Shown here: positions 1 through 64,000 of the stretch, in pieces
How the letters are laid out: each line of letters opens with the position of its first letter
Numbering within the stretch: position 1 is the stretch's first letter
Assembly: GCA_902761355.1 (NCBI GenBank)
Contig: CACWJY010000016.1
Span: 1 to 64,000, forward strand
DNA from: Fibrobacter succinogenes
Lineage (GTDB): Bacteria > Fibrobacterota > Fibrobacteria > Fibrobacterales > Fibrobacteraceae
DNA length: 64,000 nt
Reading direction: 5' to 3'
The notes under the pieces: generated by a model
Told to the model about the DNA's origin: nothing
What the model saw: the letters and a program-made list of their open reading frames with translations, nothing else
Database searches by the model: none
Translations under genes and position numbers: made by a program

Positions 1-954
1 AACGTTGGTACCGCCAATCACGCCGATGGATTCCACAATCTTGAAGGCCTTTTCCTTCAGTTCTTCTTCGAGCTTCTTGTCGATGGTGAGGAACGGGGCA
101 GCGCAGAAGGAGTCGCCGGTATGCACGCCCACCGGGTCGATGTTTTCGATGAAGCAGATGGCGATCATCTGGTTCTTGGAATCGCGCACGACTTCGACTT
201 CGAGTTCTTCCCAACCGAGGATGGATTCTTCGATGAGGCACTGGTGCGTCATGGAGAGTTCAAGACCGTTAGAGCAAATGGTGCGGAGTTCTTCCACGTT
301 GTAGCAGAAACCGCCGCCTGCACCGCCCATGGTGTATGCCGGGCGAACCACGACCGGGTAGCCGATTTCGGCCACGATCTTTTCGGCTTCTTCCACAGAG
401 TGGCAAATGCCGGAGCGCGGAGTATCGATGCCGAGCTTCTGCATGGTTTCCTTGAAGATTTCACGGTCTTCGCCGCGTTCGATAGCGTCGAGGTTCACAC
501 CGATGACCTTCACGCCGTACTTGTCCAGCACACCGGCCTTGCTCAGGGCAGAGGCGAGGTTCAAGCCGGTCTGACCGCCCAAGTTCGGGAGGAGAGCCTG
601 CGGGCGTTCTTTTTCGATAATCTGGGTGAGGCGGGCGACGTTCAGCGGTTCGATGTAGGTGGCATCGGCCATGACCGGGTCGGTCATGATGGTAGCCGGG
701 TTGGAGTTCACGAGCACAATCTTGTAACCCTGTTCGCGCAGGGCCTTGCAAGCCTGGTAATCTATAAATGCTTCTAGAGATCCCTCGCACGCTCGGGATG
801 ACATAAAAAAAGCTGAACTAAAAAGTCCAGCAAAAATAAAATCAGAAAAATTATCAACCTTGGAAATGCCCGTTGCCAAACCCGATACATTTACGCAGTG
901 GATTGCGCAGGTTTCACAGCTCTGGGGCTTCGACATTGCAAGATTACGGTTCAT
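1..954 (-). CDS. carB: carbamoyl-phosphate synthase large subunit, partial, abnormal N-terminus
   Basis: Carbamoyl-phosphate synthase makes carbamoyl phosphate for pyrimidine and arginine synthesis. From about codon 66 onward the reading matches the first ATP-grasp half of CarB: VNSNPATIMTDP, GGQTGLNLA, RPAYTMGGAGGG, GWEELEVEVVRD and VGVHTGDS are all visible. The gene runs off the left edge at GGTNV. The usual opening (Rossmann strand with GxGPxxIGQ and EFDYSG, about 30 residues) is missing. In its place an open frame continues upstream to an ATG at 954, preceded by AGGAAG, through a terminator-like hairpin (805-831) and a repeat-like stretch (771-804). The first 65 codons show no family I recognise and may not be real protein. 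Either the gene is 5'-truncated or the contig is misjoined here. CarB identity is secure; the start is not. Confidence 0.8.
   Translation of the reverse strand, partial: MNRNLAMSKPQSCETCAIHCVNVSGLATGISKVDNFSDFIFAGLFSSAFFMSSRACEGSLEAFIDYQACKALREQGYKIVLVNSNPATIMTDPVMADATYIEPLNVARLTQIIEKERPQALLPNLGGQTGLNLASALSKAGVLDKYGVKVIGVNLDAIERGEDREIFKETMQKLGIDTPRSGICHSVEEAEKIVAEIGYPVVVRPAYTMGGAGGGFCYNVEELRTICSNGLELSMTHQCLIEESILGWEELEVEVVRDSKNQMIAICFIENIDPVGVHTGDSFCAAPFLTIDKKLEEELKEKAFKIVESIGVIGGTNV
771..804 (-). repeat. REP-like intergenic repeat abutting carB
   Basis: On the minus strand this reads TGTCATCCCGAGCGTGCGAG followed by GGATCTCTAGAAG. It is an imperfect inverted repeat (ATCCC...GGGAT) of the style of dispersed extragenic repeats. 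It sits exactly between a terminator hairpin and the point where CarB homology begins. No second copy was noticed in this window, so the dispersed-repeat call is by resemblance only. Confidence 0.45.
805..831 (-). terminator. Rho-independent terminator upstream of carB fragment
   Basis: On the minus strand GCTGGAC-TTTTTA-GTTCAGC forms a 7-bp stem with one G-U pair, followed by seven T. It lies inside the frame that continues into carB, so it would be an attenuator or the end of an unrelated unit. Confidence 0.6.
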
Positions 955-989
955 CTTCCTGTCTAAATTGCTCAAGGTTTAAACTTGCG

Positions 990-997
990 CAAATATA
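990..997 (-). promoter_or_regulatory. TATATTTG -10-like element
   Basis: Minus-strand TATATTTG lies 35 nt before the ATG at 954. It matches the recurrent -10-like box of this window and leaves room for a short leader with the AGGAAG ribosome site. Confidence 0.45.
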
Positions 998-1044
998 GAC
1001 AAAAATTGTAAATCCTTCAATGGAGTTTTTCAAAAAATGTAGAA

Positions 1045-1209
1045 TTACTCCGGTGTGGTGGCCGGATCTGCATTCGGGTCAACGCAATTCGGAGAACTCG
1101 GGTTTTCGGAACATTCGTCACTAGATGTTCCGCTACTAGAGCTACCGCAACCTACTAAACCCGCAATAAAAGCCAAGACACACATTATCCCTAGAAATTT
1201 ACGAATCAT
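1045..1209 (-). CDS. small lipoprotein, 54 aa
   Basis: The reading begins MIRKFLGIMC and has a hydrophobic signal segment ending in the lipobox LVGC (Cys21). After that comes a Ser-rich, acidic, Pro-containing tail ending ATTPE. The mature part is only about 34 residues, with two further cysteines. A GAGGG ribosome site lies 4 nt before ATG, and a TATATTGAA box about 40 nt upstream could be the promoter. I do not recognise a family. It resembles the short lipoproteins with Ser-rich linkers seen elsewhere in this window but has no folded domain. The call rests on signal peptide, lipobox and ribosome site. Confidence 0.65.
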   Translation of the reverse strand: MIRKFLGIMCVLAFIAGLVGCGSSSSGTSSDECSENPSSPNCVDPNADPATTPE

Positions 1210-1376
1210 AATCCCTCGCTAATTAGTTGACATTCAACACTTTACAGTTCAATATAGTAAATGGTGGAAAGTTGGCAAAACTTAAAGCTTAGAAACCTGA
1301 GGTTAGAGGTTAATGAGGGGGCAATTACACCCCTCTCTAGCCACTAAGTCCCAGATTCTAAATACTAATCCTAAAT

Positions 1377-1403
1377 AAAAAAGCACCCGGGAGTCCCGAG
1401 TGC
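1377..1403 (-). terminator. terminator downstream of HU gene
   Basis: Minus-strand GCACTCGGG-ACT-CCCGGGTGC is a 9-bp stem with one T-G pair, followed by TTTTTT. It begins 27 nt past the HU stop codon. Confidence 0.85.
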
Positions 1404-1429
1404 AAAAGCAAATCGCTTTAGGAGCAAAA

Positions 1430-1732
1430 TTACTTCTTAGCAACCTTGGTCTTCTTAGCGGTTTCCTTGAGGCCAGCGCCGACCTTGAAGGAAACAGTCT
1501 TGGAAGCCTTGATCTTGATCGTAGCACCAGTCTGCGGGTTGCGGCCGGTACGTGCAGCACGTTCCTTAACGGTGAAGGTACCGAAACCGATCAGCTGAAC
1601 GAGACCGTCCTTCTTGATACCAGCGGTGATACCGTCGAGAACGGCGTCAACAGCGCGGCCAGCGGCAGCCTTGGATTCAATGCCAGCTTCCTTGTTGGCG
1701 AGGATGGCGTCGATGAGATCTTGCTTATTCAT
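1430..1732 (-). CDS. hup: HU-family nucleoid DNA-binding protein
   Basis: This is a histone-like protein that bends and compacts DNA as a dimer. The 100-aa product opens MNKQDLIDAIL and carries the family core GFGTFTVKERAARTGRNPQTG, with the DNA-intercalating arm Arg-Asn-Pro-Gln-Thr-Gly at about residues 63-68. It ends in a Lys-rich tail (KETAKKTKVAKK) slightly longer than in E. coli HU. The start is well supported: AAGGAG lies 9 nt upstream of ATG. A TATAAT-like box further upstream is the best candidate for a promoter. It is monocistronic and closed by the terminator at 1377-1403. IHF is less likely, given the length and the overall match to HU. Confidence 0.95.
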   Translation of the reverse strand: MNKQDLIDAILANKEAGIESKAAAGRAVDAVLDGITAGIKKDGLVQLIGFGTFTVKERAARTGRNPQTGATIKIKASKTVSFKVGAGLKETAKKTKVAKK

Positions 1733-1838
1733 TTTATTAACTCCTTGAGTAGGTTAAGAATTTTATAGTGATATTATACTTTTTTTTTTGCGTTGCGGCA
1801 CACTTTTTTTGAAAATTTTTTGAAAAAACCTTATAAAA

Positions 1839-2966
1839 TCAAGCCTCGGGCGGCGGTTCGGCATCAGACTCTACAATCGTGTCAGCTTTCTTCTGAATTT
1901 TATCCAGATAAACGAGACACAGGCAAGTAAAGGGAATCGCAACAATCAAGCCCAAGAATCCAAGCAACTTTCCCCATATCGAGAGCGACAAGAGAATGCC
2001 TACAGGCGGCAAATCCATTGACGAACCGACAATCTTTGGGACCAAGAACATGTCCTCAATAATCTGCACAATCAAATAAACGATGCAGACAATCACGGCC
2101 ACTTCCCAAAAGGGCATTCCTTTGTCTAGAGCATAGACTACCGCTAGCAGTAGGGCCACGGGGATGGTCGCAAGTTGCAGATACGGTACCATGTTCAACG
2201 CACCAGAGAATAATCCAAAGGCAACCCCCATAGGCAGTCCGATAATACCGAAACCGATTGCATACAAAATACCAACCGTCAAGGCAACCAGCGACTGTGC
2301 GCGGAAATAACTACCCATGAACATATCCATCTTCTTTGCAAAATCAGACGCACCTTCTTTATACCTTGTCGGGAACAGTTTCTTGATACCGCCCCTGAGC
2401 TTAGGCATATCAAGCATAATGAACACCAAGTACATAAAAATAAGGAATGCTCCCGAAAGCCCTACTAACAAATTAGATGTTTTAGTCAAAACGCTCCAAG
2501 CACTCGGCAAGACTTTTCCTGCCACCGACTGAGCGGCATTCCAAAAGTCCAAGCTCTGCATGGCCACAGCGACTTTATTCCACGAGATGAGTGTCTTTAT
2601 TTCTTGCCACAAGTTTTTAGGGACAAACATCGAAAGACGATCTGCCCAGGTAGAATCACTAAACAACTTAGGAATCAATTCGCCCAAGTGCCGGATTTCT
2701 CCGACAACCATCGGCACAAAAATCCACAAGGCGCCACCAACTACCACAATCATCAAAGAAATCACAGCAATCACGGCAACAATACGATACTTTACCTTGC
2801 CCTGAATTTTACAGACAAGCGGATCAAAAATATAAGCCACCAAGAATGCCGCAAAGAAAGGAGCCAAGACGCCGCTCAGATAATGCAAGACCCATAGCAA
2901 GACACCTAAGCCAGCAGCCAAAATCACCAACCGCATAACGCGATCAACCGTCCAAATTCGCCTCAT
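1839..2966 (-). CDS. AI-2E family transporter (PF01594-type membrane protein)
   Basis: This is a 375-aa inner-membrane protein with about eight hydrophobic segments. The C-terminal pattern typical of the family is visible, including an IVQIIEDMFLVPKIVG stretch and a following SLSIWGKLLG segment. Members include the AI-2 exporter TqsA and Na+/H+ antiporters, so the substrate cannot be read from sequence. The length is normal for the family. Its ATG overlaps the stop of the upstream gene by 4 nt (ATGA), so it is translationally coupled and is the last gene of the 5152-1839 operon. No convincing hairpin follows it. Confidence 0.85.
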   Translation of the reverse strand: MRRIWTVDRVMRLVILAAGLGVLLWVLHYLSGVLAPFFAAFLVAYIFDPLVCKIQGKVKYRIVAVIAVISLMIVVVGGALWIFVPMVVGEIRHLGELIPKLFSDSTWADRLSMFVPKNLWQEIKTLISWNKVAVAMQSLDFWNAAQSVAGKVLPSAWSVLTKTSNLLVGLSGAFLIFMYLVFIMLDMPKLRGGIKKLFPTRYKEGASDFAKKMDMFMGSYFRAQSLVALTVGILYAIGFGIIGLPMGVAFGLFSGALNMVPYLQLATIPVALLLAVVYALDKGMPFWEVAVIVCIVYLIVQIIEDMFLVPKIVGSSMDLPPVGILLSLSIWGKLLGFLGLIVAIPFTCLCLVYLDKIQKKADTIVESDAEPPPEA

Positions 2967-3895
2967 TTTTTATTCCTGTATTCTAATGGCTTTATACCGT
3001 AAACGCAGACAAATTCTTTTTCAAATACACCAGAATTTTTTGCACCAACGGCAATTGCGATTTCGGCAATAGACCGATCCGATTCTTTCAAAAGTTTTGC
3101 GGCTTTTTCCATTCGCTTTTTCAGCTCCTCACGCTTTTTCAAGCGCCTGGCAACACGACTTTCGGAATTACGGACCGCAAGCGAAACATAGCCCGCATAA
3201 ACAAGGACTATCACCACCAGCAGTACGCACATCAAAGCCTTGAACGTTCGATTTTCACCACATAACCTTATGGAGCGCACCACGATTTCATCCGGAATTC
3301 CAAGCATCGTTCCTTCGCCATTTGTAATTTCAAAGAACATGCCACGATTCATATACCGCAGTCCATCGTCCTTGTCGAGCCCCTGCATGGCAAGCCACCA
3401 CTCAGGCACCTTAAAGTCGAGCATCGAAATGACAACACCGCTTTTTTTATTCAGAACCTTCACCGGAGCCTGGGCCACCATCGGGCGATAACTCTGATAC
3501 TCGTTCTTTTTACTGTACACCGGGTCGTCATTCAATATCTTGACACCAACGCGTTGCATGCGTCCCGTTTCGACATCAATTACAAGTGAATCAAAATCCG
3601 AAAAATCAAAGAATCCCGATGCCGGGCGGTTATTAACCGAGAGCAAGTTTATTCCGACCCCCGCATACGGGTAAGCCATGCCCGAGCGAATATTCACACG
3701 AGCCGACACAACAGAATCCTCATTCGAAAGTTCGACAGTAGAAAAGCCGCCTATATTCGCATCGGACACCGCATAAACTTGATACGCTCCCCCAGGAAAA
3801 AGAATCTGCTCAGAAGTAGCAAACTTTGCAAACAGCACAATCCAGGCAACAAATAAAGCTACAAGCACAGCCGTTGCAACAGCAATCTTTTTCAT
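2963..3895 (-). CDS. bitopic membrane protein with extracytoplasmic sensor-like domain and AraC-like half HTH
   Basis: The 310-aa product has TM1 at about residues 5-25, an extracytoplasmic beta-rich domain to about 215 (with a VPEWW motif), TM2 at about 217-240, a basic linker, and a cytoplasmic tail ending near the C-terminus. The tail (SDRSIAEIAIAVGAKNSGVF, then GIKPLEYR) matches the second helix-turn-helix of AraC-family proteins and stops where those proteins stop. The first HTH is absent. The architecture suggests a membrane-embedded one-component regulator that senses an outside ligand; this is inference. Starts and stops overlap by 4 nt with both neighbours. The upstream gene encodes a similarly built partner without HTH. 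Confidence 0.7.
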   Translation of the reverse strand: MKKIAVATAVLVALFVAWIVLFAKFATSEQILFPGGAYQVYAVSDANIGGFSTVELSNEDSVVSARVNIRSGMAYPYAGVGINLLSVNNRPASGFFDFSDFDSLVIDVETGRMQRVGVKILNDDPVYSKKNEYQSYRPMVAQAPVKVLNKKSGVVISMLDFKVPEWWLAMQGLDKDDGLRYMNRGMFFEITNGEGTMLGIPDEIVVRSIRLCGENRTFKALMCVLLVVIVLVYAGYVSLAVRNSESRVARRLKKREELKKRMEKAAKLLKESDRSIAEIAIAVGAKNSGVFEKEFVCVYGIKPLEYRNKK

Positions 3896-4638
3896 GCCTT
3901 ACGCTCCGCTGATTTTTCTTCATGATCTCCGTTAGAGTGCGAGCGGCCAATAGCCACAATCATGAGTCCAAGCATAATGAAGATTACGACACCAAACGAA
4001 AAATTGCTGAGTCCCTTCGCCGTAATGCCGTAAATTACAAGAGAAAATTCCTTATGGCGCGGATGGTTCCAACCCGGGGCAAGCTCCACACGGGCTATCG
4101 TTTCTTGATGTCTATCCGTCAGCGACTTATCGACATGTTCATCATCAAACCAAAAATCCGGTGTATAGAACTGTTCCATTGGAATCGAGATTCTCTGGCG
4201 GCCACCAACAAGCGGGAGCTCCTTCAACAACAATCTGAAAGTTCTCGCTTTCAAGGTATCGGTCACGTCGGGATCATACGCCCAGATTTTCACAAGGATT
4301 TCATCGGTCCCCTTCGATTCAATATCAAAAATGACCGAATCCACAAAATTCCAATCGCGATAGCGTTTATCACCCTGTTCACGAATATCAAAGACAAGGC
4401 CACACCATGCGCCCTGACTTTCTTCGCCACCAAGCGTACAACTAAACGAAAGCGAGGAATCCGTCCGAGCAAACTGGGTTTTTGACAATCCCCCGTCAAA
4501 AGAATCATCGTACGATTCAACAGAGGCATCCCCAAGCAAAGGAAAAACGGAATCTTCGAAATGGCGGCTCGGCAGCATAAAATACACGCCAAGGACAACC
4601 GCGGCAATCGCTACAAGTATGATATAAGTCTTAGCCAT
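3892..4638 (-). CDS. bitopic membrane protein, paralog-like partner of the HTH protein
   Basis: The 248-aa product has an N-terminal TM at about residues 5-22, an extracytoplasmic domain at about 25-210, a second TM at about 214-234, and a short hydrophilic cytoplasmic tail rich in Lys and Glu. The outer domain carries YDDSFDGG near its start and FYTPDFWF near its end. This resembles the layout of CBM11/CIA30-type jelly rolls, but only weakly, and no family is claimed. Topology and domain size mirror the next gene, which adds an HTH, so the two may form a heteromeric sensor. It overlaps the zinc-ribbon gene upstream by 8 nt and the HTH gene downstream by 4 nt. Confidence 0.65.
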   Translation of the reverse strand: MAKTYIILVAIAAVVLGVYFMLPSRHFEDSVFPLLGDASVESYDDSFDGGLSKTQFARTDSSLSFSCTLGGEESQGAWCGLVFDIREQGDKRYRDWNFVDSVIFDIESKGTDEILVKIWAYDPDVTDTLKARTFRLLLKELPLVGGRQRISIPMEQFYTPDFWFDDEHVDKSLTDRHQETIARVELAPGWNHPRHKEFSLVIYGITAKGLSNFSFGVVIFIMLGLMIVAIGRSHSNGDHEEKSAERKA

Positions 4639-5152
4639 TGGGTTCGTCAGGTTCCAAAATCGGTTTTAAGTGAAGGCTATACTGTACCAAATCCAGGGGA
4701 TCTTCGTCGGGCTCTTTTTCACCAAAGATTTTGTTCACCACAGCATCGAGCAGGCGGATAAAGAAGAAATGATGCTTACCCTCTTTCGCCGGCTGCTGGA
4801 ACGGGTGTTCCAGAGTACGCTTCAAAAGCGTTATCGTCATAGATGGCGGCATATGGAACATCTTGCAACAAGTCGTCACCTTGCCATCGTAGCCATAATC
4901 AGGGAGTTTACCCTGCACCAAAGGCTCGCCGTGGTCGATGCAGCCCGGATTTTCGCAAACAGGGTCTTGCACATTCTTTGCAAGGAGCGCTTTGAGCCAG
5001 AGTTCTCGGGACTTGTCCGTAAGGTCACTACGGAAAGCCATAGTCTGGTCGCACGGGAAAAACGTAGAATAGCACTTGGGGCAAATACGTAAGTCCAGGT
5101 GCTGGAACTTAATCTCTGCCACCTCCGTTTTGCAATAAGGGCATGTACTCAT
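4631..5152 (-). CDS. zinc-ribbon protein, 173 aa
   Basis: The product opens MSTCPYC and has a second CPKC about 20 residues later, which together make a zinc ribbon. Further cysteines (CENPGC and a CC pair) lie in the middle. The rest is soluble, with no signal peptide or membrane segment. The function is unknown. A longer frame exists upstream, but it runs into the divergent gene at 5186. The ATG at 5152 places the CXXC knuckle at the N-terminus as expected, and a TATATTC box ends exactly 6 nt before it. It is the first gene of the 5152-1839 operon, and its end overlaps the next start by 8 nt. Confidence 0.75.
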   Translation of the reverse strand: MSTCPYCKTEVAEIKFQHLDLRICPKCYSTFFPCDQTMAFRSDLTDKSRELWLKALLAKNVQDPVCENPGCIDHGEPLVQGKLPDYGYDGKVTTCCKMFHMPPSMTITLLKRTLEHPFQQPAKEGKHHFFFIRLLDAVVNKIFGEKEPDEDPLDLVQYSLHLKPILEPDEPNG

Positions 5153-5158
5153 ATAATT

Positions 5159-5165
5159 GAATATA
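5159..5165 (-). promoter_or_regulatory. TATATTC box, 6 nt before ATG of zinc-ribbon gene
   Basis: Minus-strand TATATTC is followed by six bases and the ATG at 5152, with no Shine-Dalgarno. Its spacing matches ten other genes here and predicts a leaderless mRNA. It lies only 8 nt from the divergent box at 5174. Confidence 0.5.
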
Positions 5166-5173
5166 GTTATTTC

Positions 5174-5180
5174 TATATTT
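5174..5180 (+). promoter_or_regulatory. TATATTT box, 5 nt before ATG
   Basis: TATATTT-AGAGT-ATG precedes the thioredoxin/TPR gene. There is no room for a leader or a normal Shine-Dalgarno. Confidence 0.55.
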
Positions 5181-5185
5181 AGAGT

Positions 5186-6010
5186 ATGGCTAAAGTAGTA
5201 CAGATTACCGCTGAAAATTTTGAGACCGAGGTCGCCCAGGCCTCCGAAAACCGCGCCGTAGCGGTGCTTTTCTCTTCTGCAGAATACCCCGACTGCGCTC
5301 CCTATTCCCAACTGCTCGGGTCTCTTTCGACCAGCATGGACTTTACACTGGGCGTCGTGAGCTGCGACGAACGAGAAAACATGCAGCTGATTCAGGCGTT
5401 CCGCGTGCGCTCGGTACCCGAAGTTCACATTGTCGAGAAGGGCCAGATCGCAGACGTCATCCAGGGCGTGTTGCCCGAAGCAGACCTCAAGAAGCGCCTC
5501 GAAAAATTCTTCGTCAGCGACGAAGCCCGTTTCCAGATGGCTCTCGAAGACGCCATCGCTCAAAAGAATTTTGACCAGGCACTCCCCATGCTCGACGAAG
5601 CGCTTGCGAAAACCCCCGACGACAAGAAGTTGCAGCTCCTGTGGGCAAAGGCTAGTCTCGGCATGGGCGACACCGAAAAGGCGAAGTCCGTACTCGCTAA
5701 GTTTACCGAAGCCGACGACCAGTACCGCGAAGCAAAATCGCTACTGGAGCTTTTGGACTTCCACGCCGAAGCCGCCAAGAAAGACGTTCAGGGCAAAGAA
5801 GCCATCGTTTATCACGAAGCATGCAAATTGGCATGTTCCGAAGATTTTGAAAGCGCCTTGCAAGCATTCCTAAACTTGTACGTGGAAGCCCCCGAATGGA
5901 ATGACGGAGCCGCGAAGAAGGCCATGCTTACTTTGTTCGGAGTACTTGGCCCGAAGCATGAACTCACCTGGAAATACCGCGCCAAACTCAACACGATGAT
6001 GTTTATCTAA
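5186..6010 (+). CDS. thioredoxin-fold / TPR protein, YbbN (CnoX)-like
   Basis: The 274-aa cytoplasmic protein has a thioredoxin fold at residues 1-110 (AVAVLFSSAEYPDCAPY, then VRSVPEVHIVEKG with the cis-Pro). It is followed by TPR-like helices (FDQALPMLDEALAKTPDDKK onward). In E. coli YbbN/CnoX this arrangement makes a holdase that protects proteins during oxidative stress. Here the active-site CXXC is not kept: only one Cys remains in PDCAPY, so redox catalysis is unlikely. It overlaps dusA by one base (TAATG), indicating co-translation. The start is set by the TATATTT box and by the N-terminal beta strand of the fold. Confidence 0.8.
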   Translation: MAKVVQITAENFETEVAQASENRAVAVLFSSAEYPDCAPYSQLLGSLSTSMDFTLGVVSCDERENMQLIQAFRVRSVPEVHIVEKGQIADVIQGVLPEADLKKRLEKFFVSDEARFQMALEDAIAQKNFDQALPMLDEALAKTPDDKKLQLLWAKASLGMGDTEKAKSVLAKFTEADDQYREAKSLLELLDFHAEAAKKDVQGKEAIVYHEACKLACSEDFESALQAFLNLYVEAPEWNDGAAKKAMLTLFGVLGPKHELTWKYRAKLNTMMFI

Positions 6011-6993
6011 TGAATCTCGACTTTAACCGCAGACTTTCAATTGCCCCGATGCTTGACTGCACCGACCGTCATGAACGGTATTTTTTGCGGTTATTGTCGA
6101 AGCACATCCTGTTGTACAGCGAAATGGTCACGACCAACGCGCTGCTGCATACCGACCCGGACCAGTTCCTGCGCCATCAGGAATTCGAATACCCCGCCGT
6201 GTTGCAGCTGGGAGGCTCAAATCCCGCCGATTTAGCCAAATGCAGCAAGATGGTCGAAGAATCAGGTTTCCAAGAAGTCAACCTGAATTGCGGTTGTCCT
6301 TCGGACCGCGTGCAAAATGGGAACTTTGGCGCTTGCCTTATGAAAGACAAGAACCTAGTCGCTGACTGCTTTAAGGCCATGCAAGACGCCGTGAGCATTC
6401 CGGTATCCATCAAGTGCCGCATCGGTGTCGACGAATTCGACTCGTGGGAATTTTTCCGCGACTTTATTGGCACCATTGCCAATGCGGGCTGCCGCGTATT
6501 TATCATCCATGCTCGCAAGGCATGGCTCAAGGGCTTAAGCCCCAAAGAAAATCGAGAAGTTCCTCCACTGAACTACGATACCGTACACCGACTCAAGGCA
6601 GAAATGCCGCAGCTGAACATTTCAATCAATGGCGGCATCAAGACGCTCGACCAGACGCTTGAACTGCTCCAGGACTTGGATGGCGTAATGGTCGGTCGCG
6701 AAGCCTACGAAAATCCGTGGTTTCTGCGCGATGCCGACGAACGCATTTTTGACGACACCTCCGCAGCAAAGCCCGAAAGCCGCAAGGCATTGCTCGAAGC
6801 GTACCTCCCCTATGTAGAGATGGAATCGGCACGCGGAACGCCCGCCACGATTCTGGTGCGCCACATCTACGGACTTTTCAACGGAAAGCCCGGCGCCCGC
6901 AAGTTCCGCCAAAACCTTGGCGAAAACGCTCCTAAAACAAATAACCCCGCGGAAATGATCCGCAGGGCCATGGATTTGGTTACAGAGCCTTAA
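6010..6993 (+). CDS. dusA: tRNA-dihydrouridine synthase A
   Basis: This FMN enzyme reduces uridines in the tRNA D-loop (U20 and U20a in E. coli). The 327-aa product shows the DusA signatures: LSIAPMLDCTDRH at the N-terminus, EVNLNCGCPSDRV with the catalytic Cys, FIIHARKAWLKGLSPKENRE, SINGGI and DGVMVGREAYENPW. Length and motifs favour DusA over DusB. The ATG overlaps the upstream stop as TAATG. It converges end-to-end with the lipoprotein gene on the other strand with no spacer at all (stop codons at 6991-6993 and 6994-6996), so no terminator can lie between them. Confidence 0.93.
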   Translation: MNLDFNRRLSIAPMLDCTDRHERYFLRLLSKHILLYSEMVTTNALLHTDPDQFLRHQEFEYPAVLQLGGSNPADLAKCSKMVEESGFQEVNLNCGCPSDRVQNGNFGACLMKDKNLVADCFKAMQDAVSIPVSIKCRIGVDEFDSWEFFRDFIGTIANAGCRVFIIHARKAWLKGLSPKENREVPPLNYDTVHRLKAEMPQLNISINGGIKTLDQTLELLQDLDGVMVGREAYENPWFLRDADERIFDDTSAAKPESRKALLEAYLPYVEMESARGTPATILVRHIYGLFNGKPGARKFRQNLGENAPKTNNPAEMIRRAMDLVTEP

Positions 6994-8106
6994 TTAGAAC
7001 AAGGCGATGCTATACGGAGCCTGAGCACCCTTGGGCTGTTCAAGAGCCTTAAGCTTACCATCCTTATAGACATATACCTTTTCTTCGCCATAAGTATGGT
7101 CGCCCACATAGAGAACGCCATTCTTAACAGCCATCGTCTTCTGGGCATCAGCGATACCCTCAACCTTTTCAAAGGTCTTTTTCTCAAGGTCTATCTTTAC
7201 TACCGGAGTACTTCCCCAGCCGTTATAAATGGCGGCATAGGCAGTTTCTTCTTCAGCAACAAAGCCATAGATACCGGCGCCAAGTTTTTCACCAGAGATA
7301 ATCAGTTCGGACTTCTTGGCCTTAAGATCCACCTTTTCAACACCACGATTATCGTCAGCCTTACCATCATATTCACCCAAAGAGGCTACATAAAGGTCGC
7401 CTTTATACAAAGACATTGCAGTCGGATTATTCGTCACAAGCTGAACTGTATCCTGAAGTTTGCCGGTTTCAGCATCGTAGATTGCCACGAGGCCTCTCGG
7501 ATAGGTGAAATTGTATTCAGCATCAGCACTATAACGCACAAACAAAGCGTAGAGTACGCCTTTGGCAAGCTCGATATCAGCAACATAAGGAGAAGTCTCT
7601 CCTTCAGAAGCGAATTCACCAGTCTTGATTGATTTCAGGACCTTGCCGTCCTTGGTGGAAATCTGCACGAGTGAATCTGCATTTTGGAGAGCGACCCATG
7701 CCTTTTCGCCATCGAAAACCATATCAACCGGGTTTGCATTTGCAAATTTTTCCTGCCAAACCACAGCCTTTTCTGCGCCATCGTTGATAAGCTCCGGATT
7801 GACCTTGGAAATATTATCTGTTCCTAGACCTTCCAAAACATACACATCATTACCATTGGTGACTACTTTTGAATCCTGATAGAACGAAAGGCTCTTTTCA
7901 GAAATCTTTCCATCCTTATCGATCCAGCGAAGTTCACCTTCCGGAACCTGATAATCACCACCATCGAATACAACACCGGCATAAGCCGAGGTTTCTTCTT
8001 CCGGAACATTCGTAGAAGAACTAGAGTCATTACCGCAAGCCACGAGACCAAAAGCAAGGCCGGCAGCAGCAAGGGCCGCGAGAGATTGTTTTTTGATTTT
8101 ATTCAT
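6994..8106 (-). CDS. beta-propeller lipoprotein, BtuG/YncE-like
   Basis: The 370-aa product has a signal peptide with lipobox LVAC (Cys24), a Ser-rich spacer, then repeated four-stranded blades of the YncE/YVTN propeller type. Visible blade motifs include NPVDMVFDGEKAWVALQNAD, GLVAIYDAETGKLQDT and DLYVASLGEYDG. In Bacteroides, BtuG is a surface propeller lipoprotein that captures vitamin B12 for BtuB. Here the gene follows a BtuB-like receptor by 40 nt, behind a cobalamin riboswitch. The B12-capture role is therefore inferred from context, not from binding residues. An AAAGGA ribosome site precedes the ATG. Confidence 0.75.
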   Translation of the reverse strand: MNKIKKQSLAALAAAGLAFGLVACGNDSSSSTNVPEEETSAYAGVVFDGGDYQVPEGELRWIDKDGKISEKSLSFYQDSKVVTNGNDVYVLEGLGTDNISKVNPELINDGAEKAVVWQEKFANANPVDMVFDGEKAWVALQNADSLVQISTKDGKVLKSIKTGEFASEGETSPYVADIELAKGVLYALFVRYSADAEYNFTYPRGLVAIYDAETGKLQDTVQLVTNNPTAMSLYKGDLYVASLGEYDGKADDNRGVEKVDLKAKKSELIISGEKLGAGIYGFVAEEETAYAAIYNGWGSTPVVKIDLEKKTFEKVEGIADAQKTMAVKNGVLYVGDHTYGEEKVYVYKDGKLKALEQPKGAQAPYSIALF

Positions 8107-8146
8107 GTTTTTTCCTTTTCTGGCTTTACGCTTTTAAGCGCGGGGG

Positions 8147-10222
8147 CTAGAACCCCTGGATGATTGTGAACTTATATTCACGCCCTGGTACAGGAAAGGG
8201 CGTATAGAAATTTCGATACTTTTCGTTTGTTATGTTATTCACAGCAAACATCAAGCGGGTCTTTTCAAACGGATTATACGAAAGCGATGCACGATGAGTC
8301 GCAACAGCAGGCTGTTCAGTCCTGTTCGCACGATCGCTATACATAATACTGCGCCAATCAGAAGCCCAACTAAAGTCAAAGTGGAACGGCAGATGAAGCG
8401 TTGCCTCAGCAAAATAATTCCGATCTGGTTCTCCAGGAAGCTTATTTCCATTAAACGTATTCGAATGTGAACGATCCTCCGTCTTCTGAATCGTTGCCCG
8501 CAGCACAACATCTAAAAACTTTGAAGGGCTGCTATTCAATTCCATTTCTACGCCACGAATAAGGGCTCGCGCAACATTGATGGGGCGCAATAATTCCGTC
8601 GAAAGAACCCAGCAGATTCCATTTTCAATGTGGGATTCAAAATACGTTGTCTGAAACGAAGTGTGGCTACCAGGGAATTTATAATTTGCTGAAGCTTCAA
8701 AACGAGTCGCCTTTTCGCGTTCCAGATCAGGATTCGATATCGCACCAGGAAATGTTCCATAAAGTTCCATCAATGCCGGTTGCTGATAAAAACGACCAAT
8801 AGACACTTCGCCTGTCAACGGAGACGACTCAGCACCAAACCTAGAATAGAAACGTCCCGCAAACGAAGCATCACGTTCCTTGGCATCTTCCAAAGTCCGC
8901 CCACCCGTCGGCAGTACAAAAGTTCCTTCATCCAGATGGTCTTTCAGCACCTGCGCCGAGCCCTCACCGCCCAAACCGACATATTTAAAGACCTGGTAAT
9001 ACAAATCCCCAGAACCAATGAAATTTTTCCGATCAAGTGCCCAATCCTTCGAATTGCCCCGAGCTTCGGCGCGTTCCCATTCATATGCAAAGCGGATCAT
9101 TCCTGTCAAGCGTTCCACCGGCCTAAACTCCGCCCAAAATTCAGGAACAACTTTGTATGTAGCGGAACCATATTCCATAAAGACATTGTTGCCAAAACCG
9201 ATATGATCCAAGGGGTAATACGAACTCGACATATTTTTGTCGAGACGCGCCGAAAGTCCGCCGTACAAGAACAGCTTATCGTCAAAGTAACCGACCGATT
9301 CCAACCCGTAACGAATCAAAGCCGATTCACCAACAAACTCAGCGACTTTGGTCTGGTTTTGTTCTTTACCAGGATTTCCGCCCTCGTACCGAGTAGCCGT
9401 CACAGCAAGCGTCGAGAAATACCCGTTTCCATGTAGCATTCGAAACTGCACATTACCCGAGACATCGGTATATTGGGCATTTTCCCGTTTTGCCGTATAG
9501 TCATCTTTACTGTTGTATTGGGTGCCGTTGCGGTTCAAATACTCATAATCATTATCGCTATGCCGAGTCGCAAAAGACGAGGCAAACATAAGGCTATCGG
9601 TCACAGGCGTACTCACCTGGAAAGAGCCTTCCCACAAATTATGGCTACCATAAGCAGCCATAACTCGCCCCCCTTTTTTCACCGCATTTTTCGTTACGAA
9701 GTTAATTGCGCCGCCAAGCCCCGAAACACCGAATTTTGCAGGGACATTGTTCTTGTAGACCTCGATTTTTTCCATCTGATTCAAGTCAATGGAGCCAAGA
9801 TTTACCGCACCACCGCTCGCATCGTTCAGAGGAACTCCATCGACACAAATCAATATATTTCTCGCAGCAACACCTCGCACAGATACCGTTTGAAAGCTTC
9901 CCAATCCACCTTGCCTGTACGCTTGAATTCCTGGAAGTGTTGAAAGCAAATCTGCAGCCGAAAGGGCCTTACCTTCCCATGCCGCAGCGGTAATTTCAGT
10001 ATAACCGGCATTCTTTATCAGGATGGTTTCGCCATCGGTCACGACCTCGGTCATTCCCAAATTTTGCGTCGGAGTCGCATCGTCAACAGCGACAGATTTA
10101 GATGCAGAAACGACCGTCGGATCCATATCCGAAGGTTGCGCCACGGCATACCCTATGCCAAGGATCGCATAGCACCAAAGAGCCGCAGTTCTTGCGGCTT
10201 TGCAGAATGACGTCGTTCGCAT
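8147..10222 (-). CDS. btuB: TonB-dependent outer-membrane receptor, BtuB-like
   Basis: The 691-aa product has a signal peptide ending near AVAQ. A plug domain follows at about residues 60-170: ALSAADLLSTLPGIQAYRQG, VSVRGVAARNILICVDGVP and GLGGAINFVTK. The rest is a 22-strand-type barrel ending in an aromatic residue (IIQGF), with a NITNEKY motif near the end. The receptor imports a ligand across the outer membrane using TonB energy. The cobalamin riboswitch directly upstream makes vitamin B12 or another corrinoid the likely ligand. GAGG lies 5 nt before the ATG, close to the riboswitch 3' end, so ligand binding could mask translation start. Confidence 0.85.
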   Translation of the reverse strand: MRTTSFCKAARTAALWCYAILGIGYAVAQPSDMDPTVVSASKSVAVDDATPTQNLGMTEVVTDGETILIKNAGYTEITAAAWEGKALSAADLLSTLPGIQAYRQGGLGSFQTVSVRGVAARNILICVDGVPLNDASGGAVNLGSIDLNQMEKIEVYKNNVPAKFGVSGLGGAINFVTKNAVKKGGRVMAAYGSHNLWEGSFQVSTPVTDSLMFASSFATRHSDNDYEYLNRNGTQYNSKDDYTAKRENAQYTDVSGNVQFRMLHGNGYFSTLAVTATRYEGGNPGKEQNQTKVAEFVGESALIRYGLESVGYFDDKLFLYGGLSARLDKNMSSSYYPLDHIGFGNNVFMEYGSATYKVVPEFWAEFRPVERLTGMIRFAYEWERAEARGNSKDWALDRKNFIGSGDLYYQVFKYVGLGGEGSAQVLKDHLDEGTFVLPTGGRTLEDAKERDASFAGRFYSRFGAESSPLTGEVSIGRFYQQPALMELYGTFPGAISNPDLEREKATRFEASANYKFPGSHTSFQTTYFESHIENGICWVLSTELLRPINVARALIRGVEMELNSSPSKFLDVVLRATIQKTEDRSHSNTFNGNKLPGEPDRNYFAEATLHLPFHFDFSWASDWRSIMYSDRANRTEQPAVATHRASLSYNPFEKTRLMFAVNNITNEKYRNFYTPFPVPGREYKFTIIQGF

Positions 10223-10239
10223 CGTTCCTCAACAATCTG

Positions 10240-10432
10240 TTTCCCACAGTTCTTCTGGCTCGGGGCTCATTCTACTTCCGGCTCCTTCACACCTTTGCAG
10301 GCATTGGTTTATGCCGGTTTCGTCCTCCCTTACAGCGGCGCGACCGCTCCCGGTTTTCACAGGATTCTCTCCTTGCGGGCCACCAATGGGCACCCGCATG
10401 GGCTTTTCAGGGCACAGGAAACTTTTCACATT
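10240..10432 (-). ncRNA. cobalamin (AdoCbl-type) riboswitch
   Basis: Minus-strand leader of btuB. Visible in order are GGTGCCC near 10388-10394, AAGGAGAGAATCCTGTGAAA, the conserved core ACCGGGAGCGGTCGCGCCGC then TGTAA (about 10328-10365), a paired arm region, and GAGCCAGAAGAACTG (10247-10261), which corresponds to the terminal GCCAGnAGACC-type box. The layout follows the cobalamin riboswitch consensus. It is 5' bounded by a TATATTTG box and ends about 20 nt before the btuB ATG. Ends are approximate. Confidence 0.85.
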
Positions 10433-10440
10433 CAAATATA
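10433..10440 (-). promoter_or_regulatory. TATATTTG -10-like element for riboswitch transcript
   Basis: Minus-strand TATATTTG lies just upstream of the riboswitch. The divergent nadA box begins 20 nt away. Confidence 0.55.
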
Positions 10441-10460
10441 GAAATATTTTTACAATTTGC

Positions 10461-10468
10461 TATATTTG
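10461..10468 (+). promoter_or_regulatory. TATATTTG box, 6 nt before nadA ATG
   Basis: TATATTT-GGGGGT-ATG. The predicted transcription start falls at or next to the ATG. Confidence 0.6.
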
Positions 10469-10473
10469 GGGGT

Positions 10474-11490
10474 ATGACAGCAGAAGAACTCTACAAACGT
10501 CTTAGCTCTATTCAGCCGGGCGCCGTGCTTTGCACCTACTCCATGGAAAAGTGCGAGCAGATGCTCCCCCTCATCAACGAAATCAACGAACTGAAAAAGG
10601 AACGCGACGCCGTGATTCTCGCCCACAGCTATGTGGCCCCCGAAATCATCCTGGGCGTTGCCGACTACGATGGCGACAGCTTCAAGCTGAGCCAAGACGC
10701 CACCAAGGTGAGCGCAAAGACAATCGTGTTCTCTGCCGTGCGTTTTATGGGCGAAACCGCCAAAATTTTGAACCCCACTAAGGACGTGCTGATTCCGGGT
10801 CCGCTTACGGGTTGCAGCCTCGCCGACTCCATTACCGGCGCCGAAGTCAAGGCTCTCCGCGAAAAATACCCCGACCACACCTTCGTGTGCTACATCAACA
10901 CCACCGCCGATGTAAAGGCAAACTGCGACGTGTGCGTCACGAGCAGCAACGTGATGAAGATTGTTTCTAGCCTCGAAAACGACAAGATTGTATTCGTCCC
11001 GGATGGCCTTATGGGTCAGAACCTCATCGACGAAATGCAGAAACGCGGCATCAAGAAAGAAATCGTGCTCCACAGCGGTTGCTGCTACGTGCACGAGACC
11101 TACGATTCCGAACTCATCAATTTCTTCCGCAGCCAGAACCCGGGTCTCAAGGTCGTAAGTCACCCCGAATGCCACCCGGGCGTCGCCCTTTTGAGCGACT
11201 ACGTGGGCAGTACCGGCCAGATGGTGAGCTACATCAAGGAACAACCCGAAGGCACCCCGTTCCTGCTGCTTACCGAATGCGGTCTGAACGCACGCATGCA
11301 GTACGAATTCCCGAAAAAGACCTTTATCGGCAGCTGCAGCATGTGCAAGTACATGAAATCGAACTCGCTCGAAAATATTTTGGAGACTTTGCGTCATCCG
11401 GAAAAGGCCCAGCACGTAGAACTTGACGAGAGCGTTCGCGTTGCCGCCAAGAAGTGCATCGACGCGATGTTCTACTACGCTGCCAAGTAG
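10474..11490 (+). CDS. nadA: quinolinate synthase
   Basis: This 4Fe-4S enzyme condenses iminoaspartate with dihydroxyacetone phosphate to quinolinate for NAD synthesis. The 338-aa product carries the family motifs VILAHSYVAPEI, GETAKILNP, GCSLADSI, NCDVCVTSSN, PDGLMGQNL, SHPECHPGV and GSCSMCKYM; candidate cluster cysteines fall in the GCSLAD, CDVC and CSMC regions. The frame is open further upstream through the riboswitch antisense. The ATG at 10474 gives the normal length and follows the TATATTTG box by 6 nt. No nadB or nadC is visible nearby. Confidence 0.95.
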   Translation: MTAEELYKRLSSIQPGAVLCTYSMEKCEQMLPLINEINELKKERDAVILAHSYVAPEIILGVADYDGDSFKLSQDATKVSAKTIVFSAVRFMGETAKILNPTKDVLIPGPLTGCSLADSITGAEVKALREKYPDHTFVCYINTTADVKANCDVCVTSSNVMKIVSSLENDKIVFVPDGLMGQNLIDEMQKRGIKKEIVLHSGCCYVHETYDSELINFFRSQNPGLKVVSHPECHPGVALLSDYVGSTGQMVSYIKEQPEGTPFLLLTECGLNARMQYEFPKKTFIGSCSMCKYMKSNSLENILETLRHPEKAQHVELDESVRVAAKKCIDAMFYYAAK

Positions 11491-11519
11491 CAACGATTGG
11501 CTAAAAAGGTTTGGAGAAA

Positions 11520-12194
11520 ATGAAAAAAATAAAAGTCATCGCTTTGCTCATTTGTCTTTTGGCAGGTTTTACCTTCGCCGAAGAATATTACTGGCCGCGC
11601 AGTTACTTTATCAGCGCCGGTTTTGGCGCACAGGTTTCCAAGGGAGACTTTAACGAACGCGCCATCAGCGGTAAAGACTCTGCAGGCATCAAGGGCGACC
11701 TTCACCCCCCTGCACTCGAATTCATCGCAACACCTGACTTTATGGTAGGTGTCAACCTAGGCGCCTTCACACTCGGTCTTGGTTTTCAGTATTGGAATTC
11801 CGAACAAGTTATTGCTGGTTTCCCGGACGAATCCTACAAGCAAGACACACGCATTTGGCGCGCCGGCATTGAATTTACATACAACCTATTCTGGCCCGAC
11901 TTTTTCCAGATCGGTCTTGGAGCAGGCTATTCCTACAGCAGTGTCAAAGCTGAAAATTCCGCGGTCTTTAACAACACAGACATTTACAATGTCGAATTCA
12001 TGGGCTCCGCTGTTGCCTTTATCGCAAACATCCACTATTATATTACCGACAATATCGCCATGGTTCCCGCCATCAAGATTTACGAAAACTGGTTTAAGAA
12101 CGTTCACTGTTCGCGCATAGACAACAACGATCTTGACCCCTATTTGTGGCAGACATTCGTCCTTGCAACGGTATCTCTCCAATACCAATTCTAA
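11520..12194 (+). CDS. outer-membrane beta-barrel protein, 224 aa
   Basis: A signal peptide (MKKIKVIALLICLLAGFTFA) is followed by alternating amphipathic strands such as SYFISAGFGAQVS, FTLGLGFQYWNSE and IGLGAGYSYSSVK. The last strand ends TVSLQYQF with a terminal Phe, typical of Bam-assembled barrels. Size suggests an 8-10 stranded barrel. GGAG lies 5 nt before this ATG, which is preferred over a TTG three codons earlier. It lies 29 nt after nadA and 50 nt before another barrel gene. No specific family is recognised. Confidence 0.7.
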   Translation: MKKIKVIALLICLLAGFTFAEEYYWPRSYFISAGFGAQVSKGDFNERAISGKDSAGIKGDLHPPALEFIATPDFMVGVNLGAFTLGLGFQYWNSEQVIAGFPDESYKQDTRIWRAGIEFTYNLFWPDFFQIGLGAGYSYSSVKAENSAVFNNTDIYNVEFMGSAVAFIANIHYYITDNIAMVPAIKIYENWFKNVHCSRIDNNDLDPYLWQTFVLATVSLQYQF

Positions 12195-12229
12195 CTCTGG
12201 GCAACGGAGTCAAATAGCTTTCTTTTTTC

Positions 12230-12236
12230 TATCTTT
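12230..12236 (+). promoter_or_regulatory. TATCTTT box, 8 nt before ATG
   Basis: TATCTTT-GGCGGCGT-ATG, with no Shine-Dalgarno. Confidence 0.4.
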
Positions 12237-12244
12237 GGCGGCGT

Positions 12245-13258
12245 ATGAAAAAACTCGCCATTATCGCAACATTTATTTTGGGGACAAGCGCCATTTTTGG
12301 CATGGACGAAAAAGGCTGGGCAAGCACGTACGAATCCATGTCCGCTTTCGACAGCAAGATTCCTGAATTCGGAAATCGGCCTGGCTATGTAAAGCCCATT
12401 ATCGACAACCTGGGCAACGTACTCAACAGCAACTGGTACGTAAGCGCATCCGTTCCGCAAAGCTTTGCTTTCGAAGTAGGCCTACCGTTCTCCATTATCC
12501 CTATTGGCGATGATGACCATACCTATACCGAAAACGACCCGTTCCTCGGTCCCTACAGGACACCAACAATTTTCGGCACACACGGCAACCCCGCCGACAC
12601 CCTCACCGGAGACGAAACCATCTACGGAAACGAGACCCTGAACGGACTTGGAGTCTTCACCTACCCCTACTTACAGGCTGGAGCAAGTTTCTACCACGCC
12701 CGCATCGTTTTCCGCGGAATGTTCCTCCCCTCCATCAGCGAACTCCGCAAATTCAACTTATTCGGTTTTGGTTTGCAGTACAGCTTTGGACATTTCTTTC
12801 GGCACCAGTTGCCTCCAGCCGCCCAGCCGCTTGACGTGAGCCTTGTTTTCGGCTACAACACCAGTGGCATCGGCTACCGTCCCGACAAATTCAGTGGCGA
12901 ACTGGACCTAGATGTTTCTACGACCAACATTTCTCTCGTTATCGGCTACAAGCCGGTCAGCTTCTTCGAAGTCATGATGTCACTCGGTTACCAGAGCGCC
13001 GAAATGAAATCTTCCGGATACCTCTACGAAAATGTCAATATAAACGGTATCGACATCCCTACCAACGAAATCAGGCCCGACATTACCGTCAAGGGAAACA
13101 ACGGATTTCGCTTTAGCCTTGCCGCAGCATTCCAGTTCGGCAAGTCTTTCCACCCGGTTATAGGCTACGATTACGCAGGCAAGTCCAGCTTTACAACAAA
13201 CGTGCTCTACTTCAAACAGCAGTTTGGTGAAGACAAGGCACCTGACACCGCAAAATAA
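12245..13258 (+). CDS. secreted outer-membrane barrel-like protein, DUF6588-like
   Basis: The 337-aa product has a signal peptide ending near AIFG, a region with SNWYVSASVPQSFAFEVGLP, and many beta strands in the second half (LFGFGLQYSFGHF, VSLVFGYNTSGIGY, ISLVIGYKPVSFFEVMMSLG). The overall style, including a strand-rich C-terminal half probably forming a barrel, resembles proteins annotated DUF6588 in the FCB group. That match is from memory and weak. Function is unknown. The gene stands between another barrel gene and cstA and probably has its own start signal at 12230. Confidence 0.65.
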   Translation: MKKLAIIATFILGTSAIFGMDEKGWASTYESMSAFDSKIPEFGNRPGYVKPIIDNLGNVLNSNWYVSASVPQSFAFEVGLPFSIIPIGDDDHTYTENDPFLGPYRTPTIFGTHGNPADTLTGDETIYGNETLNGLGVFTYPYLQAGASFYHARIVFRGMFLPSISELRKFNLFGFGLQYSFGHFFRHQLPPAAQPLDVSLVFGYNTSGIGYRPDKFSGELDLDVSTTNISLVIGYKPVSFFEVMMSLGYQSAEMKSSGYLYENVNINGIDIPTNEIRPDITVKGNNGFRFSLAAAFQFGKSFHPVIGYDYAGKSSFTTNVLYFKQQFGEDKAPDTAK

Positions 13259-13288
13259 TTTTAAACACAACCAACAAGAAGGCATCAC

Positions 13289-14854
13289 ATGATTACATTC
13301 CTGATCGGTATCGCGATTCTTATCGGCGGATACTTTACTTACGGAAAATTCGTTGAACGTGTCTTCGGCCCCGATGACCGCAAGACTCCCGCCCTCGAAA
13401 ACCCGGATGGCGTTGACCGCGTGGTACTTCCCCACTGGAAAAACATGCTCATTCAGCTTTTGAACATTGCAGGCATCGGTCCCGTGATTGGCGTGATTCT
13501 CGGCATCAAGTTCGGCGCCATCGTCTTCATCCTGCTGCCTATCGGTAACGTGCTTGGCGGCGCTGTCCACGACTACTTTAGCGGTATGGTCAGCATCCGC
13601 AACAACGGCATGAACGTCCCGGCGCTTTCGCGCAAGTTCCTAGGCAAGGGCCCTTCTAAGGTGGTCATGAGCTTGATTGCCATCGCCCTGATTCTTGTAG
13701 GTGCCGTTTTCACCAACACGCCTGCAGCCCTCATCAACACCCCGATTCTTGTCGGCAGCCATGTGTCGCCCACGCTGTTCTGGGTCGCAGTCGCCTGCAT
13801 TTTCGCCTACTATTTTATAAGCACCTTCTTCCCTATCGACAAAATCATCGGTCGAATCTACCCGATTTTTGGCGGGCTCCTGATTCTTGCCTCTATCGGC
13901 ATCTTGATCGGCATCGCCCCGCAGCTGAACGTTCTCGACGAATTCTGCCTTAACGACATCGCCTCGAACTTCAACAAGCATCCGGCACACCAGCCTATTA
14001 TCCCGATGCTATTCGTAACGATTGCCTGCGGTATCATTAGCGGATTCCACAGCACCCAGAGCCCGATTGTCGCCCGCACCGAAGTCACCGAAAAGACCGG
14101 TCGTCAGACATTTTACGGTATGATGATTATCGAAGGCCTGATTGGCATGATCTGGGCCGCCGGCGGCATGTTCATTTACCACCAAATGCCGGAACTCATT
14201 ACCGGGGCTTCGGGCGTCAAGGTCTTGAGCGAACTCGTTCACACGGTGATTCCGTTTGCCCCCGTTTCGATTCTTGTGGTGGTGGGCGTCATTATTCTTG
14301 CAATCACCAGCGGTGACACGAGCCTTAGGAGTCTCCGCCTCACCATTGCAGAACTCACGGGACTCGAACAGACCTCCGTACGCAACCGCTTGATTCTCAC
14401 CATTCCCATGTTCGCCATTTGCGCCCTTATCATTCTGTGGAGCAACATGAACAAGGACGGTTTCAACATCTTGTGGAACTACTTTAGCTGGGCAAACCAG
14501 CTGATGGCCGTATGTAGCCTGTGCGTTACTGTCGTTTACCTGCGCAGCAAGAAGAAGAACTTCTGGATAGCGCTTCTCCCCTGCATGTTCATGGCATTCA
14601 TTACCTTTGATTACATCCTGTGGGTAAGCCCAGAAAACCTGAAGGGCGCTCCGCTCGGCTTTGGTCTCGACTACAAGACCGCCCTGGTGCTCGCTCTCGA
14701 AAACGCAGGCTTGCTCGGATTTTTCCTCTGCACACGCGGTAAAGTCCTCACCAAGATGGAAGGCTACGATCCCGACCACTGGGACGAAAAGCGCGACATG
14801 GGCAAAGAAAACCTGGAACCGCATCCGCTAAGCACAACTCGTCCTAATTCGTGA
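13289..14854 (+). CDS. cstA: CstA-family carbon starvation protein (peptide/pyruvate transporter)
   Basis: The 521-aa polytopic membrane protein has more than ten hydrophobic segments. Family signatures are visible: the N-terminal FGPDDRKTPA, GPVIGVILGIKFG, GGAVHDYFSGMVSIRNNG, GIISGFHSTQSPIVART and ITSGDTSLRSLRL. CstA members take up pyruvate or peptides during carbon limitation. At about 520 residues it belongs to the shorter CstA subgroup. AAGAAGG precedes the ATG. Its TGA overlaps the GTG start of recD2 (GTGA), so the two are translationally coupled, although the functions look unrelated. Confidence 0.9.
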   Translation: MITFLIGIAILIGGYFTYGKFVERVFGPDDRKTPALENPDGVDRVVLPHWKNMLIQLLNIAGIGPVIGVILGIKFGAIVFILLPIGNVLGGAVHDYFSGMVSIRNNGMNVPALSRKFLGKGPSKVVMSLIAIALILVGAVFTNTPAALINTPILVGSHVSPTLFWVAVACIFAYYFISTFFPIDKIIGRIYPIFGGLLILASIGILIGIAPQLNVLDEFCLNDIASNFNKHPAHQPIIPMLFVTIACGIISGFHSTQSPIVARTEVTEKTGRQTFYGMMIIEGLIGMIWAAGGMFIYHQMPELITGASGVKVLSELVHTVIPFAPVSILVVVGVIILAITSGDTSLRSLRLTIAELTGLEQTSVRNRLILTIPMFAICALIILWSNMNKDGFNILWNYFSWANQLMAVCSLCVTVVYLRSKKKNFWIALLPCMFMAFITFDYILWVSPENLKGAPLGFGLDYKTALVLALENAGLLGFFLCTRGKVLTKMEGYDPDHWDEKRDMGKENLEPHPLSTTRPNS

Positions 14855-16992
14855 TTCTCGAAGGCTCCGTCAAGTCCATCACCTTTCATAGTCCGCAGAA
14901 CGGCTTCACCGTGCTGCGGCTTATTGATAGCAGCACCAAGAAGGTGGTGGTCGTTACGGGCGCCCTCCCTGAACTTTCCGTAGGCGAAAACCTGCGCTTC
15001 GAAGGCGACTGGGGGCGACACCCCAAATTTGGCGAACAGTTCCAGGCAAAGCATTTCGAAATCGTCGAAACGCAAAACAACAATCTGGAAGCCTACCTCG
15101 GCAGCGGCCTTTTCCCAGGAATAGGCCCTAAGACTGCAAAAGCAATCGTCGAAGCTTTCGGCGAAGAACTGCGCGATATTCTGGACTACGAGCCCGACCG
15201 TTTCCGCTCCAAGAAAATCAAGGGGCTTTCGGCCGCGAAAGTAGAACAGTTCCTCGCCAGCTGGCAAGAAAACCGCCACAGCCGCGAAACCTTATTGTTC
15301 CTGTACAATCACGACATCACGGGCAGCGTCGCGAAAAAGCTGTGGATGAAATTCGGACAGGACACCATCAGCAAAATTCGCGAGAATCCCTACATTCTCT
15401 GTGAAGAAATCTGGGGAATCGGATTCTTGAAAGCCGACGAAATTGCCATGAAGGTCGGCATTCCGAAAGACAGCCCCATGCGCCTGCAAGAAGCACTTCT
15501 TTACTCACTGCAAGAGGCATCGCTTTCGGACGGTCACTGTTACTTGCCCAGCAACGACCTCATCGGGCGCACCCTCAAGAATCTGCGAATCGACGTCACT
15601 GATGATGACGCCATACAGAATCTATTCGAGCAATTCAAGCGCATCTGCGAAGCAGGCCGCATCAAGCGCCACGGCGACGACTGCTTTTTCCCGCCGCTCG
15701 ACAACGCCGAACAGAAAATCGCCGAAATCATCAAGGCGCGTCTCAGCGAAAACGAATTGCCCACCTACGGCTTCGAGCGCGAGCTTGTCGACTGGGAACG
15801 CGAACACAAGTTTAGCTTCGACCCCACGCAACGCGAAGCGATCCGCCTCGCCACCGCGCACAAGATTTGCATCATTACTGGTGGCCCCGGCACCGGCAAG
15901 ACCACGATTCTTAAGGGAATTCTTCACCTTGCACGCAAAATGGGCGAAAACATCCTGCTCGCCGCCCCTACGGGCCGCGCGGCCAAGCGCATGGGCGACT
16001 GTTGCGGCGAAAAGGCGTACACCATCCACCGCCTCTTGGAAGTTGATCCCGTCACCAAGAAATTCAACAAGAACGATTTCAACAAGCTCGATTGTAACTT
16101 GCTGATTGTCGACGAATTCAGTATGGTGGACACATGGCTCGCCTCTTCGCTTTTGGAAGCCGTTCCTGATTCAGCGAGAATCGTATTCGTCGGCGATGCC
16201 GATCAGCTGCCAAGCGTAGGCCCCGGCAACGTACTCAACGACTTGCTCCAATGTCCGCGCATTCCGAGCGTACGCCTACAGCACATCTTTAGGCAAAGCG
16301 GCGGCAACGACATCGCCGACAAGGCCGCGAAAATCAATCAGGGCATCACGCCCGCCCCGATCGAAGGCCCGAATTTTCACTTCATTCCGTTCGAGACCCC
16401 CGAAGAAGCCAAGCTCCACTTACAGCAACTGATCGCGACGGGCGTCCGTAGCAAAATCGATATCGACCTCAAGACCGACTTGCAGATTCTCGTCCCCATG
16501 CGCAAGGGGCCGCTCGGCATTATCGAACTGAACCCATTCCTGCAAGACCTGCTGAATCCGGGCGTTCCGCGCCATAAGATGGTCGGCATCGGCTGGAGCG
16601 TGGGCGACCGCGTCATGCAAATCAAGAACAACTACGACAAGAACGTGTTCAACGGCGACGTCGGAATCGTCTACAGCATCTACAAGGAAAAACGCAAAAT
16701 TGCCGTTTTCTTCGACGACAAACTCATCACCTACCAAGACGACGAACTCAACGAGCTGCAACTCGCCTACGCCTGTACTATCCACAAAAGCCAAGGCAGC
16801 GAATACCCCGCTGTCATCGTCATTCTCGATTCTAGCCACTACGTGATGCTGCAGCGCAACTTAATCTACACCGCCATCACGCGCGCGAAAGGCCACGTGT
16901 GGATTCTTTCTGCCCCCGGCGCCTTCCACCAGGCAGTCCGCAACAACCGCAGCACCCGCCGCTACACTCGCCTCAAGGAACGACTAAATTAA
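14851..16992 (+). CDS. recD2: RecD2-type ATP-dependent DNA helicase
   Basis: The 713-aa SF1B 5'-3' helicase has an OB-like N-terminus, helix-hairpin-helix units (LFPGIGPKTAKAIVEAFGE and IWGIGFLKADEIA), Walker A GGPGTGKTT near residue 345, DEFSMVD, GDADQLPSVGPG, and the C-terminal TIHKSQGSEYPAV and YTAITRAK motifs. This order is that of RecD2/YrrC, which acts without RecBC in replication or mismatch-linked repair. The start is GTG, overlapping the cstA stop by 4 nt. No recB or recC gene is nearby. Confidence 0.93.
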   Translation: MILEGSVKSITFHSPQNGFTVLRLIDSSTKKVVVVTGALPELSVGENLRFEGDWGRHPKFGEQFQAKHFEIVETQNNNLEAYLGSGLFPGIGPKTAKAIVEAFGEELRDILDYEPDRFRSKKIKGLSAAKVEQFLASWQENRHSRETLLFLYNHDITGSVAKKLWMKFGQDTISKIRENPYILCEEIWGIGFLKADEIAMKVGIPKDSPMRLQEALLYSLQEASLSDGHCYLPSNDLIGRTLKNLRIDVTDDDAIQNLFEQFKRICEAGRIKRHGDDCFFPPLDNAEQKIAEIIKARLSENELPTYGFERELVDWEREHKFSFDPTQREAIRLATAHKICIITGGPGTGKTTILKGILHLARKMGENILLAAPTGRAAKRMGDCCGEKAYTIHRLLEVDPVTKKFNKNDFNKLDCNLLIVDEFSMVDTWLASSLLEAVPDSARIVFVGDADQLPSVGPGNVLNDLLQCPRIPSVRLQHIFRQSGGNDIADKAAKINQGITPAPIEGPNFHFIPFETPEEAKLHLQQLIATGVRSKIDIDLKTDLQILVPMRKGPLGIIELNPFLQDLLNPGVPRHKMVGIGWSVGDRVMQIKNNYDKNVFNGDVGIVYSIYKEKRKIAVFFDDKLITYQDDELNELQLAYACTIHKSQGSEYPAVIVILDSSHYVMLQRNLIYTAITRAKGHVWILSAPGAFHQAVRNNRSTRRYTRLKERLN

Positions 16993-17019
16993 TTCAGAAT
17001 TCGGAGTTCAGAATTCGGA
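16993..17019. repeat. two tandem copies of TTCAGAATTCGGA
   Basis: The 13-nt unit is present twice with a 14-nt period, immediately after the recD2 stop and before the ilvE terminator. Function unknown. Confidence 0.8.
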
Positions 17020-17021
17020 AT

Positions 17022-17050
17022 AAAAAAATCCCGCAGATTTCTCCGCGGGA
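17022..17050 (-). terminator. terminator of ilvE
   Basis: On the minus strand TCCCGC and GCGGGA arms flank a 10-nt loop, followed by seven T. Confidence 0.85.
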
Positions 17051-17077
17051 ATTTCAATGGTTGTAAGGACGCGCCTA

Positions 17078-18112
17078 TTACAAATCAACCACTTCAGTCC
17101 AGCCGAACGGGTCTTCCGCTTCACCGAACTGAATTGCAGTATACTTGGTAAAGAGTTCCGTGCAGACCGGGCCCGGATTCTTGCCGTCACCGTAGGTGAA
17201 TTCCTTGCCGGCGACCGGATCCACAATCTTCTTGATCGGGGTAATCACGGCGGCGGTACCGCATTCGGCAGTTTCAGAGAATTCAGCGAGTTCTTCGAAC
17301 GGAACCTGGCGGCGTTCCACGGTGTAACCGAGGTGTTCAGCCAGCTGCTGCAAGCTCTTGTTCGTAATCGACGGCAGAATGGATTCGGACTTCGGGGTCA
17401 CGTAGGTCTTGCCCTTGATGCCGAAGAAGTTTGCCGGACCGCATTCGTCGATGTACTTCTTTTCCTTTGCGTCCAGATAAATGGTGCTGGAGTAGCCGAG
17501 CTTCTTAGCTTCTGCAAGGGACTGGAGGCTAGCGGCGTAGTTACCGCCGACCTTCACCGTACCCGTGCCCTGCGGAGCGGCGCGGTCGTAGTTGCGGCTA
17601 ATCATCATGTCCACCGGCTTGAACCCGTCCTTGAAGTACGGACCCACCGGAGTCACGAACATCATGAGCAGGTATTCATCAGCGGGCTTCACACCGACTT
17701 CTGGGCTCATACCGATGAGGAGCGGACGGATGTAGAGCGTTGCACCGTAGCCATACGGCGGAACAAAGCGCTTGTTGGCCTTCACCACAGTGTGGACCAT
17801 TTCGCGGAACAATTCAACAGGCGGAACAGCCATGAGTACGCGGTTAGCAGTGTTCTGCATGCGCCTGGCGTTTTCGTCGACGCGGAAAATACGGACCTTG
17901 CCGTCCTTGCCCGTGTAAGCCTTGAGGCCTTCAAAACCTTCCTGGCCGTAATGCAAGCAAGTAGCGGCCATGTGGATGCTGATGTCCTTGGAAGAAGACA
18001 GCTCGATCTTGCCCCACTGACCATTGCGGTAGTAGCAGCGTACATTGTAATCGGTGTCATAATAACCGAAGGGGAGCGTCTTCCAATCGACAGTATTCAA
18101 ATCAACTTGCAT
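17078..18112 (-). CDS. ilvE: branched-chain amino acid aminotransferase
   Basis: This PLP fold-type IV enzyme performs the last step of Val, Leu and Ile synthesis. The 344-aa product shows the BCAT group II pattern: YGQEGFEGLKAY, VKVGGNYAASL (with the PLP lysine just before GGNY), STIYLDAKEKKYIDECG and GTAAVITPI. The frame is open further upstream. The ATG at 18112 is preferred because AAGGTG lies 7 nt before it and the protein then starts like other members. It is monocistronic, closed by the hairpin at 17022-17050. Confidence 0.93.
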   Translation of the reverse strand: MQVDLNTVDWKTLPFGYYDTDYNVRCYYRNGQWGKIELSSSKDISIHMAATCLHYGQEGFEGLKAYTGKDGKVRIFRVDENARRMQNTANRVLMAVPPVELFREMVHTVVKANKRFVPPYGYGATLYIRPLLIGMSPEVGVKPADEYLLMMFVTPVGPYFKDGFKPVDMMISRNYDRAAPQGTGTVKVGGNYAASLQSLAEAKKLGYSSTIYLDAKEKKYIDECGPANFFGIKGKTYVTPKSESILPSITNKSLQQLAEHLGYTVERRQVPFEELAEFSETAECGTAAVITPIKKIVDPVAGKEFTYGDGKNPGPVCTELFTKYTAIQFGEAEDPFGWTEVVDL

Positions 18113-18224
18113 AGTATTCACCTTTTTGTGCAATTTGTGCATTTTTAAAGGTATCATTCGGTACCGCACAGAAAAATACAATTATCGCAGGGATTTTGGC
18201 TTGTTCTGGCAAAAAAAAATGCAT

Positions 18225-18247
18225 AAAAAAAGCTCCCCGAAGGGAGC
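18225..18247 (-). terminator. terminator of Ser-linker lipoprotein gene
   Basis: Minus-strand GCTCCC-TTCG-GGGAGC hairpin followed by seven T. Confidence 0.9.
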
Positions 18248-18266
18248 ATGCAAGAACAATTACTTT

Positions 18267-19469
18267 TTAATAGACATAACATTTGGCAGCAGCCGTCAAG
18301 CCAATCACGACTTTAGATTTGTTAATAGTCTGTGACAACGGGATTGACACATAGGTCGCATAGCTTTCAGTCGATTGTTCCATTCCTACAGTAATGACAA
18401 TTGGTTCATTCAGTCCTGTACAAAACAGCGTGCAAGAACCCACATCACTTAAACCACGCCATCCAGAAGGTAAATCAAAAACGACATTAGACTCTCCGGC
18501 CGGTAATTCAAAATATTTATTATCCGTTACCAAATACTCCGGCCCTTCCGTTGCACGCACTGCCGGGCACTCAACCTTTATTGAAGTGTTATCACTGTTA
18601 TGAACGGTTACGGCAGGGGTCACTGTAGCTGCGGTCGAAAATACATAGGCTGCAACAGCATCATCTGAAATAACACCTTCATCCCAAACATAAGTCAATG
18701 GAGGCGAAAGTGTAGAACAACCCATCACAGTCCAAAAAGCAGTGGGTTGTGCAGTGTAGTCAATTGTAGTCGCATCTGTCGTGCATTCGCACCCTGTAAT
18801 CGGATCGCCGTTTACCTGCAGCGGAGAGCACTGTATCGTTTCGTAAGAACCATCAGGCATAGTCACATTCACCGAGGCATTTGCTGCTCCCGAAGCTGCA
18901 TAAGTTACAGGAGCAGAAGTAAGTCCTGTTGCACCAGACGCTGGGACTGCATTGTCAGAAAAATTCCACACTAAAGAGGCCTTAACAAAGTTCATGGGAG
19001 ACTGTCCCGAACTAATATTCGCCGAGAACTTCCAAGTCGTGCTATCACCCTTGTTAATGGGATTCTTTGTCGGAGCGCAAGAACCAAGACCTGTCACAGG
19101 CACAACAATAATGCTCGACGAAGACACCTTGGGATTATCAACAATCGCTGTCGAAGATGAGGACGGCTCTTGATGGATAATGATTCCTGCGGATGACGAA
19201 ATTTTTAGCTGAGAACTGGAACTAGAAGTAAAACTAGAACTAGAGCTAGATGTTTTCCCCGCAGAAGATGACGAGCTCATTTTGACAATAATCAAGTCAC
19301 TATCAGACGAAGATTTTGCAGAGCTGTCGTCCTTTGTTTTAGACGAACTGCTTTCGACAACGGCACCCTGATTAGCCGAAGCAATCGTAATTACGGAATC
19401 GTCATTGCAGGCCCAAAAAGCCCCTGCAACAGCTAACGATAAAACACTTGAAAAGATTTTTGCTTTCAT
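18267..19469 (-). CDS. Ser-linker surface lipoprotein with PKD-like domains (copy 1)
   Basis: The 400-aa product has a signal peptide with lipobox AFWAC, then about 110 residues dominated by runs of serine (SSSSS linkers), then repeated beta domains. The first begins VTGLGSCAPTKNPINKGDSTTWKF and includes VWNFSDNAVP, a PKD-like W-(N/D)-F-G/S-D signature. It is followed by GCECTTDATTI and a C-terminal beta region ending in Cys. Each domain starts with a paired-Cys motif. The same plan is found at 19690-20967 and 41045-42226. It is probably an exposed surface protein; binding to plant polysaccharide is a guess. The ATG chosen has TAGGT upstream and starts at the signal peptide. Confidence 0.75.
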   Translation of the reverse strand: MKAKIFSSVLSLAVAGAFWACNDDSVITIASANQGAVVESSSSKTKDDSSAKSSSDSDLIIVKMSSSSSAGKTSSSSSSFTSSSSSQLKISSSAGIIIHQEPSSSSTAIVDNPKVSSSSIIVVPVTGLGSCAPTKNPINKGDSTTWKFSANISSGQSPMNFVKASLVWNFSDNAVPASGATGLTSAPVTYAASGAANASVNVTMPDGSYETIQCSPLQVNGDPITGCECTTDATTIDYTAQPTAFWTVMGCSTLSPPLTYVWDEGVISDDAVAAYVFSTAATVTPAVTVHNSDNTSIKVECPAVRATEGPEYLVTDNKYFELPAGESNVVFDLPSGWRGLSDVGSCTLFCTGLNEPIVITVGMEQSTESYATYVSIPLSQTINKSKVVIGLTAAAKCYVY

Positions 19470-19610
19470 AGTAGACCTACCCGATAAAAATAATATTTTT
19501 TTACATGATTTATTCTTTTTCCCCAAAAAATACTGGAATTTTGCGATTCACTAAAAGCTCACGGTCAAGCCTGCTCTATAGATGGGTTCCACGTATAAAC
19601 AGCATTATTC

Positions 19611-19633
19611 AAAAAAGCCTCCCTAACGGGAGG
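19611..19633 (-). terminator. second of two tandem terminators
   Basis: Minus-strand CCTCCC-GTTA-GGGAGG hairpin followed by C and six T. It is preceded by AATGAAAGA, as is its neighbour at 19653. Confidence 0.8.
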
Positions 19634-19652
19634 TCTTTCATTAACTCTATAA

Positions 19653-19676
19653 AAGAAAAGCCCCCCGAAGGAGGGT
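19653..19676 (-). terminator. first of two tandem terminators
   Basis: Minus-strand CCCTCC...GGGGGG stem with one wobble pair, followed by CTTTTC. Flanks resemble the hairpin at 19611, suggesting a local duplication. Confidence 0.75.
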
Positions 19677-19689
19677 CTTTCATTTAAAA

Positions 19690-20967
19690 TTAATCACCAT
19701 AGGCATTCACTGATTTAACACAATTTGCAGGAACCTCAAGCAAAATCGTTTCATCAGTATTCGGCTGAGCAATGTAACCATTTAAAGCAACCTGCTTACC
19801 ATTAATTTTCACAGAACAAGATGTATTATCAGCCGACTGCAAAGCTAATGTCGTATATGGAGATTTTTGCTGCTGATTATTCTTCCAAACCTCATGCATC
19901 ATATCAATCGTATAAGTTCCTTCTTTAAGAATTGGGTCTGTCCCCTGCTGATTATACGGAACAGTCAACTGGAAGTTCGGATTTTCAGAATCCCATATAG
20001 ACACTTCTTCGCATGTGACGGTCATCGTTCCAAATTCCGAATTAGTAATCTTCACACTTGGAGCAAGCGGATCACCTTCACCTAGAACGGTCGGAGAGAC
20101 ACTATAAGTTGCTGTTCCGGCGACACCATCCCACTCATAAGTAAATTCAGTATTACCAGACACACAGCCAGAGACTGCCCAGCTAGCAGTACCACCATGA
20201 ATATCTACAGGAACATCAGCCGTTGTCGACTTACATGTGCAACCAGTAACCTTGGATCCTTCCACAAACAATGTGGGATCACATGTAATGGTTTCTTCAG
20301 CAGCACCACCCGGCAAAGTAACCGTTACAGTAGCAGTGATTTGTCCCGGAACAGCATAGGTTACTGTAGTAGATTGAGTCTTTCCAATCTGTTCATCAGT
20401 AGCAGGTGTAGCTCCATCACCAAAGTTCCATGTGTATGTAGCACCCTGGAATTCGGTTCGATAACCGGAACTCGGATTTGCCTTAAACTTCCAAGTAACA
20501 GAACCACCCTTATCAATAGTAGCCACTTCAGGAGCACAGCTACCCAAACCAGTTACAGGCTTACTTGCAACACTCGAAGAGGATTCTTCTAGTCCGGAAG
20601 AAGCATAAACAAAGCCAGAAGACGAAGAACGCTTATTGGCATTGCCAATTGATTCGGAAGAAGAACTTTCACCCAGAGGCGGCTGATAAATACTAGAGCT
20701 ACTCATGATAACAGCAGCCGAAGACACAACCGGATTAGAGGCATTCGGATCAACATAGCTGCCGTACATCGCGGCACAAGCCGGGTCATTCTGCCAGCAG
20801 TCCGTTTTAGCCTGTTCCTTTAAGGATTCCAGCGCTTCAGGAGTATCGTACATGCTTTCGACAATCGTATCCGAAAATTCCTTGCCGTTAATCTGACCTT
20901 CACCGCAGGCCCAGAAAGAACCTGCCATAGCAGCTAATGAAATTCCAGCTAAAAGTTTCGTGTTCAT
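19690..20967 (-). CDS. Ser-linker surface lipoprotein with PKD-like domains (copy 2)
   Basis: The 425-aa product has a signal peptide with lipobox SFWAC, an acidic stretch, a Ser-rich linker (SSAAVIMSSSSIY, RSSSSGF, EESSSSVAS), then domains opening VTGLGSCAPEVATIDKGGSV, with TYTWNFGDGATPATDEQ as a clear PKD motif. It is followed by VTGCTCKSTTADV and a C-terminal beta region. It aligns end-to-end in plan with copy 1, next to it on the same strand. AGAGGT precedes the ATG. Likely surface exposed, ligand unknown. Two tandem hairpins separate it from copy 1, so the two genes are probably expressed separately. Confidence 0.78.
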   Translation of the reverse strand: MNTKLLAGISLAAMAGSFWACGEGQINGKEFSDTIVESMYDTPEALESLKEQAKTDCWQNDPACAAMYGSYVDPNASNPVVSSAAVIMSSSSIYQPPLGESSSSESIGNANKRSSSSGFVYASSGLEESSSSVASKPVTGLGSCAPEVATIDKGGSVTWKFKANPSSGYRTEFQGATYTWNFGDGATPATDEQIGKTQSTTVTYAVPGQITATVTVTLPGGAAEETITCDPTLFVEGSKVTGCTCKSTTADVPVDIHGGTASWAVSGCVSGNTEFTYEWDGVAGTATYSVSPTVLGEGDPLAPSVKITNSEFGTMTVTCEEVSIWDSENPNFQLTVPYNQQGTDPILKEGTYTIDMMHEVWKNNQQQKSPYTTLALQSADNTSCSVKINGKQVALNGYIAQPNTDETILLEVPANCVKSVNAYGD

Positions 20968-21186
20968 AATAAACCTCTTTGCGTGAAAAATACATTATTT
21001 CAATGAAAAGCGTTCATTTGCAGAAGAATTTCGTGCGAAAAAGCACATATTTTTTACATACTTTGCACTAAATTTCCAGTCAATGTAAAATTCAGTTTAC
21101 TAATCAACAAGTCTTCACGAAAAGATCATTGTATTTAGGCTAAGACATAATTGCCTAAAAAATAAGAATCAGCGCACAACGCGAGC
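20968..21186. other. intergenic region, no clear feature
   Basis: AT-rich spacer between mlaF and the copy 2 lipoprotein. It presumably holds the lipoprotein promoter and ribosome site. No hairpin with a T-tract and no open frame with a ribosome site were seen. Confidence 0.5.
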
Positions 21187-21972
21187 CTATTCTTCTTCTA
21201 CAGAAATCTTGCGTTGGCCGGTAATAAACTGGTGAACGTAGGGGTTGCTAGTATTTTTAATTTCGTCAACCGTCCCCACCTCAATAATGCGCCCATTATA
21301 GAGCATCGCAATACGGTCGGCCACCTTAAAGGCACTCACCATGTCGTGCGTCACCACCACCGAGGTCACCCCGAGTTTACTCTGCATATCCAGAATCAGA
21401 TCGTTAATCACGTCACTCGTAATGGGGTCCAAACCTGTCGTCGGTTCATCGTACAACAGAATTTCTGGGTTAAGGGCAATGGCTCGCGCCAAGGCTACAC
21501 GCTTACGCATACCACCCGAAAGTTCCGAAGGCATCTTGGTGCGAAATTCCGGCACCAGGTTGATCATCTGCAACTTCTCGGTCACCACATCCTGAATCTG
21601 CTTTTCAGAAAGTTCCGGATGATGTTCGCGGAGGGCGAACGCAATATTCTCGCCGGTATCCATCGAGTCAAAGAGGGCGCCCATCTGAAAAAGCATGCCC
21701 ATCTTGCGACGGATAGTATGAGTGTCAAAGTACTTTGGGGTACTGATCGTCACGCCATCGACCACCACTTCGCCACCGTCCGGCTGCAACAGGCCAATCA
21801 TGTGCTTTAGAATCACCGACTTACCGCCGCCGGATTTTCCGATAATCACCATCGTCTCGCCACGGCGAATGTCGAGGTTCACGTCGCAGAGCACATCCTG
21901 CGGGCCAAAGGATTTTTTGAGGCCCTTGAGGCGGATGGCAATATCATTCGGGTCAATTTTTACATTAGGCAT
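21187..21972 (-). CDS. mlaF: ABC transporter ATP-binding protein, MlaF-like
   Basis: The 261-aa ATPase has Walker A GKSGGGKS (about residue 46), signature LSGGMRKRVALARA, Walker B EILLYDEPTTGLDP and the switch His in VVVTHD. The MRKRVALARA signature and the GLDPITSDVI stretch are typical of MlaF/Ttg2A lipid transporters. With MlaE it would move phospholipids between inner and outer membranes. It starts 9 nt after mlaE ends. No MCE-domain protein (MlaD) follows before the operon stops at 21187, so the substrate-carrying partner must lie elsewhere. Confidence 0.88.
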   Translation of the reverse strand: MPNVKIDPNDIAIRLKGLKKSFGPQDVLCDVNLDIRRGETMVIIGKSGGGKSVILKHMIGLLQPDGGEVVVDGVTISTPKYFDTHTIRRKMGMLFQMGALFDSMDTGENIAFALREHHPELSEKQIQDVVTEKLQMINLVPEFRTKMPSELSGGMRKRVALARAIALNPEILLYDEPTTGLDPITSDVINDLILDMQSKLGVTSVVVTHDMVSAFKVADRIAMLYNGRIIEVGTVDEIKNTSNPYVHQFITGQRKISVEEE

Positions 21973-21981
21973 AATGATACC

Positions 21982-22728
21982 CTAGAAGAACAAGATGGCG
22001 TCCAAGATAAAGTCAGCAATCAAAATCATAAGACAGCTCGAAACCACGACACTCATTGTCGCAAGTCCCACCCCGCGTGCACCAGGCTTTGCGTTTATCC
22101 CGTGGTAGTACCCCAACAAGAAAATAAGCGTTCCAAAGACAAACGACTTAAGCACTCCCGACCACAAATCCATGGGGTCAAACAGATACTGCATGCCGGT
22201 CACATAAGTATAAGTCGTAATATCCAGACCAAGCACGCACACAATCCAGCCGCCAATCACCGCAAGAGCATTCGAAATAATTGTAAGGCAAGGGATCATG
22301 GTAAAAAAGGCCACAAACCTAGGAAGCGCCAAGTAACGGTACGGATCCAGACCAAGCACCGTATAGGCAGCCAGTTCCTCTTTCTCTTTCATAGAACCTA
22401 GTTCTGCAGCAATAGCACTACCCACTCGGCCCGAAAGCACAATGGCCGTAAGCAAGGGGCCCAGTTCTATTAATATCATTTTGCACGCGGCCGTTCCTAC
22501 AAACTTGTCAGCCACCAAATTATGGAATTCAAACTTGGCCTGCACCGTCGCCACCATCCCCGTAAAGATCGAGGTCACAAACAAAAGCGGCAGCGAGGTC
22601 ACACCAATCGAAATCATCTGCTTTACAATCAGTACCGGATTCTTATGGACGTAACGCAGCTGCTTGAGAGTGTTCAAAAAAATGCAGACTACCTCACCGA
22701 TATTTGCAATACCGGTTACAATCACCAT
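21982..22728 (-). CDS. mlaE: MlaE-family ABC transporter permease
   Basis: The 248-aa inner-membrane protein matches the MlaE pattern: VTSIFTGMVATVQAKFEF, ILIELGPLLTAIVLSGRVGSAIAAELGSMK, YLALPRFVAFFTMIPCLTI and FGTLIFLLGYYHGINAKPGARGVG. These include the conserved ELGP and GRVGS-A-AELG-M loops. The frame stays open to 22830 and would then overlap the end of dnaB by 83 nt. The start at 22728 gives the usual length and lies 19 nt after the dnaB stop, but an earlier start cannot be excluded. It pairs with the adjacent ATPase. Confidence 0.85.
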   Translation of the reverse strand: MVIVTGIANIGEVVCIFLNTLKQLRYVHKNPVLIVKQMISIGVTSLPLLFVTSIFTGMVATVQAKFEFHNLVADKFVGTAACKMILIELGPLLTAIVLSGRVGSAIAAELGSMKEKEELAAYTVLGLDPYRYLALPRFVAFFTMIPCLTIISNALAVIGGWIVCVLGLDITTYTYVTGMQYLFDPMDLWSGVLKSFVFGTLIFLLGYYHGINAKPGARGVGLATMSVVVSSCLMILIADFILDAILFF

Positions 22729-22747
22729 ACCTAACCATGCGACAGGT

Positions 22748-24163
22748 TTAAGTAAAATCGGCAAAGTCCGCCCCTCCCTCGTCGTAAGAATAAGCACCGC
22801 CATCGCCGCCTTCGCTTTCGGGAGCGGCATCGTAGAAGGTGGTGTATTCCGGGATAAACGTCATGGGGATATCCTTGACCGAACCGTTACGGTGCTTGGC
22901 CACAATCAGTTCTGCCGTAAACTTGTCTTCTTCACGGTGGGTCTGCACAAACTTACGTTCCACAAACCACACCATATCGGCATCCTGTTCGATAGAACCC
23001 GATTCACGAAGGTCAGAGAGCTGCGGGCGTTCACGGCCCTTTTCTTCGACCTTACGAGAAAGCTGGGCAAGCGCAATCACCGGAATTTGCATTTCCTTGG
23101 CGAGAATCTTAAGACCACGGGAAATAGCACCAATAGCCACGGCGCGGTTTTCTTCTTTACCCGTCTTCATCAGCTGCAAGTAGTCGATAATCAGCAGGTC
23201 GAGTTTACCCTTGCGCTTGAGCTGACGCGCTTTGCTCATGAGTTCCATGATGCCCAGGTCAGCGTTATCATCTACATAGAGCGGGGCCTTTTGAATGGGC
23301 GTCACAGCGGCAATCAGCTTTTTCTTTTCGTCGCTGTTGAGGTAACCGTTACGAAGCTTGCTCTGGTCAATCTGGGCTTGCGAACAAAGTAAACGTTGAG
23401 CCAGCTGAACACCATCCATTTCGAGGCTAAAGAAAGCCACATTCTGCTGGAAGTTGATTGCGGCATTGGCAGCAATCGTCAAAGCAAAAGAGGTCTTACC
23501 TACACCGGGGCGCGCCGCCAAAATAATAAGGTCGGACTTTTGCAGACCGTTCGTAAGCTCATCCAGTTCGGTAATGCCGGTGCGGATGCCCGTAATGCCA
23601 TCCTTACGGTTGTTAAGGCGGTCCAAGAGCGGCGACACAAAGTCCTGAATAGGCTTTAACGAATCGCGAATCTGGTCATCGGCAATCGCAAAAATATCTC
23701 GTTCGGCATCCTGCAAAACTTCATCAGGGAGAGCTGCCGGATCCATTGCGTTCTTAATGACATTCGAAGACGACTTGATCAACTTACGAAGAGTTGCCTT
23801 CTTGCGCAGCAGTTCGATATGGAACTGCACATTCGCCGAAGACGCCACAGATTCCATGAGTTCAAAAAGATACTCACGTCCGCCTACCAGCGAGAGCTTA
23901 TTCATGGTCTCGAGTTCAGCCGCAAGAGTCACCAGGTCTATCGGCGTCACATTACGGTTAAGCGAACAAAGGGCGGTCCATATCAGCTGGTGCTTTTCTA
24001 GGTAAAAAAAGCTTTCGTCCTTGATGACCATAATCGCTTCGCCCATTACGTCGGGATCACGCAAAATACTGCCAAGTAGGCAGCGTTCCGCGTCAAGGTC
24101 CATGGGGACCTGTCTACCTTCGTATGTACTCTGCTGGTTATCGAAATCAGGCATCTTCGCCAT
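22748..24163 (-). CDS. dnaB: replicative DNA helicase
   Basis: The 471-aa hexameric replication-fork helicase has an N-terminal domain (DLDAERCLLGSILRDPDVM) and a RecA-like C-terminal domain with Walker A ARPGVGKTSFAL, Walker B LLIIDYLQLM, SRGLKILAKEM, ALAQLSRKVE and the AKHRNGSVKDI end. It has a normal length and no intein. Its start overlaps the NtrC-like gene by 17 nt, so it appears to be read from the same long transcript as the cellulase and two-component genes, which is an unusual setting for dnaB. Confidence 0.95.
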   Translation of the reverse strand: MAKMPDFDNQQSTYEGRQVPMDLDAERCLLGSILRDPDVMGEAIMVIKDESFFYLEKHQLIWTALCSLNRNVTPIDLVTLAAELETMNKLSLVGGREYLFELMESVASSANVQFHIELLRKKATLRKLIKSSSNVIKNAMDPAALPDEVLQDAERDIFAIADDQIRDSLKPIQDFVSPLLDRLNNRKDGITGIRTGITELDELTNGLQKSDLIILAARPGVGKTSFALTIAANAAINFQQNVAFFSLEMDGVQLAQRLLCSQAQIDQSKLRNGYLNSDEKKKLIAAVTPIQKAPLYVDDNADLGIMELMSKARQLKRKGKLDLLIIDYLQLMKTGKEENRAVAIGAISRGLKILAKEMQIPVIALAQLSRKVEEKGRERPQLSDLRESGSIEQDADMVWFVERKFVQTHREEDKFTAELIVAKHRNGSVKDIPMTFIPEYTTFYDAAPESEGGDGGAYSYDEGGADFADFT

Positions 24164-25604
24164 CCATCACAATTTTAAGTTCTTTGAGTTTTCGCCACAA
24201 GGTCGCACGACTTATTCCTAAGCGCTTGCAGACCTCGGTCTTGTTACCGCCGCACACGCTGAGCGCATGCAATATATGGCGGCGTTCCATTTCTTCGAGC
24301 GACAGGAGTTCGTCGGAATTCTCGGACGCTTGAGCCTGTGCCGACTTGGACGAACTTTCAAAAGAAATCCCTGGCAGGGTTTCGGGTTCGCAAATTTCGG
24401 CATCTTTTGCGGCGTCCTTGATATGCGGAATCGCCATCGTCTGCTCGCGAGCGCCCTCTTGAACCTCTTCGGGCAGGTCCTCCAGCCTAATGACACCACC
24501 CTCGGCAAGCACAATCGCATGTTCGATAATGTTCTCGAGTTCACGGATGTTGCCCGGATACGGGTACTTGGTAAGCGCATAGAGAGCCGCCGGTTCAAGG
24601 TCAACAATTTCCTTGCCCTGCGTCTCTTTGTTCTTTAAAATAAAATACTTGATCAGGTTCGGGAGCGCGGGTTTGCGTTCGCGAAGCGGGGGCAAAAGCA
24701 AATGAAACGTATTGAGGCGGTAATAAAGGTCTTCGCGGAAGCGGCCATTCAGCATGGATTCCTGCAAGTCTCGGTTGGTTGCCGCAAGCACGCGCACGTC
24801 CAGATAGCGCGGTTCAGTCTCACCCACGCGCCTAATTTCATGGCTCTGCAAAAATCGCAATAGCTTAACCTGCGTCGAGGCCGAGAGTTCACCCACTTCA
24901 TCCAAGAAAAGCGTTCCGCCATTGGCCGCCTCAAAAAGGCCCTTCTTGTCGGCCGTAGAACCCGTATAAGAACCCTTCTTGCTTCCGAAAAGTTCACTTT
25001 CAACCAGGTTCTCTGGAATGGCGCCGCAGTTTACCGCCACAAACGGTTCGGCGGCTCGCTTACTATAGCGGTGAATCACGTTGGCCAAGAATTCCTTGCC
25101 CGAGCCCGACTCACCTGTAATGAGCACCGTACTATTGGTAGGGGCCACCTTATAAACCGTTTTTAGAATCTTGCGCATCTCGGGAGTGTTGCCCAAGAGG
25201 CTATCCAACACCTGCGATTCCATAAGCTGGTTGTTGGACTTGTTCTGTAGCTGGGCCTGAATCTTTTGAGCCGTCGACTCAAGCAAAGACAACGTGACCG
25301 GCTTTTTCAAAAAACTGTTTGCACCACGGGTAATGGCCGAAGCCGCCCCCTGCCAGTTGCGGTCATCGCACAGTATAAAGATTTCGATACCAGGGTGACG
25401 CTCCTTTAAAAAGCTCACCATATCCATATTGTCTTGCATCAAGAAAGGGACCTCGATAAACGCAAGGTCTATCGGGTTTTTCTTGACGATAGGCATAAGC
25501 TCGCTTTCTTGACTACATGCCAAAATATCGGTCCCGGGGACCGACCACGAGCGCTTGGTATCGTCGACAAACTTCTGATCTAAATCTGCGATCAGGATAT
25601 TCAT
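24147..25604 (-). CDS. NtrC-like sigma-54 activator with degenerate receiver
   Basis: The 485-aa product has an N-terminal receiver fold (1-120), a sigma-54 AAA+ domain (about 130-360: GESGSGKEFLANVIH, ESELFGSKKGSYTGS, GGTLFLDEVGELS, NRDLQESMLNGRFREDLYYRL) and a Fis-type HTH at the end (GGNKTEVCKRLGISRATLWRK). The receiver phospho-Asp position reads Glu51 (DLAFIEVPF) and the usual Thr/Ser is Cys79; Lys101 is kept. In NtrC itself, Asp54Glu mimics phosphorylation, so this protein may be constitutively active or regulated otherwise. The GAFTGA loop reads GSYTGS. It lies 10 nt after a CheY-like regulator and overlaps dnaB. Confidence 0.9.
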   Translation of the reverse strand: MNILIADLDQKFVDDTKRSWSVPGTDILACSQESELMPIVKKNPIDLAFIEVPFLMQDNMDMVSFLKERHPGIEIFILCDDRNWQGAASAITRGANSFLKKPVTLSLLESTAQKIQAQLQNKSNNQLMESQVLDSLLGNTPEMRKILKTVYKVAPTNSTVLITGESGSGKEFLANVIHRYSKRAAEPFVAVNCGAIPENLVESELFGSKKGSYTGSTADKKGLFEAANGGTLFLDEVGELSASTQVKLLRFLQSHEIRRVGETEPRYLDVRVLAATNRDLQESMLNGRFREDLYYRLNTFHLLLPPLRERKPALPNLIKYFILKNKETQGKEIVDLEPAALYALTKYPYPGNIRELENIIEHAIVLAEGGVIRLEDLPEEVQEGAREQTMAIPHIKDAAKDAEICEPETLPGISFESSSKSAQAQASENSDELLSLEEMERRHILHALSVCGGNKTEVCKRLGISRATLWRKLKELKIVMDGEDA

Positions 25605-25614
25605 CGCAAACCGA

Positions 25615-25989
25615 CTAGGAATGGCTCTTTATAATTTCTTCGACCTTCGCGCGAAGGGCTTGCAGATCCACAGGCTTGTTGAAGGTCGCAGCAGCATCAA
25701 AATGCTGAGCCGTCATCAGGTAGTCTTCGGCAGAGGTACGACCACCGCCGCTCACGGCAATGGTACGGTCGCTCATGCCCAGGCGACGCAGGTCCAAAAT
25801 CACCTCGTAGCCATCGACATCCGGCATAATAATGTCGGTCACGATTACATCGTAGGACTTGTTCTGGTAAAGAGTCTTAGCTTCTCTACCATTGCGAGCC
25901 GTTTCTACATTGTACCCTTTAATTTCAAGGGCCGACTTCAGCATCAAATTGAACTGTTCGTCGTCGTCGATAATAAGGATAGTAGCCAC
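25615..25989 (-). CDS. single-domain response regulator (CheY-like)
   Basis: The 124-aa receiver has a full catalytic set: acidic IDDDE at the N-terminus, phospho-Asp in VIVTDIIMPDVDG, a switch Ser in IAVSGGG and Lys in FNKPV. There is no output domain. The start is GTG, overlapping the kinase stop as TAGTG, with AGGAGG 6 nt upstream. The upstream kinase is the natural phosphodonor. It could act by protein contact, for instance on the adjacent NtrC-like activator, whose own receiver cannot use Asp chemistry; this last point is inference. Confidence 0.92.
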   Translation of the reverse strand: MATILIIDDDEQFNLMLKSALEIKGYNVETARNGREAKTLYQNKSYDVIVTDIIMPDVDGYEVILDLRRLGMSDRTIAVSGGGRTSAEDYLMTAQHFDAAATFNKPVDLQALRAKVEEIIKSHS

Positions 25990-28328
25990 TATTCCTCCTT
26001 AGTTTCAGTTTCCAAAGGCCAATATAGATAAAATGTAGTTCCTTCGCCTAAAGTTGTCTGCACCGTAAAGTAGGCATTACCCTCTTTTAAAAGCCTTAAA
26101 GCCGAAGAAAGCCCCAGTCCAAGGCCCTCACCAGGAGCCTTAGTCGTAAAGAACGGGGCAAAAATGCGTTCCAGCGTACCCGAATCCATGCCCGTTCCCG
26201 TATCAGATATTTGCATCTTGGCGTACCTACCGGCAGGTACCGGGGGTGCATATGCCGTTACCAGCTGGCTATCGAGGACCTCCTGCGAAAGCACAAAGGT
26301 CAGCGAACCACCGGTCTGTTTCATGGCAAAGAGGGCATTATTCGCAAGGTTGCTGATAATACGGTCAAGCGAGGCCACCACGCCCTTAATCTTTAAGGTC
26401 TTATCTAGGTTCTCGCTATGCAGCACAATATTCGGCGGCAGTGTAAGCGAAATCTTCTTGACCACATCTTCGATAATCATGTAAGGCGAGAACACCATGG
26501 CAGGGGTTGCCGCGCTAGCATTGCCACGAATAGCATTCAGCAATTCACCAAGCGAGGCCTTGCCACGTTCGGCCGCCTTAAGCGCTTCGCTAACAAACAT
26601 ATACGCCTGGTGGTCGGCCGGGAGCATTTCTTGCGCCAGCTGACAAAAGCCAATCTGCGAGCCCAGAATATTATTGTAGTCGTGCGCAAAGGCGCCGCAC
26701 ATGGTTCCCAATTCTTCGAGACGCGAATGAATAAACTTTTGTTCGCGCAGCATATTACGTTCTTGTTCAAGCCTACGCTGCTCAGTAATATCGACCTTCA
26801 AGCAAAGAGTCTTGTACGGCGGTTTGCCTTGCAAAATCGGAATGTACATGTTGTCGAAAGTCTGTATGGCTTCGCCATTCTTGGCCATACGGTTTGATTC
26901 GTCCTGCGATATTTCGTGACCGAGACTGTCTTCGTACGATGTGTAGACCTTGACTTCTCCAGTCTCTCTCGCTTCTTTTTCGTAAACAGAGATTTCATCA
27001 GGACTATCACTCAATCCGTCTCGGGCTCCGCGGATTTCGGTATCTTTCTGGTTCTGCTTTTGATAAACACCCAGTTCGTTCTTATACCACACTCTAAAGG
27101 GAAGTGCATTAATAAGCGTATTCAGCACGTTTTCTTTTTCGAGCTTGTTGCGAGCCTCTTTATCTAGACGGTTCTGATAACGTACTAGGTCATGCGTATA
27201 TTCCACATACTGTTCGTTAAGCGTTTTAATATTCTGTTGCAAAAGAAGCGTCTTAGTCTGGTCCGTAAAAAAGGCGATATTTACGATGGTCGTAAGAGTC
27301 TGGCGGCTTCTAAAAAGGTGTATTTTAAAAGAATGTGTTTCACCATTCAACACCATGCGGATGTCGTTATAAACGTTCTCCCTAAAGTAATCCAAGTTTG
27401 GCGGGAAAACGCTCTTAATCGACTTTCCATACAAACTACTCATCGTCTGTCCCAAAAGCGAAACCGCACCATGGTTTACGTATTCAATCTTTCCGTCATT
27501 ATCGTAATAGATAACGCCGTCTTCCATTTTGCTAATCAACTTTTGCAATAGCCAAAAAGAGCTTTTGTCCTTGAACAGGCTCGACGTGTAATAAAAGCCA
27601 CAAAGTACCGCCAAGAAAAGGTTCATGAACTGGTGCCAAACCAAAAAGTGGAAAGAGCCCAGCCAAGTTGTAAAATGAGTTGCCAGCGGAACTACAAAGT
27701 CAAAAGCAATCCCAACTACAACAAACGACGTGTACATAACAACCACATGGGCCCCGGTCTTACCCACCGTCACGTCAAAAGACCGTAAAACACCACGCAG
27801 AAGCTGGTAAATCGTCGCACATAAAGTCGGCAACAGAAAGAACAAGTACACCAGCAAGAAGGATACGAATATGGGGCGACGAGCAAAGGGGCTCCAGCCC
27901 CAAATCGTGATATTGACTAGCGCATCTGGAGCAACAATAAGCAGAACCGTCAACAGCACCACCACAAAGGATCCCGACGACAATATTGCCATTCGTGCCT
28001 TTTTATGCTTGGTAAAATTAACCATTTCACCAATCTGATAGGTAATCAAGCCTAGACGGATCCAAGCAAGCGCCTGACAGCCAAAAATAAGCTGACGTCC
28101 AATATAAGCAGTCGACCCGGGGGCCATAGGCCCATTAAAAAACAGCACCCCCAGAATACTGCCCAAGTTCCAGACGACATTGACGGCCACCAAGCTACGC
28201 AGCGACGACGGGAGTCTCTGCATGGTAAGCTTATTTCCAAGAATTATCGGCAACACAAAAGACAATACCAGTGCGATCACCGATAAAAAGAGCACATAAG
28301 GCGAATTGGAATATAAGCTTTCCGGCAT
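25989..28328 (-). CDS. multi-TM PAS sensor histidine kinase
   Basis: The 779-aa product has about 7-8 N-terminal membrane helices (residues 10-270), one PAS domain (about 285-400, EDGVIYYDNDGKIEYVNHGA), a second PAS-like region (about 410-530), then an H-box LGTMCGAFAHDYNNILG with the phospho-His. The ATPase motifs are IISNLANNALFAM, ISDTGTGMDSG and GEGLGLGLSSALRL. The catalytic set is complete. Its ATG lies one base after the stop of the GH9 cellulase gene, and its stop overlaps the regulator gene. The link suggests it senses a product or state tied to cellulose breakdown (inference). Confidence 0.9.
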   Translation of the reverse strand: MPESLYSNSPYVLFLSVIALVLSFVLPIILGNKLTMQRLPSSLRSLVAVNVVWNLGSILGVLFFNGPMAPGSTAYIGRQLIFGCQALAWIRLGLITYQIGEMVNFTKHKKARMAILSSGSFVVVLLTVLLIVAPDALVNITIWGWSPFARRPIFVSFLLVYLFFLLPTLCATIYQLLRGVLRSFDVTVGKTGAHVVVMYTSFVVVGIAFDFVVPLATHFTTWLGSFHFLVWHQFMNLFLAVLCGFYYTSSLFKDKSSFWLLQKLISKMEDGVIYYDNDGKIEYVNHGAVSLLGQTMSSLYGKSIKSVFPPNLDYFRENVYNDIRMVLNGETHSFKIHLFRSRQTLTTIVNIAFFTDQTKTLLLQQNIKTLNEQYVEYTHDLVRYQNRLDKEARNKLEKENVLNTLINALPFRVWYKNELGVYQKQNQKDTEIRGARDGLSDSPDEISVYEKEARETGEVKVYTSYEDSLGHEISQDESNRMAKNGEAIQTFDNMYIPILQGKPPYKTLCLKVDITEQRRLEQERNMLREQKFIHSRLEELGTMCGAFAHDYNNILGSQIGFCQLAQEMLPADHQAYMFVSEALKAAERGKASLGELLNAIRGNASAATPAMVFSPYMIIEDVVKKISLTLPPNIVLHSENLDKTLKIKGVVASLDRIISNLANNALFAMKQTGGSLTFVLSQEVLDSQLVTAYAPPVPAGRYAKMQISDTGTGMDSGTLERIFAPFFTTKAPGEGLGLGLSSALRLLKEGNAYFTVQTTLGEGTTFYLYWPLETETKEE

Positions 28329-28329
28329 A

Positions 28330-31300
28330 CTACTTTTTCCGCTTTATACCCATGGTTCCAGTCTTGTCAAAATCACTCTTAATCGAGAACTTAGCAATTG
28401 TTTCGGCATCGGCATCTTTATTCGGCACAAATTGGCAATCCAATTGGGCCTTGTAGATATAAGCACCCGTCGAAACCGTGCGTCCACTTTCGGACTGAAT
28501 GCCGACATCGGTATTGGCCCACTCCACATAAAGGGTGACTCTACCCGACGAAGCCAGATAGTTCTCCGAAGAAATACCGAATGTTCCAGAAAGACGGTTG
28601 ACATACCCACCCAGGTTGGTAAAGATGGGAATATTGTACTTAACACGCAAGGTATCCCAGCCGGCCACGTGGCCCGCAGCAGAACCCAAAGGCACCACCA
28701 TATCAATTTTCCAAATTGCACCCTGGATATATGAGTAGTCGATACCACGAGCCACCACTTGGCCATCTTCGACAAGGTCCAATTTTCCGGTCTTGGGGTC
28801 AACCACATACAAACGGATATTCTTGGTCGACGGCACCAGCGACGGATTTTCGCGGCTTGCAACAGCAACCTGATTTACAAGCTGCATTGTAAACTTAATT
28901 TGCGGGTCACCGGCTCCCGAAATTGGAACCCAAGGAGCGTTGAGTGAAGGCATGTTACCATCATTATCAACCAGGGCACTGAGTTCTTTAGGTTGCATTC
29001 TTACAAAATCACCGTCCGTTACCGCAAGCGGGCTATCCTTTTTATACATAGCGACAACGCCCTTAGAAGACACCGTACTCGATAGCAAGCTATGCTTGTA
29101 GATAGCAGTATCCACATTGTCATGTAACTGACGGTAATAAGCCCCCAAAGAATCCCTTATAAACACCGGTTCGCTAAAATCTACGTTCAACACGTCAAAC
29201 ACATCAGACTTAGACATATTGATGACCGCAGAAGTGATAACCGGGCCAACTTTATCTTCGGCCACACTCGTATTAAATTCGTACGAGGCCCCAGTCCCCA
29301 GGTGTTGCGTCACAAGACCAGCCCCTTCAATATTCACGCCCTTAACAGGACCACCGAAGGTTCCCCTTGTAATACCGTAGCTAAACGGCTTGGGCAGCAC
29401 CAACGAAGCACTCATGCCATCTGCAGCATATACCGGAACCGTTCCTGCAACCCAAAGCGTTTCTGGTTGATTCAAGCCAAATATGACCGAGATCTCATCA
29501 GGATAATGCCTTGCATCAATGGGTCTTTCATATTCGATAAAGATTTGTTCTGCGACACCATCTTCATCTAAATCCGAAATCGATGCATACGTCATAGGCA
29601 CCGGCAACAACTTCAAGGTAATCGGCAACTTGACTTTGGATCCGCAAGTGAGAGAAACCTCGTTACCGCTTTTGTCCTTAACAGCACCATTCGCCAGGAG
29701 TTGAGCAAACATTCCTTCGGTAACCGCCGATGTTCCGTCTGCGTTAAAGGCAATTTCAAACTCCCACACATTCATAGATTCATTATAGATCTGCGTGAAG
29801 TTAACGACGGGAGCGCTGACCGGCGTAATTCCATCTTGAGCATACAGCTGCACAGGCCAATTTGCACCCGGGCTAGAAATGGGTTCGCTAAACTGCATAT
29901 ATACGCGGTCGCTCTTGGCCGTACTAAGGCGTTCCAATACCGAGACCGACAAAAGCGTAGGCGCAATACCATCTCCATAAAAATCAGTATGTTCATGAAG
30001 GGCTCCAGCAACGGTACTTGACAAGGTGATACTTCCACTCGGATTCGTATTGATAGAGGTATCGGCAATAGCCGCAGGCACCACCAGTTCTTTACCATTC
30101 AGGCTAAGATATTCAAATGTCGTGATCGTATCGTTACCATAGACAAAAGACACTGAATGGAACTTCTGGTTTTCTTGATATTCATTAGACAACGTAATCT
30201 GAATAGCATCGGGTCGGTTGTCGCAATCAGTATCAATCATCTTGGCCACATCAATAATCGGCCAAGGAGGAGGTTCTTCGACAACAAGCTCCGCCTTTGC
30301 GTTCACATAGTTCACCTGGGCGGAATTGCCTGCCGTTGCAAGTAAGGTCGTCGTCACAGCTTCATCGGAGCTCACATAGAAGGTCGCCTTGCCTCCCACT
30401 AAGGAAATACTCGTAACAGGGATTGTCGCCGTTTCTGAAGCCCAGAAAACAACGTTCCCTGTTGTCGTGCTTAAATAGAGTGCTATATCTATGGAGTCCA
30501 TAGAATTAAAGAGGCTATCATAGAGAGCTACCTCTACCTTTACACGCTTAGACTTGTACACCTTGTAAGAATTCTTATCAAATACAAGGTAACGCATTTC
30601 GGGTGGAATCGTAATCGTATCGATTTCTACGTTAGAACGCACCACAGCGCAAGCGCAGTCATATTTATTTTCGGTCTTACTATTGGCTCCATGATTATGC
30701 CAGCTTACCCACTCCATGTAGTTATTGCCATAGGCAAGATTCGTATCCAACGTAAACTCATAAGAATCCTTACGATTTGCAGGCACATAATTCATGACCG
30801 GCGTTCCGTCCTTATTCAAGACCGTTTTTCCGTTCATTTGGAAATCATCCAAGAAACCCGTCGGGCTTACAGAACTTTTACCCTTATAGGTTGTCGCATA
30901 CTCAACCTTTTCAACAGAATAATACGGACTCTTAAACGGTTCCTCAAAATCAAGCGTCACCTTACGGAGCATCTGAGGACCATTTTCTGGAGTATAATCT
31001 GGACCATAGCCATAAATATGCTTGCCATGATAATAGGCTGTAATGTAGGGGTCACGGCGATATCCACGTTCTCCCTTTTTACTTCCATTTATAAATTCAA
31101 CATATTGTGATTCCAATTGCGAATACAGCGGTCCACGAGTCAAGTCAATTCCTTCAAAATATTCTGGATCATCATCTTTCACATGGGGAGCCAATGACCA
31201 TGAGCCATCAAAATCTCCATAAGTCTTCGTAAACATCAATTCAAATTGATAGCTGCCCGAAACATAAAAGTCCCCGTTTAGCGTAACTGGAATGTAATAC

Positions 31301-34200
31301 ATATTATTTTCAGCAACAGCCGTTCCGCAAGTAACACTTCCTGAACCTAGCGGATACCCCTTTCCATCTAGAACATTGCTCATGTAACTCACACAGCTTG
31401 CCGAGGTGTTCATATACAAGCGTAATTCCAAATCCGTATAAACAGTCGTATCATTGTTCATCACAAGAACAAAGAACGAGTTACAATCTTTCCAATCAGA
31501 ACAATTTGTGTTTTTAGGAGTCGGCTTTACAGAAATAGAAATATTTGCAAAAGCAGCCTCGCTTTCGGTCGTAAACGAATAACCCACTCCACCATTGCTA
31601 TCAGCACTCATCCCCGAAGAAACTGTAAAATAATAAGTCGTTCCCGGCAACAAATCGGTCAGTTCTGCTTCATGGAAAAGAACTGCTCCACCATTTGACA
31701 CTTGTGTCTCCGTCAAAGCGCTCATCGAGGTGCCATAATTCACGACACCGTTCAGGCGAGCATCAGTCCACCAATAGATTTTCGCACTACGATTATCAAC
31801 TTGACATATTGTAACACCACTTATATTAGCCGAGATGGGAGCCATCGTAAAACGATACCATTGCCCATGATTGTCCTCTGTAGACTCATTACCCTTTACA
31901 TCTTTGCCCATTAAGAAGAAATAGTAAGTCGTTCCCATTTCAAGGCCTTCAAGCGTTACAGAGCCACCCTTACCAGCCTTAGCCTGTTGCACTGTCTTTA
32001 CGCCAGCCATATCGGGAGCCGTATTATAGTAGACTGTAACCAAAGCAATTTCGTTAGCATCCCAACTTACAACCGCAGATGTTTCGGTAATAGGAGTTCC
32101 GGCAATGTTACTGAACAAAGGACCCTCATTATCGGGAGGCAAATCCTTAGCCAAACTCTGAGACGGAATCAAAAACTGAGCCGAGAAATCAATACATGTT
32201 TCTGTCGCCGTATAATCTTTCCAGTCATCTAACAAAATTTTTTGAGGCGCAGCCCCTCCCATCAAAGCACCTCGAGGACATCTATATTCGTAAGGCAAAC
32301 CGCCGGCATTATAACCATCCGGATTCGCAGCTCGATTATGCGGGTGATTCAAATTTTTTTCACCAGCACCCATCAAAAAAGAAATATCCCACGGGTTTGC
32401 CCCTAGGTTATAGTAAATATTATCGAGGGCAACTTTTAAATACTGTTCGTCTTTCGTAATATCATACAGCATGAACACTGCATTTGCAGCCCCAAGATTA
32501 TAACGGTTAAAGCCCCAGTCACTAGAGGTCCAAGTCAAGTTATAAGGAGGAACAACCTTAAAGTTACCATGAGAGTTTTGACTTACAATAGAATCACCCT
32601 GCGTACCATCATCGGTCAATCGTATGAAAGTTTCTACGACTCGATTGAAAAGGGTATCCCTTTCATTGTATGTAGGATCCACCCTTACACCAAACTTAGA
32701 AGCCGTTGCCGCGTCTGGCAAAATGAGTTTCGCCATCGAGAACAGCACATACGCAAAGACGTTCTCGTAGTCCGTCATCCATCCACCGGGATAAAAACCC
32801 GATTTATGTCCCAAGTACCCAGCCTTAAAAAACGCATGATCATCCCACTGGTACTGATCCGAGTTGTCATTTATCGCCATGTTACGATACAAATCATAGG
32901 CGTACGTGGTATCCTTTCCTTCTGTGGCATACCAAAGAGCCACCGCAGCTGCCGCAGCTTCATCAAAGTAATTGCTGTTTCCATCGGCATAAAAAGAAGA
33001 TAGTCCCGTCGTTCCCTTAGAATAATTAGGTTTCAGAACATTCTTATAAATATCTATAGCGGCATCCAACAACGAGTCCGCATAATGATTTGTATCATAC
33101 ATTCTCCAACCTGCAGCGACATTCGCCAAGGTTGCAATGTACAAACCGGCATCATTCGTTCCTATTCCTTTATGGACAACTCGATCAGGGCCACCTTTTT
33201 CTGGAACCTGCTGATCTTGTTTTTCAGGAACATCCCAAAACTGATGGTCAGCACCATCAACGCCAACAGAATGATACATATCATGATCTTGATCAATCAT
33301 GCCTTTTGCTTTGGACGCCTTATAAAGCTTATATATAAAATCAGCTCCTATTTTAGCTTCATACAAAACATCGGGAATATCATCGGTAAACACGGTATCA
33401 TCATACGAGTTTCCATAACGGTCTTCAGCCTTATCCCTATATACCAAATAGACCATCGACAACACATAACCGGCATATCCGATTGTTTTAGAGACCTTAA
33501 AATGGTCTCCGCAATCATGCCAACCACCCGTCAAATCAAACCCTACGGCAGAACCATCCTTCAAATGGCACGCGCCATGCAATTGCGACTTGGTATTACC
33601 GCATCGTTGAACACCATAAAATTTTAAAGCATTTTCAAAGATGGCATTAAAGATTTCATCACTAATCGTAAAGGTCGCAGAAGTATCTGAGCCCACCACT
33701 ATAAAATAATCACCCGGCATAGACAATGTCGAAAAATCAGCCTTGTATAGGATTTCTTTTTCGGAAGTCTCATAAACCGTATCCATTCCCTCTTCCGGTT
33801 TATTTTTATTCTTAGGCTTGACAATCGTATCAATCGTTCCGACCCGCAAAGTATCTTCGTCAGAAATCGAATTAAACGCAACCCTCACGAACATACCCGG
33901 CTTCGGCGCCGGTCCAAGCAGCTTCAGCAAGCCCTCGTAAACAGGTTGGCCACTACTAGCATCAATCACCTTAAAGGTGGTTCCTTCGGGATAATCTGCC
34001 GCATAGGCATACTTATGCATATCCTGCGGTCTAAATCCCACCTGATTTACGCGAATTGGACGACGATGGAAAACATTGATGGAATCCAAATAGGGTCGGC
34101 TATGGACCTTATCTGTACGGTCAATGTTTGGGAAATCGCCCGCCATGGCAATGTCCATGGTCAAAAGCAACAGCAATACAATTTTTAACAATATTTTCAT
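28330..34200 (-). CDS. GH9 endoglucanase, 1956 aa, multidomain secreted
   Basis: A signal peptide (1-20) precedes a cellulase N-terminal Ig domain (RVNQVGFRP, about 45-190) and a GH9 (alpha/alpha)6 catalytic domain (about 195-690). The nucleophile-side Asp pair lies in GGWHDCGDHFK near residue 227, and the acid Glu in YTATETCIDFSAQF near 666. Two fibronectin III domains (about 695-885) follow, then a beta domain of CBM3-like style (about 890-1080), Ig/Big-type modules with SEPIS and SDLDEDG motifs, and a basic C-terminal module ending GIKRKK. The module order and C-terminus match the neighbouring GH9 gene, indicating tandem paralogs. GGGAGG precedes the ATG. The sensor kinase gene follows after one base. 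Confidence 0.92.
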   Translation of the reverse strand: MKILLKIVLLLLLTMDIAMAGDFPNIDRTDKVHSRPYLDSINVFHRRPIRVNQVGFRPQDMHKYAYAADYPEGTTFKVIDASSGQPVYEGLLKLLGPAPKPGMFVRVAFNSISDEDTLRVGTIDTIVKPKNKNKPEEGMDTVYETSEKEILYKADFSTLSMPGDYFIVVGSDTSATFTISDEIFNAIFENALKFYGVQRCGNTKSQLHGACHLKDGSAVGFDLTGGWHDCGDHFKVSKTIGYAGYVLSMVYLVYRDKAEDRYGNSYDDTVFTDDIPDVLYEAKIGADFIYKLYKASKAKGMIDQDHDMYHSVGVDGADHQFWDVPEKQDQQVPEKGGPDRVVHKGIGTNDAGLYIATLANVAAGWRMYDTNHYADSLLDAAIDIYKNVLKPNYSKGTTGLSSFYADGNSNYFDEAAAAAVALWYATEGKDTTYAYDLYRNMAINDNSDQYQWDDHAFFKAGYLGHKSGFYPGGWMTDYENVFAYVLFSMAKLILPDAATASKFGVRVDPTYNERDTLFNRVVETFIRLTDDGTQGDSIVSQNSHGNFKVVPPYNLTWTSSDWGFNRYNLGAANAVFMLYDITKDEQYLKVALDNIYYNLGANPWDISFLMGAGEKNLNHPHNRAANPDGYNAGGLPYEYRCPRGALMGGAAPQKILLDDWKDYTATETCIDFSAQFLIPSQSLAKDLPPDNEGPLFSNIAGTPITETSAVVSWDANEIALVTVYYNTAPDMAGVKTVQQAKAGKGGSVTLEGLEMGTTYYFFLMGKDVKGNESTEDNHGQWYRFTMAPISANISGVTICQVDNRSAKIYWWTDARLNGVVNYGTSMSALTETQVSNGGAVLFHEAELTDLLPGTTYYFTVSSGMSADSNGGVGYSFTTESEAAFANISISVKPTPKNTNCSDWKDCNSFFVLVMNNDTTVYTDLELRLYMNTSASCVSYMSNVLDGKGYPLGSGSVTCGTAVAENNMYYIPVTLNGDFYVSGSYQFELMFTKTYGDFDGSWSLAPHVKDDDPEYFEGIDLTRGPLYSQLESQYVEFINGSKKGERGYRRDPYITAYYHGKHIYGYGPDYTPENGPQMLRKVTLDFEEPFKSPYYSVEKVEYATTYKGKSSVSPTGFLDDFQMNGKTVLNKDGTPVMNYVPANRKDSYEFTLDTNLAYGNNYMEWVSWHNHGANSKTENKYDCACAVVRSNVEIDTITIPPEMRYLVFDKNSYKVYKSKRVKVEVALYDSLFNSMDSIDIALYLSTTTGNVVFWASETATIPVTSISLVGGKATFYVSSDEAVTTTLLATAGNSAQVNYVNAKAELVVEEPPPWPIIDVAKMIDTDCDNRPDAIQITLSNEYQENQKFHSVSFVYGNDTITTFEYLSLNGKELVVPAAIADTSINTNPSGSITLSSTVAGALHEHTDFYGDGIAPTLLSVSVLERLSTAKSDRVYMQFSEPISSPGANWPVQLYAQDGITPVSAPVVNFTQIYNESMNVWEFEIAFNADGTSAVTEGMFAQLLANGAVKDKSGNEVSLTCGSKVKLPITLKLLPVPMTYASISDLDEDGVAEQIFIEYERPIDARHYPDEISVIFGLNQPETLWVAGTVPVYAADGMSASLVLPKPFSYGITRGTFGGPVKGVNIEGAGLVTQHLGTGASYEFNTSVAEDKVGPVITSAVINMSKSDVFDVLNVDFSEPVFIRDSLGAYYRQLHDNVDTAIYKHSLLSSTVSSKGVVAMYKKDSPLAVTDGDFVRMQPKELSALVDNDGNMPSLNAPWVPISGAGDPQIKFTMQLVNQVAVASRENPSLVPSTKNIRLYVVDPKTGKLDLVEDGQVVARGIDYSYIQGAIWKIDMVVPLGSAAGHVAGWDTLRVKYNIPIFTNLGGYVNRLSGTFGISSENYLASSGRVTLYVEWANTDVGIQSESGRTVSTGAYIYKAQLDCQFVPNKDADAETIAKFSIKSDFDKTGTMGIKRKK

Positions 34201-34225
34201 ATTTTACCTCCCAAAGTTTATCCAT

Positions 34226-34263
34226 AAAAAAAAGAGAATGCACCACCCCCTGGTACATTCTCT
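34226..34263 (-). terminator. terminator between the two GH9 genes
   Basis: Minus-strand AGAGAATGTACCA pairs over 13 bp (one wobble) with TGGTGCATTCTCT around a GGGGG loop, followed by eight T. It closes the upstream GH9 unit. Confidence 0.92.
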
Positions 34264-34271
34264 ATGTATCT

Positions 34272-37200
34272 TTACTTTTTAAGCCTTCTAAAGCCGAACG
34301 TCCTTGTGAACGTATCCTTGTCCTTGATTTCGACCTTATTGTCGCCCTTATCCGGAGTCTTGGCGACATAGACGCCATTAACTTCGGTATTGAACTTGGC
34401 AATATAGGGGCCAGTTCCAATTTTCTTTCCATCGGAACTTGCCGGGTAATCTTCGGGCGCAGTCCATTCCAAGTAAAGTGTCAACGTGTTGCTTGCCGTA
34501 ATGTATTCACGGACAGTGCTCGTATTGAACTTGTACTTGGTACGGTTGACAAACGAACCAATATTATTGAACAAGGCCAATTCAAAGGCAATCGTATAGT
34601 CGCGTTTATACTCGTCCATAGATGTCTTGAGGTCGACTTCAGGCAAGGTGACTTCTATCTTAAAGACAGGGCCCGCATGGCGGTAATTGGGTACCGGCAT
34701 CGAGGTCACTGCATGCATGTTGTTATCGCCAGCAGCAATAACCTTGGCCGCATCATCCTTGTCGTTCAAGGACAGGCGGAAGTTTTCGCCCGGCAGCGGC
34801 CTATAGCCACCGTAGCAAGTATCCACCAGGCCAGAGGTGGTAACGTTGTTCACCACCTTAACTTCAACCTTGACGCCCTTGATGTTACCGGAAACAGGCA
34901 CCCACGGGTTGTCTACACCCGGGAACAAGCCTGCAGCATCCTTGTAGAAGCTGAATGCCGGATCAGTTACAAGTCTGACAGAATCACCGAACCAAATCGC
35001 ATTAAGTGCTTCGTGGTCATAACGGTATTCGAACAGAGGCGATGCCAAATTACTGTGGGTAACGCGATTATCCGGATTTACAGACGGATGCTGATAGTAT
35101 ACGCCAGCAACACCTTCACGGCGGCGTTCCACCAAGTAGGGGTGACCTTCAGCAGAATCAAGAGGTTCGGACATCGTAACCTTCAAGAAGTCCGTCTGAA
35201 TACCACCGGCATCAATACCTTGCCACGTTGCGCTTATAATAACCGGCGGGCAATCGTCATTCAGCCTTGAGCGGGTCGCATCAAGCAGGCTTTCGACAGA
35301 GCCCCTACGGGGCAGCACTTCACCGCTACCGCCATTGGCGCCATAAGTCGCATTCTTGTACACGCCTTCGGGGATAGCAATCTTGATGACACTATGCTTA
35401 GACTGTACAGAATCCCAGCCCACCGTATCCACCTTAGGAATCCATGCGGTATCAACACCTACAACCACCTTCTTACATTCGCTCTTTGTGTGCGTTGTCG
35501 AATCAATATGGTCGATTACATCTGTCGGGAGCCCCGTAATGGAATCCAGAACGTACGTGGTGTCACGCTTGTCAACCACAAGAACGTCCTTACACTGAGA
35601 CTCATACTTTTCTCTAACCTGCGGAGTGCTATCGACAACAACCACTTTAGGCTTGAAAGTCATATCACCCAATGCCGTTTCCAAAGTCCAGCCAGCAGCC
35701 GGTTTTGCAAACGGCGTATAAACAGCCGGATTTCCCCAATAGACATCTACCGTATCAGGAATATCCTTTTCGCGAAGCTCACGGATAAACTCGACATAGA
35801 TTTCATCGGGCTGACCGTCACCAGTAAAGTCAGAAATCTTGGCATATTGCACCGGCACAGGGCGGGTCGATTCGGTAATCGTTACCGGAGCACATGTCGC
35901 AAGTTCATTCGACGCCATGTCACTCACCATAAAGCCTTCGGCAATTTCTGCACGATATTCCGGCTTTACAATCAACCCCTGAGCATTACCCTCAATCACA
36001 TACATCCAGCTCTTGCCTTCGTCCGTGGTTGTAGCCGACACCACCTTGATATCGGTCTGGGGAACAGGAGAAAGTCCGTCGTAAATATTAAACGGCCAAG
36101 AATTCGTATTGGCAAGATTTACAGGTTCAGAGAAAGCCACCTTCAGCGTATCACGCGGGGCATGATTTTCGTTCTCAAGAATCGAGACGCTTACAAGCTT
36201 CGGCTTAACCGCATCTGTAATAGCAACAGTCGCCGTCTGTTCCTTTCCATTTTCGTGCATGTAAATGGTCACCGTACCCTTCGGGTTTGCAACGCTCACT
36301 AGAGAATCAGGAACAATAAAGTTCGCCAATTGTCCTGTAATCGGGAGAGGAGGTTTCACGGTAAACACATTACCCGCAAAGGTCGACGTAGAATCAAGCG
36401 TCACAGAAACACTATCAAGAATAATGCTTACACCATCAAACTGGCTACCGCTAAATTCAATATTCAGCGACATGTCAGAAACGGCATCACCCGTAATGGA
36501 ACAGACATTGCTTGCAAGAATTGCCTTCTTGGGATCCGGCCTTGTCGGCTGAGAATAGAACCAAGCAGAATCACGTTCCGCATCAACGCCATCTTCGTCG
36601 TTAGGATCCTGGTACTTGACCCAAATGGTATCGCCACCGAGGAAGTTCACATTTGGGAAACCAGCTTCGCTCATAGAAGCCGTGAGCCAACCGCTTTCGA
36701 AATAGCCCAAGGTTTCATCGGTGCGGTTCAAGGTCACGTTCATCGTTTCGTTAGTACGGGTGTTATACAAGGTCGTGAGAATCGTCGGCTTGTCGCGATT
36801 ATCCTTATCGCGCAGGCGGACCTGGAACACCAAGGAACCATCGGTCTTTGCCGGGCTCGACACGGAGTTGCCATCTTGTTGAATAAGCGTCAGCATACCC
36901 TGAGTGCGGTCACCCTTGCTAAACTGCACATAGTAGGTGCGGTTGACGAAGGCGCAGCCACCATTTTCCTGACATTCGTTACATTCGGGGTTCGGGCCTG
37001 CAAACACAGTCACGTCGATCTTGTTGGTACCAATCGACATCTTGACCGGGATATCCAAGTCGAATTTACCCATATCATAATTGTACACAGCAGCCTTTTC
37101 AAGCTGTTCCTTGGTGAGAGCCACACCATTCACCCAGATACCCGTCACGTAACCGCTTTCAGAAATCAGCGCCGTACCCTTAAGGTGCATGGTGCTCCTT

Positions 37201-40200
37201 GCAGAATCAATCTGGATGTACGAGCCATTCGACACGTTGAACGGAGCGTCAAAGGCTACCGTCATGTCGTAATGGGCGCGCTTGGTGGTCATTTCCTTGT
37301 AAGAGGGGCTGAAGCCAGAAATAAATTCATCCTTGCGGTAAACCACGATGTAGGGGTTGATGGGAGCCTGTTCAAAGTCACCCTGGTCCTTATCCCATGC
37401 CGGGACACCATCGTAGTCGGCACCATCAACATCGCGCTTATGGGCAGCCCAAGACCAGTCAGGAGAATTTCCACCAGTCACAAGGCGTTTCTTGGCCGGA
37501 GTACGCAAAGTTTCGCACATATTGTTCTGATAAATACCGCTCGAGAAGCCGAGGTCAATACGCATACGAGACGAAGACTTAATCGTGGTACCACCCAGCG
37601 GAACCGGAATATACCAGTCATATTCTCCCGTAGCCGGATTGTAGGTGTCTTCAAGCTTCACAGGCACCGCATGGCGCAAATAGTAACGCAGCGAGTCATC
37701 GACGCTTTCACCATTCTGGTTTACGCAGGGCTTGTTAAAGCCGGCTTCGTCGTAGGCCTGGCAAATATCTTCGTCCACCAACAGGGGGCATTCGCCCGGC
37801 ATGTTATTTTCACCTGGCTTAGCTTCAATGTCTTCGGGTTTAGCCGTCACGTAGAAGCGCAGAGTAAGATCACTAAACGCACGGTCTTCGTTGTTGGTCA
37901 GGTTCAGGTTCAAGAAGTCCATGCCGCCAAATTCGTACTGGTACACACTTACGTCAAAGTCGTAATGTGTCACCGGAGTCGTAAACTTGTAAGGCATTCC
38001 GTTATCGTCGGCACAGCGCTGCACACCATTGCTTTCGACGCAGTAATAATAGGTTGTCTTTTCCTTGAGTCCACCAATCTTCACATAGTGGAAACTGGTC
38101 GGGATTCCAGAAACGTCCGCATTGATGTCACCCGAATTCCAGGTCATCTTGTCGTAGCTGGTCAGGGTCGTATCCCAGTAAATCTTGGATTCATACTGAC
38201 CGTTGGGCGTGTACCACATAATTTCGGCACTGTCGGAGCTCAGGTTACAAACCTTCACATTCTGGATATCAGCCGGTGCCGGAGGGCTCACAAGCGTAGT
38301 GAACGAGAACGGAGTGTTAGTGCTATCGACAAGCCACTTGGTCGTGTAGGCTTCGCTACGAGAGTTAATGGCAATCACCTTAAAGTAGTACGTCGTACCA
38401 TTCTGCAAACCAGTCAAGTGAATTTCGTGAGCGACACCCTTGACCGTATCCTTTACAGGAACATTGAACGGCCCGGTTTCGTTGGTGCTGTAAAGAATCA
38501 TGGCCTGGCCACGCACATCTTGAGCAATCTTCACGATGGCGGAGTCATAACCCACATAACGGATTTCCACATTAATTTGAGACGGAGCACGGTTGCGGTC
38601 TTCTTCGCGAACTGCCACGGCGCAAGAAGCCACAAACATGGCTGTAGCATCAATACAAGTTTCAGACAGATGGTAATCTTCCCAGCTCAAGGTCGAGGGA
38701 GCCCAAGCATTAACACCATCGACATCGGGGGTAACACCACCGAACAACGCACCCGTAGGCGGATTGTACTTGTAGCCTGCACCCGGCATGTTCTTGCCTT
38801 CGGGGTTAGAGGCACGGTGGTGCGGGTGAGCATCGTTCTTGTCACCCACGCCCAGCAAGAAAGACACATCCCAAGGGTTCACACCGAGCATGTAGTTCAA
38901 CTGGTTGATACCGAGTTTTTTCATTGCTGCAGAATTCCAATTCTGCATACCCTTTTGCGGAAGAGCAAGATTTTCCAAATCCTTGGTCACATCAGCATAA
39001 GCAAGAACTTCAAAGATGTTGCCCGCCTGATAGCGGTTGTAAATCCAAGTCTGATCCGTCTGCATGGTGTACCAGAGATCACCAAAGGACACCGGAGTCG
39101 GACCATTCAAGGTCGGAATCGTAATGTTTTTGGATCCATTTCCGCTCAAGTAGCTAATGTTCGTGCCAAGAATCAAGGCCACGTTTTCGGCATAAGTCAA
39201 ACGGGTCTTGTCATCGATACCGTACATTTCGCCCGTTTCCTTGTCCTTCAACAGCATCTTGTAAAAGCCATACAGGGTGTAGGTATAAGCGTTTGCCCAG
39301 CTCGTATTCTTGCTAGACTTACGCATGCCGTCTCGGCTCCAAGCCATCCAGCCACCATGGAAGAATCCAATAGAAGCTTCTTGCGGAACGCCAATCTCCG
39401 TATCTTCAACCGCATCATTCAGGTAATCCATCTTGTGAGTTTTTTCATAAGTGGCATAATGGAGAGCAATAGCAGCAATGGCCAGGTCATCGTGAGATTC
39501 ATTGTTACCGTTGTAAGCAGCACTGCTCCAACCATCGGCAACCGTATTGTACTTATACGGCTTGCCCCCATCATAGGTTCCCGGTCCAAGGCTTTTTTCC
39601 TTGAGTTTCAGGTTCTTGGCAAAGTCGTACATTTTCTCGGCAACAATCAAGCAGCTGTCGGCAAAATCCTGATCGTATTCAGCATAATCCTTACTCAAGA
39701 TGGCAAGACCGGCAGCAATCTGACCCGAAATATTCGAGCCCAGTTCACCCAAGCGGATATCACGTTCATGCGGACCTCCACGGCCAGTCAATGTAGCAGG
39801 CAGAGCATCCTGGTTTTCGGGTCTACCCCACCAACCGTGGTCGGCACCAAAGTTACCCACCGAAACAGCCATGTTATCAATCACACCATTTGCAAAGTTG
39901 TAGGCTCGCATAAAGAAGTCTGCACCATGCTTGGCTTCGCGCAAAATATCGGGGACACCGTCGGTATTCTGGGTTTCGCCCATATTGTAGTTATAGTGGT
40001 CTTCGTCACGTTCCGGGCTAGAGGCAGCCATCACCGCAAGCACCATAAAAGCGTAAGCCTGGGTCTGAGATTCCTTAAGATGGTCACCGCAGTCATACCA
40101 ACCGCCTTGCAGGGCACCTTCCTTAGGAGTAAAGCCAGAAACATCATCTTTTCCATTCACAAACTTACCGGCACCATCCTTGGTATGGCTCGGCTTATGG

Positions 40201-40919
40201 AACCAGGATTCCGAATTACCCGAACGGTTGATGCCATAGAATTTAAGGGTGGCATCACGAACCATGGAATAAACCTTGTCACTAATAATAAAGGTCGAAG
40301 AATACTGGTTGAGTACCTTAACACGGTAGCGGGTATTCATCTGAAGCCCCGTCGCATGTGCCAAATTACCAATACAGACTGCACCCGACGGGCCTTCGGC
40401 CTTTGTAGAATAACGTCCCTGATCTGCGGTTGCAGCATCAGTACCAGCCTTGATCGTCCAGCTGGATCCAGTCGACAAACCGGAGGGAGTAAACGTTCCT
40501 CCCTCGAACACGGGATTTCCATCCAAATCGACTACAGAATACGTTTCGGCGCAAGTTCCATCAGACACATAGTAGAACTGCATTTCGGTATCTTCGGGCA
40601 AGTAACCAGCCTGGTTAATACGGATACGACCGATACGCAGGTTCTGCGCGTCACGGAAAGCCTGGTTCAAAGTATCAGGAATGATTCCGTTCGGAACAAA
40701 GTCCTTAGGCATCGACCCCACCTTGGGAACCGTATTATGCTTTTTCTTATTAGGAGTGTATTGGCTAAAGCTTTCTACGGTACCCCCCATATCGGTAGCC
40801 GCAGTATCCCATTTCATAGGCCAGATGGGACGAATCAAGTCATAAGGCGTGGGCTGTTCCTGCTCCACAGCAAATAGTACCGAAGCCAGCAACAACACTG
40901 GCACTACAAAAAACGGCAT
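34272..40919 (-). CDS. GH9 endoglucanase, 2215 aa, multidomain secreted
   Basis: A signal peptide (MPFFVVPVLLLASVLFA) precedes the N-terminal Ig region (RINQAGYLPED, about 105-240) and the GH9 domain, with GGWYDCGDHLK near residue 277 and the catalytic Glu in YHLSETCIDATAMF near 752. Fibronectin III-type domains follow (about 780-990), then a CBM3-like beta domain (DWSWAAHKRDV), Ig/Big-like modules (VAFSEPVN, SDFTGDGQPDE) and a basic C-terminal module ending FGFRRLKK. The start at 40919 is chosen over one eight codons earlier because AAGGGAGG lies just upstream. It acts outside the cell on beta-1,4-glucan. It is closed by its own terminator at 34226. Confidence 0.92.
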   Translation of the reverse strand: MPFFVVPVLLLASVLFAVEQEQPTPYDLIRPIWPMKWDTAATDMGGTVESFSQYTPNKKKHNTVPKVGSMPKDFVPNGIIPDTLNQAFRDAQNLRIGRIRINQAGYLPEDTEMQFYYVSDGTCAETYSVVDLDGNPVFEGGTFTPSGLSTGSSWTIKAGTDAATADQGRYSTKAEGPSGAVCIGNLAHATGLQMNTRYRVKVLNQYSSTFIISDKVYSMVRDATLKFYGINRSGNSESWFHKPSHTKDGAGKFVNGKDDVSGFTPKEGALQGGWYDCGDHLKESQTQAYAFMVLAVMAASSPERDEDHYNYNMGETQNTDGVPDILREAKHGADFFMRAYNFANGVIDNMAVSVGNFGADHGWWGRPENQDALPATLTGRGGPHERDIRLGELGSNISGQIAAGLAILSKDYAEYDQDFADSCLIVAEKMYDFAKNLKLKEKSLGPGTYDGGKPYKYNTVADGWSSAAYNGNNESHDDLAIAAIALHYATYEKTHKMDYLNDAVEDTEIGVPQEASIGFFHGGWMAWSRDGMRKSSKNTSWANAYTYTLYGFYKMLLKDKETGEMYGIDDKTRLTYAENVALILGTNISYLSGNGSKNITIPTLNGPTPVSFGDLWYTMQTDQTWIYNRYQAGNIFEVLAYADVTKDLENLALPQKGMQNWNSAAMKKLGINQLNYMLGVNPWDVSFLLGVGDKNDAHPHHRASNPEGKNMPGAGYKYNPPTGALFGGVTPDVDGVNAWAPSTLSWEDYHLSETCIDATAMFVASCAVAVREEDRNRAPSQINVEIRYVGYDSAIVKIAQDVRGQAMILYSTNETGPFNVPVKDTVKGVAHEIHLTGLQNGTTYYFKVIAINSRSEAYTTKWLVDSTNTPFSFTTLVSPPAPADIQNVKVCNLSSDSAEIMWYTPNGQYESKIYWDTTLTSYDKMTWNSGDINADVSGIPTSFHYVKIGGLKEKTTYYYCVESNGVQRCADDNGMPYKFTTPVTHYDFDVSVYQYEFGGMDFLNLNLTNNEDRAFSDLTLRFYVTAKPEDIEAKPGENNMPGECPLLVDEDICQAYDEAGFNKPCVNQNGESVDDSLRYYLRHAVPVKLEDTYNPATGEYDWYIPVPLGGTTIKSSSRMRIDLGFSSGIYQNNMCETLRTPAKKRLVTGGNSPDWSWAAHKRDVDGADYDGVPAWDKDQGDFEQAPINPYIVVYRKDEFISGFSPSYKEMTTKRAHYDMTVAFDAPFNVSNGSYIQIDSARSTMHLKGTALISESGYVTGIWVNGVALTKEQLEKAAVYNYDMGKFDLDIPVKMSIGTNKIDVTVFAGPNPECNECQENGGCAFVNRTYYVQFSKGDRTQGMLTLIQQDGNSVSSPAKTDGSLVFQVRLRDKDNRDKPTILTTLYNTRTNETMNVTLNRTDETLGYFESGWLTASMSEAGFPNVNFLGGDTIWVKYQDPNDEDGVDAERDSAWFYSQPTRPDPKKAILASNVCSITGDAVSDMSLNIEFSGSQFDGVSIILDSVSVTLDSTSTFAGNVFTVKPPLPITGQLANFIVPDSLVSVANPKGTVTIYMHENGKEQTATVAITDAVKPKLVSVSILENENHAPRDTLKVAFSEPVNLANTNSWPFNIYDGLSPVPQTDIKVVSATTTDEGKSWMYVIEGNAQGLIVKPEYRAEIAEGFMVSDMASNELATCAPVTITESTRPVPVQYAKISDFTGDGQPDEIYVEFIRELREKDIPDTVDVYWGNPAVYTPFAKPAAGWTLETALGDMTFKPKVVVVDSTPQVREKYESQCKDVLVVDKRDTTYVLDSITGLPTDVIDHIDSTTHTKSECKKVVVGVDTAWIPKVDTVGWDSVQSKHSVIKIAIPEGVYKNATYGANGGSGEVLPRRGSVESLLDATRSRLNDDCPPVIISATWQGIDAGGIQTDFLKVTMSEPLDSAEGHPYLVERRREGVAGVYYQHPSVNPDNRVTHSNLASPLFEYRYDHEALNAIWFGDSVRLVTDPAFSFYKDAAGLFPGVDNPWVPVSGNIKGVKVEVKVVNNVTTSGLVDTCYGGYRPLPGENFRLSLNDKDDAAKVIAAGDNNMHAVTSMPVPNYRHAGPVFKIEVTLPEVDLKTSMDEYKRDYTIAFELALFNNIGSFVNRTKYKFNTSTVREYITASNTLTLYLEWTAPEDYPASSDGKKIGTGPYIAKFNTEVNGVYVAKTPDKGDNKVEIKDKDTFTRTFGFRRLKK

Positions 40920-41031
40920 AGAGCCTCCCTTAAAAATGTGCACACAACCATCCCAGCTAGAAAATAGTTTTTTTTATTCGTTCGAAAAATTCCGTATCAA
41001 AAAAAGAACAACTCTTTAAGGCTTTTTTTTA

Positions 41032-41038
41032 TATATTT
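41032..41038 (+). promoter_or_regulatory. TATATTT box, 6 nt before ATG
   Basis: TATATTT-CTTGTT-ATG precedes the third Ser-linker lipoprotein, with no Shine-Dalgarno. Confidence 0.5.
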
Positions 41039-41044
41039 CTTGTT

Positions 41045-42226
41045 ATGAGAAATCCTATTTCAACGAAAAGATTTTTTTACAAATCTATTTTTGCATTGAC
41101 GGTGTCTACAGCGCTGTTTGGCCTGTCCGCTTGCGGTGACGAATCCACAGGCCCCGATAATAATGCGACCAGCGTTGTTCCGCCCCCGACACCCACCTAT
41201 TCTTCCGAAGCGCAGCAACCGCTATCACAAGGAGTTATTACAACTTCTTCTGACAGCCAGCAGCCTATTGCCAGTTCGTCTTCTAAGCAGCAGCTGCCGC
41301 CGCAGCCCGTTGTTTCGTCTTCTTCAAAAGCAGCAACACAGTCTTCCGAAGAAGTCCTGAACGAACCTCAGCAAAATGTTAGCGGCACCTGCGGCCCGAA
41401 AACACCCATTATTGAAAAGGGCGGCATGGCCACCTGGGCATTCTACCGTGATGCAGGCGACGTATTTGACGCCATCATGGCTCCGTTTGTATGGAACTTC
41501 CCCGAACTCAACAAGACCCTGCAGGGGAACGGAATGAATTCCGTCAACGTCTCTTACGAACAATCAGGAACCTATACCGCCACACTGAATGTCGACGGCA
41601 ACCTGATTACCTGCGAACCGCTGCAAGTCCAAGGCATTCCTATCAACATCACCTCTTGCAAAGCCGATAAGGAAACCGCCAAGGCCGGCGAAACCATTAC
41701 ATGGACTGTTGTCGCCGAATCCGAATCCCCAATTACCGGCTACGCCTGGAGTTCTGACAAGGGGACCGTTTCTGGCACTAGCACCACGGCCACCATGACA
41801 GCCACAGCCGACATGCACAAGCAAAAGGTTGCAGCAACAGTTGCCGTGACCAACAGCGATAAGACAACACAGACATATGCTTGTGAAGCAGTCACCGTTC
41901 TTGATCCAGAATCGGTAGATTTGGTGCTTGGACTCGGTAGCATCAACGACCAAGCAACTTACGGTGAAGAAGTCATCCCCACCCTACCTGATTCAGTCTT
42001 TATTGTGGCCCAGACTCCTATGACAGTGCAAATTCCCACCGGGGCACCATCCAACTGTACCATAGGCTGCAAACCTAAAGTCGGTTCCGATTATATGAAT
42101 CTGCAAGTGACCTGGGAAGGAGAAGAACTTACAGGCTTTGCCTACTTTAGTCCGGCAGGATGTGCTCCTGGAAAGAAATATTCTGTCACGACATCCGTTA
42201 CCGCAATCTGCGTCGTAAACAAATAA
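41045..42226 (+). CDS. Ser-linker surface lipoprotein with PKD-like domains (copy 3)
   Basis: The 393-aa product has an N-terminal basic stretch, a signal peptide with lipobox GLSAC (Cys30), a Pro/Ser/Gln linker (SSSSKQQLPPQP and similar) and domains beginning VSGTCGPKTPIIEKGGMATW, a paralog of SCAPTKNPINKGDSTTW in copy 1. A second domain opens ITSCKADKETAKAGETITWT. The C-terminal region ends in Cys-Val-Val-Asn-Lys. It stands divergent from the 2215-aa GH9 gene, so the family flanks the cellulase block on both sides. It is probably a cell-surface anchor or binding protein; ligand unknown. Confidence 0.75.
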   Translation: MRNPISTKRFFYKSIFALTVSTALFGLSACGDESTGPDNNATSVVPPPTPTYSSEAQQPLSQGVITTSSDSQQPIASSSSKQQLPPQPVVSSSSKAATQSSEEVLNEPQQNVSGTCGPKTPIIEKGGMATWAFYRDAGDVFDAIMAPFVWNFPELNKTLQGNGMNSVNVSYEQSGTYTATLNVDGNLITCEPLQVQGIPINITSCKADKETAKAGETITWTVVAESESPITGYAWSSDKGTVSGTSTTATMTATADMHKQKVAATVAVTNSDKTTQTYACEAVTVLDPESVDLVLGLGSINDQATYGEEVIPTLPDSVFIVAQTPMTVQIPTGAPSNCTIGCKPKVGSDYMNLQVTWEGEELTGFAYFSPAGCAPGKKYSVTTSVTAICVVNK

Positions 42227-42241
42227 CACAAGTTCTAAGAC

Positions 42242-42272
42242 AAAAAGGTCTGCCCCACGGCAGACCTTTTTT
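42242..42272. terminator. bidirectional terminator after copy 3 lipoprotein
   Basis: AAGGTCTGCC-CCAC-GGCAGACCTT forms a 10-bp stem with T6 on the plus strand and T5 on the minus strand. Confidence 0.92.
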
Positions 42273-42472
42273 ATGCGATATACGCACTCATTACCAAGCC
42301 ACCAATCTCGACTTATTGGCTAACATCGTCCCCCCTGTCTATAAAGCCATACATTTGTTCTATCCCCGCATGCTTGCTTTTGATATTTATCAACCCGATA
42401 AAGGCAAGAACCGCTACGTCACATGCTAAAAAGCCGACGCCAACAGGCACCGAGCGCACTAAAAAAGCATAC
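42273..42472. other. intergenic stretch, nothing recognised
   Basis: Between two terminators. Only short frames without ribosome sites are seen, and there is no repeat or RNA motif I recognise. Confidence 0.5.
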
Positions 42473-42502
42473 AAAAAAGGCCGATGCCTAAAAGCATCGA
42501 CC
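42473..42502 (-). terminator. terminator of Ala/Pro/Glu-rich protein gene
   Basis: Minus-strand GGTCGATGC-TTTTAG-GCATCGGCC hairpin with one wobble pair, followed by six T. Confidence 0.88.
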
Positions 42503-42537
42503 TTCTATTCCAAAGGATTTTGAATAAAAGCTTTAGA

Positions 42538-43167
42538 TTAGTCCTTGCCGGTGAAGATAATCACGAGCACAGATGCCACGAAAGCGGCAGAGACGATGAG
42601 GAATTCCCAGGGGTTTTCCATGATAGAGGACTTAGCAGAACCGGCGGAGCTGTTTTCCAGAGCAGCCTGTTCTTCGGCCTTGGCCTTAGCTTCAGCTTCG
42701 GCAGCCTTCTTTTCTTCTTCAGCCTTAGCGAGAGCAGCGGAGTCAACCGGAGCTTCTTCCTTCTTGGCTTCGAGAACTTCGGCAGCGGCGGTGTCCTTGG
42801 CCGGTTCAGCAGCTACAGCGGCTTCGGCAGGAGCAGCTTCGGCGGCAGGCTGAGCGGCAGCAGAATCTGTAGCGGCAGCAGCTGCGGGAGCAGCTTCAGC
42901 AGGAGCGGCGGCTTCGGCAGCAGGGGCTGCAGCGGGAGCAGCTTCAGCAGCGGGGGCGGCAGCTTCAGCGGCAGGGGCCGGAGCGGCAGCAGGAGCAGCT
43001 TCAGTCTTAGCAGGTGCAGCGGCTTCAGCAGCAGGGGCCGGAGCGGCGGCAGGAGCAGCAGCCGGAGCAGGAGCGGCAGCGGGGGCTGCGGCAGGCTTGG
43101 CAGCATCAGCTGCAAAAGCGACAGCAGAGGCAAGCACGGTTGCCAGCATGAGATTCTTGATCTTCAT
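42538..43167 (-). CDS. Ala/Pro/Glu-rich protein with C-terminal membrane anchor
   Basis: The 209-aa product has a signal peptide (MKIKNLMLATVLASAVAFA), about 110 residues of low-complexity Ala-Pro-Ala-Glu repeats, a charged helix (about 140-172: ALAKAEEEKKAAEAEAKAKA) likely to form a coiled coil, and a C-terminal TM segment (WEFLIVSAAFVASVLVIIF) ending TGKD. The extended Pro/Ala arm and C-terminal anchor suggest a periplasm-spanning protein anchored in the inner membrane. No family is recognised. GAGAGG precedes the ATG. It is monocistronic with a strong terminator, and the biased composition comes from tandem GCn-rich repeats. Confidence 0.75.
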   Translation of the reverse strand: MKIKNLMLATVLASAVAFAADAAKPAAAPAAAPAPAAAPAAAPAPAAEAAAPAKTEAAPAAAPAPAAEAAAPAAEAAPAAAPAAEAAAPAEAAPAAAAATDSAAAQPAAEAAPAEAAVAAEPAKDTAAAEVLEAKKEEAPVDSAALAKAEEEKKAAEAEAKAKAEEQAALENSSAGSAKSSIMENPWEFLIVSAAFVASVLVIIFTGKD

Positions 43168-43411
43168 AGTATTCCTCTCTAGTTTTTAAAATTTTTACGA
43201 TGTAAAAATAGCACAAATCACACCTTTTTGTTCAAAAAAATTTAAAAAAACTTCAAATTATCCGCTTTTTTAGTTGTTTCATCGCTTTTTCGCAAAATTA
43301 AGCACCTTTTATCAACAGTAGTACACAGTTTTTAGATAATATAGCAGAAACGGCATTTAAAAGATTTTTAATTTTGTGGATAAAAAACAACCCTCAAATA
43401 GAGACACAATT

Positions 43412-44062
43412 ATGGCATTCAAATACGAAGCTACCGTCCAGCACGGTGAAGATACTACCGAATACGTAAGTCTCGGTAAAGATGGCGTTTCCGTCGCCGA
43501 ATTCGAAGGCAAGAAGATCCTCAAGGTTTCTAAGGAAGCTTTGACAAAGATTGCTCAGGCTGCTTTCGAAGAAGTTGAATTCTGCCTCCGTCCGGCCCAC
43601 ACGGCTAAGGTCGCAAAGATCCTCCAGGATCCGGAAGCTTCGGATAACGACAAGTTTGTCGCTCTCACCATGCTCAAGAACGCATGCGTTGCCGCCAAGG
43701 GCATCCTCCCGTTCTGTCAGGATACCGGTACGGCTATTTGCGTTGCCCACAAGGGTCAGCAGGTCTGGACGGGCTTTGATGACGCCGAAGCGATTTCTGA
43801 AGGTGTCTACAACGCTTACACCACCAAGAACCTTCGCTACAGCCAGATTGCACCCTTGACGATGTACGAAGAAAAGAACACCGGTTGCAACCTCCCGGCT
43901 CAGATTGATATCCATGCCGAAGAAGGTGCCGAAATGAAGTTCCTCTTTGTGGCTAAGGGCGGTGGCTCTGCCAACAAGACTTACTACTGGCCCATGACCA
44001 AGGCGCTCCTCAACCCGAAGTCCTTGGAAAAGTTCCTCGCCGAGGTACCTCTGCCGAAATGA
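43412..44062 (+). CDS. fumA: class I fumarate hydratase, N-terminal fragment (broken gene)
   Basis: Class I fumarase is a 4Fe-4S enzyme interconverting malate and fumarate; in a succinate producer it feeds fumarate reductase. This 216-aa reading ([12 protein letters not shown] start) has [13 protein letters not shown] with the first cluster Cys, and [10 protein letters not shown]. It stops at LAEVPLPK just after the point where family members continue into the TLGTAACPPYH segment. That segment, with the second cluster Cys, is missing. The change of frame is at about 44043; the next gene continues the protein. A GTG 12 codons earlier is possible, but the ATG fits the family. Confidence 0.8.
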
Positions 44063-44988
44063 ACACGCACATGGTGAAGCTCGCTAGCTGCGGCTACCTC
44101 GACGATATTCCGACCAGCGGTTCTGAAGGCGGCCGTATTTTCCGCGACCTCGAAATGGAAGAAAAAGTTCTCCACATTTGCCAGAAGACGGGCATTGGCG
44201 CCCAGTTCGGTGGCAAGTACCTCGTGCACGATGTGCGCGTGATCCGCGCTCCGCGTCACGCTGCAAGCTGCCCGGTTTCTATCGGTGTAAGTTGCTCTGC
44301 TGACCGCAACATCAAGGCTAAGATTGACGAGAACGGCCTCTGGCTCGAAAAGATGGAACACCATCCGGAAAACTACATCCCGGCTGGCAACGCTGTGAAC
44401 CTCGCTCCGGCTATCGAAATTGACCTCGATCGTCCGATGAAGGAAGTGCTCGCCGACCTCACCAAGTACCCGGTGAAGACGCGCCTTAGCCTCAAGGGCA
44501 CGATGATCGTGGCCCGCGACATGGCCCACGCCAAGATTGCTGAAATTTTCGACAAACAGGAACGCGGTGAAGAACTCACGGACGAAGAAAAGACCGTGCT
44601 CAAGGTTGTTTCTGACCACCCGATTTACTACGCTGGTCCGGCAAAGACTCCGGCAGGCATGCCGACAGGTAGCTTCGGCCCGACGACGGCAAACCGCATG
44701 GACCCGTACGTGATGCGCTTCCAGAGCAAGGGTGCTTCGATGATCATGGTCGCTAAGGGCAACCGCTCTCAGGACGTAACCGACGCCTGCAAGAAGTACG
44801 GTGGATTCTTCCTCGGCTCTATTGGCGGTCCGGCAGCCATCCTCGCCGAACAAAACATTCTGTCCAACGACATCGTGGCCTTCCCGGAACTCGGCATGGA
44901 AGCCATTCGCAAGATCACGATTAAGGACTTCCCCGCCTTTATCTTGGTCGACGATAAGGGAAATAATTTCTTCGAAGGCTTGATCTAA
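44059..44988 (+). CDS. fumA: class I fumarate hydratase, C-terminal fragment (broken gene)
   Basis: The 309-aa reading continues the fumarase: [53 protein letters not shown] (third cluster Cys), [25 protein letters not shown] and [12 protein letters not shown]. In the same frame upstream of its ATG the bases read GTSAE, the family residues that normally precede it. So this ATG is internal to the original gene and not a true subunit start. With the N-terminal part it makes one gene of about 545 codons that has lost about 20. Activity as two pieces is unlikely because a cluster ligand is gone. Confidence 0.8.
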
Positions 44989-45014
44989 TCGGATATTCCC
45001 TTTCAACAGAAATG

Positions 45015-45045
45015 CCCCGCAAGTTTGTGCTTGCGGGGTGTTCTT
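45015..45045 (+). terminator. terminator of the fumarase gene
   Basis: CCCCGCAAG-TTTGTG-CTTGCGGGG stem of 9 bp. The following tract TGTTCTTGT is only moderately T-rich. Confidence 0.75.
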
Positions 45046-45061
45046 GTATAAAAATGTTGTT

Positions 45062-45613
45062 CTAAATAACTTTGTCTGTTACAACGCGCCACTCGCCTGG
45101 TTTTAAATCCCCTAGCGGAATTTTTCCTATTTGCACGCGAATCAGGCGAAGTGTCGGGAACCCCACCGCCGCCGTCATGTGGCGAACCTGACGGTTCTTG
45201 CCTTCGATAAGTGTGAGGCGCACCCAGCTCGTGGGAATGTTCGCGCGAAAACGTACTGGCGGATTACGGTCCCAAATCCAATCTGGAGCCTCGACAATTT
45301 CTGCCTTGCAGGGTTTGGTATGGTAACCCTTGATGTCTACGCCTTTGGAAAGCTTTCGAACAGCCTCTTCGGTAATTTGTCCATCAACCTGTGCCAAGTA
45401 GGTACGCGGATGTTCGAACTTCGGGTCCAACAGTTTCTTGATAAGCTTGCCGTTGTCCGTCAGCAGAAGCGCCCCTTCGCTGTCATGGTCCAAGCGTCCT
45501 GCCGCATAAACTCCCGGCGGAAAGCCGAAGGTATCAAGCGCTGCATGGCCTGACTCCGGCGTAAACTGGCTCAAGACACCAAAAGGCTTATTGAAGAGGA
45601 TTACAGTAGACAT
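45062..45613 (-). CDS. rluE: 23S rRNA pseudouridine synthase, RluE/RsuA family
   Basis: The 183-aa product carries the RsuA-family catalytic motif AAGRLDHDSEGALLLTDNG (Asp near residue 42), KTYL-like RTYLAQV, and the closing IEGKNRQVRHMTAAVGFPTLRLIR. There is no N-terminal S4 domain, and the short form with NKPFGVLSQFTPE matches RluE, which modifies U2457 of 23S rRNA in E. coli. It stands alone on the minus strand, divergent from mqnC across 43 nt. Confidence 0.9.
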   Translation of the reverse strand: MSTVILFNKPFGVLSQFTPESGHAALDTFGFPPGVYAAGRLDHDSEGALLLTDNGKLIKKLLDPKFEHPRTYLAQVDGQITEEAVRKLSKGVDIKGYHTKPCKAEIVEAPDWIWDRNPPVRFRANIPTSWVRLTLIEGKNRQVRHMTAAVGFPTLRLIRVQIGKIPLGDLKPGEWRVVTDKVI

Positions 45614-45643
45614 AAGGCAACTTTTTCAATTTTAGAAAATTGT

Positions 45644-45650
45644 TATCTTA
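45644..45650 (+). promoter_or_regulatory. TATCTTA box, 6 nt before mqnC ATG
   Basis: TATCTTA-TGAACT-ATG, with no Shine-Dalgarno. Confidence 0.4.
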
Positions 45651-45656
45651 TGAACT

Positions 45657-46688
45657 ATGAATGTACTGCAAAAAGCCGTCGAAGGTAACCGACTCACTCC
45701 CACCGAAGCGCTAGACATCTTAAAAAACGCGCCGTGGACCCAAGTCGCAGAAGCGGCCAACACCGTACGACACAGGATTAACCCTGGCAATAAGGTGGGC
45801 TACACGGCTTTTCGCATTGTGAACTATACGAACGTCTGCGAAATCACTTGCAGTTTTTGCAGTTTTTGCCGTCCAGCGCACAGCAGCGAAGCCTACGTGC
45901 TTAGTCTGGACGAAATCCGCCAAAAAACGATTGAAGCCAAAGCCAAAGGCGCCGACCAGATTTTTTTGCAGGGCGGCGTAAACAAGGACATTCCGCTAAG
46001 TTACTATACCGACGTTCTGAACATGCTCACGCAAGAAATGGGCGTGAAGGTTCGCGGATTTTCGCCAGTAGAGTTGGTTCGCATCGCCGAATTCAACGGA
46101 ATAACACTCGACGAATTACTAGACATTTTTAAAGCTGCAGGTCTCAGCTCCGTGCCGGGCGCCGGAGCCGAAATCCTGTCCGACCGCATGCGCCAAATGC
46201 TGAGCCCCAAAAAACTTCCAGCACAGCAGTGGTGCGACACGCTAGCCGCCTGTCACAAGAAGGGCCTCCCCGGCAGTGCGAACATCGTGTTCGGCAGTAT
46301 CGAAACCCCCGAAGAAATTATCGAACACCTGGATTACGTGCGCAAGACGCAGGACATCGCACACGGATTCAAGAGCTTTGTCGTGTGGACTTTCCAGCCG
46401 CAGACCGACAAATTCCCTATCCGCCACGTCCGAGGTGACGAGTACCTCAAGTTGCTCGCACTCACCCGCCTCTACTTCGACAACATTCCACACATCGAAG
46501 TATCGCTGCTCGGCATGGGGCTTTCTTTAGGCGAACTCGGACTGCATTCCGGCGCCGATGACATCAACAGCATCGTCATCGAAGAAAACGTGCTCCAGAA
46601 CCACGGCCTCACGACCATCGAACAAGCCGAAGAATTCATCAAGAACGCCGGCTTTACCCCCTACCACCGTAGTCTCAACTTTGACTAA
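45657..46688 (+). CDS. mqnC: cyclic dehypoxanthinyl futalosine synthase
   Basis: This radical-SAM enzyme of the futalosine route to menaquinone cyclises dehypoxanthine futalosine. The 343-aa product has the CX3CX2C cluster motif in NVCEITCSFCSFC, GADQIFLQGGVNKD, VPGAGAEILSDRMRQ, the SIETPEEIIEHLDYVR stretch and GADDINSIVIEENV near the end. That last motif distinguishes MqnC from MqnE and CofH. No other mqn gene is in view. Its last codons form part of a direct repeat found again 91 nt downstream. Confidence 0.9.
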   Translation: MNVLQKAVEGNRLTPTEALDILKNAPWTQVAEAANTVRHRINPGNKVGYTAFRIVNYTNVCEITCSFCSFCRPAHSSEAYVLSLDEIRQKTIEAKAKGADQIFLQGGVNKDIPLSYYTDVLNMLTQEMGVKVRGFSPVELVRIAEFNGITLDELLDIFKAAGLSSVPGAGAEILSDRMRQMLSPKKLPAQQWCDTLAACHKKGLPGSANIVFGSIETPEEIIEHLDYVRKTQDIAHGFKSFVVWTFQPQTDKFPIRHVRGDEYLKLLALTRLYFDNIPHIEVSLLGMGLSLGELGLHSGADDINSIVIEENVLQNHGLTTIEQAEEFIKNAGFTPYHRSLNFD

Positions 46689-46699
46689 GGCGAGTGTCG
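46679..46699 (+). repeat. direct repeat, left copy (overlaps end of mqnC)
   Basis: ACTTTGACTAAGGCGAGTGT followed by CG. A near-identical copy lies at 46770-46791 (one mismatch). Together they flank two palindromes. Confidence 0.8.
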
Positions 46700-46706
46700 T
46701 GACCAT

Positions 46707-46769
46707 GACAAGCGAAGCTTGTCAATGGGCATGACCGAGCCGCCACAAAGTGCGCTCCGCAGGAGCGCC
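46707..46769. repeat. two palindromes between direct repeats
   Basis: TGACAAGC-GAA-GCTTGTCA is a perfect 8-bp inverted repeat near 46707-46725. AAAGTG-CGCTCC...GGAGCG-CACTTT is a second, nearly perfect one near 46747-46775. Neither is followed by a T-tract, so they do not look like terminators. Confidence 0.75.
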
Positions 46770-46791
46770 ACTTTGATTAAGGCGAGTGTCG
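46770..46791 (+). repeat. direct repeat, right copy
   Basis: ACTTTGATTAAGGCGAGTGT followed by CG repeats the end of mqnC and its downstream bases. Confidence 0.8.
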
Positions 46792-46808
46792 CCGTCCCCC
46801 ACCCCCTC

Positions 46809-46844
46809 AAAAAAAACACCGGTCAGCTTATTCAGCTTAACCGG
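46809..46844 (-). terminator. terminator of 20-codon gene
   Basis: On the minus strand CCGGT...ACCGG arms with an inner AGCT...AGCT pairing, then TG and eight T. It ends the small unit transcribed from about 46994. Confidence 0.75.
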
Positions 46845-46883
46845 CACTTACCAGAGAGAGAAAAAAAACAGCTTATGCGGCGA

Positions 46884-46946
46884 TTAGGCGCGCTTGGCAT
46901 GCTTCTTGAAGCTCTTGATCAACAGGGCAGCGAGAATGCAGTACAT
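46884..46946 (-). CDS. 20-aa small protein, hydrophobic-cationic
   Basis: The reading is MYCILAALLIKSFKKHAKRA: a short Leu/Ala-rich hydrophobic half followed by a Lys/Arg/His-rich half. Codons (CTG, GCC, AAG, ATC) follow the usage of real genes here, while the flanks are AT-rich. AAAGG sequences lie upstream of ATG (spacings 3 and 11 nt), a TAAATTTG box lies 54 nt upstream, and a hairpin with eight T follows. It therefore looks like a complete independent unit. The peptide could associate with membranes, as type I toxin peptides or small regulatory proteins do, but nothing proves this. No antisense RNA is evident. Confidence 0.5.
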   Translation of the reverse strand: MYCILAALLIKSFKKHAKRA

Positions 46947-46999
46947 ATACCTTTTATCCTTTGTTTTCGACGTTTTATCGTCTTTTTGAAACAGCGGGC

Positions 47000-47007
47000 C
47001 AAATTTA
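47000..47007 (-). promoter_or_regulatory. TAAATTTG -10-like element of small gene
   Basis: Minus-strand TAAATTTG fits TAnnTTTG and lies 54 nt before the ATG at 46946. Confidence 0.4.
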
Positions 47008-47210
47008 ACAAAAATTTACTAACGCGTCAAGGGGAAAAAATATATATTCCGCAACTTTTTTTCGCCGTCGCGCTCATCCTTATACATTCTCCGAGTTCCT
47101 TCATCGCATAAAGGCAGGACTAGAAGGTTTTCTAATAAAAACAGCTTTGAGATGGCATCACCTTAAGCCCGCAAAGGCGACGCATCTTTGTCTTTTTCGC
47201 TGAAATTTGG

Positions 47211-47217
47211 TATTTTT
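47211..47217 (+). promoter_or_regulatory. TATTTTT box, 5 nt before batD ATG
   Basis: TATTTTT-GGGGC-ATG, with no Shine-Dalgarno. Confidence 0.45.
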
Positions 47218-47222
47218 GGGGC

Positions 47223-49034
47223 ATGAAACGAATTATTCTATTTTGCCTAGCCGTTGCCCTGTGCGTATCTGCACGGCCGTCCCTGCAATTGGACCGGGAA
47301 CGCATCGAATCGGGCAAGACTTTTGGACTCCAGCTCGTATTTCCAATAAATGAACTTCCCGAAAGCCGCAGCGATTTACAGATCGAGACCGCAAACGGTT
47401 TTACCCTTGTCGGCATCGACAGTACCGACCAGGTGATTCGCCCCGATATCGAGGACATGTTCAATTCATTCTTTGGCGGCGGACGCAACCGCGGCGGGTA
47501 CAAGGCACGCGTCTATACATTCAACCTGAAAGCCCCCAAAAAGACCGGACGTATCAGCATCGGACAAATTTTCTTGACCATTGACGGTCAAAAGCGCAAC
47601 ATTACGGACGATATCCCAATCAACGTCCAACGCGCCTACACCGACGACGCCCTCGCCGTATCGCTCACCCCGAGCAAGAAAACCGTCTACGAAGGCGAGC
47701 AATTCAGCGTAACGCTCGGATTCCACACTTACGAGCACTATGAGGGAGGCTTGCAGGCCACCGACATGAACACCGGCGACGACTTTATCGTGCACCGCAG
47801 TGACCTTTCAACCATAAAATTCGAGCCCATTGACAGAACCCAACGAGAATTTCAAGCAAGCGCCAAGTTTGCCTGGCTCAGCCCCACCAAAAGCGGGAAC
47901 CTCCAAATTCCTCCGTTCAAATTCAAGTATACCAAACGCGGCGAGCCCAAGATTGTTGAAAAGAACAAACAAATGGGCGGCATGACCGTTTCAACCCGCA
48001 GCTATTCGCAAGAACCCGTGGAAGTCGAAACGCAGACTCCCGCAATCAACATCACCGTAAAGCCGCTGCCTACCGAAGGCAAGCCCGCAAACTTTAGCGG
48101 AATGGTCGGAAACTACAACTTTAGCGCCGATTTTGATCGCACCGAGCTCAAGGTCGGCGAAGCGATGACACTTTCCATCAGCATCAAGGGCGACGGTCTC
48201 CCGGGCTCCATAACCGACCCCAAGCTTCCCGACTTTGGCGAATTCCGCTCCGTCCCCCCTGAAAACGAACTCAACAAGAAAATTGTCGGCAACAAGGTGG
48301 TTACCACCAAGAACATCCGCGTTTTCCTTTACCCCAAAAAGAAGGGCGAGTTCACGATTCCCGAAATCACCTACTCCTGGTTTAACCCTGGTAAAAAGAA
48401 ATACGAAACAGCCAAGGCCGGCCCCTGGAACGTGACCGTCGAAAAAGGCGAAGCCGCTCCCGAAGCCATTTTCCAGGCTCCGGTCGCACAAGGCCCCACC
48501 GCCGTGCAGAAACAAGAAATAGAATCTCTCGGAAACGACATTCGCTTTATACACAAGGTCATCGACTCAAAAAACACAACCGCCCCCTACAAAAGCATCC
48601 TTTATTGGATTCTGTTTGCCGCAGCGGTTCCTTTCTACATCATCATTACTGCAGCCGTGCGTAGCCGTCGAAAACATAATAGCGATGCAGCCCTCGTACG
48701 CAAAGGCAAAGCCGACAGAATGCTCAAGGCCCGTTTTGCGGATGCCCGCACAGCACTTCAGAAGGGCGATGCCAAGGCTCTCTACGCCGCTCTCGAAAAC
48801 GGCCTCATCAACTACCTGAGCGACAAGACCAACTTGGAATTCAAGGGCATGACTCGCCCGCAAATGAAGGAAGAACTCGCCAAACTCGGCGTGAAGGCAG
48901 AATCCATCGCCGCGATTGACAGCTGGCTCGAAAAGTGTGCGTTCGCGCGGTATGCTCCGGTGAATCCGACCAAGGACGAACAGGAACAAATGTTGAAGGA
49001 TATCGAAAAATTGTGCGAAGGACTGAAGGTATAA
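47223..49034 (+). CDS. batD: BatD-like oxygen-tolerance protein
   Basis: The 603-aa product has a signal peptide (MKRIILFCLAVALCVSA), then BatD-type beta domains. SLQLDRERIESGKTFGLQLVF and later TVYEGEQFSVTLGFHTYE and ADFDRTELKVGEAMTLSISIKGDG are typical BatD strands. A TM segment near residues 460-480 (SILYWILFAAAVPFYIIITA) and a cytoplasmic helical tail (KGDAKALYAALENGLINYLSDK) follow. In Bacteroides and Leptospira, bat genes aid aerotolerance together with a MoxR ATPase. BatA/B are not in the window upstream. It is followed one base later by batE. Confidence 0.85.
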   Translation: MKRIILFCLAVALCVSARPSLQLDRERIESGKTFGLQLVFPINELPESRSDLQIETANGFTLVGIDSTDQVIRPDIEDMFNSFFGGGRNRGGYKARVYTFNLKAPKKTGRISIGQIFLTIDGQKRNITDDIPINVQRAYTDDALAVSLTPSKKTVYEGEQFSVTLGFHTYEHYEGGLQATDMNTGDDFIVHRSDLSTIKFEPIDRTQREFQASAKFAWLSPTKSGNLQIPPFKFKYTKRGEPKIVEKNKQMGGMTVSTRSYSQEPVEVETQTPAINITVKPLPTEGKPANFSGMVGNYNFSADFDRTELKVGEAMTLSISIKGDGLPGSITDPKLPDFGEFRSVPPENELNKKIVGNKVVTTKNIRVFLYPKKKGEFTIPEITYSWFNPGKKKYETAKAGPWNVTVEKGEAAPEAIFQAPVAQGPTAVQKQEIESLGNDIRFIHKVIDSKNTTAPYKSILYWILFAAAVPFYIIITAAVRSRRKHNSDAALVRKGKADRMLKARFADARTALQKGDAKALYAALENGLINYLSDKTNLEFKGMTRPQMKEELAKLGVKAESIAAIDSWLEKCAFARYAPVNPTKDEQEQMLKDIEKLCEGLKV

Positions 49035-49035
49035 T

Positions 49036-49803
49036 ATGAAACTGAAAGTATTCATCTTTTTCGCCATGATGGTCGCTTTAGCAGCAACAGGTTTCGCCGC
49101 AGAACATTGCAACGGGATAGAATCCGGCGCCACATATTACAATGAGGGCGACTTCGAACGGGCCATTGACGAATGGCGTACCTGTGTCGACAACGGCACC
49201 GAAAACGCCAACCTCTACTACAACCTGGGCAACGCCTACTTTAGAAACGGGAATCTAGGCTTCGCCATCTACTACTACAAATCCGCGTTACGGCTCGACC
49301 CTAGCAACGACGACATCCTGCATAATCTCAAGTACGCGCAGGCCATGACGCGCGACAAGGTTGAAGAAGATAGTGAAGAGAATCCGCTCCTCGCCGGACT
49401 TTTCAAGGCACACCACGCGCTTTCTTTGAAATCGCAGATGTGGACACTGCTAGGACTTTTCTGGGCCATCGCCCTTGCCGCCATTGCAAGACGCATCAGC
49501 CGCAGCGGCAAGACAAAGAACATTCTTATTGGAACCATGTTCGCGCTCTCCAGCATTTTCTGCATTATCGCAATGAGCGCAGGCTACAAGATTTTTGTCG
49601 CCGAGACCGAAATCACGGGAGTCGTTACCGCAAAAGATGCCGACGTGACAAGCGCTCCTAACGACAAGTCACAAACGCTCAACACCCTCTCTGAAGGAAC
49701 CTCTTTCGAAGTCATTTCGGAGCAAGGAAACTTTGTCGAAATCCGCCTAGGCGAAAAGGTTCGCGGATTCGTAAAACAAGGCGACGTCGGAATCATCAAA
49801 TAA
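49036..49803 (+). CDS. batE: BatE-like TPR/SH3 protein
   Basis: The 255-aa product has a signal peptide (to about residue 22), TPR repeats (GATYYNEGDFERAIDEWR and NLYYNLGNAYFRNGNLGFAI), two TM helices (about 135-155 and 163-185), and a C-terminal bacterial SH3 domain (VVTAKDADVTSAPNDKSQTL to VRGFVKQGDVGII). This is the BatE arrangement. The gene starts one base after batD with GAAGG upstream, so the pair is coupled. A bidirectional terminator follows. Confidence 0.85.
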   Translation: MKLKVFIFFAMMVALAATGFAAEHCNGIESGATYYNEGDFERAIDEWRTCVDNGTENANLYYNLGNAYFRNGNLGFAIYYYKSALRLDPSNDDILHNLKYAQAMTRDKVEEDSEENPLLAGLFKAHHALSLKSQMWTLLGLFWAIALAAIARRISRSGKTKNILIGTMFALSSIFCIIAMSAGYKIFVAETEITGVVTAKDADVTSAPNDKSQTLNTLSEGTSFEVISEQGNFVEIRLGEKVRGFVKQGDVGIIK

Positions 49804-49828
49804 AATCCGAATTTTAAGTGAACCAAAA

Positions 49829-49862
49829 AGTTCCTTGGGAAAATCCCAAGGAGCTTTATTTA
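49829..49862. terminator. bidirectional terminator between batE and GH16 gene
   Basis: AGTTCCTTGGGA pairs with TCCCAAGGAGCT (one wobble). TTATTT follows on plus and TTTTTG on minus. Confidence 0.85.
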
Positions 49863-49905
49863 TGGAGGAGAACAAAAGGAGTGTATGTCTAAAAGAGCTT
49901 AAAAA

Positions 49906-50922
49906 TTATTCCGGTTCGCGGGTCATGAGAAGCTTGCAGTAGCCATCTTCGACAACCACATTGGAGCGGGAAAGTTCCACTTTTTCCATTTCCCAGTCGC
50001 CAGCGCCCCAATGATCTCTGTCGTAATCATCACCATCGAAGTCATCTTGCCACAGCTGGGTAAAGCCCTTTGTTGCTTCGTCATAAGAGTACACGCGAAC
50101 ATAGTCAATCCACTGAACCTGCGGACCATTAGCGAGTTCTTCACCCGTAAACTTGTCTACCCATGCTGCACTCTTGGAGGCCCACAGGTTAAAGCGCAAG
50201 GACTGTTCTTCGGTGAGGAACGCCACCTGGTCAGCATCGGCATGCGTACCGCGAGAAAGCCCAATCGAATCGCGACGGATTTCGACACTGTCGATTTCCC
50301 AAGCAACATAATCCGGAGTCCACACCATGGCGAACAGGTGGAAGCCTTCAGTTGCATCGAAACCAAATTCATGGAGCGGTTTGCTTTCAGAAGAAGTATT
50401 CTTCTTAATGGACTCATCACCTTCACGAGTAATGATGTTGGACTGCCACATCGTGCCGCCCTTGCCAAGGACTTCGATATCAATTTCGTTCCAAGGATAC
50501 ACACCATTCCTGTACGAATCATCGTAGTAAAGGAACATGGAACTCACGGAACCCGGAATCGAGACCATCTTCATGCAGGCTTCAAAACGGCCATACTTAA
50601 ACTGATCCTTACCAGCAAGTTCTGCACCATAATAAACATATTCGCCTGTCGGGCTCACTTCAGAAGGCTCTAGCGGATTCACCACATTCGTACGGGCAAT
50701 CGATTTGCAGCCAACAAACTGCGGTGTCTCAATGGGATCCGGGTTTACAATCGGGTCCTGATTTGCAAGAGTGTCTGTCCCCGGATTGTTCGGATCAACA
50801 ACAACAGACTGATTCGGATCCGGAACCTGCTGTGTAGTTACAGGAGCGGCCGGAGAAGATTCTTCGTTACACGCGGCAAGAAGACCAAGCGCAATAATCG
50901 GGAGAATGAATTTCGTTTTCAT
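49906..50922 (-). CDS. GH16 beta-1,3-1,4-glucanase (lichenase), circularly permuted, lipoprotein
   Basis: The 338-aa product has a signal peptide with lipobox LLAAC, an acidic Pro/Asn-rich linker, then a GH16 domain whose catalytic motif WNEIDIEVLGK sits early (near residue 165). GRFEACMKM and VSSMFLYYDD precede it, and WTPDYVAWEIDS, LRFNLWAS and WIDYVRVY follow. The strand that opens ordinary GH16 enzymes (FTQLWQDDFDGDDYDRDHWG) is at the C-terminal end instead. That order is the natural circular permutation known from Fibrobacter succinogenes lichenase. Unlike that secreted enzyme this one is lipid-anchored and lacks the Ser-rich tail. GAGGT precedes the ATG. Confidence 0.93.
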   Translation of the reverse strand: MKTKFILPIIALGLLAACNEESSPAAPVTTQQVPDPNQSVVVDPNNPGTDTLANQDPIVNPDPIETPQFVGCKSIARTNVVNPLEPSEVSPTGEYVYYGAELAGKDQFKYGRFEACMKMVSIPGSVSSMFLYYDDSYRNGVYPWNEIDIEVLGKGGTMWQSNIITREGDESIKKNTSSESKPLHEFGFDATEGFHLFAMVWTPDYVAWEIDSVEIRRDSIGLSRGTHADADQVAFLTEEQSLRFNLWASKSAAWVDKFTGEELANGPQVQWIDYVRVYSYDEATKGFTQLWQDDFDGDDYDRDHWGAGDWEMEKVELSRSNVVVEDGYCKLLMTREPE

Positions 50923-51030
50923 AGTGAACCTCGTTTCTTTGATTTTAAATATACCCCCTTTTTCGAGTGGACGGTAGGCACCGAAACACAATTTAATTAT
51001 AACTGTATCAACAGTACCAATCCGACTACA

Positions 51031-51068
51031 AAAATTACCCATAAGAGGATTTTTCCATCTTATGGGTA
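51031..51068 (-). terminator. terminator of pilTC operon
   Basis: Minus-strand TACCCATAAGA pairs over 11 bp with TCTTATGGGTA, followed by ATTTTTG. Confidence 0.85.
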
Positions 51069-51103
51069 TTTCTTTAGTATCGCGAAGTGTTTTCAGCGAA
51101 ATT

Positions 51104-52306
51104 TTATCCTTTGATGGCGTCGCCCATGGAGAACATAGGCATATACATTGCAATCAGCAAGCCACCGACAGCGCCGCCAAGGAACACGATAATAATCGGT
51201 TCCATCATGCCCACCACGGCATCCACAGCGGCATCCACTTCTTCATCGTAGAAGTCAGCCAGCTTCAAAAGCATACCACCCAAGTTACCAGTCTTTTCAC
51301 CCACGCCGGTCATCTGAATCACCATAGGCGGGAACAAGCCCGTTTCCGCCATCGGGTCCGCAATGCTCTTACCACCGGCAATACCGATGGCAATCTTATT
51401 AATACCTTTTTCAACCACCTTGTTTGTAACGGTCGAGGCCACCACCTTCAAGGAATCCATAATAGACACACCGGCGTTCAACAAGGTTCCAAGCGTTCTC
51501 GAAAAACTTGCCGTCGTCGACTTGATCTGAAGGTCGCCTAATTTAGGGACCTTCAGCATAAATCCATCAAAGGCAAATTTTGCCGCAGGAATACGCATTG
51601 TCAGCTTAAAGCCCACGCCTAAGACAATCGTCCCAATAAACAAGAACGCACCATTATCACGAATAAAGTCAGAAATGCCCATCACCGCCTGCGTCGGAGC
51701 AGGGAGTTCTGCATCAAGGGCGGCGAACTGTTCGGCGAAGGTCGGCACCACGAATGTCATAAGGGCAATCACCACCAAGATACCCACGATAACAAGCATC
51801 ACCGGGTAGGTCAGGGCCTTTTTCACCTTACGTTTTAGGCGTTCGTTGTTTTCTAGGGTTTCTGCAAGACGGGCCAAAATGCCGTCCAAGATACCGCCCG
51901 CTTCACCAGCGGCCACCATGTTGGTATAAAGGTTGCTGAACACTTTCGGGTGCTGAGCCAACGCATCGGCCAACGAAGAACCTCCGTTAATGGACTGCGT
52001 AATCTTGTGAACCACGTTCTTGAGTTCAGGGTTTTCGCACTGGTTTTCCAAGATGTTCAAGCACTGAAGCATCGGAAGACCGGCAGAACTCATCGAAGAG
52101 AACATACGAGTAAAGCGAGCAATTTCGGCAGGCTTGATACCCGAGCCAATCTTAATCTTGATTTCGGTCGGCTTTTTCTTTAAGGTCTGAATCACCAAGC
52201 GGCGACGCATCAACAGCGCTTCAGCTTCGGCTTTATCCTTAGCTTCGATAGAACCTTCGAAGTTGTTCCCCTGCGCATTCTGCGCCTTGTACAAAAACTC
52301 TGCCAT
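51104..52306 (-). CDS. pilC: type IV pilus / type II secretion platform protein PilC (GspF)
   Basis: The 400-aa inner-membrane protein has the duplicated GspF domain: FTRMFSSMSSAGLPMLQCLNIL in the first half and FSRTLGTLLNAGVSIMDSLKV in the second. Each half ends in a hydrophobic helix pair (VMLVIVGILVVIALMTFVVP and PIIIVFLGGAVGGLLIAMYMPMF). It forms the platform on which pilus motors act. It lies 3 nt after pilT in the same operon, which supports a type IV pilus role over secretion. Confidence 0.93.
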   Translation of the reverse strand: MAEFLYKAQNAQGNNFEGSIEAKDKAEAEALLMRRRLVIQTLKKKPTEIKIKIGSGIKPAEIARFTRMFSSMSSAGLPMLQCLNILENQCENPELKNVVHKITQSINGGSSLADALAQHPKVFSNLYTNMVAAGEAGGILDGILARLAETLENNERLKRKVKKALTYPVMLVIVGILVVIALMTFVVPTFAEQFAALDAELPAPTQAVMGISDFIRDNGAFLFIGTIVLGVGFKLTMRIPAAKFAFDGFMLKVPKLGDLQIKSTTASFSRTLGTLLNAGVSIMDSLKVVASTVTNKVVEKGINKIAIGIAGGKSIADPMAETGLFPPMVIQMTGVGEKTGNLGGMLLKLADFYDEEVDAAVDAVVGMMEPIIIVFLGGAVGGLLIAMYMPMFSMGDAIKG

Positions 52307-52309
52307 AAA

Positions 52310-53377
52310 CTACACGCCTTCTTTCACAAACAACTGTTCCAGCTGGTCCGGACTCGGAGAACGGGCCAGCGCATCGAAACGGTCCACCTTGTGGTTCTTT
52401 ACCAATTCACAAAGGCACATGTTCATGGTGTTCATGCCAAACTTCTGACCAATTTCAATCATCGATTCAATCTGGTGAACCTTATCATCACGGATCAACG
52501 CACGGATACCCGGCGTCACGTTCATGACTTCGTATGCCATCACGCGGCCACCGCCAATACGAGGCATCAACGTCTGGCATATCACGCCCTGCAACACGAA
52601 CGAAAGCTGAGTACGCACCGTCTGCTGTTCCCCCTTGGGGAAGGCATCCACCACACGGTTGATGGTCTGTACGCAGGAGTTGGTATGGAGCGTTGCAAAA
52701 GTCAAGTGACCCGTTTCTGCAATGGTAAGCGCAGAACGGATTGTTTCCAAGTCACGCATTTCGCCGATAAGCACCACGTCGGGGTCCTGACGGAGCGCCA
52801 TCTTAAGCGCCTGGGCAAAGCTCGTGGTATCGCTACCGACTTCACGCTGGTTAATCATGCAGCCCTGGTGCTTGTGCAAGAATTCAATCGGATCTTCGAC
52901 CGTCAGAATGTGGTCGTGGCGTTCCTTGTTAATCTTGTCGATCATGGCGGCCAAGGTCGTCGACTTACCCGAACCCGTAGCTCCCGTCACCAGCACGAGG
53001 CCAGAGGGGCGGGTCGTAAATTCGGCCATAATTTTGGGAAGGCCCAAATCCTTAAAGGTCTTGATTTCGAGTGGGATAATACGCAAAGCCAAAGCCACAC
53101 AACCGCGCTGCAGGTAAGCATTCGCACGGAAACGGGCAAGGTTTGCGATACCGAAAGAAAAGTCGCATTCTTTCTGCTGTTCGAAAGTCTTCTTTTGACC
53201 TTCGTTCATCAAGCTGTAGGTCATGCGCATCGTTTCGTCCGGTTTCAGCTTGTCTTCACCAATAGGCGTCAGTTTACCGGAAAGACGAATAAGAGGAGGC
53301 GCACCTGCCGTAATATGCAAGTCAGAAGCCCCACGCTGCACCATTTCAGAAAGAAGATCTTGAATATTATATGCCAT
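52310..53377 (-). CDS. pilT: type IV pilus twitching motility ATPase PilT
   Basis: The 355-aa retraction ATPase has the N-terminal PAS-like domain (GASDLHITAGAPPLIRLSGKL), Walker A GATGSGKST, the Asp box (HILTVEDPIEF), Walker B VVLIGEMRDLETI, His box AETGHLTFATLHT and the PilT-type end AIRALIRDDKVHQI. It would power pilus retraction and twitching, useful for moving on or releasing from fibres. It is the first gene of the operon, with a TATATTC box 6 nt before ATG. Confidence 0.95.
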   Translation of the reverse strand: MAYNIQDLLSEMVQRGASDLHITAGAPPLIRLSGKLTPIGEDKLKPDETMRMTYSLMNEGQKKTFEQQKECDFSFGIANLARFRANAYLQRGCVALALRIIPLEIKTFKDLGLPKIMAEFTTRPSGLVLVTGATGSGKSTTLAAMIDKINKERHDHILTVEDPIEFLHKHQGCMINQREVGSDTTSFAQALKMALRQDPDVVLIGEMRDLETIRSALTIAETGHLTFATLHTNSCVQTINRVVDAFPKGEQQTVRTQLSFVLQGVICQTLMPRIGGGRVMAYEVMNVTPGIRALIRDDKVHQIESMIEIGQKFGMNTMNMCLCELVKNHKVDRFDALARSPSPDQLEQLFVKEGV

Positions 53378-53383
53378 GCTTAA

Positions 53384-53390
53384 GAATATA
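53384..53390 (-). promoter_or_regulatory. TATATTC box, 6 nt before pilT ATG
   Basis: Minus-strand TATATTC-TTAAGC-ATG, with no Shine-Dalgarno. Confidence 0.5.
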
Positions 53391-53462
53391 ACTTAAAATG
53401 AGTCGATTTTTTCATTAAAAACGCACATTTTTTCAAAAAAAACACTATTTTAATAGCATAGA

Positions 53463-53993
53463 ATGGAACTTGGGCGTAAAACAACCTCATCACGAGGCGT
53501 TTTTTCTGTAATTTGCACGCTGCTTTTGGCGCTTGCATTTGTATTTTCAGCATGCGGACAGGACCATTTCCAAAAAGCGCCCACCAAAATCTCGGATTTC
53601 AAGGGCAAGTTGCTTGACGGAAATATTTCGACCTACCAAGCGGAAAAAGGCTCAGTCACTTTAATCGCGCTAACCGCATCGTGGTGCCCCGGCTGCCGCG
53701 CCGAGCTCCCCCACCTCAAAAAGCTAGACGAAGAATTCAATGAACACGGCTTTAGAATTTTAATGATCAACGAAGATGACTCGCCCAAGATCGGTGCAAA
53801 ATACAACAAAGCCGCAGGCATCAAGTGGACAACCTTCCACTGGAACTACGACTTGATGAACGCCCTTGGAAATCCGGGCGTTATTCCCGTCACCTACCTT
53901 GTGAACGCCCAAGACAGCATCATTAAAATTAATGTCGGAGAATTCGACGAAAACGAGATGAAGCTCACAATCGAGCGACTACTCAAGCAATAG
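53463..53993 (+). CDS. TlpA/ResA-like thioredoxin lipoprotein
   Basis: The 176-aa product has a signal peptide with lipobox FSAC, then a thioredoxin fold with active site TASWCPGCRAELPHLKKLD and cis-Pro in GVIPVTYLVN. Such proteins reduce or exchange disulfides outside the cytoplasm, for cytochrome c maturation or stress. Which partner it serves cannot be seen, because no ccm or dsb gene is nearby. Its 3' end overlaps the convergent epmA gene by 11 nt. Confidence 0.85.
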   Translation: MELGRKTTSSRGVFSVICTLLLALAFVFSACGQDHFQKAPTKISDFKGKLLDGNISTYQAEKGSVTLIALTASWCPGCRAELPHLKKLDEEFNEHGFRILMINEDDSPKIGAKYNKAAGIKWTTFHWNYDLMNALGNPGVIPVTYLVNAQDSIIKINVGEFDENEMKLTIERLLKQ

Positions 53994-54933
53994 GACTCGG
54001 GAAAAGAATCACATCCTTGATTTCTTCTTTCCCCATCGCGAGCATAAACAGACGATCGAGACCGAGCGCCACACCTGAGCAAGCCGGCATTCCTGATTCA
54101 AGCGCTTCAAGAAAATTTTCATCTATCGGCGGCAGGGGCTTATTCATACCGCGGCGAATTTCCAGGTCGGCAGCAAAGCGTCTGCGCTGTTCCGCCGCAT
54201 CGGTCAATTCCGTATAACCGTTGCAGAGTTCCACCTGGTCTACAAAGAGTTCAAAGCGACGGGCCCAAGTATAACCGTCTTCACCCACGTAGGTCTGCGC
54301 AAGCGCCGCCTGCGACTGCGGATAATCCAGAATAAACTCAGGACCATTTTGAGCGAGCGCGGGTTCTACAGCAAAGACCATCAGGTAATCCCACCAATCT
54401 TCGCGAGACATCGCCGACTCATCGATCGGCAGAGGTATTTCACGGGCCTTACAGACTTCTGCAAACTCGGGCAAGTTAGCGGCAATCGGATCGATTCCCG
54501 CATAGCTCCGGAAGGCATCAATCCAGCGTGTACGACGGGCGTTAATCGGCTTGCCGATGATTTCAGAAACGAGAGCCTCGACTTCATCCATCAATTTTTC
54601 TTGTGGCATGCCCACACGGTACCACTCCACCATGCTGAATTCGTTGTTGTGATGTGCACCGAATTCATCTTTGCGGAAAGACTTTGTAATCTGAAAAATG
54701 TCGCCAAAACCTGCCGCCAGCAAACGCTTCATGTGGAACTCGGGGCTCGTCATCATAAAGCGTTTACCTTCGACCTCAAAGTAGTCCAGCTGAGGGTCCG
54801 TGCCTCCTGCATTCGAAAGTGTAGGAGTTTCTACTTCAAGAACTCCGCGAGATTCAAAGAACCGGCGCACCTTGTTCATCAAGGCTTGACGTTTTACCCA
54901 AGACTCGCGGTTACAGGTAGGACTGAAGGACAT
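53983..54933 (-). CDS. epmA: elongation factor P--(R)-beta-lysine ligase
   Basis: The 316-aa class II aminoacyl-tRNA-synthetase paralog resembles the LysRS catalytic core without an anticodon domain. Motifs are VLEVETPTLSNAGGTDPQL, TSPEFHMKRLL, FRKDEFGAHHNNEFSMVEWY (motif 2), ELCNGYTEL and GVALGLDRLFML (motif 3). EpmA attaches beta-lysine to EF-P to relieve polyproline stalling. Neither efp nor epmB is in the window. It starts 6 nt after the FISUMP protein gene ends, so the two share a transcript. Confidence 0.92.
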   Translation of the reverse strand: MSFSPTCNRESWVKRQALMNKVRRFFESRGVLEVETPTLSNAGGTDPQLDYFEVEGKRFMMTSPEFHMKRLLAAGFGDIFQITKSFRKDEFGAHHNNEFSMVEWYRVGMPQEKLMDEVEALVSEIIGKPINARRTRWIDAFRSYAGIDPIAANLPEFAEVCKAREIPLPIDESAMSREDWWDYLMVFAVEPALAQNGPEFILDYPQSQAALAQTYVGEDGYTWARRFELFVDQVELCNGYTELTDAAEQRRRFAADLEIRRGMNKPLPPIDENFLEALESGMPACSGVALGLDRLFMLAMGKEEIKDVILFPSPIA

Positions 54934-54939
54934 TCTTAA

Positions 54940-56358
54940 TTACTCGGCGGTAGCGGGAGCGGCTTTTTCTGCGGGAGCCGCATCCACAACGCAGCGGACG
55001 GAGAGCCAGAATTTCTTATCGACAGGAATCGAGGAGACTTCTTTATCGGTTGCAAACATAGAGCGAGCAATACCGCGACCATCGCCAACGTCTTTACTTG
55101 TCCAGAAATAAGCACCTTCGCCCTGAATGACCGAGATGCCGTTCTTGTTGGCATAGCCAGCAAAGGCTGCGGTAAAGGCATAGTCATCGGAGCCATTGCT
55201 GCGGAGACGCTCTGCAGCCGTATTTGCACCACCCGCATAGATTTCCAGCATTTTCCAGTCGTCATCCGTGGCAAGGTGAGTTCCTTCGGGGCAAGCCATC
55301 AAGGCGGATTCCTGAGTGTAAAGGCGACCGTAAATTTTGCAATTTTCGTCTTCGCGGTCATAGCACATCGACTTGTCTTCAATTGCATAATTGAGGTTTT
55401 CCACAAACCAACGAGTACCGTTAATTTCTTTGACCTTATAGGTCTGATTATCACGGTTGTCCACAAACGATTCAAACACCGGGCAACGAGTTTCAAATTC
55501 CTTCGCCGTCAAAATGGAATCAACTGCCGGCTGCCATGCCGTACAGAAACGGAACAGTTCACCGCCGGGAAGTGCCGTAGAATCGGCTTTGTGCTTAGCC
55601 GCCCAACGATCGACATAGGCCAGGTTAATCACAGACGTATCAGGAATCGAAAGTGTCTTTGCGCTAGCCTGCATGATTTTAGCAAAACGTTCCGCATTGG
55701 ACTTCGGCGTTTTCCAGTAGCCTTCGAGAAGGCCAGTACGGAGCTTTTCGTAAAGCGGCGACGGCCTGGTCACCTTGATTGTGGTGTCGACAAAATGTTC
55801 CGGATTAGTCCCACAAGATTCCGTACGAAGAGAATCATTCATCTTGTTCGCCTGGGCATAACATTCGTCTACGCAAGCTTCACGAGCAGGGCCCTTTTTC
55901 TTGGGGCAGGCAAACCACATGCTTGTATCGACCGGAACCTTGACCGCCTTGGCATAAGCCTTGGTTTTCAGGGCGGCCTTAGCCACTTTTTCTAAAGTCT
56001 CTGTAGCCTTGACATTTCCATTTTCGCCTTCAAACAGCAAATAAGAGATTACCTCGGTACAGGCATCCATCGCCTTGGCGTTGGCACAAACCTTTTCGCC
56101 GTAACCATACGAAAATTGCGATTGGCAATTCGAAAAAGATTCGTAAGGCATGGACTTGAAGATTTTTTCGTAAACCTTGACGGCATCTTCGGCGGAAAGT
56201 TTGCCGCAATAGATTTCTTCGGCAGCGCCCTTTTTCACAATTTTCTGAGCGGTAGCGATATCACCCGCATCAATCGCTTCATGAAGTTCTGGCTGAGCAA
56301 AAGCAGTCATGCTCAAGGCAAGAACTCCTACACACAATACACCTCTAAGATTTTTCAT
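54940..56358 (-). CDS. FISUMP-domain secreted protein
   Basis: The 472-aa product has a signal peptide ending AFAQ and an ankyrin-like start (LHEAIDAGDIATAQKIVKKGA). A Cys-rich middle follows. From about residue 300 there is a Fibrobacter succinogenes major paralogous domain: DNRDNQTYKVKEINGTRWFV, ENLNYAIEDKSMCYD, YGRLYTQESALMACPEGTHL and the end KFWLSVRCV. The domain is abundant in this phylum, and its role is unknown. The ATG at 56358 is chosen because GAGGG lies 6 nt upstream. It is the first gene of a unit with epmA. Confidence 0.88.
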   Translation of the reverse strand: MKNLRGVLCVGVLALSMTAFAQPELHEAIDAGDIATAQKIVKKGAAEEIYCGKLSAEDAVKVYEKIFKSMPYESFSNCQSQFSYGYGEKVCANAKAMDACTEVISYLLFEGENGNVKATETLEKVAKAALKTKAYAKAVKVPVDTSMWFACPKKKGPAREACVDECYAQANKMNDSLRTESCGTNPEHFVDTTIKVTRPSPLYEKLRTGLLEGYWKTPKSNAERFAKIMQASAKTLSIPDTSVINLAYVDRWAAKHKADSTALPGGELFRFCTAWQPAVDSILTAKEFETRCPVFESFVDNRDNQTYKVKEINGTRWFVENLNYAIEDKSMCYDREDENCKIYGRLYTQESALMACPEGTHLATDDDWKMLEIYAGGANTAAERLRSNGSDDYAFTAAFAGYANKNGISVIQGEGAYFWTSKDVGDGRGIARSMFATDKEVSSIPVDKKFWLSVRCVVDAAPAEKAAPATAE

Positions 56359-56384
56359 TTTAACCCTCATAAAAAAATCCGTGA

Positions 56385-56392
56385 CAAATATA
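56385..56392 (-). promoter_or_regulatory. TATATTTG -10-like element of FISUMP gene
   Basis: Minus-strand TATATTTG lies 26 nt before ATG, leaving a short leader with GAGGG. This is an example of the box used with a leader. Confidence 0.5.
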
Positions 56393-56554
56393 GAAAAAGA
56401 CGAAAGAACGGACCCACGTCCCTACGGACGAAAGACGAAAGACATTCAAACAAACATCTATCGGCAATCAGCCGCTAGAACAGATAAGCAATTCCTGTAA
56501 CTAGTCATAAGATAAACGTATAGCTCAGGACAGCAAATTTCTTTTTGCATTTTC

Positions 56555-56561
56555 TATATTT
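56555..56561 (+). promoter_or_regulatory. TATATTT box, 6 nt before sufS ATG
   Basis: TATATTT-GGGAGT-ATG. Confidence 0.55.
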
Positions 56562-56567
56562 GGGAGT

Positions 56568-57794
56568 ATGATTGATGCTGAAAAAATCCGCAACGAATTC
56601 CCGATGCTTGTCGCAGGCGACAAGGACGCAAAGCCCCTCGCCTTTTTAGACAGTACGGCCACCACGCAAAAGCCCGACTGCGTGATCGATGCTATGAACG
56701 ACTTTTATCGCGAGCACTACAGTTCCGTAAAGCGCGGCGTGTACCGCCTGAGCGCTCGCACCACCGAAGCATTCGAAGCCACCCGCAAGAACGTGGCCAA
56801 ATTCATCAACGCCAAAACCGAAGACGAAATCGTATTCACCCGCGGCACCACCGAAAGCATCAATCTGGTGGCGTGGAGTTACGGGCGCAAGTTCTTCGAA
56901 GCCGGTGACGAAATCCTGATCAGCGGACTTGAGCACCACGCCAACATCGTAAGCTGGCAAATTGTCGCTGAAATGAAAGGAGCCAAGATCAAGGTCATTC
57001 CAGTTCTCGATAGCGGCGATTTGGACCTGAGCAAGCTCCCCGAACTTTTGAATGCGCGCACCAAGATGGTCGCAGTCACCCACGTGAGCAATTCCGTCGG
57101 CACCGTGAACCCAATTGCAGAAATTATCGCAACCGTCCGCAAACTCGCCCCGCAGGCAAAGATTTTGATTGACGCCGCCCAGAGTTCGAGCCACATCAAG
57201 ATTGACGTGCAAAAGTTGGACTGCGATTTTCTCGCCTTCAGCGGACACAAGATGTACGGTCCCACCGGCGTGGGCGTACTCTACGGCAAGTACGAAGTTC
57301 TTGACAGCATGCCCCCCTGGCACGGCGGCGGCGAGATGATCAAGAACGTGACCTTCGAAAAGACAACCTATGCCGATGTCCCCGCCCGCTTTGAAGCAGG
57401 CACGCCCATGATTGCAGAAGTCATTGGCCTCGGCAAGGCCATCGAATGGATAAACGCGGTTGGCATCGAGAACATCCGCAAGCACGAAGAAGAAATTACG
57501 CAATACGCACTGGAACAGCTCACCACTATTCCGCAAGTAAAAGTGCTCGGCAACCCCAAGGAACGAGGCGCGCTAATCAGCATTACGCTCGACGGCATCG
57601 CCGTCAGTGACGCCGCCATGATTCTAGACGAAGAAAACGTGGCAGTCCGCAGCGGACACCACTGCGCCCAACCCGTCATGGACCGCTTCGGCGTCGACGC
57701 CACGCTTCGACTGAGCTTTGGCACCTACACCCTAAAGCGCGACATCGACCGCTTTATCGCAGGCATCAAGCGCGTCGTAAGGTTGTTCGCATAG
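56568..57794 (+). CDS. sufS: cysteine desulfurase SufS/CsdA
   Basis: This PLP enzyme releases sulfur from cysteine for Fe-S clusters or tRNA thiolation. The 408-aa product has LDSTATTQKPDCVIDAM, FTRGTTESINLVAWSYG, DAAQSSSHIKIDVQ, FSGHKMYGPTGVGVLYGK with the PLP Lys, GGGEMI and RSGHHCAQPVMDRF with the persulfide Cys. The order is that of group II (SufS/CsdA). No other suf gene is adjacent. Instead tcdA follows 9 nt later, as CsdA and CsdL pair in E. coli. Confidence 0.93.
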   Translation: MIDAEKIRNEFPMLVAGDKDAKPLAFLDSTATTQKPDCVIDAMNDFYREHYSSVKRGVYRLSARTTEAFEATRKNVAKFINAKTEDEIVFTRGTTESINLVAWSYGRKFFEAGDEILISGLEHHANIVSWQIVAEMKGAKIKVIPVLDSGDLDLSKLPELLNARTKMVAVTHVSNSVGTVNPIAEIIATVRKLAPQAKILIDAAQSSSHIKIDVQKLDCDFLAFSGHKMYGPTGVGVLYGKYEVLDSMPPWHGGGEMIKNVTFEKTTYADVPARFEAGTPMIAEVIGLGKAIEWINAVGIENIRKHEEEITQYALEQLTTIPQVKVLGNPKERGALISITLDGIAVSDAAMILDEENVAVRSGHHCAQPVMDRFGVDATLRLSFGTYTLKRDIDRFIAGIKRVVRLFA

Positions 57795-57803
57795 TTCTGC
57801 ATC

Positions 57804-58637
57804 ATGGGTATCGAAAAAGGCATTTTCAACCGCACATCGCTCCTTCTCGGTGACGATGTCATGGACAGCATCTACCAAAAGCGCGTTATCATCTTCGGAC
57901 TCGGCGGAGTCGGCAGCTGGTGCGCCGAAAGCCTCGTCCGCTCCGGCATCAAGGAACTTGTCCTGGTGGATTCGGACCGCGTGTGCGTCACCAACGTGAA
58001 CCGTCAACTGATGGCCACCACCAAGACCGTGGGCCAGGTCAAGGTCGAAGTTCTCAAGAACCGCTTGTTAGAAATCAACCCGCACGCCAACATCGTCGCG
58101 TTGCAGGACATCTACGAAGAAGCGAACACCGAAAAATTCCAGCTCGATACATTCGACTACATCATCGACGCCATTGACAGCCTCGAAAACAAGATGCAGT
58201 TGCTGTGGCACGCCACGCGCACCAAGGCCACCGTTTTTTCTTCGATGGGTGCCGCCCTCAAGATGGACCCCACACGCATCAAGGTCGCTGAATTCTGGAA
58301 AGTCGCCGGTTGCCCGCTCGCAAGGGCCCTGCGCGACAAGTTCAAGCGCAAGAAGAAGAACCTCAAGAAAAAAGTCCTGTGCGTCTACAGCGACGAGCTC
58401 CTGAAAAACCGAGGCAAGAATTCTTCCTGCGGAACCGCCGCCTGCATGTGCCCCAAGGTCCGTCAGGAACGCAGTGAAGCGGAACTCAAGAACGCCGACC
58501 TCGTCAATCACGAATGGTGCAGCAGCAAGGCGCAAATCAACGGTACCATGGCGCACTCCACCGCCATTTTCGGATTCACGATTGCGGGCCTCGTGATGAA
58601 CGACATTTATCAAAAAGCTTTAGCAAGCGCAAAGTAA
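57804..58637 (+). CDS. tcdA: tRNA threonylcarbamoyladenosine dehydratase
   Basis: This E1-like enzyme (formerly CsdL) cyclises t6A37 to ct6A in tRNA. The 277-aa product has the nucleotide loop [21 protein letters not shown], the acidic [29 protein letters not shown], the ATKxDP-like [14 protein letters not shown] and [13 protein letters not shown]. It sits directly after the desulfurase, which can supply persulfide in the E. coli Csd system, and one base before dtd. The trio looks like a tRNA modification and quality-control unit. Confidence 0.92.
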
Positions 58638-58638
58638 T

Positions 58639-59073
58639 ATGAAATTTCTGATTCAACGCGTCTTGAACGCCCAAGTGGATATCGAAGGGCAGACCGTCGG
58701 TAAAATCGGCAAGGGTTACCTAATTCTCATCGGAGTCGGCGAAGGCGACACCCGCGAAATCGCCGACAAGTTCATCCGCAAAATGCTTGCGCTCCGCATC
58801 TTTGCCGACGAAAACGGCAAGACGAATCTTTCCATCAATGACGTGGGCGGAGAGCTCCTGCTCGTCTCGCAGTTCACACTGTACGCCAACTGTAACAAGG
58901 GCAACCGTCCGACCTTCAACGGAGCAGGCAATCCTACGCTCGCTAACGAACTCTACGAGTACATTATCGCCGAATGCAAAAAAGAAATCCCCATCGTGCA
59001 GACAGGGAAATTCGGCGCCGACATGCAGGTGAGTCTCACCAACGACGGCCCGTTCACCATAATGCTGGAATAA
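58639..59073 (+). CDS. dtd: D-aminoacyl-tRNA deacylase
   Basis: The enzyme removes D-amino acids (and glycine from tRNA-Ala) from mischarged tRNAs. The 144-aa product matches DTD throughout: [38 protein letters not shown] with the catalytic SQFTL box, and the C-terminal [10 protein letters not shown], corresponding to the NxGPVT cross-subunit motif. It starts one base after tcdA and converges on the TauE gene with a 4-nt gap. Confidence 0.95.
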
Positions 59074-59077
59074 CGTC

Positions 59078-59851
59078 CTATTTCAAAACCAAGTCGACAA
59101 CAAGCGCAATCGCCATTCCGACACTACAGACACTAATGAACCGCTGAATGAACTTGTTGCCTTTTTTGCGCTGCAAGGAACTTCCAAAATAGCCTCCCAC
59201 CCAGGCGCCCCCCGCCAGCAACGCAGCTATAATCCAATCAATTTTTCCGTTGATACCAAGAGCAATCGTACTTACGACGAGAAACACATTTGTCAGTGCA
59301 TTTTTAAGGGCGTTAATTTGTATAGGAGAAAGTCCCGTATAGCGCGTAAGTCCGAAAATCTGGACAAATCCTACCCCGACTTGCACAATGCAGCCGTAAA
59401 CGGCAATGAAAAAGAATCCAAGGGCACCCTTGAGGGTCAATTTTTCGGGAGGTGCTGCAGGAGGTTTGCCTAGAACATTTTTATTGAGGTTACTCATGAC
59501 AACCACTAGGCAAATGACCACAGCAAGAATTGCCTGAAAAAGCTTGTCGCCGATGCGGACCAAAAAGCAGGCTCCAACAACGGCCCCAATAGCCGTAGGG
59601 GTAAGCAATTGGAGAAACAACTTCATGTTCAGGTAGCCGTGGCGCGCAAGATTAAAAGCGCTACTAAAGTTACCGATGATTAATCCGATGCGGTTTGTCC
59701 CGTTTGCAACCGTAGCCGGAAGTCCCAGAAAAATCATAATGGGAAGACTCAGCGTAGAGCCGCCACCTGCAACACTATTGATGAGGCTAACAACGGCACC
59801 TAATACGAAATAGGCTACGTAAAGAGCGATATGTGCAAAATCCAAATCCAT
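59078..59851 (-). CDS. TauE/SafE-family sulfite exporter-like permease
   Basis: The 257-aa inner-membrane protein has about eight hydrophobic helices in two repeats. It opens YFVLGAVVSLINSVAGGGSTLSLPIMIFLGLPATVANGTNRIG, the diagnostic GGG-S-LP and AN-TNR motifs, with a second half beginning FFIAVYGCIVQVGVGFVQI. Members export sulfite or organosulfonates, or move other anions; the substrate is not readable. It stands alone, next to a sulfur-mobilising gene cluster on the other strand. Confidence 0.85.
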   Translation of the reverse strand: MDLDFAHIALYVAYFVLGAVVSLINSVAGGGSTLSLPIMIFLGLPATVANGTNRIGLIIGNFSSAFNLARHGYLNMKLFLQLLTPTAIGAVVGACFLVRIGDKLFQAILAVVICLVVVMSNLNKNVLGKPPAAPPEKLTLKGALGFFFIAVYGCIVQVGVGFVQIFGLTRYTGLSPIQINALKNALTNVFLVVSTIALGINGKIDWIIAALLAGGAWVGGYFGSSLQRKKGNKFIQRFISVCSVGMAIALVVDLVLK

Positions 59852-59917
59852 TGCAATAGCAAATTTAGAAAAACAAGTCTGCGTCGACCTGTATCAGCAC
59901 GATTGCAGCAGATAGGA

Positions 59918-60991
59918 TTAACCAAAGAACGCGTCGGAGAGCGCCGCACGGAAAGCATGAATGCGGTCGGCATTGGCCTCGCGATGCGGATAGGTAAAAT
60001 TGCTAAGAAGCACGACAGCGGCACCCTTTTCGGAATCAGCAACGATACTGGCCCCGGTGAAGCCCGTTTTGCCGAAAGTATGTGGAGACACACGCATTCC
60101 CATAAACTTTTCGCTGTTGAGTTCCCAGCCCAGTGCAGTGCAGGCTCCCGTTGCAGTCGAGTACTTGCGAGCAGCATTACCTTCAAACGCATTCTCGCAA
60201 ACCATTTTAAGAAGTCCCTTCGGGGCAACCTGCTTGCCGTTTGACGCCGCACCATCATTCATAATCATCTGAACAAAGCGGAGTAAGTCGGGCACGCAGC
60301 TGAACATCCCGGCGCTCCCCACAGGGAAAAGCTTCCGCAACACCCAAGCACTTTCGTCATGAATTTCGCCTTGGATTTCACGCCCCCTAAAGCTGCAAAT
60401 TTCGGTCGGGGAAATTTCATCTTTGGGAATTGGATTCCAATCACGAGTCAGAGGATCCCAACCAGAGCGAGTCATACCCAGCGGAATAAAGAATCGTTCA
60501 CGCCCCTGTTGCTGCAAGTCCTTACCGACAAGACGCTGCAAGATTATACCCAACAAGACACTGGCGGGGTTGCCATAGTTGAAATCCGCTCCAGGAGCCT
60601 TATCGAACTGGTACGTATAAAGTGCGTTCAGAATTCCTTCTGCTGGAAGCGTACGCAGAGTTTTCATGGGCACACGATAATCGAGGCTGTGCGTAAGTAA
60701 GTGAAACACCCGTATGTCATCACGGTAATTTGTCTGCAATTCCGGAATGTAGTCGATAACCTTGGTGTCGACCGAAAGTTTCCCCTCTAGAATATAACTC
60801 AAGGCAAGCGTAGAGGTGGGACAAACCTTGGTGAGGCTCGCGATGTCAAAAACCGTATTTTCAGGCGTATTTAGCGTCAATATTTCATGGGTTCCGTCGG
60901 GTAATACAAATCCGGCGACAGCCTTGTCAAAAATCCCTGCAGCCTGAGCTTGCCGCAATAAGTCTGTCAATACGTCTTTTTTGAACATCAT
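59918..60991 (-). CDS. serine hydrolase, beta-lactamase class C-like
   Basis: The 357-aa product has the SxxK nucleophile motif in FDIASLTKVCPTSTLAL (Ser near residue 60), a Tyr-x-Asn-like YGNPASVLLG and a C-terminal HTFGKTGFTGAS carrying the KTG-type triad. It has no signal peptide, so it is probably cytoplasmic and of the esterase/peptidase branch rather than a resistance enzyme. The start at 60991 is used because a TATATTT box ends 6 nt upstream. An ATG nine codons earlier would place the box inside the gene. Confidence 0.82.
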   Translation of the reverse strand: MMFKKDVLTDLLRQAQAAGIFDKAVAGFVLPDGTHEILTLNTPENTVFDIASLTKVCPTSTLALSYILEGKLSVDTKVIDYIPELQTNYRDDIRVFHLLTHSLDYRVPMKTLRTLPAEGILNALYTYQFDKAPGADFNYGNPASVLLGIILQRLVGKDLQQQGRERFFIPLGMTRSGWDPLTRDWNPIPKDEISPTEICSFRGREIQGEIHDESAWVLRKLFPVGSAGMFSCVPDLLRFVQMIMNDGAASNGKQVAPKGLLKMVCENAFEGNAARKYSTATGACTALGWELNSEKFMGMRVSPHTFGKTGFTGASIVADSEKGAAVVLLSNFTYPHREANADRIHAFRAALSDAFFG

Positions 60992-60997
60992 AGACCG

Positions 60998-61004
60998 AAA
61001 TATA
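60998..61004 (-). promoter_or_regulatory. TATATTT box, 6 nt before serine hydrolase ATG
   Basis: Minus-strand TATATTT-CGGTCT-ATG. The divergent box of the next gene is 22 nt away. Confidence 0.5.
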
Positions 61005-61025
61005 AATCCTTTTTGCAATAAATCT

Positions 61026-61032
61026 TATATTT
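61026..61032 (+). promoter_or_regulatory. TATATTT box, 7 nt before hybrid kinase ATG
   Basis: TATATTT-TAGGTAT-ATG. Confidence 0.45.
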
Positions 61033-61039
61033 TAGGTAT

Positions 61040-63682
61040 ATGTTGTTGACATCCAAAGGTGAAAAAAAGAAAATCTGGTGGTGGTATGCCGCTGTCATGG
61101 CAGTGGTGTTCATCGGATTTGTCGTTTTGACCGCCTATATGGCCAATTCTAAATCAACGGCCCTCAGGAGCCTATATAGGCAAATGGGTATGTACGACAA
61201 TCAAAACGACGCCGGAGCTGTCAACGGACTTCTAACACACGCCCAATCCCTTTTCGAGGTGACAGCCCGTATGGTCGACGACATGCTTTTAAACGAAGCC
61301 TCGTCGAGCGAAATCGACTCCCTCTTTGTCACAGAAACAAACTACCAACTTCAAAAGAAGGAATGGGGCTTTAGCAACTTTTTTGGCGTTATCCGCGGAG
61401 AATACTTTAACGGACGCAAATGGGCTCCGGTAGCAGGATACGCGCCGCTTCGCCGCCCCTGGTTTCAGGAAGCTATCAAGGCGCGCGGCAACATTGCCAT
61501 TTCAGTTCCGCACATCAACTCCCGAAGTAACGAATCCGTTATTTCGGTAAGCAAACGTTTGTCCGACAAAAAGAGCGTTCTCGCCCTAGACATCTATTCC
61601 AAGTACCTGCGAAATTGCATGCGTTCAGCAGATGCCATAAGTTCTTGGATGATTATTGACAAAAACGGACTCGTCATAGCCCATTCCGATGTCACCAAAC
61701 AGGGACATAACTTATTGTCTTCGAGACCATGGGCCACAGACAACGAAGAAAATCTTGACAACGATGATGAGCGGCTTGCCCGCGAGGTGATGTTAAACGG
61801 AAAATCCTCTGATTTTGAATACAAGGGAAAAGTCTACAAGATCTATTCGAGCATCGTGCAAGGAAAATGGTATGTAGTAAGAATTATCGACGAGAACGCC
61901 CTTTTGGATCAGTGGAAATGGGACACAGCGCGTTCCATATTTATAGCACTCATGCTGTACTTGTTTATCGCTATCATCGGAGCCTTTGTAACCAAGAAAC
62001 TGATTAAGACAGCAAGCGTAAGTCGAGCCAAGTCAGCATTCCTTGCCAGTACTAGTACCGAAATCAACACGGCAGTCAACGGCATTCTCGGGCTGAACGC
62101 CATTATTATGAAAGAAGCTTATGGGTCTATCAAGGACTACGCCAAAAACATCCAGATGGCAGGACAAGGGCTGCTTTCGCTAGTAAACGGCATCATGGAC
62201 GTTTCAAAGATTGAAACGGGACGCATGAACATCGAACCTTCTGAATACGACGTGTTCACGGTACTCTCGGAAAGTTTCGACGCATTATCACCTAGAGCCT
62301 CTGCAAAGAACCTACACCTGTTCCTGGAATGCGACCCCGACCTTCCCTGTAGCCTATGGGGAGACGAAAGGCATATTCGACAGATTATCAGCAACCTTCT
62401 GTCTAATTCTATCAAATACACCGAAGTGGGCGAAGTGCACTTGTCGGTCGGTTACGACTCCATCTCACCAAAAACCGGAGAAATGGTCGATGACTACGTC
62501 ATGCTCAAAATAGTGGTCCGCGATACCGGCATCGGAATCCGGGAAGATAACCTAGACAACATCTTTAACGCCTTCGAAAACATCGACCAACATTCGGGAC
62601 AAAACCAAGAAGGCACAGGCCTCGGCCTCAGCCTAACCAAGGAACTTGTAGAACGAAATGGCGGACAGATTAGCGTCAAGAGCCGCTATGGCGAAGGATC
62701 GACCTTTATGGTCTCTATCCCACAACTTGTGCTGAACGTGGAACCCATCGGCGACTTTACCGCACGGTACAAGAAGGCTGCCCACAAAAAGAACGAGCCT
62801 CTAGAAATGTTCTACGCCCCCGACGCACGCATTCTGATTGTAGACGACGTCGAAATCAACCTGAAAGTATTCCGCGGAATTCTCAAGAACACTAGAATAC
62901 AGGTCGACACCGCCGTCAACGGCGTACAGGCGCTCAAACTTGCGCAATCCAAACGCTACGATATTATCTTCTTGGACTTCATGATGCCAGTCATGTCCGG
63001 CATCGAGACATTCCGCAAGCTTAAGTTAATTGACCTGAACCGCAATACTCATGTGATTGTGCTAGTGACCGAAGCAATCTCTGAGGCGCGCGGGTCGTAC
63101 CTGAACGCAGGCTTTACGGATTATCTTGGAAAGCCCATTCACGAACAAGACCTGTTGCGTATGCTAAAGTGGTATCTGCCCAAGCAACTCATCTTGACTG
63201 CCGAAGACTTAAGCCAGTCCGATTTTGACGAAGATGAAAACGCAAGCATCCCCCCCGCAACTCCGGAACCGGCATCGGATCCATTCGAAGAAATCGAATT
63301 TGTCAACGTGACCGAACCTTCACCGCGAGAAAAGCTCTCCTTATTCGGAGAATTCTTGAACCTAGATACCGCCTTGGAATTCTGCGGGAACGACGAAAAG
63401 ATTTACCAGGAACTATTGCAAGAATTCACCACTTCGGATGTCATCCAAAATATCAAGTCCGCCTTTGAAATGAGCGATTGGGATAACTACAGGTTCTATG
63501 TGAGCCGCATGATAGAATCGTCTGCAGCAGTGGGTGCCGAAGCCTTGTCGCAGGAATTCCAGTCCCTCAAAAAAGCTTGCATAAATCGCCGACACAACTA
63601 CATTCTTGAAAACCATGAACGTGTAATGGAGTTATACGCAAATATTGTCCAAAAAATTCAAACGGGGTTGGCCACAATATGA
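61040..63682 (+). CDS. hybrid sensor kinase-like protein lacking both phospho-histidines
   Basis: The 880-aa product has TM1 (about 12-33), a Cache-type extracytoplasmic domain (34-295, FSNFFGVIRGEYF, RPWFQEAIKARGNIAISVPH), TM2 (about 300-318), a HisKA-like helix pair, HATPase (about 430-560: NLLSNSIKYTE, VVRDTGIGIRED, GTGLGLSLTKELV), a receiver (about 595-715, IIFLDFMMP with phospho-Asp) and an HPt-like C-terminal domain. The H-box reads FLASTSTEINTAVNG, with Thr340 where His belongs. The HPt helix reads YVSRMIESSAAVGA, with Ser822 at the His position. It could bind ATP but cannot follow the usual His relay. Its stop overlaps the start of a BMP-type protein. Confidence 0.88.
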   Translation: MLLTSKGEKKKIWWWYAAVMAVVFIGFVVLTAYMANSKSTALRSLYRQMGMYDNQNDAGAVNGLLTHAQSLFEVTARMVDDMLLNEASSSEIDSLFVTETNYQLQKKEWGFSNFFGVIRGEYFNGRKWAPVAGYAPLRRPWFQEAIKARGNIAISVPHINSRSNESVISVSKRLSDKKSVLALDIYSKYLRNCMRSADAISSWMIIDKNGLVIAHSDVTKQGHNLLSSRPWATDNEENLDNDDERLAREVMLNGKSSDFEYKGKVYKIYSSIVQGKWYVVRIIDENALLDQWKWDTARSIFIALMLYLFIAIIGAFVTKKLIKTASVSRAKSAFLASTSTEINTAVNGILGLNAIIMKEAYGSIKDYAKNIQMAGQGLLSLVNGIMDVSKIETGRMNIEPSEYDVFTVLSESFDALSPRASAKNLHLFLECDPDLPCSLWGDERHIRQIISNLLSNSIKYTEVGEVHLSVGYDSISPKTGEMVDDYVMLKIVVRDTGIGIREDNLDNIFNAFENIDQHSGQNQEGTGLGLSLTKELVERNGGQISVKSRYGEGSTFMVSIPQLVLNVEPIGDFTARYKKAAHKKNEPLEMFYAPDARILIVDDVEINLKVFRGILKNTRIQVDTAVNGVQALKLAQSKRYDIIFLDFMMPVMSGIETFRKLKLIDLNRNTHVIVLVTEAISEARGSYLNAGFTDYLGKPIHEQDLLRMLKWYLPKQLILTAEDLSQSDFDEDENASIPPATPEPASDPFEEIEFVNVTEPSPREKLSLFGEFLNLDTALEFCGNDEKIYQELLQEFTTSDVIQNIKSAFEMSDWDNYRFYVSRMIESSAAVGAEALSQEFQSLKKACINRRHNYILENHERVMELYANIVQKIQTGLATI

Positions 63683-64000
63683 AATGGTGCTTTTTTGCAT
63701 TGGGCATGATATTGCTGGTTGCAGCCATCATAACGTTCTGCACCCACAAAGATGAACGAGACTCTTTTGGCAAAAGAATGCACATTGCAATGGTCATGAC
63801 GGGCGCCCGCGACGACCACAGTTGGAACGAATCCCATTACAAAGCCATGAAAAAGGTGGCCCACAAGCTGAATCTTGAAGTAGAGTATTACGACAACGTG
63901 CCTAACGACTCGACTGCAGAAAACGTAATGGAGCTTGCGATTAGCCATGGAGCCCAAGTTATAATAGCGACCTCGTTTGACTTTGGCGATAAGATTTTAA
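63679..64000 (+). CDS. BMP/Med-type substrate-binding protein, partial
   Basis: The first 107 codons are visible before the right edge. A hydrophobic N-terminal segment (MKWCFFALGMILLVAAIITF) acts as signal or anchor, followed by RMHIAMVMTGARDDHSWNES, the opening strand and loop of basic-membrane-protein (PnrA/Med) ligand-binding domains, and AQVIIATSFDFGDKI, the next strand. Such domains bind nucleosides or signalling molecules. The start overlaps the kinase stop as ATGA, so the two are coupled and this protein may give the ligand input. It may be fused to further domains beyond the window. Confidence 0.75.
   Translation, partial: MKWCFFALGMILLVAAIITFCTHKDERDSFGKRMHIAMVMTGARDDHSWNESHYKAMKKVAHKLNLEVEYYDNVPNDSTAENVMELAISHGAQVIIATSFDFGDKIL

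Follow-up and report, generated by a model that had tools for sequence, protein, structure and literature searches.

Gene content of the operon

The window, by which we mean the whole stretch of DNA analysed, comprises 64,000 nucleotides of Fibrobacter succinogenes (GenBank assembly GCA_902761355.1, contig CACWJY010000016.1, positions 1-64,000 of the forward strand). It contains an operon of four minus-strand genes in the order Z-A-B-T, with each junction overlapping by 4-8 bp (Table 1). The first-pass annotation had placed a zinc-ribbon protein and an AI-2E family transporter in this operon, and profile matches agree: Z resembles Zn_ribbon_TFIIB (E 3e-4, slightly under the curated cut-off) and T matches PF01594 over its whole length (residues 16-356, E 1.3e-49). 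The suggestion in the first-pass annotation that T could be a ligand exporter draws on no more than its family name. A and B had been described as adjacent, overlapping genes with a common TM-outer domain-TM plan, and the open reading frames, which share 4 bp, and the hydropathy profiles bear this out. Hydropathy gives two TM segments per protein, at about residues 1-26 and 207-235 of A and at about residues 1-29 and 214-244 of B.

Table 1. Coordinates of the operon genes and of their domains and elements in the window
Feature	Position	Strand	Remarks
Z, zinc-ribbon protein, operon gene 1, 173 aa	4631..5152	-	8-bp overlap with A
A, TM-outer domain-TM, without cytoplasmic domain, 248 aa	3892..4638	-	
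A outer domain, residues 27-211, predicted CBM11/CIA30-like jelly-roll	4006..4560	-	
B, TM-outer domain-TM-half AraC tail, 310 aa	2963..3895	-	4-bp overlap with A, 4-bp overlap with T
B outer domain, residues 30-213, predicted CBM11/CIA30-like jelly-roll	3257..3808	-	
B TM2 and basic linker, residues 214-257	3125..3256	-	predicted model
B half AraC domain, residues 258-308, linker helix and second HTH without first HTH	2972..3124	-	
T, AI-2E family transporter (PF01594), 375 aa, final operon gene	1839..2966	-	
TATATT box, 7 nt ahead of the Z ATG	5160..5165	-	comparison of relatives' upstream regions

Outer domains of A and B

The outer regions of A and B are homologous. A search with B retrieves A at E 2.2e-6, and the A profile retrieves B orthologs with a best E of 1.7e-25. 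AlphaFold models of both proteins were built on orthologs (eight sequences each; mean pLDDT 77-79) and compared with known structures by Foldseek. The outer domain of A matches CIA30/NDUFAF1 (7zkq, E 1.8e-9) and CtCBM11 (1v0a, E 1.6e-8, TM-score 0.62 by target); that of B matches the same structures (7zkq, E 1.8e-7; CBM11 1v0a, E 3.5e-6, TM-score 0.60 by target). A CBM11/CIA30-like jelly-roll is thus the predicted fold of the two outer domains, which agrees with the CBM or jelly-roll fold for which the first-pass annotation had asked a test. By sequence, the Pfam CIA30 family is matched by B at E 0.037 and by one ortholog at E 0.0013, both under the cut-off; A has no Pfam CIA30 match, and the A profile has no match among PDB sequences. 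The jelly-roll is shared, in the predicted models, with CBM11 of Clostridium thermocellum Lic26A-Cel5E (TM-scores 0.60-0.62) and with CIA30/NDUFAF1, but A and B are joined to no enzyme part, have no part in complex I assembly, and the match of B to CIA30 in sequence lies under the cut-off. Naming a ligand from the gene neighborhood was considered and dropped because the distant relatives with full AraC domains have varied neighbors: YchF, AdoHcyase, one GH10, one CBM_4_9 and a glycosyltransferase.

The half AraC domain of B

Residues 260-308 of B align with positions 31-79 of the 80 positions of Pfam HTH_18 (E 6e-8; 33.3 bits, with the cut-off at 33.6), and one ortholog scores above the cut-off for HTH_18 and also for HTH_AraC. 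Of the 103 positions of a local AraC model, B covers only those from about 50 onward, and the AraC-type NCBIfam and PDB matches of B all fall on the last part of the AraC domain. The signature I/V-x-E-I-A...G...F...F...P...Y/F-R of the second AraC/XylS HTH is present in the tail. AlphaFold places helices at residues 276-282, 288-299 and 303-308 (pLDDT about 83-89) and predicts TM2, the linker and the AraC linker helix as a single continuous helix, residues 216-271. The HTH_18 match and these helices agree with the earlier proposal that only B carries a tail and that it folds like the last AraC HTH. Residues 241-310 are basic, with 20 K/R to 10 D/E. Weak Pfam matches to TcA_TcB_BD, DUF5305, DUF2681 and T2SSM, and others to kinesin and ribosomal protein L28, were judged chance matches to coiled-coil or TM sequence.

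AraC/XylS regulators are recognized by a domain of about 100 residues with two HTHs. Orthologs of B in three genera have this domain; B itself falls outside the definition, yet it plainly descends from an AraC protein. Its tail is like MarA, Rob and AraC in the linker helix and second HTH, both by sequence and by predicted fold, and unlike them in having no first HTH, in being tethered to the membrane and in the unusual residues fixed in the recognition helix. A frameshift, or a first HTH hidden nearby, was ruled out: the truncation is identical in 38 copies, and within the operons the AraC model matches B only.

Across the 38 half-HTH copies there are invariant columns, and several differ from 18 full relatives. 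The Q/P ahead of the first helix has become S (38/38), the N/T/G of the recognition helix has become E (38/38), and the aromatic residue following the VG turn has become E, A or V in all copies but one (37/38). K/R is retained in 36 of the 38 at the column that we take to be that of MarA R96; the fixed E occupies what is presumably the T95 column. The length of the linker differs by about 9 residues among clades. In the part of the literature that was covered, we found no half-AraC membrane protein and no paper on a Z-A-B-T operon.

Distribution and history of the tail

A total of 91 operon copies with B were collected in the family, 90 of them with a usable A; a few share one genome. Many of the genomes are draft assemblies, and each tail state was seen in several good ones. 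The A-B pair does not stand alone: it belongs to an operon found throughout the family, and the tail of B there is full, half or missing. The complete two-HTH AraC domain (HMM positions 2-103 of 103) occurs in five copies from three other genera, the half domain in 38 copies, all from Fibrobacter and always without HTH1, and the tail is absent from 48 copies, in part of Fibrobacter and in five other genera. An A ortholog lies beside B in every operon fetched, so that the co-conservation asked of the pair is strict, and no family member examined has a DNA-binding domain in A. The order A-B-T is retained in all operons checked, even those without a tail or without Z. Z-A-B-T is the order in Fibrobacter and most genera examined; two of the genera with a full AraC domain have A-B-T without Z. 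Genus g17 (L149-L152, L154) has a diverged A-like protein and no B, in a different context, mostly behind two small unnamed genes.

Phylogenetic trees calculated from A and the B sensor, with the tail excluded, demand at least 7 changes of tail state. The starred branches alone impose at least 5 changes for the absent state and at least 3 for the half state, and 0% of the bootstrap trees unite either state as one group. The trees thus require several independent tail losses, if the changes they record were losses. The count of changes does not by itself decide between loss and gain; loss is favored because the rooting genera, like the wider sensor family, have the complete domain. The half state is present in several deep Fibrobacter lineages, and it is most simply read as ancestral to the genus and lost several times later. 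One of the losses is recent: in two genomes an in-frame deletion of 150 nt has left the final residues AYRRENA in place, and near-identical relatives retain the HTH.

Selection on the sensors, TM2 and tail

The dN/dS ratio of each region of B was computed over 14 independent species pairs. The half HTH gives 0.105 (bootstrap 0.069-0.148), the sensor 0.086, and TM2 with the linker (residues 215-257) 0.174. The half HTH is clearly under strong purifying selection and is not drifting debris. In the lineages without a tail the sensors are still constrained (dN/dS of A 0.091, of B 0.102), and TM2 of B relaxes on complete loss of the tail, from 0.124 to 0.326 in a small sample. Relaxation of TM2 beside constrained sensors fits a signal that reaches the tail by way of TM2. 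Taken with the distribution of tail states, B looks like a regulator that has partly lost its DNA-binding end and whose remaining half is still under selection.

Related sensors and co-component systems

Homologous sensors elsewhere in the Fibrobacterota precede full AraC domains. The membrane one-component AraC regulators of other Fibrobacterota at L055-L065, L072-L074, L135-L137, L147 and L148 share the TM-jelly-roll-TM plan of B, and those at L135-L137, L147 and L148 are the B of the same operon; unlike Fibrobacter B, these relatives have both HTHs of the AraC domain. The genome from which the window comes holds, besides A and B, a third sensor of this kind, which fronts a GGDEF domain (G000 C5:28225-29247; locus L002, 1021-2355). 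Its sensor is homologous to that of B and has the same TM plan, but the output is a diguanylate cyclase domain instead. This diguanylate cyclase adjoins a CE2-like esterase and was found in nearly all Fibrobacter genomes searched. No AI-2E-type transporter lies beside the sensors with AraC or GGDEF outputs in the loci examined. These loci point to a family of CBM-like sensors coupled to AraC and GGDEF domains in the Fibrobacterota, with a bearing on how fiber-degrading rumen bacteria may sense their environment.

The co-component systems VtrA/VtrC, ToxR/ToxS and TcpP/TcpH consist of a membrane transcription factor and a neighboring membrane partner without a DNA-binding domain, the two genes often overlapping; they are characterized by a CadC-like N-terminal HTH, one TM helix and a lipocalin-like periplasmic partner (PMC9214523). 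A and B share this gene plan, with an overlap of 4 bp and co-conservation in all operons fetched. The statement in the first-pass annotation that no described system has such a pairing was too strong, since VtrA/VtrC and ToxR/ToxS have the same plan with other folds (PMC9214523). B differs from the co-component factors in that its HTH is C-terminal and an AraC-type half and in having two TMs, and the pair differs in that the partners are paralogs, both with predicted CBM11/CIA30-like jelly-rolls as outer domains.

Possible function of the A-B pair

The reading we prefer, to which we give a probability of about 0.45, is that B derives from an AraC-type one-component regulator of the membrane and that its half HTH reads DNA as a dimer, with the paralog A as co-sensor. 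The ancestor of B would have consisted of TM1, a periplasmic, ligand-binding CBM11/CIA30-like jelly-roll, TM2 and an AraC domain with both HTHs, and A would be its paralogous partner without a DNA-binding domain, the two most likely forming a heteromeric inner-membrane receptor for an envelope ligand such as a saccharide. Deletion of the first HTH would date to the ancestor of Fibrobacter and would have left the linker helix and second HTH fused onto the continuous TM2 helix. A ligand, perhaps a saccharide, would shift the A-B assembly and, through TM2, change the arrangement of the tails. In the species that retain it, this genome among them, the half HTH would be functional and probably dimeric, two B chains providing two HTHs and so restoring a reader like that of AraC, while A would adjust the assembly. 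Several lineages would subsequently have lost the half HTH and retained A, B and the transporter alone. The class of ligand, the contact between A and B, the dimerization of B and DNA binding by the half HTH are what we infer in this scheme. A lone HTH is unlikely to bind, and the missing HTH1 drives recognition in MarA and Rob, so either a dimer of half domains or a protein-contact switch must be assumed. The A-B-T core is retained without the tail in many species, which suggests an essential role in the envelope, with control of transcription as a detachable output.

Several observations count against a DNA-reading dimer. The HTH that drives recognition in MarA and Rob is the first one, and their second can rest on the backbone (PMC8279559); B has lost the first. 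This loss also speaks for a half HTH that contacts a protein on the cytoplasmic side, such as RNA polymerase, another regulator, A or T, and does not read DNA. Comparison of the Z upstream regions of relatives revealed no conserved operator upstream of the operon, the variation of about 9 residues in the linker does not favor one rigid coiled-coil dimer, and repeated loss implies that the tail is dispensable. The fixed changes in and beside the recognition helix may mean that the half HTH has ceased to read DNA. A protein-contact module would accommodate the fixed E, at what we take to be the MarA T95 column, and the lost conserved aromatic, together with the strong selection on the half HTH. 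No partner for it was identified, however, and the K/R retained at the presumed R96 column and the basic tail suit DNA; we consider such a module rather unlikely.

A and B may instead serve chiefly in the periplasm, helping to assemble the AI-2E-family transporter or acting as its scaffold, comparable to CIA30/NDUFAF1, with the tail as an option. The best fold match is indeed this mitochondrial assembly factor, the A-B-transporter order is constant in the operons checked even where the tail or Z is missing, and the sensors are constrained without a tail. CBM11 scores about equally to CIA30, however, and homologous sensors drive AraC and GGDEF outputs with no adjoining transporter in the loci examined, which makes signalling the common theme and the scaffold improbable. 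That the tail is what remains of an AraC domain in the course of loss, with little function left, is suggested by the stepwise full, half and absent states with repeated loss and by the clean in-frame deletion in two near relatives; against it stand the dN/dS of the half HTH, which at about 0.1 largely refutes a neutral relic as the main reading, and the invariant columns across 38 copies, and we regard a relic as very unlikely.

The preferred reading can be extended to a working half AraC domain, that is, a membrane-tethered single HTH as old as the genus and under selection, reading DNA only as a dimer through a two-paralog periplasmic receptor. It would be an intermediate favored by selection as a one-component regulator loses its DNA-binding end step by step. 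This combination is tentative and, taken as a whole, doubtful. If true, AraC HTHs can be separated in nature, and one of the two suffices to stay useful on a membrane receptor. The series of full, half and absent tails in one vertically inherited operon provides a natural set for studying how signalling outputs are gained and lost.

Region upstream of Z

The TATATT box is the sole element upstream of Z that is widely kept among relatives; the rest of the region is highly variable. Autoregulation through a conserved operator was rejected for this reason. The box is kept before Z in most relatives, which suggests leaderless transcripts. In the window, the 33 bp at 5153-5185 between Z and a divergent thioredoxin-TPR gene contain an inverted repeat, AATATAG...CTATATT, which amounts to the TATATT box a few nucleotides ahead of the start codon on both strands. 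A stretch of about 70 bp (CATACCCCAGAGCGCCATAGGCGCGACC...) directly ahead of Z is nearly identical in L026, L030, L031, L156 and L180. These loci are from species of distant Fibrobacter clades, whose sisters carry other, often repeat-like, sequence ahead of Z, and exact copies of the core of the stretch are otherwise rare in these genomes. Farther along the window, positions 6994-8106 encode a 370-aa lipoprotein-like protein with a signal sequence ending in LVAC and no Pfam match; its gene adjoins a TonB-receptor-like ORF at 8147-10222.
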